The position numbers were made by a program, and so were the translations under genes. This document shows, in pieces, positions 1 through 64,000 of a stretch of DNA of 64,000 bases. Positions within the stretch are counted from its first letter, which is position 1; each line of letters begins with the position of its first letter. The notes beneath the pieces are model-generated. The model was given only the letters and a program-made list of their open reading frames with translations. It was not told the DNA's origin and did no database searches. This DNA is from Fennellomyces sp. T-0311 (lineage: Eukaryota; Mucoromycota; Mucoromycetes; Mucorales; Lichtheimiaceae), in assembly GCA_025266875.1 (NCBI GenBank), contig JALLLT010000040.1, positions 124,001-188,000 on the forward strand, given 5' to 3'.

Positions 1-989
1 TTGGTGGTTATGTCGCACAATACTTGGGCTGGCGTTGGATTTTCTACATTTGTACCATCCTCGGTGGCGTCATATTCATTGCCAATGTCGTACTCTTACG
101 CGAGACTCTCTACCGACCTACCGAGGAAAAACCCAAGAGTCGCATCGAATATCTCAAATTCAACCCCGTAAGTGCTACTTTTTCCAGTTTTGCTCGGAAA
201 CTTATCTCGAATCTAGTTTACAAGCCTCAAACTATTGCTACGTCCCGAGGTTCTGCTGGTATGTCTGCCAATTAGCACTGCCTTTGGTTGGTTCTACTTT
301 CTGGTGACCATTCTGCCATCCACATATCGGGATGTCTATGGTTTTGACACTGGATCAATCGGCCTGTTGTACTTGGCTGGCGGTGTTGGTAACTGCAGTG
401 GAAGCGTTATCGCCGGTCTGATCTCTGACCGTATTTATGCGTATCAGCTGAAACGTAACAAGACAGCCGCAGAAGGTCGTCTTGTGCCGCTGTACTTTGG
501 TATTCCATTTTTGATTGCGGGCTTCTTGATCTATGGATGGTTCATCCACGGTCAACTCCACTGGTTCGCCCCCCTCGTTGGTTACATGTTCTCCACCCTT
601 GGTTCCATGTATACCATCACCACAGGCACTACTTATCTCGTCGAATCGTATCTCGAAGTCTCCGCATCAGGTAAATATTATGCAATGGTGAGGGAAAATG
701 AAGCTCATACTCTGTGCATAGTTGTGTCGGTGAGCAACTTTACACGCAATTTACTTGCAATGCTCTTTTCCATTTTGTCTGTACAAATCCGTGACGGCAT
801 GGGTGACAATTGGGCCTAGTAAGTTCCATGTGATTGAATGTTTGATGGTTTAGACTGATACATGGTTTTAGTACCCTGGCCTCACTCATGAATCTCGTGT
901 TCTACCTTATTTGTATTCCTACTGTCCATATTTTTGGTGCACGTCTGCGCAATGCCAAACCTTGGTATATTAGGAAAGAAGTTTCATAA
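1..989 (+). CDS. MFS drug/polyamine-type transporter, 3' part
   Basis: Membrane transporter of the major facilitator superfamily, cut off by the window edge, so the N-terminal helices are missing. Exons are 1-167, 217-670, 722-818 and 872-989, and all phases agree. The visible protein begins at GWRWIFYICTILGGV, a typical DHA1-type helix, followed by a cytoplasmic loop and at least six more hydrophobic helices (GWFYFLVTILPSTY, SIGLLYLAGGVGN, PLYFGIPFLIAGFLIYG, the last helix near VFYLICIPTVHIFGA). DRIYAYQLKRNK resembles the loop after a helix in fungal DHA1 drug:H+ antiporters. The protein ends in KPWYIRKEVS. The substrate cannot be read from the sequence; drug, polyamine or small-metabolite export is family inference. 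Confidence 0.88.
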
Positions 990-1026
990 TATTTATGCAA
1001 TGCCAATACCCTTGCAAACCAAACCA

Positions 1027-1045
1027 ATATATATATAAACTTACA
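1027..1045 (+). promoter_or_regulatory. TATA-like element upstream of small gene
   Basis: An alternating TATATATATAA run lies about 35-50 bp before the proposed ATG at 1079. It may serve as the core promoter of the small gene that follows. It also sits just downstream of the MFS stop codon, so it could be part of AT-rich 3' UTR. Confidence 0.35.
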
Positions 1046-1078
1046 TGGCTTTTTTAATAACCCGTAATATCAATCATT

Positions 1079-1478
1079 ATGCGTAAAGACTTGGGTATGC
1101 AAAACAAAAGGCTGTTGACACGGTAGTGGCGGTGACTGACCATCACTATTATGAAGGACATATCCATCAAAAACTTATGAGCATCGAGAAGGAGAGTGAC
1201 CAGATCGCTCAGACCAAGTACACCGAGGATGACGTCCGGAAACTTCAAGATAAACTGGCGTCGATTGATGCAGAGTACAATGAAGGTATAATCGATGACA
1301 GAGACAAGAATAACTGGCAAGATGATCCTTACGAGCATGATGGTCAAGCACAAGTTGCCGACGTAAGCAAGAGCAGTAGTGTTCTTTTTCTATTGATTGG
1401 TGCACTAAGTTTTCGTTGTAGGAACTCTCCAAGGCTCATAACAAGTTGCATATGATGCTTACAAGCATGGAAAAGTAA
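1079..1478 (+). CDS. small charged coiled-coil protein, unknown function
   Basis: I do not recognise this gene. Tentative exons are 1079-1094, 1127-1362 and 1422-1478, giving about 102 residues. The second intron (1363-1421, GTAAGC...TGTAG) is convincing. The first would be only 32 nt, unusually short, so the start is uncertain; an in-frame ATG at 1168 is the alternative. The product is rich in Glu, Asp, Lys and Gln with a heptad-like stretch (DVRKLQDKLASIDAEYN), a His/Tyr-rich start (HHYYEGHIHQKL) and a coiled C-terminus (KAHNKLHMMLTSMEK). It looks like a small helical subunit of a larger complex. It lies 89 bp after the transporter in the same direction. Confidence 0.5.
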
Positions 1479-3399
1479 CCCCATTAAATACTTGAGCAAT
1501 GTATATATGTAGCAAACGTGTCAAATCTGTAAATAACTCAATATAAGAAAACGAAAAGGCTTTCCTTTAAAAAATGTTGTCATAATTTGTTGAGCAATCA
1601 GTTGTTAAGAACCCATGTTTAATAGGAAGCAATCCAAGTATGCTTGATAGTTACGTAGTCCGCGACTACAACAGTGATTTCTCTCTCCGGAAAGGGAACG
1701 CCGTTTACCCATGAACAAAACCCTCCAGTTGCAGAATTTTAACCCATTGTCCGAAACGCGTCCATGTCAATAAGGACATCCTACTCGATGTAACAGTCGC
1801 GATTTACATTGGGAGTGATTCGATTTATTCAGACATTAGAGACGACGAAATTCGCAACACTTTGGCGAACTCCCAGAAATAAGCTTCGAGTATGACATGT
1901 TTACTACAGCAATTCGAGTGTATAGGCATGTTAAATAGCACATCCTTTCAACCCATAAAGGCAGAACGTTTGATAAAGGCAGGGACATCAATGTACCGAT
2001 ATAATGGAGTCGTAATGATCCATATATTATATCAAAACCGTAAAATTGTCGCACCTCAAGGTTGCAACGACAAGTGGAATTCAGTCTATCATGAGAGACC
2101 ATGAGATTTTCCGTACCAAAGCTACCAAAACAGCCCGCTTCATTCAATTGATCTGGCCATAGAAAGTAATGGGTTTTGGGCTTCTTTGGGTCAAAATCAC
2201 ATCATATGATCGATTTATGTGCAGCAAACGCCTGTATATTCGCATGTGAATATCTGTAAAGTTTAGTAGGTACTACATTAGCCTTGTCAGTAGGTCGCGG
2301 GTAAGGTGAAACATTCGTTTTTGGCAGGAATACTGTAGCTGCACCAGAAGAAAGTGCTTATTATGGAAAGGATACATGAGATCCCAATCGCATTTCAATT
2401 AAGGCTAGTGTGTAAATGCTTGTCCTGATAGTCAAGCCGTGTAAGAGATCTTAGCATTCGATGCTTATGCGTATCGATTGCGAGTAAAGCAACAATGTCT
2501 TTAGAATGATGGGGAATATATGTACGCATGTATTTAATATTGCATTGATAGAGGTTATATGATTAACATCCTGCAACATCAAATGAATTAAAAAACTGGA
2601 CGACTCGTTCAAGGAACAGTAATATTTCTCTACGTAGTCAAACACGATGCATGAAAGCAGTTTAATTAGCTATGCGATAGCTCTCCAAAAGCCGCCCCTT
2701 AATGACAAGAAGAAAAAATTGTGATTCTACATGTCTTTTCAAAATCGCCTTCCCATCCTTTGTATTTGCGGTGAATTTTCTTACCGTTTGTTTTCCAGTT
2801 TTGGTGATTTACCCATGCTTTTGATAACACAACAACTTTTTTCGGTATAGTTCAAACCACTGAATCGCTGTGTAAATATATCGCATGAGTAGTATATCAG
2901 CAGTAAGTTACTTTGTGTAGTCAATATCAACTTCCAACGATATATGATCCATATCAGGTAAAAACTCGATCGTGCATGTTAGCCAAGCATATGGATGAAT
3001 CTCAAGGATTTTTAAATGCGGGGTAAAACCCCTATGCAAATTATTAAAAAAAAAGCTTAAAATGACAGGCACATACTATTCTTCCTTTGTTCGTGGATCT
3101 TTATTGAAAAGAGCAACGCATCTGACACTGCTTATACCAAAGATGAGCTTCCTCCAAGCACCATATAAGAAAATAGCTTTGAAACGCACGTGCCTCGATT
3201 TCTCAGGAATTCAGGAGTTTGGCTGGGGAAAATACAATTGAAAGAAGAAACCGCGGATTGAAGTGTAAGGGGACAAAGTAGTACAACTTTAACACGGCCG
3301 TTTTGGCGTTGTGCAATCGTAGATCGATAAAAAGTATAAAGCACACAGGTCAAACTTTTTGTCAGGTAGAATTGCTGAAAATATTTTGGAAGAAAAAGT
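1479..3399. other. intergenic, no convincing gene
   Basis: About 1.9 kb of AT-rich sequence. Open frames up to about 100 codons occur on both strands near 1840-2150 and 2450-2645, but they show no recognisable family, lack splice-consistent extensions and overlap one another. The last ~80 bp before 3400 contain a TATA-like AAAAAGTATAAAG at about 3328-3340, placed suitably for the hydrolase gene start. Confidence 0.6.
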
Positions 3400-4848
3400 A
3401 TGATCTACAATAAACTTTTTGCCTTGGCAATGCTGGCGTTGGCCATACCCATTCAACAGGCCGCTGCGGATTATAAGCCAACTGTTGAGGAGTGTCCACT
3501 GTTGACTCCACGTCCTGAAGGTCCCGCTGGTGCTCATGATCTGCGACCTGATGATATCAAAGTCATTGCTGCCATGGGTGACAGGTACGTAAAACACCAT
3601 CTTAATTCTACAAACTGATATCTAACAATGATTTTAGTATTATGGCAGGTTTTGCATTGGAAGGCGTTGATAGTGAAGGCAGTGGCTTTTTGAATATTTC
3701 CGGAGTCACCGAATACCGTGGCCAAAGCTGGGCAATCGGTGGCGATGAAGGTGCTCCTTCCCTTGCCAATTTTGTCAATCACTACAACTCCAGTCTTGTG
3801 GGCGCATCTATTGGAAGTCACATTGCAACGATTTGCCACGGTAATGCATTCAGCAAAAATTACACACAGTGTAATACCTACAAGAAATTAACTTTACATC
3901 AAAAGCTGCTCTCTGCTTGGATATGTTCCGTAACCCCGAAAGTGATGTCTTGAACAGTGCTCTCAGCGGTGGAATTGCCATGAATTTGGACGATATGCTG
4001 GATTATCTTATTCCTCGCATGAAAGAAATGCCTGAGATAAACTATGAGACTGATTGGAAGATGATTACAATTCAGATCGGCAGTAAGTATTTTCAATTGG
4101 ACCTAATTAATATCTTTAACTCATGTTAAAAATAATATTATAGGTAATGATCAGTGTGCTGCATGCTTGAACCCATTTAGCGGTGAAGTTACTGTTGAAA
4201 AGTACTCCAATTATGTCGATGCGGCAATTGCACGAATCAAGAAAGAAATTCCACGGGTCCTTGTCGTGCTCGGGGGCAGCTTCAAAGTATCTCCTGTATA
4301 TGATTTGACGCGTGGCCAAGAATACTGCCGTCCTATTTTCGATCACCCAGACTTTTTGGTCAACCGTGGTGAATGCTCTTGCTTCTTGACTGGCGGCGAT
4401 GATCTCAAAAAGATGGATGATTTGGCTGATGGCTACAACGCCGAGCTTGAGAAGATTTACCAAAGATATAACGCCGAAGGAACGGATACCTTTGCCATCA
4501 AGTGGATTCCCGCCGGAAGAATCGATGTTAGTCAATTCCCCCTTGAAGCACTTAGCAACTTTGATTGCTTCCATCCAGGAAAGCTCGCCCATCAGTGGGT
4601 CGCAAAGGTATGCTTATTTTCATCATTTTTTAAAAAATGAAATGTCTTACGTGAAAAAAAAAATTACAATTTAGATGGGATGGGCTACCCTTTTCCAAAC
4701 TCAAGCCGAGATGCCCCAAGGTGCAATCGGTTACGACCATGATTTGCAGGTAACGGGAATGAATGACTACTTGTAGTAAAAAGGCTATATATTAAAAACC
4801 TTTTAGATTTATTGCCCTACCGATGACGATCGTTTCCGTATCGACTGA
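3400..4848 (+). CDS. secreted SGNH hydrolase, phospholipase B1-like
   Basis: Predicted extracellular or vacuolar lipid esterase of the GDSL/SGNH superfamily, closest in pattern to animal PLB1-type phospholipases. Six exons (3400-3584, 3638-3840, 3906-4082, 4144-4607, 4675-4749, 4807-4848) encode 381 residues. The first ~23 residues form a signal peptide (LFALAMLALAIPIQQAAA). Block I is IAAMGDSIMAGF, with the nucleophile Ser completed across the first splice junction. Block III is IQIGSNDQC, also completed across a junction, giving the GxND motif. Block V is DCFHPGKLAH, with catalytic Asp and His. Several Cys (CAACLN, CSCF, IYCPTDDD) suggest disulphides. There is no membrane anchor at the C-terminus. 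The rebuilding of two active-site motifs exactly at splice sites strongly supports the model. Confidence 0.9.
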
Positions 4849-7800
4849 TGGATTTAGCAAAAAAAAAAAACATTCAGTTCCTGACGTACTGCGTAGAAAT
4901 CACCTGGCTGTGATTTTATATTATTTAACTCGTTATTGTTTATGTGATATCAACCTTGTAGTAGTCTTAAAAATAAGTGAAGTACCATTTCAATATTATC
5001 CATCGACACTACCGTGTCTAAAGCCAAGCAAGCTGTACCGATTAAATTTCAAAAATGCTACTGATGTAGTCAATCCAATGTACAAATTCATACAAGTGTT
5101 ACAATGTACATGGTCCGGGAATACCCTTTAATTTATGCCGAGGATTGTCCCCAGTGTTTGTACTACGTTCTTGATCGATTATGGAGAACTATTTTTTTGC
5201 CGATCCACTTTTTAATTCTTAGTTTGATATGCACAGTTCAACACTGTGGGTAACTCGGATTTTTGTACTTTGCTTATTCAATCGGAAAGTTGATACATAT
5301 ATAACCTGACACAATTTTTTTTCAGGAAGTATGTGGATCATGAGATGGGAATTTCTTATAGCAGCAAAACTCGTGTGAGTGTCGATGGACCAATACTCTG
5401 TTTATAACGTACCTATGAGCTTCTGATGATATTTTCTGTGAGAATATCAGAGGAAATGTTCAGTCTACCAACGTACCATGCGTTTATATATGATTCCCGT
5501 AATACGTACGATGATTGTATTACCCACAACATTCGCTATTGCGATGTGATGAATGCTCGAATTTTCTTCTATATAATTAGATATTTTGAATGTGATTCGT
5601 TTATGATACAAAAAATGTCGATGAATATTGTTTGGAGGTGCCGTTTGAATTAACCTGTCAATTGATCCATGATAGGTAAATCTAGATTAGTAACGTAGAT
5701 TCCGTTCAAAAAGGTAATTCTCAGGAACACAGTACCATGGTGACAATCGTATATTCACGCTCCAGCAGTCAAAAATGATATCGAAACTTCACATGTATGT
5801 CCCACAAAATCATAATACGTTTCTGGATAATAGGCAAGGTATCATTAGCAGTGAATTTGTTAAGAAATTTAATTAGGGAATCAGGACACAATGAATAATT
5901 GGATCAAGAAACAAAAGTGCGGAAGATACATAAAGTAGGAAGCCATTAGATGTACAGCAACGGTACCCCTCTGCAGTATACCGCTGAACAATTTTGATCC
6001 ACAGATACACTTGTGTAGATATGCGTACGAGAAAAATTCAACAGTAAGAAGCCCGATATTATTCATTTTCGTTGGCTGAAAACTCGAGAGAGGGTACAAA
6101 AAAATAGACAAAATCTACTATCATTTTCTTCAAGTACAGCAACGAGATACCGGCTGTAAAGAGATCGAAACAAGGAGCCATATAACTTGTATTACAATAC
6201 AACTGGAATCGACAACATTGGCTTACGCAGTACTTGTCGAGCTGTATTTAATAACAATGGCTAGAATGACGGAAAACAATCTCTGTGGAAAATGATTGTA
6301 TACCCAAGAAAGTACTAGATATGTATTGTGTTCTATACAATAGACAAGCTAGAATCAAAGTGGTGATGGCATTGGATATTAAATATAATGGAAAGTTGGT
6401 ATGAAAATTGATTATGTTTGTAGGGTGTAATATATCCCAAGGCTAGTTTCCTATTGAACGTAACTTTGGTAAAGCAAAAGAGGGTCAGCACACTATATTG
6501 GAGCACAAAAGGGTACCTGCTGCCTAAATGGGCCACGTTCTTCACGGTCGATAATATATATGCATATTCTCAAGGATCAAGAGCTCCAATTTACCCATAC
6601 GAATTTCTTTTGATTTAGAAACGTGTGGACGAGTGTTTATTTTTCGGACGAGAGGATAGATCGCTTTCTCCGTATGTCATACGATCGTCATCATATCAGA
6701 CTTAATGGACATATACGCAGATGCGGGTCCTGAGGATGATGGCGGTGCAAGTGATGGTGCTGGTACTGATGAGATGAATCGTTCCTTGCTCCATGATCAC
6801 CCAATTAGTGACGATCACCTTTTCTTCCAAAGTTTATCACATACACATTATGGTCATTGGCGTTTCAGAGCCATTCTATCCCACACAAAAATAGCCAACT
6901 TTTGCTAATTAACCGGATGGAAGGTATACGTACCCTAGTGCTGTTTGTTGAATCATCCTAATTTTGTAACTATTGAGGGTGTATATGCTTGGCAGTAGCA
7001 TATAAAAAAAGTACAAAAAGAAACGATGGTAGCTGGGATTAGTGAGTACAAAATGGTAGTATGAGGGTTTAGATAGCCGTGGATCGAGTGTCTATGTATA
7101 TTACGATCAATCAAGTAGCACGAACAAGCCCCACAGACTTGGCAATTGTAACTACATGACTCGGATCTGGGACCTGAATGATGGAAATAAAAATAAACGA
7201 TAAGAACGACCGGATATGCAGCTTAATTTTCATGCAATAAGAAAGAAATACCAGATGCTGTGCGTGGTGAAACAGATTGTGCGTGCACGCCCTCCAGGCG
7301 AGGCCGCAAATCATAACTGTGTCGCGCCCCAATGCATCTACGACATACAACCGTGTTTTTACTATTTTCGTATTGATCAAACGATGTGTAACCTTACTGA
7401 GCTATGCACATTACATATCATCGGCATATCAAAAGAACGAGATTTGCCCATGCTCGAGAATGTGAACACTGCACTTCCGAGCCATTGTTTTTATGCATGT
7501 TTAGGTACCTATATATAGATGTTGTTGAACGCGTACGGTAACCGATTGTTGACTCTTGTGAACTTGGCTTGCAGAATTTGGGCGCAGTTTAACAAAAAAA
7601 GCAACCAAAAAGGTTACCGGATTACCGGTGTGTGTGTATTTACTGACAATGTACAAATCCAAAGAAATAAAAAGTGGTTAGGTGACCCAAAGGATAATCG
7701 GGAATAGGAGGGCAAATGAGCAGCAAGTTCCAATTGCTTTTGGCATAACAAAAAAGTCCACGGATACTTGACGAAACGATAGGAAATGTTTTTTGTTTAC

Positions 7801-8777
7801 ATATTTAGGTTCAAGTGAACGATTATGCAAAAGTCCTAAATTGGCATTCCGGTTATTTATTATATTTTTTTTGGTTCGCCAAGTAAAGAAAAAGATCAGC
7901 TTCCAATGTCTGGGAAAAAAACTAAACTTGTATACACCTTGTTTAAAGTTTGGCTGTTCCTTTATTGTTTTACCGTTTGTTTAATATTGATTTTCGATAT
8001 CCCCGAGAAAAAAAAACCGATTTTGTGTCACACCTTTTCTAGACAAAACTCATCGTTTGGGAATCGATTCTGTAGGGAGGGTGCTTTATAAGAGCTAATA
8101 AGTTTTCTCGGTACTATTAATTAGTTTAGCTTTTGATTGAAATGGCACGAGTGCTTCAGAAGTGCTTCGTCTAATGGAGTGACTCCTAAGTGGCCTGAGC
8201 GTTTAAGCGCCATTTTTTTTACTCAAATGCACCTTAATAACAGCCTTGGCTTCATGCCCAGAATATGTAAGATATGAGATGAAAAAAAACCAGCTTATTC
8301 TCTGTATAATGGATCTCGTTATACATGATGCACGAATTTCTGGTTTTATTAGACAAGTTGCATGGAAGGGGTGGTCTACGATTGTAAGCTTTTCCATATT
8401 GGATAGCAACCAATTCCCATGACTCTTGCTTGTGACAGTTCCGAATGGACAGGGGACAAAATAGTTATGAGAGTTTGCTTGACAAAGTTAATAATAAACC
8501 GTTTTCGAAATGGAACACAGCGCGCTAATACACGTCCGATGCATTGCATTTTTTTTATGAGGAGCTTAAAAATTGGTTACCATGATGTGGTTGTTGGACG
8601 TGCGCACACATATTACGTTCCAGAGAGATGTGTATATGTTTTGGGGGGAGTATCATCGTTAGTTTGGATTTAGGGAGGAATTATAAATGGGGATTATTCG
8701 CTAAAAAGCTTTCTACACGTGGCTGAAAGAAGAACAAAGAATCCTAAATACGTAATTTTTGCTACTATAATTATGGA

Positions 8778-8797
8778 AAGAGAGAGAGAGAGAGAGA
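8778..8797. repeat. (GA)n microsatellite
   Basis: About ten uninterrupted GA units in otherwise non-coding sequence. Confidence 0.9.
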
Positions 8798-9419
8798 AAA
8801 GGGCTGCGTGCATGTGGTTTCCGGATTTGCATCGATCCGCTGCTTTTTTTTTTTTTGCTCTGACAAGCTTTTTTGGCTATCATTAGGTCGATTTGAAATT
8901 AGCAACAACACGGATCATATGCAGTCATTGGTTTACACTCTTGACGATTTCAACCCACGATGATCATTTAAGGAGGGAATGGGATCAAGTCAAACGAACT
9001 AATATGTAACACATCAGGTGGTGTTTGGCGCCATCATCAGTTGTTGGCCAACAACAACAAATACGAGTAGCCGAACAGCATGCTTCTTGTGCTACTACAA
9101 CATGTGTAGAGGGCATGAGTATTTACATCGTTGCCCTGCAAAAAACGAGCAAGTGTTACAAAGTGCTTTGGACCTCTCCCCCCCTTTTTTTTTGGAGAGA
9201 CCATGCGGCGGATGTAAAAATAACACGTAAATAGGTTGTTTTCTTGAGAAACCGATGCAGTTAATCGACGTAACAGCATGCGGTTGAATTCTGTCAAAGC
9301 CACTCTAAAATGTGTGCGCGATGTGGGTGGTGGGTGCGAGAGAGGTGAAGGGAATTCTGTACCACGGTGACTTTCGGACTTGCTCCTCGTTTGACTTTGG
9401 TTTGCTCACAGACTTGCTA

Positions 9420-9875
9420 GCGATTGGGGACCTTCTCTCCCTTTTTATACTCTTAATACTTTTGCGTATCCAACCTATAAGCGCTCTTTTTTTTTCTATA
9501 CCGGCACAACCACACACCAGAAGCAGCAGCACAGACGCACACGCCTTGCTCCAACTTGTACATTGCACTTTCCATCACGCAAACCAACGTTCCCCCATCG
9601 CACTTCCCCTTTTCACCAAAAAAAAGTCATCTACACTCGGACCACCACACGAAAGACGATTGAAAGTTGTCCCCCTCATTCCCCTTGAGTTTTTTATTAT
9701 CTCTCTTTATTTTCTGCTCCTTTCCACTTTTTCGGCAAGTCCTTCGGTTCCACGTTCGGGTTAAGTTCCAACTTGAGAGAGGGAGAGAGATTCTCTTGTT
9801 TTTATAAGAAAAAGGAAAACGTGAGTCAGCGGGCGAGTGGTTTGTCGCATTATTAAAACGGGTTGTTAGTATTTC
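9420..9875 (+). promoter_or_regulatory. pyrimidine-rich promoter/leader of the DYRK gene
   Basis: A strongly C/T-biased stretch with repeated CTCTC, CCTTTT and TTTTTT blocks, ending in a purine-rich segment around 9775-9820 and then the ATG at 9876. Such CT blocks commonly precede transcription starts in filamentous fungi. Open frames crossing it have no family resemblance and are treated as chance. Confidence 0.45.
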
Positions 9876-12800
9876 ATGTCATCATCGACGTTAACAGGCC
9901 CGTACATTGCCGAGTCGTGGATACATATGCAGCAGGGACATGGGAGCAGAAAGGACAGGACTAAAATGTTAGAAGGACGCTATACCAAATCAACGGCCAG
10001 TAGCAGGTCACGCGCCAGCAGTAACGATCCGCGCAAAAGCATCAAGGAACTCATGCAGCATATCCAAGATGACAGTGGCATGAGTCGTAATGGCATATAC
10101 GAAGCCTTTGCGCAGGTGGAGAATGACGATGCATCGACCAAAGCAACATCAGCAACAACAAATAATAATCAAGCGGTCGACATCCGTGTACGACGGAAAT
10201 CGCGTGATGAGAAGGTCAAGGCATCCCCGCGTGTCCGTGCAGTCGCCACAACAAAGAAACCTGTCAAAGAATCGGAAAGAGAACCCGTTATACGTCTCGC
10301 CGATGCCCTTCGCGACTCTCTTCTTGTGGAACGAAAGCTGGCCCGTCAGGAACTCGGCTTGAGTTCCGACAAGGCGTCACATGCCCAACTAAAGTCACCA
10401 TCTGTGCGTCGTGCGTCGTCCAAACCAAACTTGGCCGAGCGTCGCAAGTCCATCAATCAACGTGAAGAACCCACGCGCCAAGAAGTGATCACTGATGTCA
10501 AACGAAGACTTTCTTTGGGCAAGGAGAAAATACGCGATCTCGAATTGAAACAGGCCAAACGTGAACCGCGTCGACGTACATTGTCCAGTGGGTCTATCCT
10601 GAAAACTGCAAAGGATGAGTATGGTAGACGCAAGTCCACCGCTGCAGCCGAAAGCAGTTACATGAAACCAACCATTGCTGATATGAGACGTCGGTCTACC
10701 ACCGAAGAACAACAAAAGGAGGAACCCCTGGTGATGCTGGCCACAAAGCGCCGATCGGCATTGGCTTCCAGAAAAGATACCCAGCCGAGCAGCCGCGCTT
10801 CAAGTGCAAGCTCGGGTCAGGGGACACCGGGATCGGGTGATGATGATGCACGCAAATCACGTCGAAGCCGCGGTTCGATCCACGGCGAGACGGCATCCAC
10901 TCGCACTCGCAAAAAATCCATCGTCGCCATGGATGACTCTTCCATCAATGTCAGACGTCAACGTCGTCTATCCAGAACCGAAAGTCTCAAGGAGGGTGTT
11001 CCAACCGACCCATCGCTCAATGCCGCCATGGCCTGGCGTAAAAAGAGTCAACAAGATGCTTCAACGACCACCAATAAGTCCCAAAAAGGATCGACAACAA
11101 CACGAAAACGCGGCAAGGTATTTATTGTTTTTTTTTACCATGACAAAAGTATAGCCTAACAATGCCGTTGTCATAGACATTGCCAGGGAGCTTGGCAACA
11201 CCACCACCGGTGCAATCCCTTAATCTGCCGCCAATGAAAGTTGAACCGATCAAGGTCAATATGCCCAAAGGAGGTCGACCTTCATCACCTACGCGAATCC
11301 CGAAACCATCACGATCTTCGGCACTTGCAACAACGCCCGCAAGTGGAACAAGCAGTGAGGAGGAGAATACCAAAGCAGCTCAACAAGCTTCGAGGGTAAA
11401 GAAGCCAAATACGCTGGCAATGGATCGTCGCGCATCCTTGAAAACACCACGCATTACACCTGCTTCACCACGCGACAATGCTGGCATCTCATCTGCTACG
11501 GCATCACCACGTACACGACCGATTCATACCCGGAGGCCAAGTGCCACCTCTGCACGCAAATTATCCTTGTCCATTGTAAATACTAAAAACGGACTCTACG
11601 AAGATGCGTCGCCTTCCATCGGTCCTTCAAGAACACGAAAAATTTCCACAAGCAGTATGGGTGCGGCCAGTCGCTTGTACACAAGTAATAATAGTAGTCG
11701 AAAGAATTCGATTGCATCAGCAACCGAACATGAATCACTGGTCGATAAAGAAGTTGGCATTCGTAAGTACTTTTTTTTTCCGAACTTTGTACCTAGAAAT
11801 GATTTAATAATATTTAAAAGGTATAGAACGCCATCGAGCCATGAGTCTTCAAGAACGATTGCAAGCCATGGTTCGACAACATACCGAAAACACGCCCATC
11901 AAAGATTCGTACGATATGCAATATCCGTTTATGCGGGATCGGCGTGCTCGACGTAGCCAGACATACGATATGGAGAACGAAGATGAAAGTGCGGTGCGTT
12001 CACCGAATCGAATCAGTGATTCGTTGTTATGGGAAAAGGAAATGGCAGAAATTGCTGCAGCAGGTATTCGTGGTCCCAAGAGTCCTACCACGGCCATCAA
12101 GTACTTTTCGGCCTACCTATCACTCTACGAACGTACGGAAATCCAGGAGTATGGTCAAATATACTTTGTGGGCCATCAAGCACAGAAGCATCCGGCCACA
12201 CTGGATCAAACTACCTGTAACTATGGTTACGACGATGAACGGGGCGATTACAACATTATTGTCAAGGACCATCTCGCGTATCGTTACGAAGTCATTGATG
12301 TGTTGGGTCGCGGATCGTTTGGTCAAGTTGTCAAGTGTTTCGATCACAAGACTGGAATGACGGTCGCCATCAAATTGATCAGAAACAAGAAACGGTTCCA
12401 TGCTCAGGCACAGACCGAGGTCAAGATTTTAAAAGACCTAGTCGATTGGGTATGTTGTATATTTTTTGGTGGAGGGAAAAATGGATTGCGCACGCGCTAA
12501 ATCATGGTTGTTTATTTAGGATCCACAAGATGAACATCACAATGTCCGGATGACAGATTATTTTGTCTTCCGTAATCACCTATGTATTGCATGCGAATGC
12601 CTCAGCATCAACCTCTATGAATTTATAAAGAACAACAACTATAGAGGCGTCACCCTCAGTCTCATCAAAAGGTATAAAAAAACGGGTCTGTTTATTCGTT
12701 TGCTGCGTGGTTACTAACGTTCTAGCAGATTTACGATCCAATTATTACGATCTCTATGTTTACTGTATGAGCACGGTGTCATCCACTGTGATCTAAAACC

Positions 12801-13684
12801 CGAGGTAAACCAATCATATTGGATCGATCATCATGTTTCTGATCATTTTGCTGCATTAGAATATTCTTCTGAAACATCCAACGAAAAGTACCATCAAAGT
12901 GATTGACTTTGGAAGTAGCTGTTTTGAGAATGATCGAGGTAAATCAAACATTCCCAAGCCTTATAATTATTTTTGAGGCTGAACAAGAATCTAGTTTATA
13001 CCTATATCCAAAGTCGATTTTATCGTTCACCTGAAGTCATTCTTGGTAAGTATTTTATTTTGTAATTTGTATCCAGTAACTAATGTGAGAAAAAAAAAGG
13101 AATGACATATAATACGGCAATCGATATGTGGAGTCTTGGCTGCATTCTTGCTGAACTCTACACTGGTCTTCCACTATTTCCAGGCGAAAGCGAACAAGAG
13201 CAACTTGCTTGTATTATGGAAGTCCTTAATGTTCCTAGTCGATACCTCATTGAACAAAGCTCGCGAAGGAAATTATTCTTTGGTAAGGGTTTTAATTGAT
13301 TAAACAGAAAAAGGAATACTAATATGTAAAAAAAAAAGATTCGAATGGCAATCCTCGCATTATACCCAACTCAAGAGGAAAGAAACGACGACCAGGAACC
13401 AAAACACTTTCCCATGCACTTCGTTGCCATGATGCTCAGTTTTTGGATTTTGTTGAAAAGTGTCTTCAATGGGATCCTGAGAAACGAATGACGCCCGATG
13501 AAGCCTTGTGTCACGAATGGATCATTTCACGCCTAAACAAATCCCCCGTGAGGTAAAGTTTGTTTTTTTTTTCTGCTCTGCTATTGCAATATATACTTAT
13601 GAGCCATATAGTGCCGAATCACCTAATAATGAAGATGTCACGAAACATCTGGCAGTAGCACATACTGACGAGAAGGCTAAATAA
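9876..13684 (+). CDS. class II DYRK protein kinase (DYRK2/Pom1-like)
   Basis: Dual-specificity Ser/Thr kinase of the DYRK family, 1094 residues in ten exons (9876-11117, 11177-11762, 11821-12449, 12520-12671, 12729-12804, 12860-12938, 12995-13045, 13100-13282, 13339-13552, 13612-13684; phases consistent). A long basic, Ser-rich disordered N-terminus (~650 residues) carries many RRxS/T motifs. A NAPA-like segment ([18 protein letters not shown]) precedes the kinase domain, marking class II DYRKs. Kinase motifs are Gly loop [12 protein letters not shown] lysine, catalytic loop [13 protein letters not shown], the activation-loop [13 protein letters not shown] with the YxY auto-phosphorylation pair, and [12 protein letters not shown]. 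Family role: cell polarity, size control and stress signalling. The assignment to DYRK is firm; Pom1 versus DYRK2/4-like is less so. Confidence 0.95.
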
Positions 13685-14380
13685 AATGGGTAACATTTAT
13701 TTTTTTTCTCGGACCGGATGCACATCGGCTTTGAACCGAACATGTATTTTTTTGTCGGGGAACTTGCCCGTTCCAGTGAATTTATAGGGTGTAACGACAT
13801 CAGGTCATCGGCATTGTGTCCTACACATACTTAATTGATGGAATTGCTTGCATGTTTGGGTCTGCGAATGGTTATTAGCTTATCGGAATAAAGTATAGTG
13901 TCATTAATCGACGTCCTTTGATTGGTATAAAGCTTAATCCCAAGCTAAAATATGGCGTTGGATCTTTTTTTTTTCTCACAGCATATAGCGGGTGATACTC
14001 GATAGGTTGGGTCGGGCCACTTGACACTCGTTGCTGCTAACCCAAGAGTGGCTCTTTGTTTTAGTTTTGCGTTCGATGTAGTGTCAAGCTTGGATCCTTA
14101 TTTCAGCGGCGTAACTTGCGTGAATTGGGAATAGAGCCAATCTATAGACCTAGTGTGTCTATATCCGCGGACCCGTGATGATGCTGGGAACTGTTTTGCT
14201 TTGGAACGAATATTAGCTCATTTTTTGACCAAGTCCGCAGAGCATTGCACGGGTTGAATCATAAGGTGCAATCATCCGAGCCAAAAGGGAAGCATGATAG
14301 CAGAAAATTAACTTGGAGATGCACCGGTCGATAAATTTCGGAATCCATGCCGATCCTGCGTGAACACACTCTTTTGGATA
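13685..14380. other. intergenic between kinase and channel genes
   Basis: About 0.7 kb. Contains AATAAA-like and AATAAAG sequences near 13885-13895 that could end the kinase transcript, then the promoter of the channel gene. Minus-strand open frames at 14213-14503 overlap the first exon of the channel gene and are shadows of it. Confidence 0.6.
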
Positions 14381-15750
14381 ATGCTGAACAACGACCCACC
14401 TCCCCATTACTACCGTCAACGTTGGCATCGTCAACTTCATGAGTACCCCGATGCACTTCGGTAAGATGCAATCAACCATTGCAATCCCAAATCTCATTGC
14501 CACTTGCTTCCATGCCCCGTTCTTTATATGCCAGATGGACGGGATCGGTAAGACAACGGAACGTCAAAAAGTGGGGTGGTGACACTCACGAGGTTTTTGT
14601 AGGTATGGCCGAGTATATTGCCACTTATTGCTTTGACAGGTGTTTACTCGTACGGCATTGGTTTTGCGTACCTTTCTCTCAACTACACGGGCTTGGCCTT
14701 GAACAATTCTGTTGGCAAGTTCTTTTTTTGTTTACCTTTTTACTCCTGAACGCCGTCTCCTAAAATGCTGGGGATATGCAGTTCCTGCGCTGTCGGTGGT
14801 GCTTGGGCTATTACTGACTTTCCGAGCCAATACATCGTATTCGCGTTATTACGAGGGTCGGCAGCTATGGGAAACACTGGTGAGCAATACGCGCAATCTG
14901 GCACGGTTGATATGGACAAGCATACCGGAACGAACACAGAATGACCATTTGGAGAAAATGCGATGCATGAAACTGCTGTTGGCTTTTGCGGTGTCGACGA
15001 AACATCACCTTAGAAACGAAATGGGATGCGATTATTACGATTTGGACTCCTTGTTGCCACCCCATTGGGTTCCTGCCGCTGCCGACGACACGCTGGGCGA
15101 ACCGTTATCTCCCGGCACCTATGGTGCGACGGAGCACTTTGCGTCCGAGGAAGACCTGCCGGACGTATCGGCCAACGGTGACATGTCGCTGCCGCTGGAA
15201 ATCTTGTTTCGCATGGGGCTGTATGTTCAGCAGGCCAAAAGCGTCAACAAGATCGACGGCATCTTTTCGAACAGCATCATCAACCATTTAAACGTCATGA
15301 ATGACTGCTTGGCTGCGCTGGAGCGGATCGCGAATACCCCGATTCCGGCATCCTATCGTATCCATATGTAAAAAAGTTTAATTTTTTTTTTCTCTTGGCT
15401 GGCTGTGCTGACAAAAAAAACATGTGCGTATACGCAGGAAGCAGTCGTTGGCACTGTACCTGATGACGATCCCGTTCACGCTGGTTGCCCAGTTGCGGTG
15501 GTGGATGGTCCCCACGGTGATTCTCGCGTCATTCACGATGTACGGCATTGACGCCATCGGTGCTGAGATTGGTAGGTGCAAAAAAAAAAAACAAAAAGGG
15601 TGATATGCGGATGGGGAAACTCAAGATCAAAGGGCAGAGAATCCATTCGGATACAACGCAAACGACCTGCCGCTGAACCAGTTCTGCGATGGGCTGCGAA
15701 AGGAGATCGAGTTTATCGTCTACCACCTGCCGTGTGAAACGGAAGCCTAA
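14381..15750 (+). CDS. bestrophin-like (RFP-TM/UPF0187) anion channel
   Basis: Membrane protein of the bestrophin-related chloride channel family, 345 residues. Exons 14381-14460, 14535-14547, 14603-14714, 14782-15367, 15438-15571 and 15638-15750 join in frame. The protein starts with a short soluble segment ending HEYPDALRWTGSVWPSILP, then helices LPLIALTGVYSYGIGFAYL and VVPALSVVLGLLLTFR. The signature FRANTSYSRYYEGRQLWE follows, then a soluble domain, a second membrane hairpin (LYLMTIPFTLVAQLRWW, PTVILASFTMYGIDAIG) and the hallmark EIENPFGYNANDLPL near the end. Exon 2 is only 13 nt. The intron at 14715-14781 uses a GC donor (GCAAGT), needed to keep NSVVPALSV in frame. Probable role: anion flux at plasma or internal membranes. 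Confidence 0.93.
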
Positions 15751-16068
15751 ATATTTAAACGTCTGTGTGAGGGTTTTGTGGTGCCTGACATCAGGCTGAG
15801 ACCGACCGAATAAACGCTCAGTGTGGAGATGCGCAAGACAATTGGTCCGCGCGGGGTGGTTTCCGTTGTATTCCGACGGATGCAATTTTGGCTTTCTCAA
15901 AGAAATTCCTCTGGTCCGCCCTTCTTTTTTTCCTTTTTCCACTTGGACTTTCTTTATTCCTTGCTCTCTCTCCCCCGCCTCGTCTCTCTTACTTCTTTAT
16001 GTGAGTGCGCCCCCGTGTCTCGGGTCCCGAGCCCGCTAAACTCTCTCTCTCTCTCTCTCTAGGTCCCC
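15751..16068. other. promoter region of the Zn2Cys6 gene with (CT)n tract
   Basis: About 320 bp between the channel stop and the regulator start. The second half is strongly pyrimidine-rich (TTTTTTTCC, CTCTCTCTCCCCC) and ends in a perfect (CT)n run at 16040-16060, only 8 bp from the ATG at 16069. No gene seen. Confidence 0.6.
16040..16060. repeat. (CT)n microsatellite in 5' leader
   Basis: About ten CT units directly before the start codon of the transcription factor gene. Length variation here could alter the leader. Confidence 0.9.
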
Positions 16069-17023
16069 ATGTCGCCGCCAGTAAGCCGGAACGTTCATGT
16101 GGAACGGTGCTCCACCATACGTGGATGCGAGCCATGCAAGCGCAGGAAACGGGTCTGCAACGGCCAGCGACCCTGCGCCAACTGCACCGAATCGAGTTTG
16201 GAGTGTGTGTACAGCGTCGTGTCCGACTACTCCAGGAGTGTTTTTACTACCCACAGCGCGCGCCGGCTAAGTTCGGGCTCAGCCTGTGAGACATGTCGCA
16301 GACGCAAGACAAAGTGCGATGGCGGCAACCCTTGCGCATACTGTGTCAATGCCGGTTTTGAATGCAACAACAATGCCGACCGCCGCAAACGAAACGTGCC
16401 CCAGCAGCAGCAAGACGACGCCATGGATCGTATCGAGGACCGCCTCAGACGCATCGAAAAGTTAATGACAGCCTTTACCCCCACTTCGCCGCTCAGCAAA
16501 TCCTTCACGCCCGATAGGAAGCTGTCCTCGCCTCACCCCACCCCGCCCACCTCGGTCCGTCCCCACCGTCACTCGGTGCAGGGCATCAGCGTCGCCAAGG
16601 AACAAGCCGCCTTGCGATCCATTCTTAAAGGTTCGAAAACTTCGGAAATTTTTAATTGTTTGCTGAATCAGATGCACAGGTACATCCCCGCCATCGTCGC
16701 CGCCGCTGTCGCCCAAGACAATCACATCGTCCATGCTCAACCTGTCGCTGTCACCGTCATCCTCCACCTCCTCGAGCCAATCCAACGAAATCAGCGGAGA
16801 ATGGAAGTCCAGCGCGCCGATCCCCAGTTTGATGGGTAAAGTGTCACTTTGCCCGTTGCCATGGTGTATATGATCTAACAGGTTTTGTCACGTAGATCAA
16901 CTGTCAAGACGCACCTTCATTCCAACCGCCATGGATTGCAATGCAATGCAGTTTCCTATTTACCCGATTTCCACCACCCCCAAGTCCACCACTCCCGATC
17001 CGCAAAACGACCACTGCTCATAA
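16069..17023 (+). CDS. regulator with two tandem Zn2Cys6 clusters
   Basis: Nuclear DNA-binding protein of 281 residues with two fungal binuclear zinc clusters in tandem. Cluster 1 starts CEPCKRRKRVC and ends CANCTESSLEC. Cluster 2 starts CETCRRRKTKC and ends CAYCVNAGFEC. Each has the C-x2-C-x6-C-x5-C-x2-C-x6-C spacing. A short basic stretch and a predicted coiled coil (DRIEDRLRRIEKLM) follow, as in dimerising Gal4-type factors, then Ser/Pro/Thr-rich sequence. Exons are 16069-16630, 16680-16835 and 16896-17023. Splicing restores a Ser-rich frame (LNLSLSPSSSTSSSQSN) that the unspliced frame lacks; the first donor (GTTCGA) is weak. There is no fungal-specific middle homology region and the protein is short, so it may be a small activator or a competitor of larger factors. 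Confidence 0.85.
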
Positions 17024-17092
17024 TCTCTTACTACACCCTCCCCGCGCCTCTTTCTTTGTATAGTTTGATTTTCCTCTTTAAATGTAATAACC

Positions 17093-17120
17093 GTCTCTCT
17101 CTCTCTTTTTTTTTTTTATA
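17093..17120. repeat. (CT)n/(T)n tract
   Basis: A CTCTCTCTC run merging into 14 T residues, in the short gap between the regulator stop and the seryl-tRNA synthetase start. It probably lies within the synthetase promoter or leader. Confidence 0.8.
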
Positions 17121-17281
17121 TAATTCTCCATCATGCTTTTCCAGCTCGGAAGGTGATCCGCCTGGTGTGTGTGTGTGGGGGGGGATGGTTGCCAGGGTGA
17201 CTGTCCGCACCAGTGACTCAAATTTTGTAGTTGACACACGTCGCGCAGTTCCCCTTCTTTTTTTTGGGTCTTTTTCTAACC

Positions 17282-18712
17282 ATGCTTGACATCAATCTCT
17301 TGTTGGAGGATCGCGGCGGCAATCCCGAAACCGTCAAGGAGTCTCAGCGACGACGTGGTGGCAATGTCGAAATCGTCGATGAAATCATTGCCTTGTACAA
17401 GGATTGGGTCAAAAGTAAAGCTGTTTTGATAAAAAAAAGTTTTTAATTCGTGTCCAGAACTAAATGAACCCGTTCAGCCCAGTTCCTTAGCGATCAAAAG
17501 AACAAGGAAATCAATGCGGTCCAGAAGGAGATTGGCAAAAAGTTCAAGGCCAAGGAAGATGCCAGCCCTCTGCTGAAGCAAAAGGAAGAACTCCAAAAGG
17601 CCAAGGAAAAGTTGATCGCCGAGGCAAAGGAAGGAGAGGCGTCGTGGAAGGAGAAATTGGGCACGTTGGGCAACATTGTGCACGAGTCTGTGCCCACTTC
17701 GATGAACGAGGACAACAATGAAGTGATCCGAACATACAACCACAACAACGTCGAGCCCGTCAAGCGCACCGATATCTTGTCGCATCACGAAGTATTGCAA
17801 CGGTTGGATGGTTACGATCAGGAACGTGGTGCCAATGTTGCCGGTCACCGTGGTTACTTTTTGACAGGCGTGGGTGTCGATCTCAACCTGGCCATGATCA
17901 ACTATGGCTTGTCGTTCTTGGCCCGTCGCGGCTACAAGAAGCTCATGACCCCGTTCTTTATGAAGAAGGACATGATGGCCAAGACCGCCCAGCTCAGCCA
18001 GTTTGATGAGGAATTGTACAAGGTGACCGGCGACGGCGATGACAAGTACTTGATCGCCACCTCGGAACAGCCCATTTCCGCCTTCCACGCCAACGAATGG
18101 TTCGAAAAGCCCGCCGAACAGCTGCCCCTCAAATACGCCGGTTACTCCACCTGTTTCCGCAAAGAGGCCGGTGCCCACGGCAAGGACACCTGGGGCATTT
18201 TCCGTGTCCACCAGTTTGAAAAGATCGAGCAGTTTGTCCTGACCGATCCCGAAAAGTCCTGGGAAATGTTCAATGATATGATTGGCCATTCCGAAGAGTT
18301 CTTCCAAAGCCTGGGTCTGTCTTATCGCGTCGTTGCCATCGTCTCGGGCGCCCTCAACAATGCCGCCGCCAAGAAATACGATTTGGAGGCCTGGTTCCCT
18401 TACCAGGGCGAGTTCAAGGAATTGGTCTCGTGCTCCAACTGCACCGACTACCAGTCCCGTCGCCTCGAAATCCGTTGCGGTGTCAAGAAGATGTCCGATC
18501 GCGAAAAGAAGTACGTCCATTGCTTAAACTCCACCCTCTGCGCCACCGAACGTGCCATCTGCGCGCTCCTCGAGAACTGGCAACGTGAGGATGGTTTCGA
18601 AGTGCCTCCTCCGCTCGTCCCTTACATGGACGGCCGCACCTTCATCCCCTACGTCAAAGAACTCAATACCACCGCCAAGAAGGACTCCAAGAAGGACTCC
18701 AAGAAGAAGTAA
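17282..18712 (+). CDS. cytosolic seryl-tRNA synthetase
   Basis: Class II aminoacyl-tRNA synthetase charging tRNA-Ser with serine in the cytosol. Two exons, 17282-17414 and 17478-18712, encode 455 residues. The N-terminal start MLDINLLLEDRGGNPE and the long coiled-coil tRNA-binding arm (about residues 35-105, NKEINAVQKEIGKKFKAKE) match the eukaryotic enzyme. Class II motif 2 is CFRKEAGAHGKDTWGIFRVH, and motif 3 is LCATERAICALLENWQ. TSEQPISAFH forms part of the serine pocket. The C-terminus carries the usual eukaryotic Lys-rich tail, here as repeated KKDS units. The exon join at TQFLSDQKNKE follows an intron with GTAAAG donor. A large minus-strand open frame over exon 2 is only an antisense shadow. 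Confidence 0.96.
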
Positions 18713-18776
18713 GATTGTAAAAAAGAAGAAACTGTAGATTCATAATCACGACTTTGGAACAAACAATGCCATTTTT

Positions 18777-19214
18777 TTAAATACTCGTTTCGGGTCGGAT
18801 GCTTGGATGTGTTGAGAGAATCTCGTTCCTGCTACATAATCGCAAACTCGCTGCCATTGCTTTCGTATGTACATCAACGTGTAGATCTAGCTTTTGATCC
18901 AGCGCACGACATGCTCTTGCGGGAAAAACAATGTTGTTAGCGATACTACGTGCATACCTTAGGAAAACTTTAGAAGCTGCACTGTCGTTTCTTTTGCAAT
19001 GTTCAAGTCGCAACATTTGTGCCACCCGGCTGCCTGTTTGGGTGGCATCTGTCAAGTACCGTAGTATGTGTTTGAAAATGTGGAAGTCGAGAGAGCGGAT
19101 TGCAATTTTAGATTCTGTAATGCAAGTTTGCCAAGCGCACTGCAGTTGTGATGCAGCCGATGTATTTTTTTGGCCTTGATGTAACCAATGGCAACGAAAG
19201 GTTAATTGAGGCAC
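18777..19214 (-). pseudogene. coding-like remnant, outward-reading from left arm
   Basis: A 145-codon minus-strand open frame beginning in the left arm of the inverted repeat and running outward. Its segment CITESKIAIRSLDFHIFKH recurs as HTESKIAIRSLDFYIFKH in an outward-reading frame at the right arm (21608-21991), because the arms are inverted copies. Beyond the arm the two frames differ. I recognise no family and see no start or splice support, so it is listed as a likely fragment of an element-borne gene. Confidence 0.35.
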
Positions 19215-19253
19215 GAGCAGAGACTGTAAACAGACGTGTGCAACCGTGTTGTT

Positions 19254-19282
19254 GCCATATAACGACTGGCTGTTATATCACC
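19254..19282. promoter_or_regulatory. ATATAAC-N8-GTTATAT palindrome, left arm copy 1
   Basis: Imperfect palindrome with 7-bp half-sites separated by 8 bp. Its counterpart in the right arm is at 21521-21549. It may bind a dimeric protein (transposase or regulator); function is inference. Confidence 0.45.
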
Positions 19283-19445
19283 AAGGCACCTAACTGCACT
19301 GTTGCCGTGTGGCAGAGATGAAAACAACCACTGTTAAAATGTGAACATATTTTTACTGACACCTTATACTATACAGTAACTGGATATAGCACGGGATAGA
19401 GCGGTAGATAGGATGAAGCTCCAACTAAGCACCGTGTAACCCTTC

Positions 19446-19481
19446 CGATATAACATCCATATAACAAGTGGGTGTTATATC
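19446..19481. promoter_or_regulatory. ATATAAC-N8-GTTATAT palindrome, left arm copy 2
   Basis: A second copy of the same half-sites and spacing about 190 bp from copy 1, in direct orientation to it, with an extra neighbouring GATATAAC half-site. Its counterpart in the right arm is at 21320-21356. Confidence 0.45.
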
Positions 19482-19637
19482 ACTGTTATACCACTCGTTT
19501 CCAACTCCGACACCAACTTGCTCTCATTTCAGTTACCATCAAAGTACGCGCCTGGGACAGATTTAATGAGCAAGTGGATCTTGAATGACAAGCTAGTCAT
19601 AAATATGATTGTTAAAAATCTCATTGGTATGTGTGTC

Positions 19638-20024
19638 TGTGGTATCGCTTAACGAGAAAAGGCTTTCGAATGACGAGACCAAAAATAAGATAATGCTTTA
19701 TTGAGGAAAACTACTCTTTATTTATAATGATGATGAGTCGGGACGGAGAAGATGAATACTATTGTCTAATAATCCAAAGATCCATGTTATCCCCGAGTCT
19801 CTAATGACCCTGCCGTCTAATGCCAATAAGGCCGAAGGTCACACAGAGCCTTAGTTAACGGAGTTGCCTTATATGATCGGTAAAGCCGGATCAAGGTTGC
19901 ACACTCAAGCAAATAGGGCAATTGATAACTGTACGGTTGTTGATGTCGCAATAACAATGGATATAATCAAGGACTAAGGAAAAGAATGTAACCATGGATG
20001 ATGGTGTATGTCGGGGATACGACA
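19638..20024. mobile_element. solo LTR (387 bp) inserted in the left arm
   Basis: This segment is absent from the otherwise matching right arm, which gives an empty-site comparison. It begins TGTGGTATC and ends GATACGACA, a 9-bp terminal inverted repeat with one mismatch, in the TG...CA form of LTRs. It is flanked by GTGTC (19633-19637) and ATGTC (20025-20029), a 5-bp target duplication with one change; the right arm has ATGTC once. Length, ends and 5-bp duplication fit a Ty1/copia or Ty3/gypsy solo LTR. No internal retrotransposon sequence remains. Orientation is not certain; a TTTATT-rich stretch near 19695-19725 would suit a poly(A) signal if read on the minus strand. Confidence 0.75.
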
Positions 20025-20217
20025 ATGTCACTTGCTTATCCAGGCTTATATTGATTGCTCTTTGTGTAGGTGAACACGCGGAAAATAAATGCGATCTCTC
20101 ACTCTCTCTGTCGTTTGACAACATAACGTATGCAGCACATCTTATATAACTCTCGAAATAAAAACGAAAAGCTAAACAGTACAATCACTGGACCCACCGC
20201 TCGACGGAGAACAGCAT

Positions 20218-21287
20218 TTAAATAAGTGGTTTATTTTTTGCACGATAATATGCTGCTTGGGTGCTCTTAATCGAATTGTAGTTGCTGAAAAAACCAGCAT
20301 CCTTCCCAGCATTGTAGCAGGCGCTCCCGTACATTTTCGTGCCGTGCTGATCTCTGCAGTTATCTATAAATTCCCAACTATCGCGGTTGGCGGCTTGCTC
20401 TTCTGCTGTCGAAGCGCCTGCACATGATGATAGAGGTGTATGCTTTGTATGTCATACCTCCATGAGATCCAATCCATCAGTAAGACACCCTCTTATACGT
20501 TTTCTTGTTTCAGTGATAGGGACATCCTCATTCAGCAGTGATATTGCCGGTTGAATTGCTATATAGCTTTGTTGTAGATTGCGCTGGTGGCGTCTTGTCG
20601 CGCGTCTTCCAATGCTGTTTCATCTTCAAATACGCGTTTGGCAATCCCATACAATGCTTTGATCGTCGGGCCATTCTTTGTCGTCATATCAATGATACAC
20701 ATCTTCTGCTCAGCAAGAAAGTGTCCGAGTGCTATCAAAGGATGGAGCGGTCGTTGAGACAAATGAGCAGCAATAGTTACGGCACTAAGCAAATAGCACC
20801 TTTGTGCCCATCCTTGACAATGAACCCGTTTCGCAAATGGCATCTCTTCACAATCTTACGTGAGACCTCTAAACTCTTGGGTCATGCTGTGAGTGCAAAA
20901 GGCTATGACAACGGGCAACATCGGCTAGTGTTTTCTGATCATCAGATAGTTTCGTTGAGGCGCTGGAAAAATGCACCATTGGCCGTATACTGAACTTCAA
21001 TGAGTATACATGGCAATTTTTTGGCCTTGGCATGATCGATTGGACAGTAAAAAGAAAACATCAGATTTCGTGTGTTTCGTCCATTCCGCGGGTTTTGCGT
21101 CGTACTGGTCTTCCGCATGTTGGCCTACACAAAGAGCAATCAGTATAAACCTGGATAAGCAAGTGACATACATACCAATGAGATTTTTAACAATCATATT
21201 TATGACTAGCTTGTCATTCAAGATCCACTTGCTCATTAAATCTGTCCCAGGCGCGTACTTTGATGGTAACTGAAATGAGAGCAAGTT
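20218..21287 (-). pseudogene. decayed gene spanning right arm and spacer
   Basis: Read on the minus strand, three coding-like blocks follow one another in different frames. An N-terminal block lies in the right arm (SFQLPSKYAPGTDLMSKWI, later CVGQHAEDQYDAKPAEW). A middle block lies at about 20559-20843 (MPFAKRVHCQGWAQR, IKALYGIAKRVFEDETALED). A C-terminal block ends at 20218 (EEQAANRDSWEFIDNCRDQH, later YYRAKNKPLI and stop). Stops and frame changes between the blocks make it non-functional as written. The N-terminal block is duplicated in inverted orientation in the left arm, where the LTR cuts it. I do not recognise the family; it is probably carried by the repeat element. Confidence 0.55.
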
Positions 21288-21744
21288 GGTGTCGGAGTTG
21301 GAAACGAGTGGTATAACAGTGATATAACACCCACTTGTTATATGGATGTTATATCGGAAGGGTTACACGGTGCTTAGTTGGAGCTTCATCCTATCTACCG
21401 CTCTATCCCGTGCTATATCCAGTTACTGTATAGTATAAGGTGTCAGTAAAAATATGTTCACATTTTAACAGTGGTTGTTTTCATCTCTGCCACACGGCAA
21501 CAGTGCAGTTAGGTGCCTTGGTGATATAACAGCCAGTCGTTATATGGCAACAACACGGTTGCACACGTCTGTTTACAGTCTCTGCTCGTGCCTCAATTAA
21601 CCTTTCGTTGCCATTGGTTATATCAAGACCAAAAAAATACATTGGCTGCATCACAACTGCAGTGCGCTTGGCAAACTTGCATACAGAATCTAAAATTGCA
21701 ATCCGTTCTCTCGACTTTTACATTTTCAAACACATACTACAGTA
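21111..21744. repeat. right arm of the inverted repeat (uninterrupted)
   Basis: Reverse complement of the left arm without the LTR. It carries both ATATAAC-N8-GTTATAT palindromes (21320-21356 and 21521-21549) between an inward-reading coding block on the minus strand and an outward-reading block on the plus strand. This arrangement would suit a divergent promoter. Confidence 0.8.
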
Positions 21745-23291
21745 TAATAATGTAAACGAGAGTTGGGTCCCTCGAGAGTTATACCAAGTTGCTTACTATA
21801 TTGGCATCGTTGGCCCCACCTTTGCTATCATCAGACAGCCATTGACTGCACCCTGGACTTGGCGTCAAAAGCTAAAGGTGCCACGAAAAGTCATTGATAC
21901 CAATTCACTGCAATCAATGCATTGCGATATGTGCGAGAGGAAACCAAGGACAAGACACGGGTTGAATAACCTGAGATATATATGGGCGTAACGTCAGAAA
22001 TGAACCTTTAGGACTATCTCTTTCAAGCCAATCCGAAATACAGTAAGCATATAATTAGCAATGTAAACCAATATTTTAAGGTTCCTTCCGAAAGAGGTCG
22101 CCGTCATAACGTAATAAATCAGATTGACTTTCGATGTCGAATGATCTGGAAGGTCATGATCGTGTTGACTAAACTCAAGGAAAACATTGTGTTAGTGTCA
22201 GATAATTTTGGTGAAAACGAACGTGCACCGCTGACCGACTTGTGCTCAGATTGCTCCATCCCAATCAGTAGAGAAGTCGCGCAAAAGTCAAACGACGTCT
22301 GGAAGGCCTCCTGCACTTGTGTCCATCGTATATGCATATAGCTAATTACGACCAGCCAAAGGTCGAGCAAACAGTTGCATAGCGTCTATTGTCAATGCTA
22401 TATACAGTGCGCTACTAGCCGAAGCAGCGCAAGTTGATGTACAATAACAGACTTAACTTTCTATCCAGTGCAATTGCTCAGCAAGTAACCCCGCCGCCTT
22501 GACGATAATGATGGCTATTGGGCTCTAGTTTTATAAGTATCAATTGCGTGCATATGCCTTGACAATATCCGCATCCAGTTATTATGAACTTGCACAGGGA
22601 CCAATGTTCAGCATACCAGTCAAGCCGGTGGATACCAAAAGGTCTTGCCACAATTTATCGCAAGCCCTTTGGAACATTATGAGCAATTTGGATCAGTTGG
22701 TTTCTCGTACCGAATTTGCTATGAAGGACTTGGACGGTCCCGCAAGTTCGTAGATATTAGTTCAAATGCATTAGCATCAACCAAGGAATACAAAAGATCA
22801 TCCATTTGATTTACGCGGCACGGCGTAGTAAGAAGTGCCCTGTGTGCAACCGCGTGATGAGATTACAGAAATACTGTTGAGGGAATTGACTCCTAAACGG
22901 TGCTCCAATACACTCTATATAATCTGCACATAGTGAGGCAACTTACTCACGTGATGCAGGGTTGCCTGGATATCATTTTAAAAAGCATATATTACTCCCG
23001 ATATATAACGGTAGCGCAGCTCCTGCTTCAATAATATTAATGACTATGTACTACAAGGGCTTGTTCTATACGTACACAAAGGGATTAATATTACTATATT
23101 TTGAACACGCAGAATCCTTCTCTGAACAGGTGACATTGCTTTTTGGAGGCACCATTGGCGTTTTTTTACCATGTGGCACAGATGTGTAACACTGCGCCAT
23201 GCTGCCATGCTGCAACACATATCTTTTGGCTTAAAACCATTCGGCTCCATTATGCGTCACCTGCATACAGCGCTCTTTCTCATTATTTCCA
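21745..23291. other. accessory region with short coding remnants
   Basis: No intact gene. Plus-strand open frames run from the right arm to 21991 (VGPTFAIIRQPLTAPWTWRQ), then 22141-22341 (ending NDVWKASCTCVHRICI, with a CxxC-x-IPIS pattern) and 22544-22753 (ELAQGPMFSIPVKPVDTKR). They look protein-like in composition but have no recognised family or splice connection. They probably derive from mobile elements or lost genes. The last ~300 bp would hold the promoter of the F-box gene at 23292. Confidence 0.5.
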
Positions 23292-25465
23292 ATGCCAACC
23301 GCAATAACTTCCTCAAAACTCACAACCTTCTTCAGTACGTCTCCCCTGCCATGTAGCTCATTCCAGTACTGTTACCAATCCGCGCAATCGGCGTATGCAA
23401 TGCACCGTTTTCGCGATGCTGAAATGGACTTGACCAATGCAATCAACGAACTCACGCTCAGCTGCCTAACTACAATGCATCTTAACCGTGCTGTAGCCCG
23501 TGGTACCCAGGGAGACCTCAATGCCGGTCTGCAAGACGCGTATAAAGTGATTGATCTCAGCCCCAAGCTTGCTGAAGGATATCTTTGCGCCGGTGAACTA
23601 TTGAAATCCATGGGAAAATGGACAGACGCACTGCATCTATACAATGCAGCGATGAATCAAGCGAAAGGAAATGCTCTTATTCGTGATGCGCAAATAGAGC
23701 TGCAAAGGGAGATTGACGATGCGAACGCGGCGTTGTTCAGAAAATTGCCTCCTGAGATTTTCGGCACCATTGTCGGCGTTCTGCATTACCAAGACCGCTT
23801 ACAATGCGCAGCAACGTGCCGCGCTTGGCGATCATACTTGCTGAATGGATTATCGGCAATGTGGCAAGAACTCGAGTTTATTCGTAACATACCAATGGAT
23901 ACATTGGAATTTCAACTGGCCAATGTTAATCCGTGTCAGGTCCGGTCCGTTCGGTTGGGTAATAATTGTGAGCCACCAGTGACACGCAGGATACTCAAAT
24001 TCTTACTCCAGTGCGTGGGCATCGAAAACCTTGGTATGCTTGTTATTTTGCAGTAGCTGGAGTCATGATATAAACGCATTTTGAATATGTAGAAGTCAAG
24101 TCACTAATTGATAACAGCAAAGACACGATCGATTTACTGTACCAGACGCTTAGCAGCAATAAGCATAGCATCAAGAGATTATCCATACGATCGTCTTTAT
24201 CTTGGGTGGCTCGAACGATCATTGATGTTTGCCCGTGCCTTACCGATTTTACTTTCGATTCAACTGACTTTTACAGTGGAATTCCCGTGGCACGGGCTGT
24301 GCAACCTACGCACAGCCCAGATTTACCCGTGTACCGTCCAAAGCCATCTATTACACGACTGGAATTCATCGGCACTCTACTCGACTACTTTGATGCATCG
24401 TTTTGGCAGCAATTTCCATGTATGGAGCACCTTATTATCCACATAACGTTTATCACGCCTACAGTCTTTGACACTTTACTGGAATCGCTTCACCTCTACT
24501 GTCCAAAACTCAAAACATTGAAAATGGGCTTATTCAACAGGTCCAGTGATATTCCCACCACAACTATTATTGGACCCTCTGGGACAGGCCTTGTTGAACT
24601 CAACCTATTATCCCATTCGATGGATATGCGCCGAGAACACAGCAGTCTCGCACAGCTGATTCGGAAAAGCCGAAATACGTTGCAAGCATTCCATGCGCGA
24701 CCAAGAACCTTGGGAGGTTACACATCGCCAGCGATACAAGAACTGCATTCACTTACACATCTTCGAGACCTTGGATTCCATGGAACCACATTCACAGACA
24801 TTTCGGCTCTGGGGATAGATTTGGGCGCCGTAGTGAGAAATTGCCCAAGACTCGAATCGCTCATACTCAATAACGTCAGTGTATCTGACATGGATTTTGC
24901 TACATTGGCAATCCATGCAAAAAACCTGCGTCGATTCCATCTAATCATGTCGCGTGAGTCCACCGTAACAAATCAAGCTATGAACGATTTTTTGCAAGCA
25001 CACAATCTTGTCGATATTTACTTGCAAGGCCAACGCGTTTTGGACGATCAAGGTCTATTGATTTTGGCAACCAGCCATCCAAGGCTCGAAAGTTTGGAAC
25101 TTTTAAGCTGCTTGACTATAACAGAGGATGGTATGGTCAAATTTGCTCGACATTGCCCAAAATCGTTGCGAAGGCTGATGGTTTATCATGTACCGGAGGT
25201 TCAAGCGCAACGGTGCATTGATCGTGTTGTCGCACCCTTGGTGGATCTGAAGGAATTCGATTGGGTCGGCCATCCTTCCGATTCAACAGATCGAGAGCAG
25301 ATTGTTGCCAGCTTGGAAGGTGTTGCGCATAATCGTACTGGCACCCTCAAAACCCGTATTCTGTTTGGCGCCCACGAGAGATGCCTTTTCCGATGTGTTC
25401 CTGGTCACGGTATCATCGAAGACAAAGGGGATATAGCAGTTACTAGAATGCTCCGTTATACTTGA
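23292..25465 (+). CDS. F-box protein with N-terminal TPRs and C-terminal LRRs
   Basis: Probable substrate receptor of an SCF ubiquitin ligase, 704 residues in two exons (23292-24033, 24093-25465). The N-terminal ~130 residues form TPR helices (SAYAMHRFRDAEMDLTNAI, DAYKVIDLSPKLAEGYLCAG, KWTDALHLYNAAM). An F-box follows at about residues 150-190 (LPPEIFGTIVGVLHYQDRL then CAATCRAWRSYL), which would bind Skp1. The rest is irregular leucine-rich repeats (CPRLESLILNNVSVSDMDF, HPRLESLELLSCLTITEDG). The order TPR-F-box-LRR is like yeast Dia2 and S. pombe Pof3, though many fungi of this group have expanded families, so orthology is not claimed. The intron at 24034-24092 joins IENLEVKSLI in frame. A related broken copy lies at 41.8-42.3 kb. 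Confidence 0.88.
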
Positions 25466-27818
25466 TTAGAAATGTAATACTTAAATTGCATTTGTCCTTA
25501 CAGTGATTAGCTATATAATTATATATCAAAGGTGAGAAACTATATACCATGGTACATTGTAGTACTCTCTTATATGATAAACTGCTTTGGGTAAAAAGTA
25601 CTTTTATCAAAGGAGTTCCTCTTTTCTTATCTCTGTATGTATTTTTTGTAATACTACGTAGCACGGTATGTAATGGTTGACATATATACGTATATATACA
25701 CCATAAGACCGCTCTTTCCACTTTAGCATTTGTACGTAAACGCCCATGTATGTAATAGAAAATAGCCGTAAGTAAAAAGAAGCTGTTTGTGCGGTGAAGG
25801 TTCGGATGAAAGTTAGTTCACAGCGTGGGCTGCACTATGTAATAGAAATAGAAGGTATGAGTAAACTAGGGAACATCAATAGAGCTCATTGGTTTCGATT
25901 TGGCAATACAAAGAGTAAGATCAGAATGTTTGCATTGCGGATAATGTGCTTTATCTCACACGATATTGCTATGGTATTTATATGTTATTAGGCTACATGG
26001 CAGCGGGATAAAGGTTATATATGTGTTTGTATAAGGAAAGCGTGTAAAACCTTGAGCAAACACACTATGTACATATTTTAGACCACGTTTTGTTTCGCTC
26101 GGATTGGTAACATACGCATATATCTGTCTATCGACGTACGTCTATGACTGCTCCAGTTCTTAAAAGAAATGATGGGAAGGAAGGTACAGGTTTCCAAAAA
26201 ACAAGCTGGTTATAGTGAATTGTTATGCCAATCAATATATGTACACGTTGGGTTGTTCCGGGCATGAAAAGGAGGATGAACAGGTGTGGGTGGATACTTA
26301 AGTAGTACTTCCTCAGTAACACACAGATACCCCCTATAGATGTTTTGCTCGTAGAAGTAGCTATTTCCAATTATCAATTGCTTAAATATCAACGGTGTTG
26401 TTCTGATTGACTCCCGCATAGGAGGCAGCTGCTTTGTATCCTCACTATCCGTTGTCTTGCATCTCGACAACGCAGGTGGCAAAAGTACCATTCCGAGACG
26501 AGAAAATGGGCGTCAAAAGTGAATCTCTGCAGTCTTCATAGTACAAATAATCAGTTGAAGGAGGTGCTATGAAACGAAACTATAGAGTGAATGTGTATAA
26601 TTACTACTATTTTTTTAGACGCACGATTACTAAATTGTACATTGCGTGCAACTCGCTAAATCAATCTACTACGTGATCGATTGCATTGTTAAAGCTGTAT
26701 TTGGCTGGATTTTGACTTACGCATATTTTTGCTTCTTGCGGTGCTAGTGTCTTTGTTAACTTTATTGACCAATACATACTGCTCCAACGAAAGTGGCTAT
26801 TTTGATGATGCACTTTGTATTCGCTACTACTTCGATCGCCAGACGATTCTTCGTTAATGAATTCATGTAAATTTGGCGTGTGCTGACTTTGCTTGGATGG
26901 TTCTTCGTTAAGAGTCGTCGATGATATCCAATATTTTATGCGTGAAGGATTGAGAGCGAAAAGTTCGAAGACCATGCTTTTGTGCTATCTCACACAGATC
27001 AAGAAGCAATAGAACAGCCATTGGTATACGCACATACGCATGGAACTTACCACCTTCTATAATAGATTAGTAGTAATAATAGTAGGCAATGAGATCAATG
27101 TGGACAGCAACAGTCTGTTATGAGTCTATTAAAAAAGCTATGCACAAAAGAAGAGTCAACGAGCTTGCCCGCTAATCACCTATGGATGTTATATTTTGTT
27201 TGCTGATCGATATTTAGTCCCGCATATCCATTGCACCCTGGCAGTACGTAAAGCATGCTTTGACTGAACTAGGTATGCCATATGGATCGTAGGTTCTGTC
27301 TTACAGTTATTAAATGACGATTGTGATGTTACATTAAAAAATAAGCTTGGTGCGATGTGACTACGTCCTGTTTTTGTAAATATACGCATTTTAATACAAG
27401 CTTATTTACACATCATTCGATTTATTTAGATAATAGGGCACTGCCATATTAAGCATCAAGTATTTGTAATCTGCACCGTCATGTCGAGAATTTTATTTGG
27501 ACGTGCTGCAGGGCGAAGTTGAAATTCAACCATGTGTCAAAAAGTGATTACAAAGGCACCAGATTAAAAGAAACGATCCGGCAGAGAATAGCCGTCCTCC
27601 GCCACGAGACAGAAGCAAATCGTCGTGTGACACCAGCGATTTTGGCAAAGTACGATACACTCGGGCATTCTCAGCCGTAGGTCTCCTCCAATAGAAATAA
27701 CAGATAACGCATATTCTATTTATCCCGGACCCGAATATAAAGCAAAACGATTCACCGCACCTGAAAAAAGCAGTAAGAAACGCTCTCTTTTGTTGCAGCC
27801 CGAATGAATCGAGTTTAA
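25466..27818. other. intergenic, no convincing gene
   Basis: About 2.35 kb, AT-rich, with alternating TATATACGTATATATAC near 25684-25700. A 104-codon minus-strand frame starting with ATG at 26975 (MVFELFALNPSRIKYW) is the longest open stretch. It has no recognised domain and could be chance. The final ~200 bp is the promoter of the lipid-transfer gene; a TAA lies directly before that gene's ATG, in frame. Confidence 0.55.
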
Positions 27819-30800
27819 ATGCTATCAGCAAACCAGTCCTCTCCCTTTCCAACGCTTATTACGGCGCACGATGCCGTCACTGATTCGCCCATTTACAGAG
27901 CCAACGTCGTGCACTGGGATGAACAGCTCGATTTATTCGACAAGTGGCTCGCGACACTCTCCTCGCAATTCAAACAGTACCTAGAGAAGCTCAACAGTAC
28001 GTCCAGCCTTCTCTCTTATAAAGTTCGACGCAGCCTAATGAGTTATTGCTTTCAGGATTCAAATCTGACACGGCAGCCATCTATGAAAAAGTCAAGCCGC
28101 CAGAGAATATGGACGATAGTTTGATTGGTACGGAATCATCTTCAAATACACGAGCGCCGTACTAAACAATGACACAGCGTCATCACTGACAAATCCAGCG
28201 TTTAATCGCCTTTCCTTGGCACTTCAATCGACCATAGCATGCCAGACTAAAATGGTAACAAGCCGCCCTGTTTTTTTGACGGCGCGACGATTTGTCCGAC
28301 GAGAAACTAATTAATCATTACGTTTTCCGATACAGGTGCTTGACATCCAAACTACCTACATTGAACCCTTGCATCAACTGTCACGATCCTATTTGAAGGA
28401 TTTCAAGGCAAGTTCTTACTATTTTTTTTGTTAAAGTTTCTTCAGGAAACGTTGGGTGCTAAATTTCAAGGGGGGGGGGTTTGCAGGAATTTCGCAAGCA
28501 ACACGACAAGGCGCTCGACCGTTACGAAAGTCAATTACAGAAATATGCGGCGCTCGGTAAATCCAAAGACCCTGTCTTATTGCGTGACGAGGCAGAATTG
28601 CTACATGACGCGCGTAAGGAGTACGTTCAGCTATCCGGTCAACATACCGTCCGTGTCGTGAATTTCCGAGGTTTACTGGCAAACCTGCTGGTCGATCGAA
28701 TTTCGTCATCATCGACGCCACAAAACACCTTCGAGGACTTGGCACAGATTTGGAACCATATCAATACGGCGATTGCTGGCTGGCGCCAGTGGCTAATTGA
28801 TGTAATATATATATTTTTAGAGTCGGAAATTGGACCGTGAGGCTGACAAATGATTTATTTTTTAGGATCAACAAACTTGCATATACGAGCTGCGCAAGAT
28901 GCAATTGGTTCGAGAACGACTGGAAAGTGATTACATCAAACTTACCGAACCAAGGAAGGAATTGAGTTACTATACACCGTCATCCTCGCCGCTCGCCATC
29001 AATGGACATATCTCGAACAAGACCAAAGCATCGCCTGCATGTAAATGGGGTTACCTTTTTTTCCGTATCTCGCGTCATACCTGGGCGCGTCGATGGTGCT
29101 TTGTCTACAATGAATATTTCGGCTGGTGCACCGTGAGCTCCAAACCCGGCAGAGCCATGGTGACCGTTGAAGAAAAGATCTCCATGGCAATGTGCGAGGT
29201 TAAATTTATCACCGAAGGAGAGCGTCGCTTTTGTTTTGAAATTAAACATCCGCAGTAAGTAAGCACTGATGAATCATCCATCATAAACTGAACATGTACT
29301 TTAGGGGCACATATATCATGCAAGCAGAAAGAGAAGAAGAGCTGCGGGATTGGATGGCGTGTCTAAATTGGATTCGACGACCAGATGACGATCCATCCAG
29401 CAACCGCGACGACAGTTCAATCGTTGACTCTATCCAGCAACCATCTGTATCCAGCGAATCCTCTCCAACAAGTTCACTCGGACGATCACCCAGTAGAATG
29501 TCTGCCAAAGCTAAATCGACAACAACAGTTACAACACCCAAAGATATCCCTGTCACCTTGAGTTCAGCTCCGTTACGCAGTTATATGCAGGACACAACCA
29601 ACTTTTACAATGTCAGCGGCTTAATCTTTTCCTGTTCACCGACTTCCTTGAGCGAGTCAGGTTCTCCATCCGCAGTTGCCTATGTCTCAAACTCGTTATC
29701 GAACTGTGGAGCGTCGCTTATGACCTGCTTATCGCTCAGTCCGGTACTTGTTTGGGAAGCTGCTAGATCCAGAAGCATTCAGAGTGTTCAAGTGCCTGAT
29801 TCGCTTTGGGGCGTGCCTTGGCCGATTTCAGGGACAATGTTGATCGCAGATGGACGAATGAGCTCAGTTCAACCTGGTTCAAATGTCCCAACAGATAAAG
29901 CAGGTGTTCTCTGGCCTCTGGCACGAGAAAGTACTGCTAGTCTAAATGTGGATATTGCCAATTACGAATTGCAAGATGATAATGAAATGGTCCGTAAAAT
30001 GTTTGGTGGAGTCAAACCGGATGAAGTTGTTCTTGATAGTAAGTTTAGCTTTACGTGCAAAAGTTCCGCCGGGCTAAACATACAATGATGTAGTGTTTGT
30101 CGGTGTGATTCGACGGAAACAAGAGCCTCTGCAGTCAGCAGATGTCTCAGATACTGTTTCGATGGATTCTTTTGACAAAGAATTGTTTAGCCAACTTGCA
30201 ACACTCAAAGGTACTCCACCTTCTGAATTCGGATATGGCTATGGTGGCAAGGCGTTCGTGACCCAGCATACGCTTTGGTTCTACAGTTTCACGATGCTTT
30301 CTTGTATCAACACGGTATGTCATTTTTCTCCGCGGTTGTTGACGCATGCTAACAGTACGTAACTAGGTTGCAGTTAAACTTGAATCGATTGAGAACGTGC
30401 GCGTATTGAAGGACCCTTCGACAAAGCATGAAAAGAGTCTTGTACTGGTTATCGATGTATCCCGTACCAGCTCTGAAGCTGTGAACGGCCCATTGATCTT
30501 TAGTATTCCCAATGAAGATATCAACGTGGTTGCGGAAAAGCTACGATTCGCAATCAACAATGCAAAAAGTGATGAGGTAATGTTGGGTTCTACTTGGTTT
30601 CGAGCAATGTGATTTAACCGTATACATCTTTAGCCTATGCAAGTACGAAACTTATACGCAAAAATTGTTCATATGGCTCAGTCTCAGAGAAATCGCTCTA
30701 CATCCCTCTTACAAGTCGAACAGCTTGCTGCCACCCCAGAAATAAAGAAGAAGCGAAAGAGATTATCGTTCCGAGCACTTGGACCGAATCGACCATCAAT

Positions 30801-32946
30801 TTCGTCAAAGAAGCCTATAGAACCACCCGTCCTTTCCGATGAAAACAAACTCACAGTTTCTCCCAACGAACGAGGCGATAATACCAACAATGCAGACGGG
30901 ATCTTGGTTCCTACAGAGACAGAAAAAGTGGTTGTAGCTGCTCCACCACCTCCGCCTCCAGAGCCTGTGGATCGTATGTTGATTATTGTAAAGTTGCTTT
31001 GTTCTATGAGCTAATTTTTTTCCCGTTAACTAGCTGACCAGTTACCATCTCATATCAAGGCACCTGATGGCCCTGTATCCTGCAATTGTGATGATCATCT
31101 TGACAAGCTGGAGACGGAGATCGAATTCCCCATATCAGCCAAACGGTTGTACGATATTATGTTTTCGGATGAGGCCAATGCTTCTCCGTCGGATGGCGGT
31201 GTTTGGGCAGGCAAAACAGCTGGAACCGAAGGTCATGGTATGGATTCATTTATGTTCTTTGTGTGTGTGCGCAGTCGATTAACCCAACGCAGATTTGCGT
31301 GTGAGCTGTTGGTACAATGCAGACAGTCAAACAAAGCGAACCTTGAAATACATCATGCCTGTATCCAACCCCATCGGTAAGCATATATTGATATTGCAAT
31401 ATTGCGTCAAACTTAATTGAATGCTTTGCTTAGTGCGTATGAAGGAAGCTGAAGTTGTTGAAACACAGGTTTTGATGAATAAGGATGATTATATGTAAGT
31501 ACTGAAGAATTTAATGCGACCCATTGAGATACTAACAGTCAATGCAGCTGCTATGTCGTACAAATCTCAACACGGACTGCTGCACTACCATATGCTGATG
31601 CATTCATCCCATCTGTTCGCTACTGCATCACATGGATAGATCAATCAAAGTGCAAACTGGCCATCCATTTGGGCGTGGCCTGGGTACAGAGAGTTCTTGT
31701 GAGAGGTAAGTAAAGTATGATTTATACGAAACCAATCAATTCACTTAACATGTTCTGCCCTTAGCAATCGTAACCAGAGCTGCCATGAAAGGTATGGGAG
31801 ACAGCATCGCTGTATTCATTCCTGTTTTGGAGGACGCAGTCAATGCAGAGGCCGAGAGAGTCGAGGCCGAACGAAATGCACAGCAACAACAGCGGAATAA
31901 CACGCCAACAGTGGTCGAAAACCTTGCCGTTACAACAAAGCCTGTCGAAACTGTTACAGAACGTCAAGAAGAGAGTAACAGCAGTAGCAACGAAGACAAC
32001 CGTCCTAATGAAATAGTTGCTCAACGATCGCAAGCATCATCCCGAATAATGACATCGATACTCCAACCACCAGTCAAATCAGTGATTGCAGCCCAACAGC
32101 TTCATTTCCATGATACCAAAGTAACGACTGATAACAAGCGCACCACCCAACAACAACAAACTACTGTCGAACAAAGCAATGTGCATCTGAAACCACCAGC
32201 ACCCACGCATGTTCGTCGACCTAGTAATCGAAGAACAGGTTCCTTGGGATCGAGACGATCGAGACGAGCATCAGCCGATCGATCAAGACCCTCTAAACGT
32301 CGTGTGGTTCCTATTCGCGTGCTTTTGTTGGTCGTTGCCATTGGATGGGCTCTTTTCGGCTTATGGAAAGGATGCCTGTGGATAGGTGCTTTTGGCAATG
32401 GACCTATTCCTGATTGCAAACCAGTGGTTGCGATCACCAACGAAACCATACCGACTCCAGCCGTGTTGGATCGCAAAGCCGTTTATTTGCGTGATATTGA
32501 AGAACGAGGTATATTGTACTCTAACCTTCAACCTCCGTATGCTGATTCAGCAAGGTATGTCTTGTGCAATGATGAAGCTTACGTTTTGAGATTTACTTTT
32601 TTGATTCTTTAGTTTCCAATCGTTCTTGAAGCAAACAGCGGGTCAAAATTCATTACAAGGTTACCGCTGGAGCAGTGATCGGTATCGTCAAGCTGCTTTT
32701 GATTTAGACACCAATCGAGATCGCCTAGCTATCTTGCGTCATGACTTGCTGATGATCTTTAGACTTTTGAACAAGGTTGACACGGATCTACGCGAAAGCC
32801 AATACATGAATTGGCTACTCGATAGCCGTGCACGTTGCCATACCAACAAATTAGATCAAGATCAGCAAGAGCATCTGTCATGCCAAGAGGTGGTTTATCA
32901 ACTAGATACCTACTTTTTCTACGGAAAACGCCATGTCAACGCCTAA
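27819..32946 (+). CDS. BAR-PH-GRAM-VASt membrane protein (Sip3/Lam family)
   Basis: Predicted sterol-transfer protein of the yeast Sip3/Lam1/Lam3 class, acting at ER-plasma membrane contacts. Sixteen exons (first 27819-27996, last 32613-32946) give 1412 residues with phases consistent throughout. Order: an N-terminal BAR-like helical domain (VVHWDEQLDLFDKWLATLSS; HDKALDRYESQLQKYAALG), a PH domain (WGYLFFRISRHTWARRWCFV to LRDWMACLNWIRRP), a GRAM-like segment (GKAFVTQHTLWFYSFTML), a VASt domain (FPISAKRLYDIMFSDEAN; YIMPVSNPIVRMKEAEVVET), a Gln-rich and Arg/Ser-rich linker, then a hydrophobic segment (VLLLVVAIGWALFGLW) and a C-terminal helical region. The ATG at 27819 follows an in-frame TAA. 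The intron at 28408-28486 has a GC donor. BAR plus PH places it with Lam1/Lam3/Sip3 rather than Lam2/4/5/6. Confidence 0.92.
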
Positions 32947-33057
32947 TCACCTGTTTTTACTACCTATTTTACCTTTGTATCATCTAATCCTTAATTTCTT
33001 TATCCGTCATGTAATAAATTCATTCGGCTTCTCTTTCTGGCATACAAAATCCTGATT

Positions 33058-33903
33058 ATGCCTTCTGAAACCGTGTTTGTTGAATCTTGCCATGACAAAA
33101 CGCGCATTGAAACTTTTGTTACCTTTAACGACAATCTCAATGACACTGCACCGGCCGTGATTTTAGCTCATCCTTATGGTCCATTAGGTAAAAAGCGCCA
33201 GCAAAAAGTGAAAAAAGCAAGTTGACAATTCGAAAGGTGGCAACATGCGTAACAATGTAGTCATGGCACTGCACAATTACTTTGCCAGCAAAGGCTTTAT
33301 CACCGTTTGTATCAATTTTCGGTAAGTTTGGCAAGTTATGCAAGTTACATTTTGCTTTAACTTTTTCTGTATTTTAGAGGATGTGGGAAATCCAAAGGGA
33401 GGACCAGCTGGACTGGCATGCCCGAACGTGGTGATTACGAAGCCGTCATTGAGTATTTAAAGACGTCTGGGCCGCGCAAGCTATCGCATCTTATAATCAG
33501 TGTACTTCAAGCCTTTCATTCGTGATCTTTACCGTCTTTTAACAGTTCTTTTCAGGGATATTCCTTTGGAAGCATGGTTGCGGCGTCAATGCCTCGTGAC
33601 GAGCATATTCCATATTCTTATTTGCTGATCAGCTATCCATTGAGCGTCCAATGGGCTCTTGCCACCGTGCGCAGTTCCTATTTTACGACTCAAGCAAATC
33701 AATTGCTGAAGGAGGACGATTCTAAAGTGCTTGTCGTGTTCGGTGACCAAGATCAATTTACCGGCGTGGGGTCGTACCAAAAGTGGCTCAAAGGCGTTGG
33801 CAAGCACGTGGAAGCCGTCCTCATACCTGGAGCGGATCATTTCTGGTTTGAATATGAAGACAGATTGGTTGCTAAAGTAAATGAATGGGTGATTCGAATT
33901 TAA
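33058..33903 (+). CDS. small alpha/beta hydrolase
   Basis: Cytosolic-looking alpha/beta hydrolase of 228 residues, four exons (33058-33187, 33237-33321, 33378-33501, 33556-33903). The motif after strand 3 is ILAHPYGPLGGNMRNNVV, followed by INFRGCGKSKGRTSW, a nucleophile elbow ISGYSFGSMVA (rebuilt across the third intron), an acidic residue in VVFGDQDQFTG and the catalytic His in PGADHFWFE. This pattern matches uncharacterised fungal and bacterial hydrolases related to dienelactone hydrolases and acyl-peptidases. Substrate unknown. It follows the lipid-transfer gene by 111 bp on the same strand, and its 3' end faces the minus-strand gene that ends at 33983. Confidence 0.87.
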
Positions 33904-33982
33904 TTATATATGTTATATATACGTAAGCGAGAAAGAGAGGAGAGAGACTATTATGTACACAAAGAGAAACAGAGAATGCATA

Positions 33983-34871
33983 TTACGGTTGATAAGGGGG
34001 AGGAGGAGGAGAAAACAATGCTGATGATGATGGTTGGCTATTACTTCGTTGAACGCCAGCCTGATATAAAAGTTGAGTATGTAAGTGCACTTGTTGCATA
34101 GAGGGACTATTGATGATGAGGGGGTCTTCATCAGTGTAACCGTTTTTGGGTTGATGAGCGTGTGGAGGCGCAGCCACCTCGTCATGGCAATACGCCTGAG
34201 CGAACTGATTGAAACGGTGCATTGACTTTGGTGGTTGCGGTGGTGAAGAAGATGTGGATGAAGTGGTTGATGTGGTTGATGTATGATGCAGCTGTTTTTG
34301 TTCTTGGAGTTGTTGCTGACGTCTTCGACGACGGCGACACATGATAAATACCGTGACACCGACAAACGCTGCACCAAGAATACCGACTACAGCTGCGATA
34401 ACATGAATCACATTGAACGCAGTCGTATGGTGATTATTCGTGGCAAACGTATTTCCATTTTCGCGCCGTTCCAAATATTGATGTGAAGATCGACATTCCC
34501 CTTCGATACACAAGAGTCCCGGTGCACAAGTACTTGCTCCTCCATTCTTACTTTTCGGTGCGAGCTCACACGATTCATATAACTTTCCAAGATTCGATTG
34601 GTCTTTGACGTAGAATACAGCTTGGCTTTCAGGAAAGGGTATAATCCATCTTGAAAAAAAAGGGTGAGAAAATCAGAATATAAATTGATAATATAGCGTT
34701 CGTTGTGTTGGAAACATACTGTGCATCTTGGAGAGGTTGGCAGCTTTCAACACCTGCGTAATCCAGCTGACATATATCGGAATCGTTGGGACATGGCCAG
34801 CTGCAGCGGTCTTCGTCGGCTAGTACATAATGCAAAAGTAAAAGGAGGACGATAGACAGTCGTTTGTTCAT
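33983..34871 (-). CDS. single-pass membrane protein with Cys-rich ectodomain
   Basis: Unrecognised surface-type protein of 272 residues, exons 34720-34871 and 33983-34649 (minus). A signal peptide (LSIVLLLLLHYVLA) leads into a Cys-rich extracellular domain (DRCSWPCPNDSDICQLDYAG; SCELAPKSKNGGASTCAPG; LLCIEGECRS). A single transmembrane helix follows (VIHVIAAVVGILGAAFVGVT), then an Arg stop-transfer cluster (CRRRRRRQQQ) and a disordered cytoplasmic tail rich in Gln, His, Ser and Pro, ending in PPPPPYQP. The layout resembles cell-wall sensors such as WSC or Mid2-like proteins, but I cannot place the cysteine pattern in either family. The terminal poly-Pro could bind SH3 or WW domains. Upstream (34872-35180) is CT-rich when read on the minus strand, as expected for its promoter. 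Confidence 0.8.
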
Positions 34872-37800
34872 GGCATGTCAGATCTCTGGTATATCAACAA
34901 GTAGAAGGAAAAAGAGAAGAAAAACGACGACGAGAGAGAAGGGGGAAAAGCATATATATAAAAATATTCCAACAGAAAAAAAGAAGCGACGGACGCTCCC
35001 AATAAACCGAGACGCCAGCCATAGAAGGGTAAAATGAACAGTCAGTTAAAGAGAAGAGAAAGCAAGGAATTTCGCGGGATCCAAAATGGAGATTGCCCGG
35101 AACATACAGAATGTCAGGAACGTCTTGTACAGCCAAAACCTGTGGCTTGTCGTAATGAGACCCCATGCCAACCATATAAAAAGGTTTGAATGGTCAGTGC
35201 TTCTTATTCTATCAATAAAACGACGTTCGGGACTTCCGTGATTTCTTGATTCCCATCAATAACCGGGGAACTTGCTCATGGCTCATGGCGCCACCTGTTT
35301 GTACTTATTGACAACCTTTCCATCTTGCTTGAATCCTTGAAACATGTCTTTTTTTTTTCTTTCTTCCGTCAGTCGGCTTTATGGAACGGAAGAAGTTCCG
35401 TCAAAAGCAATGATGTGCACGCATGAATGCACGATCCCTCATATTGAGTGTCAGCGAACAGGTTTTTTTAGGTGTGCTATGTCACGGAGTTGAACATATT
35501 TTGTGTTAAATTTGTTATCCAGTAAGATTCGTGATGCAGGCTTTTATTTGTTTTTTAGAATGGTTTACGCTTAGTGCTAAACATCTAAGCATCTGTTCTT
35601 GACAGGGATAAAGTTTAACCGTCAAAAAAGAGACACATTGGACTCTTCTTTTTTGGAATGTTCACTGTTTCCTTGGCATTCGTTCCCTACCGTAGATCTG
35701 AGAAAACTATACACTTCGTATACTTTATATTCCAAACAAGGTAATTTGATAGGAAAATAGGCCCCTAAGGATTGACTGCAGTGTTGCATTTGTTGACCAC
35801 ATAACTTTTCTTTCACGTTTTAAATTTGCGGTATTATTTGTTAATGCACAAAGATACCTTTATTTGTTAAAAGTACTTGACGATTGCTCATGTGAGCTCA
35901 AAATTCCCATGGTGGCATTGGACAATGGCCACATTATTAAAAGCAGTATTTTTTTTAATGCCTGGGAGTGAGGGATCAAAGAACAATGAACCTGTTTCGT
36001 GGCAGATTAAGAATGTACTCCTTAGACTCTTGTTTCTTAAATATCCTTGTCCATTAATTTGTACGACCTATATTACATTGTGCAACATACTAATCTTGTG
36101 AGGAAGGAAAATGGTTGCTTGACTTGCCAATGTTTCTAGGTTACAATAGGTTGGAATGACCGAGAAAAGAAAAAGTCATCTATAACAACTTATTTAATGT
36201 GAAAAGTTGCAATACAGACCTTTTTTTATCATTTATCGACCATATGTGGTGGCTCTTTGCTGTGCAACAAATCGAATAATGCCATCTATTCTCAACGTTC
36301 TGAAGCCATCCATAAAATTTCTACTGTTGGGGTTTTTGCGGCGCCACGCTTTAGAAGTTTCTCATATGAATAAAGATTCCTAGGTCATTATAATGCGCAT
36401 ATACAAACATGGTATAGCTTTGTTTGTTTTGCCTTTGTGACAGTTGCAAGTCGATCTTTTTTCGGAAAAACATAATTGCATGACACATTTATTTTGTAAT
36501 CAAAGCCTACCACGTGATACAGTGTTCGGTTCCCGGTTTTCTTCCAGTTTTTCGCACTTGAAGTAACAACATCCGGGAGTAAATATTATCTAAAAACAAA
36601 GCGCGCGCACCGATGACAAGTAGAGTATCGCAAAGCCACAACACCCAGAGATTTTGAACAGTATTTTGCCTCTTCCATTGGAGTGTTCGTAGTTACATGG
36701 ACAAGTTTTTAGTTGTGGGTGAGCGGTTCAATATACAGTTTAGTCTTGATAAGAAAATCTCTGTAAAAGATCCGCTTCCTGATTAATTCCACTCCTAACG
36801 ATTGATGTTCCAATCGGCCATTTTTTGGGGACGAACTCCAAAGCAGAAAAGGACATCAATGTTACCAAATCCCAGGTGCGTAACATTGAAGGAGAAGGAG
36901 TAGTCATAAACACGCGTGCGCTTTATTTGAATAAAGGGGTCCTTTACGGGTAACAGTGGCGTAGCAGAATTTCAATGAGTGATACTGAAAGACATAGCTG
37001 ATCTGCCTGCAAATTTATGGCGTGCAAGGAAGGATACCCAGAAAAGCCGACGTTATAGGACCCTTTCGCGATCAACAACGATTACTACGGAATTTCGCCA
37101 GTGATAACAAAAGCGTGGCCATGAAAATGGCACGTGTTGGGGGGTGGCAATCGTCTTTCGACTTATTGAAAGTCTTCCTCCTCTACTGATCCCAAACAGA
37201 AAATTCCACTCATATGAACGCAAAGAGCACAGTAAAGCATCACGTTGTATAAGAAATTTCGTGTGAAACAGGGTTCACAAGCAGGTTGAAATAAGATAAA
37301 TAGAAAGGTTGAGTTAACCAAATACAGATGTAAGCTCCTGATCAAGATAATTGAGGTCAAGTTAACTCGTTTACTTCGGTTGATACAACAAGGGTATTTA
37401 AATGTTTCTATGAGTAAGTTGACTGTGGATAAAGCGGGCTGTGTCAGACACTACGCAGATACCTTTAACCACAGTGAAGGGTAAAATGTGGGATAAGCAG
37501 GAAGTACAACTGGTAAAATATCCGAGCGCAGAAGAAGATAAAGGAAGGTGCAGATGCACCATATAATATAATATGACTGTCGCCGGGGAATACACATACA
37601 ACGAAGAACATACATCAAAGGTCAAGTGCGTACTGGAAAGGGAAATGGTAGCATAAACGGAAAGGGGCCGAGAAACTTCGTTACAACGTTTACTCTTGTC
37701 ACAATTTGGCTTTCCTTCCAATAGTCATCATACGTTCCTACACAATGTTCGAAAAACTGGGGGGGGGGTGAGGTGACTTGCTTGTCTGCAGAGCTTCAAT

Positions 37801-39240
37801 GAATTCTGGTATTTTCAACCAAAGAAGTCCCGTGTCCTACAGCAGGTAATGTGTTAGTCAGTGCTTATCATGATACCCCAAAAGGAGGTATCTGAATCGA
37901 AATTACAAAAGTGTTGTAGCTAGACGATTCAAAATCTTAGTTACCTTACAATTCGTACATTGATGGCATTCAAATCGATAAGAGACCTAAAAAATAATGA
38001 ACTTTCTTCAGCGCGTAAGATTGATTGACAAGCTTACACGCTATCAGAACTTTCACGAAGAGTAACCTGCAATCTAAAAGAAGCAAATTATTACTTTGAC
38101 GCATTCAAATGCTTGGACTTACCGATAAGAGTGAAAATAGGAAGGAGAGGAGAATAAATTTAATGCGACTAAGCGGAATTTTAGGTACCCACAGTTTTGT
38201 GGTCATCTGCCTCTCTTCACCTGCACTCCTATAGCTCTTCCCCCGAATTGCCATAAGCCGCTCGTCCTCTTTCGTTATAATGGAAGCCATCTGTTACTGT
38301 TCATGTGGAAATGCCAAACGACGTTCAGCGTTTTGTTGTGGAGAATCCAAAGGGCCATATACTTCAACAATTATATCATGATGTGGTGCCTCGATTTCCG
38401 GCTGCACTTGGGATTATGACCCAATCACAGGTAATATCATGGCTCAACACCGATGCTGACATAAATATTGACATTTCAACAACTGAGCATCGTTACTGGC
38501 TACATGATGATTAGGCTACTTCAATAATTATGCATATCGAAAGCAGAAACAATGGAATACAAAAGGTATTTGAAATATGGTAATATGTGCATAAAGGTAA
38601 CTGTGTGCGCGATGGTCATTTTGCTATACTAACAGTAGATATGATACATTTACAATGAGTGAAATAAACAGATTTTCCATTATTCTGCTAATGGCTTTAT
38701 CGATACGTATTGGATTCCTTATAGAGTTTTTCAATACGGTTGCAGTCGATCCACTGGTAATCGGAGTATAAGCTTCTTGATATCTTGTGGCTTTCCAATT
38801 GCATATATGCTTTTAAGAGCGTGTATCAGAGGCGGTTAGAAAACCTTCACAAATGAATTATATCCATAGATCCGTCTGCTATCCATAAACTTTTGTTTGT
38901 TTGTTTCTCTACTTCTCCTTCTTTGTTTTTTTACCCTTCGATATTTCTACAGACTTTATCAATCACTCTTTTTTTGTGGTACTTTTTTTTATTGCCGTTT
39001 ATAGTATATAAGTCGCCTTGTAAGCTTTACTAGAAAAGAAGTAAGTTTTACTGGGTTGTTATACAAAAACGTCAAGCATCTGTATAAACAGATCCAAGGT
39101 GAATAAACAATAACCTGTACTTTTGAGGTCATGAAATATGCCATCCGCAAAAGCGCCCAATTTGAGAAGTCACCCGTAAAAATTCTGAAACGCATAATCT
39201 ACCGTGTTGCCGCCCCACCTCCTTGTCTACACTGTTCGAA
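34872..39240. other. 4.4 kb gene-poor region
   Basis: No recognisable gene. The first 300 bp form the promoter side of the minus-strand membrane protein. Short frames at 38104-38290 (minus, ATG start) and 38311-38514 (plus, FVVENPKGHILQQLYHDVVP) look protein-like but unattached. The second contains a QxQVISWLNTD pattern that I could not assign. There is a poly-G run at about 37760-37768. Confidence 0.5.
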
Positions 39241-41342
39241 ATGAAGGCAGAATACTTTGCGAGAACCGAATATATAAGATGGAGGGCAGTCGACGCTTTA
39301 AAGGCTTACGATGATCTAATTACTGGCGCAGACTTGATCACTTTGTGCGACGAGATTCTGGTTGACATTAGCTACATTGATTAAGCGCGTAGCTTTGGAA
39401 AAGCAAAGAGCATAGCAGTTGCACGGATTCAGGCAGATATTGAAGTAAGTTATCATTCGTGCGCAGTAAATATAGTTGCTCATAACATCGCCCTTTACTT
39501 TAACGTTTAAACCATCAAGGCGCTTAGTTGTTTAAAGAATAAGCCAGCAGCAATAACCAAATCTATTAACGATAACCAAACGCTTCCAGACCCAGGTTCA
39601 TCTGCATCTATTCGGTCCAACAACGAATGTCAGGGTCCCAACGCCTCTGAGACCACGCAGGCCGCCGCTACATCAATGCCATCGGTCGTACACAAACTAG
39701 CGGATAAGATCAGCACCAACAAGGTTGGAACTCAAGTGAACAAATTTGATAGCGTCAAGGCTGTAAGTCTAGGCGTTTACGCGTGATGGATGGGCATCGA
39801 CGTACTTTACTTTAGAATAATAAACGGAATCTTCAAGTGGGCGACGATGAAGCGGATAATGAATCAGACAATGTGTATTTGCAATCACCATCACGGGTAA
39901 CACTACAAAGGGGAGATAACAAGTTAGAAGCTAACAACGAGGCTTTTGTTATAGCAACGAACCACCAATGTCCAAGAGAGTTCTATTGCACAAGTCGTGG
40001 AACCGTTAGAAGATATTCGTTGCGCCTCTCACATGCCAGTATGTACACCTGTTGGAGACGTGCATGATGTATCTAACCTAATGCTTCTTTTATAAGTTAT
40101 GGTGATAGACACAACTAATTCTAACACACGGCCAAAAGCAATTTACCATCCGAACCCCGTCGCAAGCAGCGAAGCACAGCCCACATCGACCGAAAGTCAC
40201 AAAGTCTCACAAGGAAGCTCTTGAGGAGTATTTTGTCTTTGAAACGACATTTGCTAACACCGGGAACGACGAAATGCGTGCGCTATACGCAAAAGAACAA
40301 GAAAAACAAAAAAAGAATAGATCGCTCGTTGATCTTGACGTGTTTTCTTACGTCAAGCATGTGCTTCAAGATATTACATATGCGGATTTCCCGGAAGCTT
40401 TGTGGGCGGAACATGTCACTTGCAGCGACTCGGCTGACATGTTCATCAAAGTCATCAAGTACGTCATGACTGGCTTCCACCTCCTGTCCCACTCCACGGT
40501 TTATCCTACCACCGACCATGAACGTACCTTCTTTGTGGAATACGTAATACCAGGACTCATGGCTATCAGTAAGATGTCAGATTCGTTTGACTTCTTCTGG
40601 TGCGAGTTTGAGATGCAGTCGGTGAAAGAGATGGACATGGTCGATAAAGACTTCAACCTCATGAAAACACAGCATCGGTTCATCGATGCACTGGGGAAGA
40701 TGACCGCTGGCTCGGAAATGGAGGTTGTCATAGTTGAAGCATCCAGGTAACCACCGCATGCAATATGTTCTAAAATTATCGGTGACTGATGATAGAAAAA
40801 AAGTGGCCCATTTGCCGAAAAGATTGTTCATAGTATCGAGGACACGCTGAAGACATTCGAGTGCGCGACGGCATCTTTGTCTACGATTGCCGCAAAATAT
40901 CGACACGCATCCATCACCACATTAAAAAAATTGCACGTTTCTTCTATCCATTTGATAAAAAACAAGATGACGCTTAGCACCATTAGTCTGAACAACGCGT
41001 ATTCTCGGCGGCGTATGGATTTGCGAGCTGCCGAGATTCCGACCAAATGGATCGACCGTATCAATATGCTACGTTACTTCGAATTGCTGGCCACTTTGTC
41101 GGTAAGTCCTTAAAGAATGTGTTTGCACGCCTGACATTATAATCAAACACGTCTATTTGCAGGAATGCATCCGTACCGCCGTCGAGATTGAAGGACAACT
41201 ACGAGATGAGCACATCGGTGTACAGGAATTCGAAGGAAAAACGGTTGAAGAAGCGCTAGGTTAGTGATACACGAATGGCTCTTACTCCTCATTCTCATGC
41301 GTGGTCTCCTTTCGTTTCGAAATAGGATTGCAGGAGATATAA
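39241..41342 (+). pseudogene. decaying multi-exon gene, unknown fungal family
   Basis: Exons can be followed at 39241-39444, 39520-39762, 39816-40038, 40109-40746, 40796-41103 (approximate end), and to 41342, with good GT-AG sites. Damage: an in-frame TAA at 39382-39384 with coding-like sequence continuing in the same frame; a frame change near 40200-40222 (or a weak-donor intron 40160-40213); and a one-base shift at a 7-A run (40796-40802), which 8 A would repair. The conserved-looking core has FVEYVIPGLMAISKM, FFWCEFEMQSVKEMD, SEMEVVIVEAS and AEKIVHSIEDTLKTFE. Spaced acidic residues around a VVIVEAS strand recall the large uncharacterised families common in mucoralean genomes. A PD-(D/E)XK-like fold is possible but speculative. 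Confidence 0.6.
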
Positions 41343-41789
41343 AATCCACTCCATTCACGACCGCGACTATACCGACGATACCACCACCTATGTAATAGTT
41401 ATTATGATAACCACAACGCTGCGTGCCATACAGAGTTCCGTCCAATTCTTGCCGTAAACTCCTGGACTGTGTCTGTCTTACGATTCACCGTTGTATATAC
41501 AAAAGCATATCTAAAACTCTGGATCATATTTTTCCCTTTGCAGAGCCCATCAAATAAACAGTGATTTACTTGCCGTAAAATCTCTTATGCAGTTGAAATC
41601 CATCAACGTTTCAACATCACACATCGGTAGGGTGCGACCTTTTTTTTTTAAAAGCGTGCGATAACACGAGAACTTTGCGCAGAAATTGGCACACAGTGCA
41701 CTTTCTTTTCGAGTAGTCATTCAACAACTTACCATGGTGCAATTAATGAACCTGAAAACAACTACTTCTGTTTGACGAAGACAGCACCC

Positions 41790-42297
41790 AATCTTTATCT
41801 ACGAATGAAGCCTTCAAGGACGGAAAACGCGCTTAGGTTGTTCCGAGGTATGACGACGCGGTCAAATACTACCCTTGTGCTCTTGAAGCCTTGCAAGCCG
41901 ACTTATCGGTACTACACGTTCATCGAGCTGTAAATCCTGACAACGACATGACCTGCCCTTTTTTATTCTTTGTTCTGGGCAATATTTTGTTTTTTAGCAA
42001 TCTTTTGCAAGATACTGAGGCCACATATCAGCGTGGCGTAGAAACTGTCCCTCAAGCAGACCTGAGGCATTAGATGCTTGCCGTCTAAGCTGCCCAGTTC
42101 TTGATGCACAAGAAGAATCGGAACCACAAGCTGGTGCAGATACTGCCATACGAAGTGCTTTTCTGCATCCTATTTGAACTGTCTGCTAAGGATTGTGCGC
42201 AGCTTGGAATGACCTGTCGATTTTGGCGCGACTATGTGGCTCATAAGTGGACGCAAATGCGGCATACAGTCGATCCCGAGAATCATAATCGATGATG
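41790..42297 (+). pseudogene. broken F-box/TPR gene fragment
   Basis: Two pieces in different frames: a TPR helix (YDDAVKYYPCALEALQADLS, about 41850-41935) and, after stops, an F-box (LVQILPYEVLFCILFELSAK then CAQLGMTCRFWRDYV, within 42101-42295). No LRR region follows. The order matches the intact TPR-F-box-LRR gene at 23.3 kb, so this is most likely a truncated, frame-broken relative. The F-box piece alone is an open frame of 64 codons with its own ATG, so a tiny Skp1-binding product cannot be ruled out. Confidence 0.65.
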
Positions 42298-42473
42298 TAT
42301 GGGTTGGTCGCGGCCATTTTTATCGCCAATTTTTCTATCTAATCGCTTAGCTGAATGGCATCCGGATCGTAGTATATTTTGCTCGATTGGTGTATGGAAG
42401 TATTCCGATTGGCCCAGTGGTAAATAGGAAGATTCCAAAGGAACAACGGTTTTCACAAAAAATATGTATTTTA

Positions 42474-42669
42474 TTAGGGCTTTGACAAAGCATCGACCAT
42501 CTTTTGTAGATTTTTACGTACGTTCACATGGAGTTCATCCTCCTTTACACCTGCTTTTATGGCGTCGAACTTCAGGGCATTGTGTTCCACGAGTATCTGA
42601 AAATCGATGAATCAGTGATAATATTAGAATAAAAGCAAATGTTACCTGAAGGCGCAGTATGGTATTGAA
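42474..42669 (-). CDS. possible terminal exons of a small minus-strand gene
   Basis: The segment 42474-42596 reads 40 clean codons and a stop (ILVEHNALKFDAIKAGVKED...MVDALSKP), bounded upstream by a TTTTCAG acceptor. A preceding 24-nt exon at 42646-42669 (FNTILRLQ) fits between ATAG and GTAACA in the same phase. The product end looks helical and amphipathic. Exons further upstream were not found; a minus-strand ORF at 42945-43136 (MDFILPSDQRDLLIGEEKLA) is a candidate, but I could not join it. Function unknown. Confidence 0.35.
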
Positions 42670-42944
42670 CTATGTATTAAAATTGTGACTAATATTACTA
42701 GTGTCAGTGAAGCTTGGAATATATAACGAGCAGTGGCGGTAGTGGGCTACAGTGGTTCCTCAATTTTTTTCTAAGCGGATGGAGCGCCAAAAACCGAGTA
42801 AAAAGCGGGGGTGAGGAAAAGTGAGGTAATGCAGATAGTGAAATCGAGCGGATAGAATGCTCAGACCTAGGGAAAGCGCGAGGGTGAGGAAAAACGAGGG
42901 AGGAAAAAGCGTCTTGAACCATACACTGTGCCTTCAAGTCTGTG

Positions 42945-43136
42945 TCATGTGATACCCAAAGTTTCCAGGTGCACATGAAATTCTTCTAGGATCTCTTGTG
43001 AATCGGCCTGCAAGCGCATCTCTCGTAGCTTTCGGCACTTTCGTCGATGGAACATCACGCTGTGGTGTGATGCGTTAGCTAGTTTTTCCTCTCCAATCAA
43101 AAGGTCTCGTTGATCACTCGGTAAGATGAAATCCAC
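42945..43136 (-). CDS. short minus-strand ORF, possibly an exon
   Basis: 63 codons with a genuine ATG; charged and helical (HRRKCRKLREMRLQADSQEI). It could be the first exon of the gene ending at 42474, or a remnant. No family recognised. Confidence 0.25.
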   Translation of the reverse strand: MDFILPSDQRDLLIGEEKLANASHHSVMFHRRKCRKLREMRLQADSQEILEEFHVHLETLGIT

Positions 43137-43398
43137 TCGGTTATATTCGCGCGAAGCTTGCCTTCAGATCTATATTAGCGTTAAATATATGCTTTCATCC
43201 GTATTTGTTCCTGACATACCTGATAATTTGATTATCTCTGCTATAGAGAAATATTTCGTTGTACATCTTCCCCAATACACGAATTCGCAACAAGTCTTCC
43301 AACCTTTTGCCATCGTCGAGTTTTCCGGTGCAATGAAGCTGCAGCCTATACAGCATGTTAGCATATTAAATAGATAGCTTGGCGCTCTTGATATATTC

Positions 43399-43849
43399 CT
43401 ATACCACTTCCCAATGCTGGTCATCGGTTGATTTCGGCGGGTTTAGTTGAAAAGGTATATATTTAATGTGGAAGGTATTAGACCTACTCCTATAGGTATA
43501 TGGTCTCTTCCTTGCAGTACTAGGTTTAAGATAAAGACATAGATGTATAGAGACCGCGCCTGAAAAAAACTCAGAAAGTGAAAAAAGGCAGGTGGATATG
43601 GAAAATGAACGAATGAAAGAAAAAACATACACAGAGAACAGTACGGCTTCCTGGGACGGTTGGAGGTGTAGCTTGTAATGCATCCTCCGGCGCCGGTTCG
43701 TCTTCATGATCTGCTTTTGGCGGGTTTAAATACAGTGCGATGCTACACAGCCATGAATTACCATATTTTACTGGCGCGCACAAAACCTCATTATACCTTG
43801 CCCTGTTTCCGGCTCTTCTGTGTGCGACTGCTTCAAATGCGTGATTCAA
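43399..43849 (-). CDS. possible two-exon minus-strand gene or remnant
   Basis: An upstream piece (MNHAFEAVAHRRAGNRARYN ... LYLNPPKADHEDEPAPED) ends near 43640. A downstream piece (AVSIHLCLYLKPSTARKRP ... FQLNPPKSTDDQHWEVV) follows a TTTTTTTCAG acceptor near 43560. Both contain an LNPPK[A/S] motif, suggesting an internal repeat. The donor is weak (GTTCTC) and there is no known family, so it may be decayed. Confidence 0.25.
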
Positions 43850-44560
43850 ATGCGCGATTCAAATGCAAACTGCAGTGGTTTTCTTCGTTTTATTTTGTTT
43901 CTTCCCAAGAAAAGTGAGTTAAACACATATTTAGTCAAGTCAACTAGGCAGTGTATTAACGGTTATGAATAAAAAGCCGTAACCCCTCCGTCAAAAGAGA
44001 AGGCATTTGAATCACCAATACGATCAGGAAACTTTTCAATCGCTATTGTCATGCTCTTTTTATATTTAATAAATCTATCAGTGCACCGATTCACCCTATT
44101 ATTAATCTTCCCCGCTTTCACTGTGCTGGCTGGAAATTGCCGTTACTTGTAAGCATTAACTTTTTACACTAAGGTCCATCCTTATCCAATGCTTAAGACA
44201 TATGACATTAGCATGTTCTGGGTAATTTGAGTAATGCTAATATAATTGATGTAGTAGTAGCCTTTCATTGCCACGACTTGGCGCATCAACACCGATTATC
44301 GTGTAATCAGAGTGTTGTAGAAATTGTTCAACCATTTGACAACCGTATCCATATATAGTCAGACAATCAATGGACATGTATTATGATTCTTTTAGGAACG
44401 GAATCATCCGGTATGGTACTGTATTGGTGTAATTCGTAAGAATAGTAGTGCAGCTATACAATTCGTTGATACCGAAAATATTGCTGTTTTACAACACTCG
44501 CAATGGCTGGCGGTCATTGCACCTTAATGATATGACTAGGTACATTTCTTCAAATAAAAA

Positions 44561-44767
44561 TTATCGGCCGCCATTCTCGGTACGCACGAAGCCATATTTA
44601 TAAATGCCGAGCGCAAACTTATATTGTACTTCTTTTACGAGTAGGCCAAGAGTTTCATTACCTTTTCCGTTATGACCATGCCACAGCACACCAGCACTCC
44701 AGTTAGTTTTTCCCATACTCGTCTTGCCAATCATTCGAGCACCAGAGTAGAAAGGACAACCCGGCAC
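44561..44767 (-). pseudogene. C-terminal coding remnant
   Basis: A minus-strand frame of 68 codons ending in a stop (ARMIGKTSMGKTNWSAGVLW; VKEVQYKFALGIYKYGFVRT). The composition is protein-like, but no start or family is visible. Probably a fragment of a lost mobile element or gene. Confidence 0.25.
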
Positions 44768-46145
44768 GACGATGGGTCACCGGTATAGGTGAGTAGTAAT
44801 AATCTGATGGCTGCTGACATTGCAGTACAAAATACCGTGAGGAATCAGTTCGCAAGGGTGGAGGATCGGATGCAGCTGCTAGAGACGAAGCTCAAATCAT
44901 AATGGGCTGTTCATCTCGCTCAAACAGGCGATAGACCGACCCTTCCCAAAAGCAAAGTGAAGTACCAGAACATCATCACATTGGATACAATCCGTGCGAA
45001 ATCGATTCAGTAAAAAAGACAATTGACCACAGGATCTCTCAAATAGGAGTACAGAGGAATAATATAACAGCGAACTCTCTAAGATAAATCGAGTTAGATA
45101 ACGAGTGTATGGGGTCTTGTATGTCTATTATCGATTCCATAGAAAATATAATAGCACTTACCACACATATTTAACACACTTAACGGAGCAATCACCCACA
45201 AACAAGGATGGTATTCCGTAGAATCATAATACTACTCGGTAGCACACGTTACGTCGCATAGAAAGTTATAATGGTCTGGAACCCCATGTTACTATGTGTA
45301 TGAGATACTAGGTGAATGCTGATCCCGCATTTAGTGGATGAATATGGAAAAAGGGGTTGACTTTAAGCTACATAGCAATGGGCTGAGCTTTTTCAGCTCA
45401 GCATTTTAGACAAGGGACTTTTGTAAAGATTACATACAATATAATAGACATGTGCTTCAAAAGTTTGGGAGGGAATAAATAGAAAAGATATTGCGAATTA
45501 AAAAAAAGTATTTGACATTGATTGCATTGCTTTCTGTCAATACGTGGGTGATACAAAAAATTGAATAACCCTCTTTTTCCCCTTTAAGAAAGATAAAGGA
45601 CAAGCGGATGACACCGCTTCTATAAAAAGTAACAAGGATAATGTCAAAGTGGTCGAAAATAGATAGCAATGTGGAGTGGGGCATATCATTACATACACAC
45701 TATGACTATTTTTTGAGGAGATGTATTAAATTTTATTTTTTTTGAACACAAGCGTGTAATGCAAAAGAGCGAGTTAATGAGGCCAATTGCCGTTCCTGTC
45801 CATGGATAAGTGTGTACCCCCTTATACTCCTTGTCCATTCACCACTCCCCTTTTGTTCATGTCCGCAACCGTATGCCTTTCTTTCCGCAAAATAATTATT
45901 ACGTACCATTCTTAATATCCCATAATGCTCAGACGTTTCCAATCGCTGCTGTTTAATAAGGACGACCTTGCGAGCAAAGGATACCGAAGACCACCAGAGA
46001 ATTGGTTTGTTTCAGCGATAAAGTTTATTCATTGACCTTACCCTTCTTTGCTTATAGGATTATAGAAACTGAAGTGGGCCAAGTAAGTGCGAAAGTATAT
46101 CGAACTTTCATGGGTCTGACAATTATATAGCAACAGCAGCAGCGA

Positions 46146-46808
46146 ATGGCCAATCGCGTTGGTTGTGACCAGTCCGCAAAGAAAGACAATATCGATATAG
46201 ACCACCATGTTCAAAAGGGTATAGAGTATCACGAGCTCGGGGAACTGGAACGAGCTACACACCAGTTTAGAATTGTAGCCAAGGAAGGGTCACCAATAGG
46301 CATGTTTCTGTATGGCATATCTTTGCGACATGGATGGGTAATGATACGCATGCACACACGCAAAAAAGACATTTTATTCAAAAAAGAATGATAGGGATGT
46401 CGATCCAATAGCACGTTGGCATTCCAATATCTTCAGAAAGCAGCTGAACACGCCGTAAATGGACTCCAAAAAAGCTGTGAGAAAAAGCACGAAGTGGATG
46501 CACTATTGGCTTCACGAAAAGGAGAACTTGTCATTGCGATATACGAATTGGCTGTTTCATTTCAACAAGGATGGGGTATTACGCGCAGTCTGGAAACGGC
46601 GTTTTATTACTTTAAAGTGGCAGCCCAACTCGGTGATGCGGATGCACAAAACGAGGTGGCACATTGTTACTACAATGGCTTTGGAACGAAAAAGGACCTC
46701 CATCGAGCAGCAAAGTATTATCGAATGGCAGCAGCGCAAGGACGAGGATTGATGGGGAACTCATGGATATTTAAATCCAAATACGATAGTGACAGCAGCA
46801 GCAACTAG
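46146..46808 (+). CDS. Sel1-repeat protein
   Basis: Small alpha-solenoid scaffold of 201 residues, exons 46146-46337 and 46395-46808. Sel1-like repeats are visible as GIEYHELGELERATHQFRIV, LAFQYLQKAAEHA, ELAVSFQQGWGITRSLETAF and NEVAHCYYNGFGTKKDLHRA, each with the helix-turn-helix Ala/Gly pattern. A short Ser/Asp tail (YDSDSSSN) ends it. The domain mediates protein contacts in chitin synthase regulation, ER-associated degradation and signalling, but this short member cannot be assigned further. It opens the compact housekeeping block; its 3' end converges with prp18, with 62 bp between the stops. Confidence 0.82.
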
Positions 46809-46870
46809 TTTTGTATGAATGGAAAACACACATTATTATTAATAAAAATAAATGGGTTTCACAGGTTGAT

Positions 46871-48278
46871 TTAAGATATTTGGCTCAGAGTGTAAGGGGG
46901 ATACTTGGTCTGTGCAAAGGTCATCAACCGTTTGACGGATTGAATCCATTTTCGTGACGTCTCGTCGTTCAACACGTGTGCCACTTGGGACGAGAAAATC
47001 TTTTCACGCGCAGAACGTTCGTGGATACTGTAACATAAAGCAGTAAGTATGGAGTGAAATGGATTGACAACGAAAACTTACCCAACCATGGTTACACCAA
47101 TGGGCCATGGTGCATTACCGATGGACAACTGCAAGTATGAGTCCTGAGCATCTCGATACCTCCGGTTTTGCATATAATGTGTGATTTCAGCCACACGTGC
47201 CAGAATATCAGGTTCCAATGTCTAGCATTCACTTGATTAGACTGTGTTGCCCAGGTTTTTGGGACATAAAATATTTACCCGTTTCTTGAGTTGTCTCAGC
47301 AACGGCTTGATGTAGTCAGCAGTTTGCTTTTGCATGACAGCAGCACGTTTGCCGGGACCACTCTGCTTTTCTTCTTCTGGACGTGCATCCATTGCCTCTT
47401 CCCACTCATCCATGGTATGCACAAGGTAGGTATAGATGTTTATGTACAGTCGATCGATATCCTTTTGAAGCAAATCCAATTCGATGGGTTCGACCACCTG
47501 CTCGGCCTTTTTCAGTTTTTTGCTCAGCTTCTTCTCGTCCGGCACGCCGGCTTTCTGCTTCAGAGCCTCCAGACGCATGCCTTCTTCCATTTCTTCTAAT
47601 TTGCGCATATAGTCGTTTCGTTGTCCCTATTACGCACTCGTCAGAAAACCCTCCCAATCGATCTTTTTGCTTGAACAAACGTACATCATCGGAGCGTTCT
47701 TCCATAAGTTCCAGTGCTCGTAATCGAATTTTACATTGCTTGTCAGTTTCGCCAAACAATCGAATAGGTTGTCCTTTGGCTCGCAGTCGTCGAATCACTT
47801 CATCACGCGTGATATTGAACGTCTCCACCTCGATTTCCTGTATCCACTAGCGTAAGTATCCGTTTTTTTTTTTTGCTGGTATGAATGGACATACTTCTCC
47901 ATTAACGTCAGCCTTTTCGTCCGTCTTTTTGGCCTGTGCTCGTTCTTGTTCTCGTTGTCGTTCCTAACCACAATGTCAATCCATCTTGCGATATCAAAAC
48001 ACTATTCGTATCTACCTCTTCTTCCTGCTTCTTTCGTTTTTTCTGCAGTAACAGATCAGCAACAATGTGAATTTAATCGATTGAATGGGGTTCAAACATA
48101 CTTCAGCTTCCTTTGCTTGTCGTTCAGCTTCTTGACGATGGTATTCCTCTTCCCGCATTCGTTCCATTTCCGCACGACTGACATATTTCTTTCGCTGACC
48201 ATTGTCACCGCCGATGGCATTGATGGTCTTTCGTTTTTTTGATATTTCAGCTTTGATGGCGTCCTGCAAAAAATCCAT
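46871..48278 (-). CDS. prp18: pre-mRNA splicing factor Prp18
   Basis: U5-associated second-step splicing factor, acting with Slu7 in 3' splice-site ligation. Seven exons on the minus strand: 48102-48278, 48016-48042, 47895-47963, 47685-47837, 47279-47626, 47082-47221, 46871-47027 (356 residues). The N-terminus [17 protein letters not shown] begins a charged coiled region. The SFM/PRP4-like motif is [20 protein letters not shown]. The conserved C-terminal domain contains [33 protein letters not shown] (here [15 protein letters not shown]) and the loop [20 protein letters not shown]. Exon 2 is a 27-nt microexon coding only charged residues. The start is 69 bp from the divergent methyltransferase gene. 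Confidence 0.95.
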
Positions 48279-48347
48279 AGTGTTTGCACAAGAAAAAGAG
48301 AGGCGGAGTGCTTCTCTTTCTATTTTTGCCTGAACAAAAAGAAAAAA
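48279..48347. promoter_or_regulatory. 69-bp divergent promoter, prp18 / tRNA methyltransferase
   Basis: The start codons of two oppositely directed genes are separated by only 69 bp. The gap contains CTTCTCTTTC and an A-rich stretch just before the plus-strand ATG. Transcription start sites must therefore sit within it or inside the neighbouring gene. A shared bidirectional promoter is the simplest reading. Confidence 0.6.
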
Positions 48348-49372
48348 ATGGACGCTGAACGTATTGTCATGGATACAGATCGTCTCGAACAACATGTGAA
48401 ACGTGCACAAGAAGCGATTGCCGGTGACAAAAAAGAAGTGCCACCGTTTTGGATAAACAAGTACAAGAAGGAAGCAGCCAAAAACTGGGACATATTCTAC
48501 AAACGCAACACCACAAAGTTTTTCAAAGGTATGAATCTCGATCACCGTTTAAAAAAAAACTTATATTGAGTATTAGATCGTCATTGGACCGATCGTGAGT
48601 TTGAAGAGCTTGTTTTCAAAGAAGGTCAACAGGTGAGCATAAAAGGCCTTTTTTTGCTTGAACAAGAAAAATCCAACTTCTTTTGACAGCTCCGGTGCCT
48701 CGAAGTTGGCTGTGGTGTTGGTAACTTTGTTTTCCCTGCTTTGGCCGAGAACGCCAATCTATTCATCTACGCGTGCGACTTTTCGAAACGGGCGGTGGAG
48801 ATGGTCAAGGTGCGTTCGTGATTTTGCTAGGTTCAAAAGTGAGTAAACGAAAAAGTAGTAGAGCAACGCCAATTACGATGAAGCGCGCTGTCATGCCTTT
48901 GTATGCGATCTGACAATCGATCCCTTGACCGATAACGTGCCTGCCGAAAGCCTTGATCTGGTAAGAAGCTGCTATCAACTCTTGCTTGCACCACCAACGC
49001 ATGTGTCGACAGGTTTCAGCCCTGTTTGTGTTTTCGGCCATCCCCCCAGAAAAGATGGCCAGTGCGATCCAGAATCTCTACAAGGTGATGAAGCCCGGTG
49101 GCCACGTGCTTTTCCGCGACTACGGTCTCTATGACGAAGCGCAGATCAAGTTTAGCAAAGCATCGGATAAGAAACTGGATGAAAACCTTTACGTGCGACA
49201 GGATGGCACAATGAGCTATTTCTTTTCGGTGGATGATCTGGCAGCGCGGTTCGAAGCCGAAGGGTTCAAGACCATCGTCAACGAGTACATTTATCGAGAG
49301 ACGACCAACCGTCGACTGGAACTGAACGTGGACCGTATCTTTGTCCAGGCCAAGTTCCAAAAGCCATTATGA
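48348..49372 (+). CDS. tRNA N3-methylcytidine methyltransferase (METTL2/6/8, Trm140-like)
   Basis: SAM-dependent enzyme of the family that forms m3C at position 32 of tRNA-Thr/Ser/Arg. Exons 48348-48528, 48577-48632, 48690-48809, 48862-48960 and 49013-49372 give 271 residues. The N-terminal region has [20 protein letters not shown] and [11 protein letters not shown], both typical of METTL2/6. SAM motif I is [15 protein letters not shown], followed by [24 protein letters not shown] and [18 protein letters not shown]. There is no N-terminal fusion, so it is nearer in size to METTL6 and S. pombe Trm141 than to frameshifted budding-yeast Trm140. Which tRNA it modifies cannot be decided here. Confidence 0.92.
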
Positions 49373-49528
49373 TGCTAGAAAGTCCATGTATAGCTGTCCA
49401 TGATATCATTAAAAAACAATATGCTTGAATTTCAAGCTTAAACCGAATTGATTGGTCGCCGCCTGATCGAAAGCCCGTCACGACTAAAGGCTCCAACAAG
49501 CTCCTCTTCTTTGAACACCCTTTTCGTT

Positions 49529-52500
49529 ATGAGCGACGGTGCCGATTTCTACGATACCAGACCAGACCGAGACGAAGACGAAGAAAACTCGGACGAGGAA
49601 GGGGAACCCACTTATGGCCATGGTCGCCATGATTCCGACGATGACGATGACGACGAGGAAGAAGACGACGACGACGATGAGGAAGAAGCGCGAAAGGTTT
49701 GTCTTTACATTTATTTTCAAGGGTCGCCTTGTTTATGTAACGCATTCTATAGATTGCAGAAGGATTCATTGTAGACGATGAAGATGAGGAAGACAACGAT
49801 TCAGATGAATCTCAAAAAGTGGCTCGAAGAAGAAAGCGAAAAAAGATCGAAGATTGTAAAGGCTTTTTTAATCGCTTGAAAAGAGTGTGCGCAAAACTAA
49901 TGGAGTATTGTTAGACGATGAAGAACTCGATGAGGAAGATTGGGATCTGGTAGAAGAAAACACGGGTCTTAAGCTGTCAAGAGAAGTAAGTTTTTTTTTT
50001 TCTTTTTTATGTATTTTGACAAGTTTTTGCTCATAAAAAGCACGTTATTAGCCCAAGTTGAAACGTTTAAAACGAGGTCGTCAGGAGGAACCTGTTGCGC
50101 AAGAACAGGCGGCGGAAAAGTTCTTTTCAGATGAAGAGCAGTACGAAGAGGTGCAGGAGGAACAGACGGAAGAAGATCGGTACACCACCCAGTATCGACA
50201 TCGACCTCTTTACGACGATATGGACGATTTCATTGCCGAGGAAGACGACGAGGAGGGCATTGAGGATGATGAACATCACATGTTTAGAAATGAAGCACCC
50301 AGACGTAATCGTACTTCAACCAAAGTCATGATGGATATCCTTCCAGAGGGTCTCAGCGAAGAGTAAGCTCCACCACCACAAATGTTTTTGCAACGTGCCT
50401 TACCTGTTTTTTTTTGGCAGCGTGCTTGCGGATATGTATGATATCTTTGGTGACGGTACAGATTATGATTGGGCACTGTTCAATGAAGAGGTATTGGGGA
50501 TTTTTGCAAACTAAAAGTCGCGTCGTTGACTTTCGATTTAGGCTCCAGAGTACGTGGAAGAACAGCATGAACCGAAACTGGCGGACGTGTTTGAACCTAG
50601 CGAACTCAAGGACCGTATGCTTACGGAGGAAGATGAGGAAGTGCGGTTGCGCGATATTCCCGAGCGTATGCAGATGCGCTACGCTGGCACACGCAAGGCT
50701 TTCGATATACCACCCAGCGAAGACGATCTTCAAGCCGAAGGCGCTTGGGTTGCGCGCGAATTGGCAATCATCAAGGGCATCGACAACCCAACCGACAACT
50801 TTTACAATGCAATCCGACACGTCGTATCGTTCATTACAAAGGAATATTTGGAAGTGCCCTATATTTCTGACCATCGTCGCGACTATTTCACCGAAACAGA
50901 TGTGGATGGCGTGACAACTGAGATATTGTCCCACGACGACTTGTGGAAGATTTACGATCTCGACTTTAAATACCAAAGTTTCGTCAACAGAAAGAACGGC
51001 TTGCGCGACTTTTTGTCGAAATGCGTCATTCATGATGAATATGTCACCAGTTTGATGGAGCGCGCAGAGAGAATCGAAGAATTGAACGATATTGCCGACT
51101 ATGTCAACCTCAAGTTTGCTGATAATGTCAATGCATTGCAAAAACAGACCAAGGGTCCCAAACGCCCAGCCAATAAGTCAATGTACGAGATCAGTTTGCG
51201 AAACAAGATTGGCGAATTTTTGCCAGTAAGTTTTTCAAACGTTGATTTGGCACCTGCTTAATCCCTGTTTTTTTGTGTCTCAGCGTTTTGGTATTACTGC
51301 ATGGCAATATGGTGCAAACTATCTCGAGAACAGTCGCCGCTATTATCCGGAAGACGCGTTGGTTAGTCCTGAAGAAGAGGCACAGGCGTTCGTTAGCAGC
51401 AGTTTCAGTGATTCATCGCGTGTTTTGCGAGGTTTGTAATGGACTTTTTGAAAAGAAAGCGACGGGCTTACATGCTGGGATGAAATAGCCGCACGAAGTG
51501 TACTGAGTCAGGAGATTTCAAATGATCCGCAAGTACGAAAGGCTATGCGCCGAGACTGGGAGTACAGGGCGGTAGTAAGCGTCAAGCCAACCGACAAAGG
51601 TTATAATACGATCGATGACCTTCATCCTATGCATGTAAGTTTCGACCAGAGTTCGTTCAGCAGCACTGGCTGACCAATAGTGAATAGCCATACAAATACC
51701 TTCATGAAAAACCGCTCTCGACCTTCAAAAATGGCGAATATCTGCAAGTTTTGAAAGGAGAAACAGATGGTCTACTGACAGTTCATATCACCGTGTCCAA
51801 CTATGACGGATGGTTCAACCAGATCGCTGAATACTACATGTCCGACGGATACAGTGATTCTGCGCAACAATGGAACAAACAACGACAAGATGTTCTTCAA
51901 ATGGCACTTACTGATCATCTGATACCAATAATGGAAAAGCATATTCGCGAAAAACTGCGAGTCGAAGCGCAAGAAACCGTCTGCGAGTCCATGTACCAGA
52001 CACTGATGTCCAAGGTCAACGTTGGGCCATTCCGTGGCCCCGATTCTGATCGATACAAGAACGGTATTCCTCGCGTCGTCGCTGTTTCATCTGGCAACGG
52101 CGATCGCAACGAGCCCATTGTGGCCGTATTTGTCAATCACCGAGGCAAACTTGCCGACAGAATCGAGTTGCCGTCGTTACGTGACGAACGGTATTGGAAG
52201 GAGATGGTTGAATTTATCTCTTCCAAGCGTCCCAATGTGGTCGGTGTTGCCGGATTCACTGCACAAACACGCCATATCTTTAAACACATGCAACAACTGC
52301 TCAATGAAGTGAACAATTCGGATTCCACCTCTCCCACCATCGATCTGTTGGCTGTGGATGATGAAGCCTCGCGCCTGTACAAGAACTCCAGACGAGCAAC
52401 GGAGGAATTTTACGATCTGTCCGAAGTCACACGATACTGTATCAGTATGGCACGACGCTTGCAATGTCCTGTTCTCGAATATACCGGCTTGGAACGCGAT

Positions 52501-54306
52501 CTTTTGGCATTGCGATGCCACAGTCTGCAGCAATTGATTCCGGAAGACATGCGCATGCTCTATCTGGAGCGGGCATTGATCAATGTGGTGAATGATATGG
52601 GCGTGGACATCAACGCAGCTGCCTCATCAAAGTATCTCGCGACCGCATTGAAATATGTGTGTGGTCTTGGTCCACGAAAGGCGCAAAGCATATTAAAGAA
52701 GATTGACGCAAAGGTAAAGGGGGAAAATGCTGACAATATAAAGTCAATCTGATATCTCATATATCATGCGTATAGGGTGAATTAGAGAGCAGGTCTGCTC
52801 TAGTCACTAGAGGCATGACACCTGCCATCACGTTCATGAACTGCGCCAGCTACCTGCGGATACGAAACGTGGATGACGCAGATATCCTGGATGACACGCG
52901 GATCCATCCTCAAGAGTACGATCTGGCACGAAAAATGGCTGGCGATGCTCTTGAAATTGACGAGGATGAAATGGATGATTACGAAACCAAGGTGATGATT
53001 GTCCGACGGGTCGTGAAAGAATACCCGAACAAGCTGAACGACCTGATTCTGGACGACTATGCCGTTGTTCTCAAGACGCAATACAATGCACCCAAACGAC
53101 AAATCTTGGAACACATCAAGCTCGAATTGCAAGGGCCTTATCGTGATCGACGGCATAGATATGCCAGACCATCGATGGATGAAACATTTACAATGTTGAC
53201 AGGCGAAACGCGCGATACACTTCGTGAAGGGTTCATCATACCAGTCAAAGTTCAATCTCTCAGAGGAAAAGTGGCGAATTGTCTGCTGGATTCAGGCTTG
53301 GACGGCTACATTTACATTGACTCTGTATCGGATGACCGCGTAATGAACGTCGGTGATGTGTTGGAACAAGGCTCGACTATCAATGCAAAGGTGCTTAGCA
53401 TTGATAAAGAAAAGTTCGCCGTTACAATGTCCAGCAAGGCATCCGATACAAAGCCCAATGGCGATATTTCCATTCGAAGAATTCCCAATGATCATTATTA
53501 TGATCTACAGGAGGAAGCCAGAGAAATTGAACGACGCCGCTCTTTGCGCAAAAAGCGAACCAAGGCTCAACGTGTCATCAACCATCCGTTGTTCCACCAA
53601 TTCAATTACATGGAAGCCGAAGAGTACCTTACTTCTCGCCAACGTGGCGATCTGGTCATCAGACCATCGTCTCGAGGTGCAGACCATATTGCCATCACAT
53701 GGAAAGTCGACGAGGGTGTCTATCAACACATCGATGTTGTGGAAATTCGCAAGGATACATCTGTATTCGCGCCTGTTCAGTACAAGATTGGTGAGCATGT
53801 GTTTGACGATCTTGATCAATTGATCGTTACCTACGTTGAAGCCATTGCTGCCAAGGCGGAAGAGCTTATTGCCCACCCAAAGTATCGGTCAGGTGGCCCT
53901 TCTGCACTGAGTAAGCTTCCTTTGGTATTTTATCTAACATGTACTAACTACACATGGCTTTAGAATCACACTTGTCGTCACTGACCATGGCGAATCCAAG
54001 ACTTTCTGCTTATGGTTTCTGTTTGAGTGACCGCCCTGGCTATTTTGAACTTGGATTCAAGTTAAATGCAAAGTCGCCTGCCGCTCAATGGGTAAATATA
54101 TAAAACTTGCTATGGTAATGTCTTGTGTATTGACTTTTTTCTTTGTATCGAAGGCTATCAAACTTTTGCCTGATGGCTATCGTCTTCGCGACACATCATA
54201 CCCTGTGGTAGGCGATCTTATCAATGGCTTTAAGCGGATACAGGCCAATGAAGCTCAGCAACGTCGACCACGCCATGGCTATGGCCAACGGCCACCAAGA
54301 CATTAA
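49529..54306 (+). CDS. spt6: transcription elongation factor Spt6
   Basis: Histone chaperone and elongation factor that travels with RNA polymerase II. Twelve exons (first 49529-49696, last 54154-54306) give 1380 residues with consistent phases. Order: an acidic N-terminus (DDDDDDEEEDDDDDEEE), a region with FFSDEEQYEEVQEEQTEE, helix-turn-helix and YqgF-like core (PRVVAVSSGNGDRNEPIVAV), the HhH segment (YVCGLGPRKAQSILKKIDAK), an S1 domain (FIIPVKVQSLRGKVANCLLD) and a tandem SH2 module (RQRGDLVIRPSSRGADHIAI, then GYFELGFKLNAKSPAAQW) for the Pol II linker. The C-terminal tail after the SH2 pair is very short and basic, ending RPPRH. The spacing to the upstream methyltransferase gene is 156 bp. 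Confidence 0.97.
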
Positions 54307-54954
54307 CCGTGATAAAAGTAGTGTAAAAGAAAAGGAATTAATATACGCAGCGGTTGCTTTTCATAAAAAGAAATACATTGTTCAATCTACATACAAAAAC
54401 ATAAAGAAATGATATACATTTGTTACTTGAAGTTTGGTTTGGGGAATGACTTTCTCCTACATGATACGAGTGAGTGGTTTTAATACGGTGCAACGGACAT
54501 TTTAATTGCTGAGCAATTTACTATTCTGTTTTGATGGACGATACCCACGTACGTAGGAATTCACCCTGGTGAGGAAGTAACGGTGCGAACAGATCGGAGC
54601 TCTTGTGCCGATCTTAAACTATGTACTTGGATCTTATTTTCATGCATATAAAGGATAATTACCCACAAAGATAACTCATTGACATGACTGAAAGGATCCC
54701 ATGGAATTGAATAAAGTTTGAGGCTCGGCCATGATCGTTACACATATGCGCGCAGCTGTTGCCTAACCTCCATTTCCGAATTTGTTTGTCATCTTGAGGA
54801 GCAGTAGCCGCACGATGAGCAAAGTGCGCCGCAACTGGGTGATGGCGCGTCTGCCATAACACTAAGCCCATTAACATTTTGAGAAAAGGCCACACAACCA
54901 GTCATGATAACGTGCCAAATATAAATCTAACTACTTCCTTTCGTCGTTGCAGTC

Positions 54955-56095
54955 ATGTTTTTGGTTTTTCTTTTCATCAAGTTTACTATTCTCATCGCGT
55001 TTATCTACATGAACACAAAAGTACCGATGAATCATAGCAAGAAGGTTCAGTGCTGCATCTGTCTCGAAGATTATATAGATTATTCCAGTTGGGTTCCAAT
55101 ACTTGGTTCACTTTCGCGATATCCTCCACCACCCCCACCCAAAGACTGGCAGGTCAATCTTGTACATTCGGCAGGCTGCAATCACTATATCTGTCGCCAT
55201 TGTCTAAAAACTTACCTTGAGCGCTACTTGAACGTCCCGCAAGATTCCTACGATAGGATTAGATGCCCCCAATACAAATGTAAACGAGCGTATGCTGCTG
55301 CTACCATCGTCGAAAAAGTGATGCCGAACAGAACAGCAATCGATCGTTGGTGGCTCAGAGTTTACGAAAAGACGGTGATGGATAGCATTGTGAGTTAAGC
55401 ACATGTGACATGAACGAGTTGTCCTAATTTTTTTCTACATATATAATAGGGCTATTGTCCCTACCAGAATTGTAAAGCTATATTTGAATTGCCACATGAA
55501 GTCCCGGAAAAGGAGAATCTACCGAGGTTTGCGCAATGTGTCGAGTGTCACCGCGGTCTTTGTATGAACTGTCAAAACGTGTGGCATTCAGGTACGTGGG
55601 ACAAAATTTTGGTTTTGTTTCCCGGGATTCACAATTTACAAATATAATAGGTACATCATGTCGAGAGGGCCAGTCTTCTGGAACTCCAACTTGGCAGTTC
55701 TCTCAAAAGTACCATACGGAAAGGGAAAAGAGAAAGAAGACACTTGCGCGGAAGAATTCATTGGAGGCTCGTCAATTGGCAATGAGTAAAAATTGGACGC
55801 GGTGTCCCAAATGCAAGCAAATGATTGAAAAATCTGTAAGTGACATTGGTCACTTGAGACTCTCGAGTACTAATGATATATATACAGAACGGATGCAATC
55901 ACGTCACTTGCAGATGTGGAGCCGATTTGTAAGTGAACCTTCGGAATGTGTGTTCGTCTTGCTAATTTTATAATCAGTTGCCATCGTTGCGGTTCATACC
56001 TGAATGATTCCAATGGATGCAGTGTAGCGTGCGGTGGGTTTAGTAAGAAAAAGTTAAAAGAATTCCGTAAACATATGTTTCAATACGACAGTTAA
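54955..56095 (+). CDS. RBR-type (RING-IBR-RING) E3 ubiquitin ligase, membrane-anchored
   Basis: Ubiquitin ligase of 306 residues, exons 54955-55389, 55450-55591, 55651-55835, 55888-55928 and 55978-56095. A hydrophobic N-terminus (FLVFLFIKFTILIAFIYM) predicts a membrane anchor or signal. RING1 runs from CCICLEDY to CNHYICRHCLKTYLERYL, with an inserted Pro-rich loop (YPPPPPPKDW) between its first Cys pairs. The IBR has YCPYQNCKAIFELP, CVECHRGLCMNC and a basic insertion. RING2 is CPKCKQMIEKSNGCNHVTCR, where the catalytic Cys is expected at NGCNHVTC, followed by CHRCGSYL. The ATG at 54955 was chosen because it is the first in-frame Met and precedes the anchor. Target unknown. Confidence 0.88.
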
Positions 56096-57663
56096 TTAAA
56101 CTTCTTTGCATACAATCTGATACATTTTCCTGTGTATCTTGCTCTGCTTTTTTTTTCAAATAGCTAGCCACAATACACATAAGCATTTCTTACATATCCC
56201 GTTCATATTTCTTTGTATTGTCGATTTGCGATGATGCTATATACCACTAAGGGAACATGTTATTCATTGGCTACGCAACAGAAATACTGCTGTATATAAT
56301 CGATCGTTTTAATATTCGATCTTTTTGTTGCTACCAGGAACTAACAGCTATATCTACGTACACTGATCAAGTTCAGCCTTCTGCTTATCTTCCAAGTGCT
56401 GAAAAGCAAATGCGGGGTCAAGCGGTGCATTATTGCTAGGTGTTGAAAACGTTATTGAGTCTAAAAAGATATGATGTATAAGTAGCACCATTTCTTCCAT
56501 AGATTCCGTTTTATTTATTATATCACATTTGACATTATGGCATGACTTTCCTAACTAATAAGCCTTCTTAAAAGTTCCTAAAAGGATATAACGGAATCAG
56601 CGCTGTTTCTTCCGTATATGTTATTACTTTATCGCATTTATCTGGTAAAACTACCTATCTATGTAAATGCACTATTTGCAATTGTAGTTGAAAATATATA
56701 CTTATTTGTTGGCATTTGCAATTTTATCGTAGGCAAAATCAATTCTGCATAACTAAATTTTAAATGCTTCATTCCAAGTGTCCCATCGTATAGTATTGAG
56801 ACCTAGAACCAGACAAGTACGTACATTTGTAACTAGAATCTACACTTACATTTATTATGGATTATTTGTTTTTTAATTCAATACGCGGGAATGCTAGAAA
56901 GCAGATAAGATTGCCCCTATTTGATGCTTGAAAATCCACACTGATTCGATGGACGATGTTTGACTTGTTCCTCAAGGTATTATCTCACTTGCTTGCGATT
57001 CGAAGTGTAGAATATATAGTACTACGACTGGGTGTCAAACCTTTATAAAGATTATAAAAGCACATATTGAGCTTCCTGGATAATATGTTACCATATTATT
57101 ACCGATCGCCATTTGATATTCCCAAATGCTGAACCAGAGTTATGGTAGTCGATGCAGCTAGCCCCGAGCACCAAGTCATCAACGCAATGTTAACAGCCTT
57201 GCTATCCAAAAAAAAATTATAAAAGAGCACAGACATACTTAAGTAATGAGCTAAGTCGTTTGAACAATGCTCTAGAGTATTTTGTTACAGATCGAAAGAC
57301 AAAAAGCGAAGGGATCATTTTTCAAAAGGTTATGTCTCACCGATACTTGTATATGCATATATATACATGGTAACTGATACATAAAAGCCTTTTGTAGTAG
57401 GTCCGAAATCATATACTGTTAATTTCTGTGTTATTACAATCTCGGGGGCAATGTTTGCCACAAAGCACAATTGATTTTTATGCTACGACAGAAAATGCAC
57501 CTAGATGCTGCTGATAGCATGACGGGAAGCTTATCAATACCATCAAACCGTCGAGATTTCAAAAAAACAGTTATACGAGAATGATTAATACACGGGGGTT
57601 TATGAGAAATAAAAACAGGATGGTCTATCTACAAAGCATAAAAGATGATATATAATTATAGTT
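56096..57663. other. intergenic between convergent genes
   Basis: About 1.6 kb of AT-rich DNA between the 3' ends of the RBR ligase and the LIM gene. Only short open frames (up to 60 codons) without protein-like composition. Contains TATATGCATATATATACATGG near 57350-57370. Nothing coding seen. Confidence 0.6.
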
Positions 57664-59314
57664 TTACAATTCTTGGAAATAAGTGTGTCGTTTTTCGGAT
57701 CTGTGCTGACGATCTTGAGGGCAAAAGACATGACCATCAGACATGTAGTATACATCTGTAATGAGACAGCGACAGATATGGCAAGTGAAGCAGTTTGGAT
57801 GGAAACGCCAACCTTCCGCGGTCTGTGCACAACGGCCCTCGACAGGCTCATCACACTTTTTGCACAGAGAGTTGTTCATTTTATGATAATCGCGTCTGCA
57901 ATAAGGTGCATTCTGGTAGACGTAAAACATGTTGTTTGGAAATCGGCAACGGCATTCCTGTGAAAAGTACGTAAGCAAACATGGTGTCACATGTAACCAT
58001 GGGCTATATACTTACGTGACAACGGAAGCAATGTTTGTGCCATTTCCCTTTGAGTTTGCCATCTGCTGCAGAAACAGCTTCCTTTTCCACCGCACGACCA
58101 CAAGCACGGCATTTTGGCAAGTAGAGCATGTTGAAATCGGGGCGACAAAAGATCTTACCCTTGCGTTCCACCAGACCGGTCATTTCAGGATCAACAGGTT
58201 TGTTGCAGTGGTGGCATCGAATATGTTCTGGATGATAATAGCGGCCCAGTGCTCGCGTAGGTCGAACACGAGGCTCGATGGGTCGATTGCAAGCACCACA
58301 ATTAGGCCGTTTTTGGACCAACATGGTATAATCAATGTCACAATACAGGCGGCCTTGATATTCGAGCGGAGGGGAATGTGGGTCCAATCGGTTACGACAA
58401 GTATAGCATGAGTAACATTGTGTGTGGTATATCTATTAACCTCAGGTATGAGCGCTTTTCGATTTGTTGTTATGGATCGGGCTATTTACATCGTCACCAA
58501 CAGGAATACCGCCGGTTACGTCTCGATGGCAACGAGCACATCGCTTGGAGTAGAAGTCGTTGGGATGGGGTGTCACAGGTGACGTTTCATCACTGGATGT
58601 GGATCGCGACGCTGATTGGAGTTTCACTGGAGCTGGCGAAGTGCTGTTTTTACGCTCACGTTGAGCAAACGGTGGAGTAAAGTCGAATACGGGCGATACC
58701 AATTCATCTTCGTCGGTCCACATTGTCCTATATATATTCCAATCAGTGACCCATTTGGCCCTAATAAACACGCGCAAAAAACACACTTTTCCTGATATGT
58801 GGGCTTAAAGGACATCTAAATTTTATTTTTTAATTAGCGTTGATTTTCGGTTTGTTTGTTTTTGCAGTCGCTTACCGTTCGATCCTGCGTGGTGATGGCA
58901 TGGTCGTATGTGGGCTGTGGGTTCTTCTTGGACACGCCTTTAAAAGTTTCCTTGGCCTTGCCAGTCCAAAAGTGGAAATTAAACCTGGATCCTGCATATC
59001 AGGTTATTGTTTTTGAAGCAGAGGTTGCGCGATACGATAAAAAAAACATACCACTCGTGGGCGATACGCTATCTGTTGCCTTCCGAACCGTGTCTGCAGC
59101 TATCATAGAAACAGAAGTGAGCAAAAAACAAATTTCAACAACGAAAAAACCTTCTGAACGTACAGGTGTCTATTCTTATAGGCGCCTGTGGTATGGCCGG
59201 GACAGGCGGAGCGGCATGGCAAACATGATCCGCCAATTCTCGGACATGGACAGCTTGGTTGCAATCGGAGCATTTCACAGTTGGCAAGACTTTGGAAATG
59301 CGCGGCTCAGGCAT
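57664..59314 (-). CDS. four-LIM-domain protein
   Basis: Zinc-binding adaptor of 430 residues in seven minus-strand exons: 59164-59314, 59052-59099, 58876-58991, 58787-58815, 58490-58727, 58016-58432, 57664-57957. The N-terminus has a small CxxC...HVC zinc knuckle (VKCSDCNQAVHVRELADHVC), then a disordered linker. Four LIM domains follow: CARCHRDVTGG...HTQCYSCYTC; CGACNRPIEP...HIRCHHCNKP; CRACGRAVEKE...HCFRCHECRC; CKKCDEPVEGR...NCFTCHICRC. The zinc ligand pattern in LIM1 is completed across intron 58433-58489, which supports the model. Exon 4 is 29 nt. The layout is like fungal paxillin-type LIM proteins acting at actin or septation sites, but lacks a RhoGAP domain. Confidence 0.88.
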
Positions 59315-61029
59315 GGCAAAGTTATACAAACAGGAGAAAACGAAAGAGCGAAATGGATTGTATTTAAAATATAATATTCGTTACAGTTACACCACACTAT
59401 AGTGCTTGGGAACACGACGAGTTTTATATATCTTTCTGCCACGCCCTTTTCACTCTCCACGTCGTATCACCTTCGACAAAACGGCTCGCGCCATTTATTA
59501 CTCGCCCCCGTTTAAGGTTTCATTCTCTTTCCCTTTTGTTTTTTACAATGGATTCAAAGTAACCCCCGAGAGCAGATCTCTTCTTGTGTGACATCGTCTG
59601 TACTACCATATACTACTTTATCAACGTCATTCCCTGCCTCTTTGCCTTGGAAGCCTTGGTAACTGAAAGCAAGCTGCGTCTGGCTGCATGGCAGTGCTTG
59701 TTTCGTAGCAACGTTTGTCCAGTCACATGCGTTCCTTGTGGTCATCCCAAAAGTGCTTCATGGGCCTCGTAGGTGAAGTGGTCTGGATGTGGCCTGAGCG
59801 TGCACACACTTCTTTTCAATCTATCTTTGGTATTTCATGCATAAATAAAAAAAACAGCGCCTTGGATATCTCTGGACTGCTTCATTAGCTATATTCTTTT
59901 GCTATATACCTAAAAATCTCTGGCACGCTTAATCATCGCCCGGTAATTGTTCCAGTTTCATCTAATCCGACTTTCCGAGCCATATGCTCCGCTATAACTT
60001 GACATTTGGCTTACCTTGAGCTAGAACCGTTTTCTGTAGATCATTACTTCCTTGCATTAGGAAATTGAGATGATGTTTCAGCGCTCCATTGGTGGCTAAT
60101 TATAGCCTCACAAATGCGAAATGATTATTACTTAGGCTACATAGTGTCATTCGACAACGTCGCCATCAATCACTGCTACTAAAGCACATCGTATCTTGGA
60201 ACAGCTACCGTTCGCACTGGTACGTACTGCTACATAAAATTTCTGACATAATACTTGCTAAGTGAAAGTGAATCTATTGTCCAAGTTATAATTAGAGCAA
60301 TATATTACTCGCTTATATTTGTGACAAATTGCTCATGATTATTTTTCAAGGAGTGAATCCAGCCACATTTGATCGATGATACAACAATTAACCCACGTAT
60401 GTACAGTAGACTCCGGCCTTTTGCGAAGTGGGTAACTTATACAGGGCTTTTAGGTGGAAATGGGACGACATACATCAAGTTTTGCAATGCTCCCCGAAAA
60501 GTTAAGTGCATAAAAGCGTTTGGTATGGTTTGCTCAAAACTCTGGCCTTCACTCTCTAATCTTGGCATCGATCCGCTTCGGCAATCTCCATTCTGTTTCG
60601 TGTACCGTCCAAAAAGTCTCAGTCTATCGGTTTCATTTTTTTTGCAATTTCTGATATCCATATAAAAAGTTCGAGCATGTTCTCGAAAATTTAATCATCT
60701 TCTTGTAGAAATAATAACTACCACAGCTACATAGCTGCTGTAACGGTGGTAAACAGGCAGGTTGCCATGGTTACAACGTAATAACCATGTACTGTAGAGT
60801 TTTTTCTTATTGCGAAATGTATTAAAGATGACTTTATATGCTACTTTCATATAGTACTTTCCATTTCCTATGCTTTCCCACTTTTGACTTCTTCCATTTT
60901 CTATGGGGTGCGAGTTTTTTTGTGGGACTTCTGCGGAATGTAATTTCGTGTTCCTGAGGAAAAGCAGTCTCAATTATCAGATGAGCCAGGAACACTGTCA
61001 TGCAAATATCATAGCTATTTTACTGCGAT
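59315..61029. other. intergenic, promoter of LIM gene and transposon flank
   Basis: About 1.7 kb. The first few hundred bp serve as the LIM gene's promoter side. No gene recognised; frames at 59554-59772 and 60369-60665 overlap on both strands without family resemblance. A perfect 8-bp inverted repeat, CATGGTTA-N8-TAACCATG, lies at about 60766-60789. The region just before 61030 may contain the 5' terminus of the transposon, but I could not identify a terminal inverted repeat. Confidence 0.5.
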
Positions 61030-63815
61030 ATGTCATTTACGCGTTTTCCGAATGGTGATAGAATCCAAACGATCCAGCTCAATATCGAGGATGGAGTACC
61101 TGTGTACGACATGGATATTGGTTGGCAGCTTACCCAGAGAAGCTACGACAAGATCATTGGTGGAATCAGCGTCACCAAATCTTGCTTAGGTGCTGTCCAG
61201 TGCACGAAGGTCGGCTGTGGCAAACTGGTGAGACCAGGATCTACCATGGCGAATATTCGCAAGCAAATCGAAGCAGGCTGCACTTTTTGCCCCGAGAAAT
61301 CCGAGTTAATTCACATTACGTGCGGTGCAAGAGTGAACATGAAGTTCACTGGCAATGGCGGCAAAATGAAGCATACGGGCATTCATACTCATGGCGAATT
61401 TGTACCACTCCACGACCCGATCGAAACTTTGAAGAAGGTGGAGGAACGTGTTCTGGAGTGTCCAGCCGATACAGCACAAGGATTGTTGGTTGGCACCAGT
61501 GTCATTCGCCCGCAGAATCCAAGTCGCCCTATCCGACTCATTGATCCCAACCTCCACCACAAGGCACGTATCAAGCGCTACAGACGAAATTATCTGGTGA
61601 AGAACAACATGCTACCTTCGGGGAAACCTGCTTTGGAGCTAGCCTCGTTGACACTCGGTGATCTTGCTAATGAGTATCCTGGATTTATCCAACAAGCGGA
61701 TATATTGCCTCAACAATTCTGCATTGCTTTCTGTAATCCAGATATTGCTTCGCGTGTCGACCTCAAGAATAACCCCATACTCACGGATGTTACTTATGAC
61801 TGTTTCCCTGGTGGATATTACTTGTGCACTACAAACATGTACTTCCAAGAACTTGACCAGTATGCGGTCATCTTCCAAGCAGTATTGGATGGTCTGTCGA
61901 GTACTCATTTCGCAGCATATTTTAAGGCATTCTTCAAGGCATTCGATTTTGCCATTGGATACCATGACGACGAGATTGATGCAAATTTCTCTGGTTTGGT
62001 GATGGACTTTTCGCTTGCTCAACGCGATGGTTTCCTCTTGGCTTTTCAGCAGACATTCCCTTTCAGTAAAATTGATCCTCAATCATTGCTGAAAGGCTGC
62101 TATCACCACTGGTGTCAGTCTGTCCAAAGACTTGCTAGCAATCATGCTGTGGTAGCGCCAGGAAGAGAGACGGATTTCGAAGACTTAGCCAGTATGATGT
62201 ACAACTCCCGTGGCGAGAAGAGCTTCGAGTTAGCCGTTCAGCAAATGCGCATCGATTTCCCGAACTCTGAACGCTGGCTAAAATGGTGGACGCAATCTGG
62301 AGTGGCGGCAATGATATTCCAATCGAAGGGGATACTGAAAGAGGAGCTACAAGAAAACTCCACCCGCACTACTAATGGAGTGGAGGCTTTCCATCGCGAC
62401 CTATATCGCATAGTGCAGCAGAAAAAGCCAATCATCGACACACTGAAGCAGATATTCAGCTATCTCCAGTGTACCGGGAGCTTTTTTCAGCGTATCGATA
62501 TTGGCGCCAAGATTAACGACAAGATGAAGCCACGAATGTAATTATTGAACTCTGTATATGTGACCTAGTTCTAACCACAGATGCGTTCATTAGCAAAAAG
62601 CGTAACCTTAAGCCAAAATTCGTCAACGATGGCCGCGCCCCTGACACTACGAAAGAATTGCTCGCAACAGGTTCAATGGAAAATTACAGTGTTCTTAATA
62701 TGTCATATTAAATTATACTACTTTTGTAGGTGGCGATGGCAAGAACAAGGAGGAAGAAAAGGAGAGGGAGAGAGGCGGAAAGAAGAAGAGTGAGGGAGCT
62801 GGGAAGAGGAAGAGTGGGGAAGATGGGCGGATGAAGAGTGAGGAAGAGGAGAGGAAGAGGAGCGAGGAAGAGGAAGAGGAAGAGGAAGAGGAAGAGGAAG
62901 AGGAAGAGGAAGAGGAAGAGGAAGAGGAGAAGAAGAAGGGAGGAAAGGAAGGGGATAGAGCGAATGAAGAAATGCGGAAGCAACAGTCATCAGAAAGGCG
63001 GCGAAAGCTTACTGAAAAGCTGGCCCAGGGAAGAGACCTGTTGAAGCAACAGAAGAAGAAAGAGGCTTTGGAGCGTCAGTCGAGAAAAAGAAAGCAGAAC
63101 GAAGGTGATGCCCAAGCAAAGTAAGATTGGAGGGAAACATATACGGTATCAGGTTTATGTTACTATATCTACTAACTATATAATAACGAAATTTAGAAAG
63201 AAAAGAGTTAATGAGTGGACAATCGCACGACTGGACTTGAGACCTGTTCCTGGTGGTGTCATGACGAAGTTCAACCTTGATCAAGCAGCTGTGCTTGGTA
63301 TGTACGATCCAAAGGCTGATGGGCATTGTGGATGGCGTGCAGCATCTGTTGTCCTGAATGGGACCGAACAAGAATGGCCACTCGTGAAGGTGTGCATGGA
63401 TGCGATTTTAAAAAAGCATAGCGAGTTCTACAGATACGGACTTCGCGTAGAGTACGACGATTTACTCAGAATGCTTAGCCATCAAACAGAAGGTGTGGGT
63501 GTCTTTTCCAACAACTACTTTGAAACGTTGGATTGCCCACGTCTTCTTGCAGAGGCATACAATCGGCCAGTAGTAATCTATAGCGACGATTCCCAGATGA
63601 CATACTTGCCACACTTACAAGAACCACCTCCGTCACCCCAAAGCCCGATTGTTCTGTATCTGTCTGCCTTCCATTTCCGCGCAATCGTACTGGATGAAGA
63701 AGCAATCACAAAGATACAGTGGCCACCGATCTATCCAGGGTACTATCAATTCAACAAGGACCTAAATCTACCTCTAGGATGGTATGATCTCTATGCACCT
63801 GTGTGTAGAACTTAA
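61030..63815 (+). mobile_element. MULE-type transposase with GCM/WRKY zinc finger, plus OTU protease
   Basis: The 503-codon ORF 61030-62541 has a GCM/WRKY-type zinc finger at residues ~50-123 (Cys 52, 58, 63, 84, 87, 98; His 115, 119, 121) and a Mutator-like DDE core: D253 in LTDVTYD, D326 in LVMDFSLAQRDG, a CxxH at 357-360 (GCYHHWCQSVQRL) and E452 in RTTNGVEAFHRD. Downstream coding exons follow in phase with each other: ~62571-62670 (FISKKRNLKPKFVNDGRAP), 62730-63120 (a Lys/Glu block of long GAG/GAA repeats) and 63197-63815. The last is an OTU-like cysteine protease with DGHCGWRAASVVLNG and a C-terminal His in SAFHFRAIVL. Whether ORF1 splices into exon 2 is unresolved, because the obvious junction (GTAATT at 62539 to CACAG at 62580) shifts frame by one base. 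The 3' terminus lies outside the window. Confidence 0.85.
62836..62937 (+). repeat. GAG/GAA triplet-hexamer repeat coding poly-Glu
   Basis: Runs of GAAGAG hexamers inside the linker exon of the transposon gene encode more than twenty consecutive Glu residues, flanked by Lys/Arg-rich sequence. It is prone to length change by slippage. Because its repeat unit is a multiple of three, such change would keep frame. Confidence 0.9.
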
Positions 63816-64000
63816 ATGGTAATATTGGACAATTTGTGAAGGTACAGTATTAGCATCTATGTTTTCCGGTTATTAACGTATCATGATAATAGAATCAAAA
63901 ATATACTTAAATACAAAACTATACAAGAACACCTCATAATCGAAACAGATGAGTATTGCAGTATAGTAAGTGCATTCAATCTTTTATGCATAGCTTGTAA

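Follow-up and report, generated by a model that had tools for sequence, protein, structure and literature searches.

In DDE transposons, a finger domain reads the element ends, where the DDE enzyme cleaves and joins the DNA. A GCM finger is typical of some MULEs: the WRKY-GCM1 MULE transposases reportedly described by Babu and colleagues in 2006 are said to carry a GCM-type finger N-terminal to the DDE core, and we know of no C-terminal OTU domain in them. Among plant MULE-like genes, some reportedly carry an OTU annotation, and MULEs carrying a Ulp1 protease have been named Kaonashi and CUMULE.

In Ginger1 transposons, a single protein comprises a DDE transposase followed by an OTU or Ulp1 protease at its C-terminus, and a role of the protease in transposition or repair was suggested (Bao, Kapitonov and Jurka 2010, PMC2836005); the accessible text of the same paper also states that Ulp1 occurs in Mutator elements. 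Helitrons and Helentrons with OTU and VTD domains have been documented as well (PMC9741609); according to the accessible part of that paper, the activity of transposon OTU domains was never tested, and its authors suggest that the Helitron domains protect from proteasomal loss. The MULE-Mucorales group was characterized by a SWIM finger, 40-bp ends, one ORF and a 10-bp target duplication (Dupeyron and colleagues 2019, PMC6446971); the terms OTU, protease, peptidase, GCM and WRKY do not occur in the main text of that paper. In the accessible portion of a further report, "MULE transposase" and "OTU-like cysteine protease" are listed as separate microRNA targets (PMC6207730).

The locus described here probably represents an autonomous MULE-like cut-and-paste transposon, the single spliced gene of which specifies a transposase that has, as an integral part, a C-terminal domain of the OTU deubiquitinase type.

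Element ends, copies and gene structure

The window (the whole stretch of DNA analyzed, 64,000 nucleotides, C118:124001-188000 of the 45.6-Mb Fennellomyces genome in 182 contigs) contains a mobile element with inverted ends and target duplications. The initial annotation had placed a GCM finger, a DDE core in MULE order and an OTU domain together in one mobile element at 61030-63815; the combination is supported, and these coordinates correspond to the start and end of the inferred gene, whereas the element itself spans 60906-64387:

60897..60905, no strand: left copy of the target-site duplication, TTTTCTATG, 9 bp; the identical 9-mer abuts both element ends
60906..64387, plus strand: MULE-like DNA transposon, 3,482 bp, the last part lying beyond the window (64000); delimited by agreement of seven copies between the ends and divergence outside
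60906..60927, no strand: left terminal inverted repeat, GGGTGCGAGTTTTTTTGTGGGA, 22 bp
61030..62537, plus strand: exon 1, GCM-type zinc finger and DDE transposase core
62538..62593, plus strand: inferred intron 1, GT-AG, 56 nt
62594..62670, plus strand: exon 2, NDGRAPDT motif, kept between the transposase and the C-terminal domain of related elements
62671..62729, plus strand: inferred intron 2, GT-AG, 59 nt
62730..63120, plus strand: exon 3, charged linker, Glu-rich and Lys/Arg-rich
63121..63196, plus strand: inferred intron 3, GT-AG, 76 nt, with TACTAAC
63197..63815, plus strand: exon 4, OTU domain
right end, beyond the window: right terminal inverted repeat, TCCCACAAAAAAAGACCGCACCC, 23 bp
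64388-64396 (window numbering), beyond the window: right copy of the target-site duplication, same 9-mer as the left

The ends were obtained by comparison of both flanks of the seven copies, the element starting with GGGTGCG at 60906 and finishing with CGCACCC at 64387; the terminal inverted repeats are short and imperfect, and the right end is crowded with six TCCCACAAAA-like motifs. The first frame is present at full length at seven places (97-100% identity), an eighth copy (C174) being broken, and DNA similarity among the copies listed starts between window positions 60897 and 60906. Perfect target duplications of 9, 9, 10, 9, 9 and 8 bp were found at six of the seven full-length copies (TTTTCTATG in the window; TCGTTTAAG, GTGCTGGCTC, GCTTAAAGG, TTCAAATTT and TTATATCG at the others); the repeat pair of the C108 copy is imperfect. 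Inverted ends together with target duplications are the marks of cut-and-paste insertion, and the near identity of the copies suggests that insertion was recent. The initial annotation had proposed a search for further copies with these features, among which absence or unlinking of the OTU gene would have spoken against it; none of those found lacks the OTU part or is unlinked from it, the OTU exon being complete in seven of eight and in pieces in the eighth.

The flank at 60700-60905 matches a dispersed repeat at no fewer than 28 other places (69-81% identity, many matches stopping near the insertion point), so that the element lies at the edge of, or inside, this repeat. Farther upstream, LIM-domain-like Cys/His repeats were read by eye on the minus strand (57664-58804), probably belonging to a host gene.

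Unspliced, the frame starting at 61030 encodes 503 amino acids and meets a stop at 62539-62541; with three inferred GT-AG introns, the four exons join into a single frame of 864 residues followed by a stop. An intron behind exon 1 had already been proposed at 62541-62583; its existence was retained, its borders were moved to 62538-62593, and two more introns were added. The spliced frame is open in all seven full-length copies (the six others comprising 849 to 863 codons including the stop; the gene models of L014 and L015 were placed by alignment), in agreement with the former notion that the downstream exons share one phase. The length differences of exon 3 among the copies amount to 6, 24, 30, 36, 36 and 48 bases, all multiples of six; a (GAGGAA)n-like repeat lies within this exon (62850-62930), the length of which varies between otherwise near-identical copies. 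Because the frame remains open in every full-length copy and exon 3 changes in steps of six, the one-gene structure appears to be more than chance. In the C108 copy (C108:51259-54428), intron 3 measures 200 nt versus 76 nt, with splice sites and frame preserved.

A transposon with two genes, the OTU protein being transcribed separately from the transposase, has a precedent in MuDR with mudrA and mudrB, and would agree with the stop behind exon 1 in the unspliced frame and with two deposited Fennellomyces models, P0015 and P0016, both beginning behind the transposase. However, the three GT-AG introns yield one frame in 7/7 copies, and exon 2 with its NDGRAPD motif is conserved and joined on both sides in the deposited models of Circinella minor (801 aa, 824 aa and a 457-aa partial model), which proceed from the transposase via an NDGRAPD-like motif and a charged linker to the OTU domain; close NDGRAPDT variants are present in P0001, P0004 and P0021. 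Two separate genes are therefore considered rather unlikely. The Circinella models are imperfect (P0001 stops before the OTU histidine, P0004 is without the CxxH stretch, P0021 is partial); their incompleteness and the split second Fennellomyces model slightly lower the confidence in the fusion reading, according to which a single transcript would run across all exons.

Finger and transposase core

The Cys/His-rich finger at approximately residues 50-121 of exon 1, noted previously for its GCM-like spacing, matches a solved GCM domain by profile and agrees with it in sequence and fold. The search with PF03615 retrieved nothing in this genome or in the control genomes and is hence uninformative. 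The residues assigned to the core are (first bases of codons, plus strand):

61786: D253
62005: D326
62098: C357
62107: H360
62383: E452

The D-D-CxxH-E order recognized by the initial annotation was confirmed: D253, D326 and E452 are invariant over 12 aligned relatives and C357, with which CxxH begins, is nearly so (the segment is missing in P0004), the histidine being replaced by tyrosine in L033.

MULE membership is the weakest part of the interpretation, since neither the window transposase nor any of the 12 relatives gave a Pfam match to PF10551. The hhalign comparisons with PF10551-type transposases returned probabilities of 2.1% and 0.7%, i.e. not significant, one of the two setting D326 and C357 against the MULE aspartate and CxxH. 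As in MULEs, the target duplications lie within 8-11 bp and terminal inverted repeats are present. Duplications of 8-9 bp are also produced by the DDE superfamilies hAT, KDZ and Merlin, to any of which the transposase might belong instead of to MULE. Against such an assignment stand the finger type, known from MULEs, the residue order (though this alone does not exclude hAT), the one copy with a 10-bp duplication, and the first rank, among the matches, of ISCth4 from the IS256 family, to which the MULEs are related among bacterial elements; such a rank might be expected if the RNase H-like fold were closest to IS256/Mutator transposases. A different superfamily thus appears unlikely.

OTU domain and its linkage to transposases

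The OTU layout formerly read from DGHCGWR and HF was located in exon 4 (first bases of codons, plus strand; residues numbered from 63198):

63318: Asp41
63327: Cys44
63672: His159

D41, G42 and C44 are invariant in 10/10 aligned OTU domains, and H159 is present in nine, the tenth (P0001) terminating before that position. The profile built from these ten rows finds OTUD5 (E 1.9e-10), VCPIP1, OTUD1 and viral OTUs; the predicted structure (pLDDT 86.5, pTM 0.86) retrieved OTU enzymes as the best 50 matches listed in each of two fold searches. In single-sequence Pfam searches, the window OTU sequence had no match and its relatives only sub-threshold OTU or otubain matches. Since no MULE, GCM or OTU domain was returned when the proteins of the window were scanned against Pfam, the check envisaged at the outset, the three identities rest on alignments and models. 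In the OTU layout, an acidic or Asn residue stands two positions after the histidine, though not in all OTU subfamilies; it is absent here, where Arg161 occupies this position, which is variable among the relatives, and a third catalytic residue was not found in the domain. The domain may be catalytically active on ubiquitin or a ubiquitin-like protein.

The OTU query gave 75 rows in the genome, i.e. 72 places after merging of fragments; these were compared with the 150 PF10551 rows scored out of 196 candidates and with every one of the 47 rows obtained for transposases of the present type. A transposase lies upstream on the same strand within 1.6 kb of at least 55 of the 72 places; among the matches listed, it lies downstream of two and on the opposite strand at none within this distance, and when the distance is extended to 6 kb the numbers become 60 (same strand, upstream), 5 (downstream) and 7 (opposite strand), all of which are not independent events because many copies are near identical. 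Seen from the transposases, an OTU match occurs within 2.1 kb of 38/86 strong PF10551 rows (E up to 1.3e-11) and 1/64 weaker ones, each among the matches listed, and of 19/47 rows of the present type. The pair keeps its order and strand in several MULE families. A second family (56% identity) has like ends, 9-bp duplications and the OTU domain inside in two of three copies examined, the third lacking the left end; for PF10551-type elements, comparison of the right sides of four copies revealed a common edge in three, no duplication being verified. OTU relatives were also obtained from Circinella (fusions), Dichotomocladium, Benjaminiella, Zychaea (fragments) and Jimgerdemannia.

Given the location of the OTU exon within the element ends of all seven full-length copies, a chance host neighbor was rejected.

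Some viral papain-like proteases process polyproteins, and the domain could likewise cut a transposase-linker polyprotein instead of removing ubiquitin. The long charged linker separating transposase and OTU domain and the viral OTU domains among the fold matches would suit such a protease; cellular deubiquitinases, however, head both the profile and the fold matches, which makes a processing function quite improbable. Captured host cargo of Pack-MULE type (MULEs capture genes) or catalytically dead ballast, to which the missing third catalytic residue and the dN/dS values of close OTU pairs (0.66 on 10 changed codons for window versus C108; 0.78 on 11 for another pair) might point, is more improbable still in view of the recurrent order and strand across MULE families, the unchanged D41, G42 and C44, the values of 0.32 and 0.30 (without significance test) for two PF10551-type OTU pairs of greater divergence, and the genome's single PF02338 match (C124), which is not among the OTU-query places.

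In families of the present type, the NDGRAPD-like motif (62620-62660 in the window) is situated between the transposase and the C-terminal domain whichever domain follows. Another domain takes the place of OTU in the GCM-type relatives L037 (C6), L033 (C171) and L025 (C134), and OTU is replaced likewise at C46:11369-12229, C165:3996-4856 and C120:18327-19187. A USP-like order of boxes was read by eye in L037 and L033 (NSCYIDAPMEMML, CDCSEFFEHFVTAL, Cys pairs, NHFYCQ); Pfam and PDB searches did not support reading the C-terminal domain as a USP in any of L037, L033 and L025. Tentatively, and with some doubt, the MULE-type transposons of Mucoromycotina might possess a general deubiquitinase slot, filled by OTU in GCM- and PF10551-type families and by a USP-like domain in these three loci; if true, transposition would repeatedly require control of ubiquitin, a requirement that Ginger1, Helitrons and the present elements would each have met on their own. 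In P0027 (332 aa), a SWIM-like transposase end runs, by eye, into the OTU start DGHCGYRALAV, with no Pfam match, which hints at a MULE-OTU protein outside this group.

Proposed function and comparison with known systems

If the element indeed encodes a transposase with its own OTU domain, the GCM-type finger would probably read the inverted ends, and the DDE core would cut and join, staggering the cuts in the target by about 9 bp. The OTU domain would most likely strip ubiquitin from the transposase itself or from insertion-site proteins, whereby the complex might be kept from degradation or repair be helped; ubiquitin marks located at chromatin or repair sites may be its targets, and it could let the element evade ubiquitin control by the host.

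Ubiquitin- or SUMO-protease domains occur in several kinds of mobile elements that are unrelated to one another, and their purpose is only suggested in the accessible texts (PMC2836005, PMC9741609). In the present case, the pairing seems to reside in one compact protein encoded by near-identical, probably recent copies, so that the need of a transposase for its own deubiquitinase would be directly testable.

As far as the accessible descriptions go, Ginger1 resembles the present element in joining a DDE transposase and a C-terminal OTU domain in one protein, but combines a Gypsy-integrase-like core with a zinc finger and occurs in animals, in contrast to the GCM finger and MULE-order core found here in Mucorales. 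Helitrons and Helentrons share a transposon protein with OTU, but use a rolling-circle RepHel instead of a DDE transposase with target duplications. The MULE-Mucorales group agrees in host phylum and in the 10-bp target duplication (one copy here), and differs by its SWIM finger, 40-bp ends and single ORF. In Ulp1 MULEs, too, a protease acting on a ubiquitin-like modifier is carried by a MULE transposon, the present element having OTU where these have Ulp1; in a by-eye comparison, none of the genome's five PF02902 matches was near PF10551 or present-type transposase rows. An OTU domain in a MULE, or the combination of GCM finger, MULE-like core and OTU, was not found described in the titles, openings of abstracts and passages of open-licence papers that were surveyed. 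With the WRKY-GCM1 MULE transposases, as reported, the element shares the position of the finger N-terminal to the DDE core. The joining of a transposase to a ubiquitin-type protease is as such already known.
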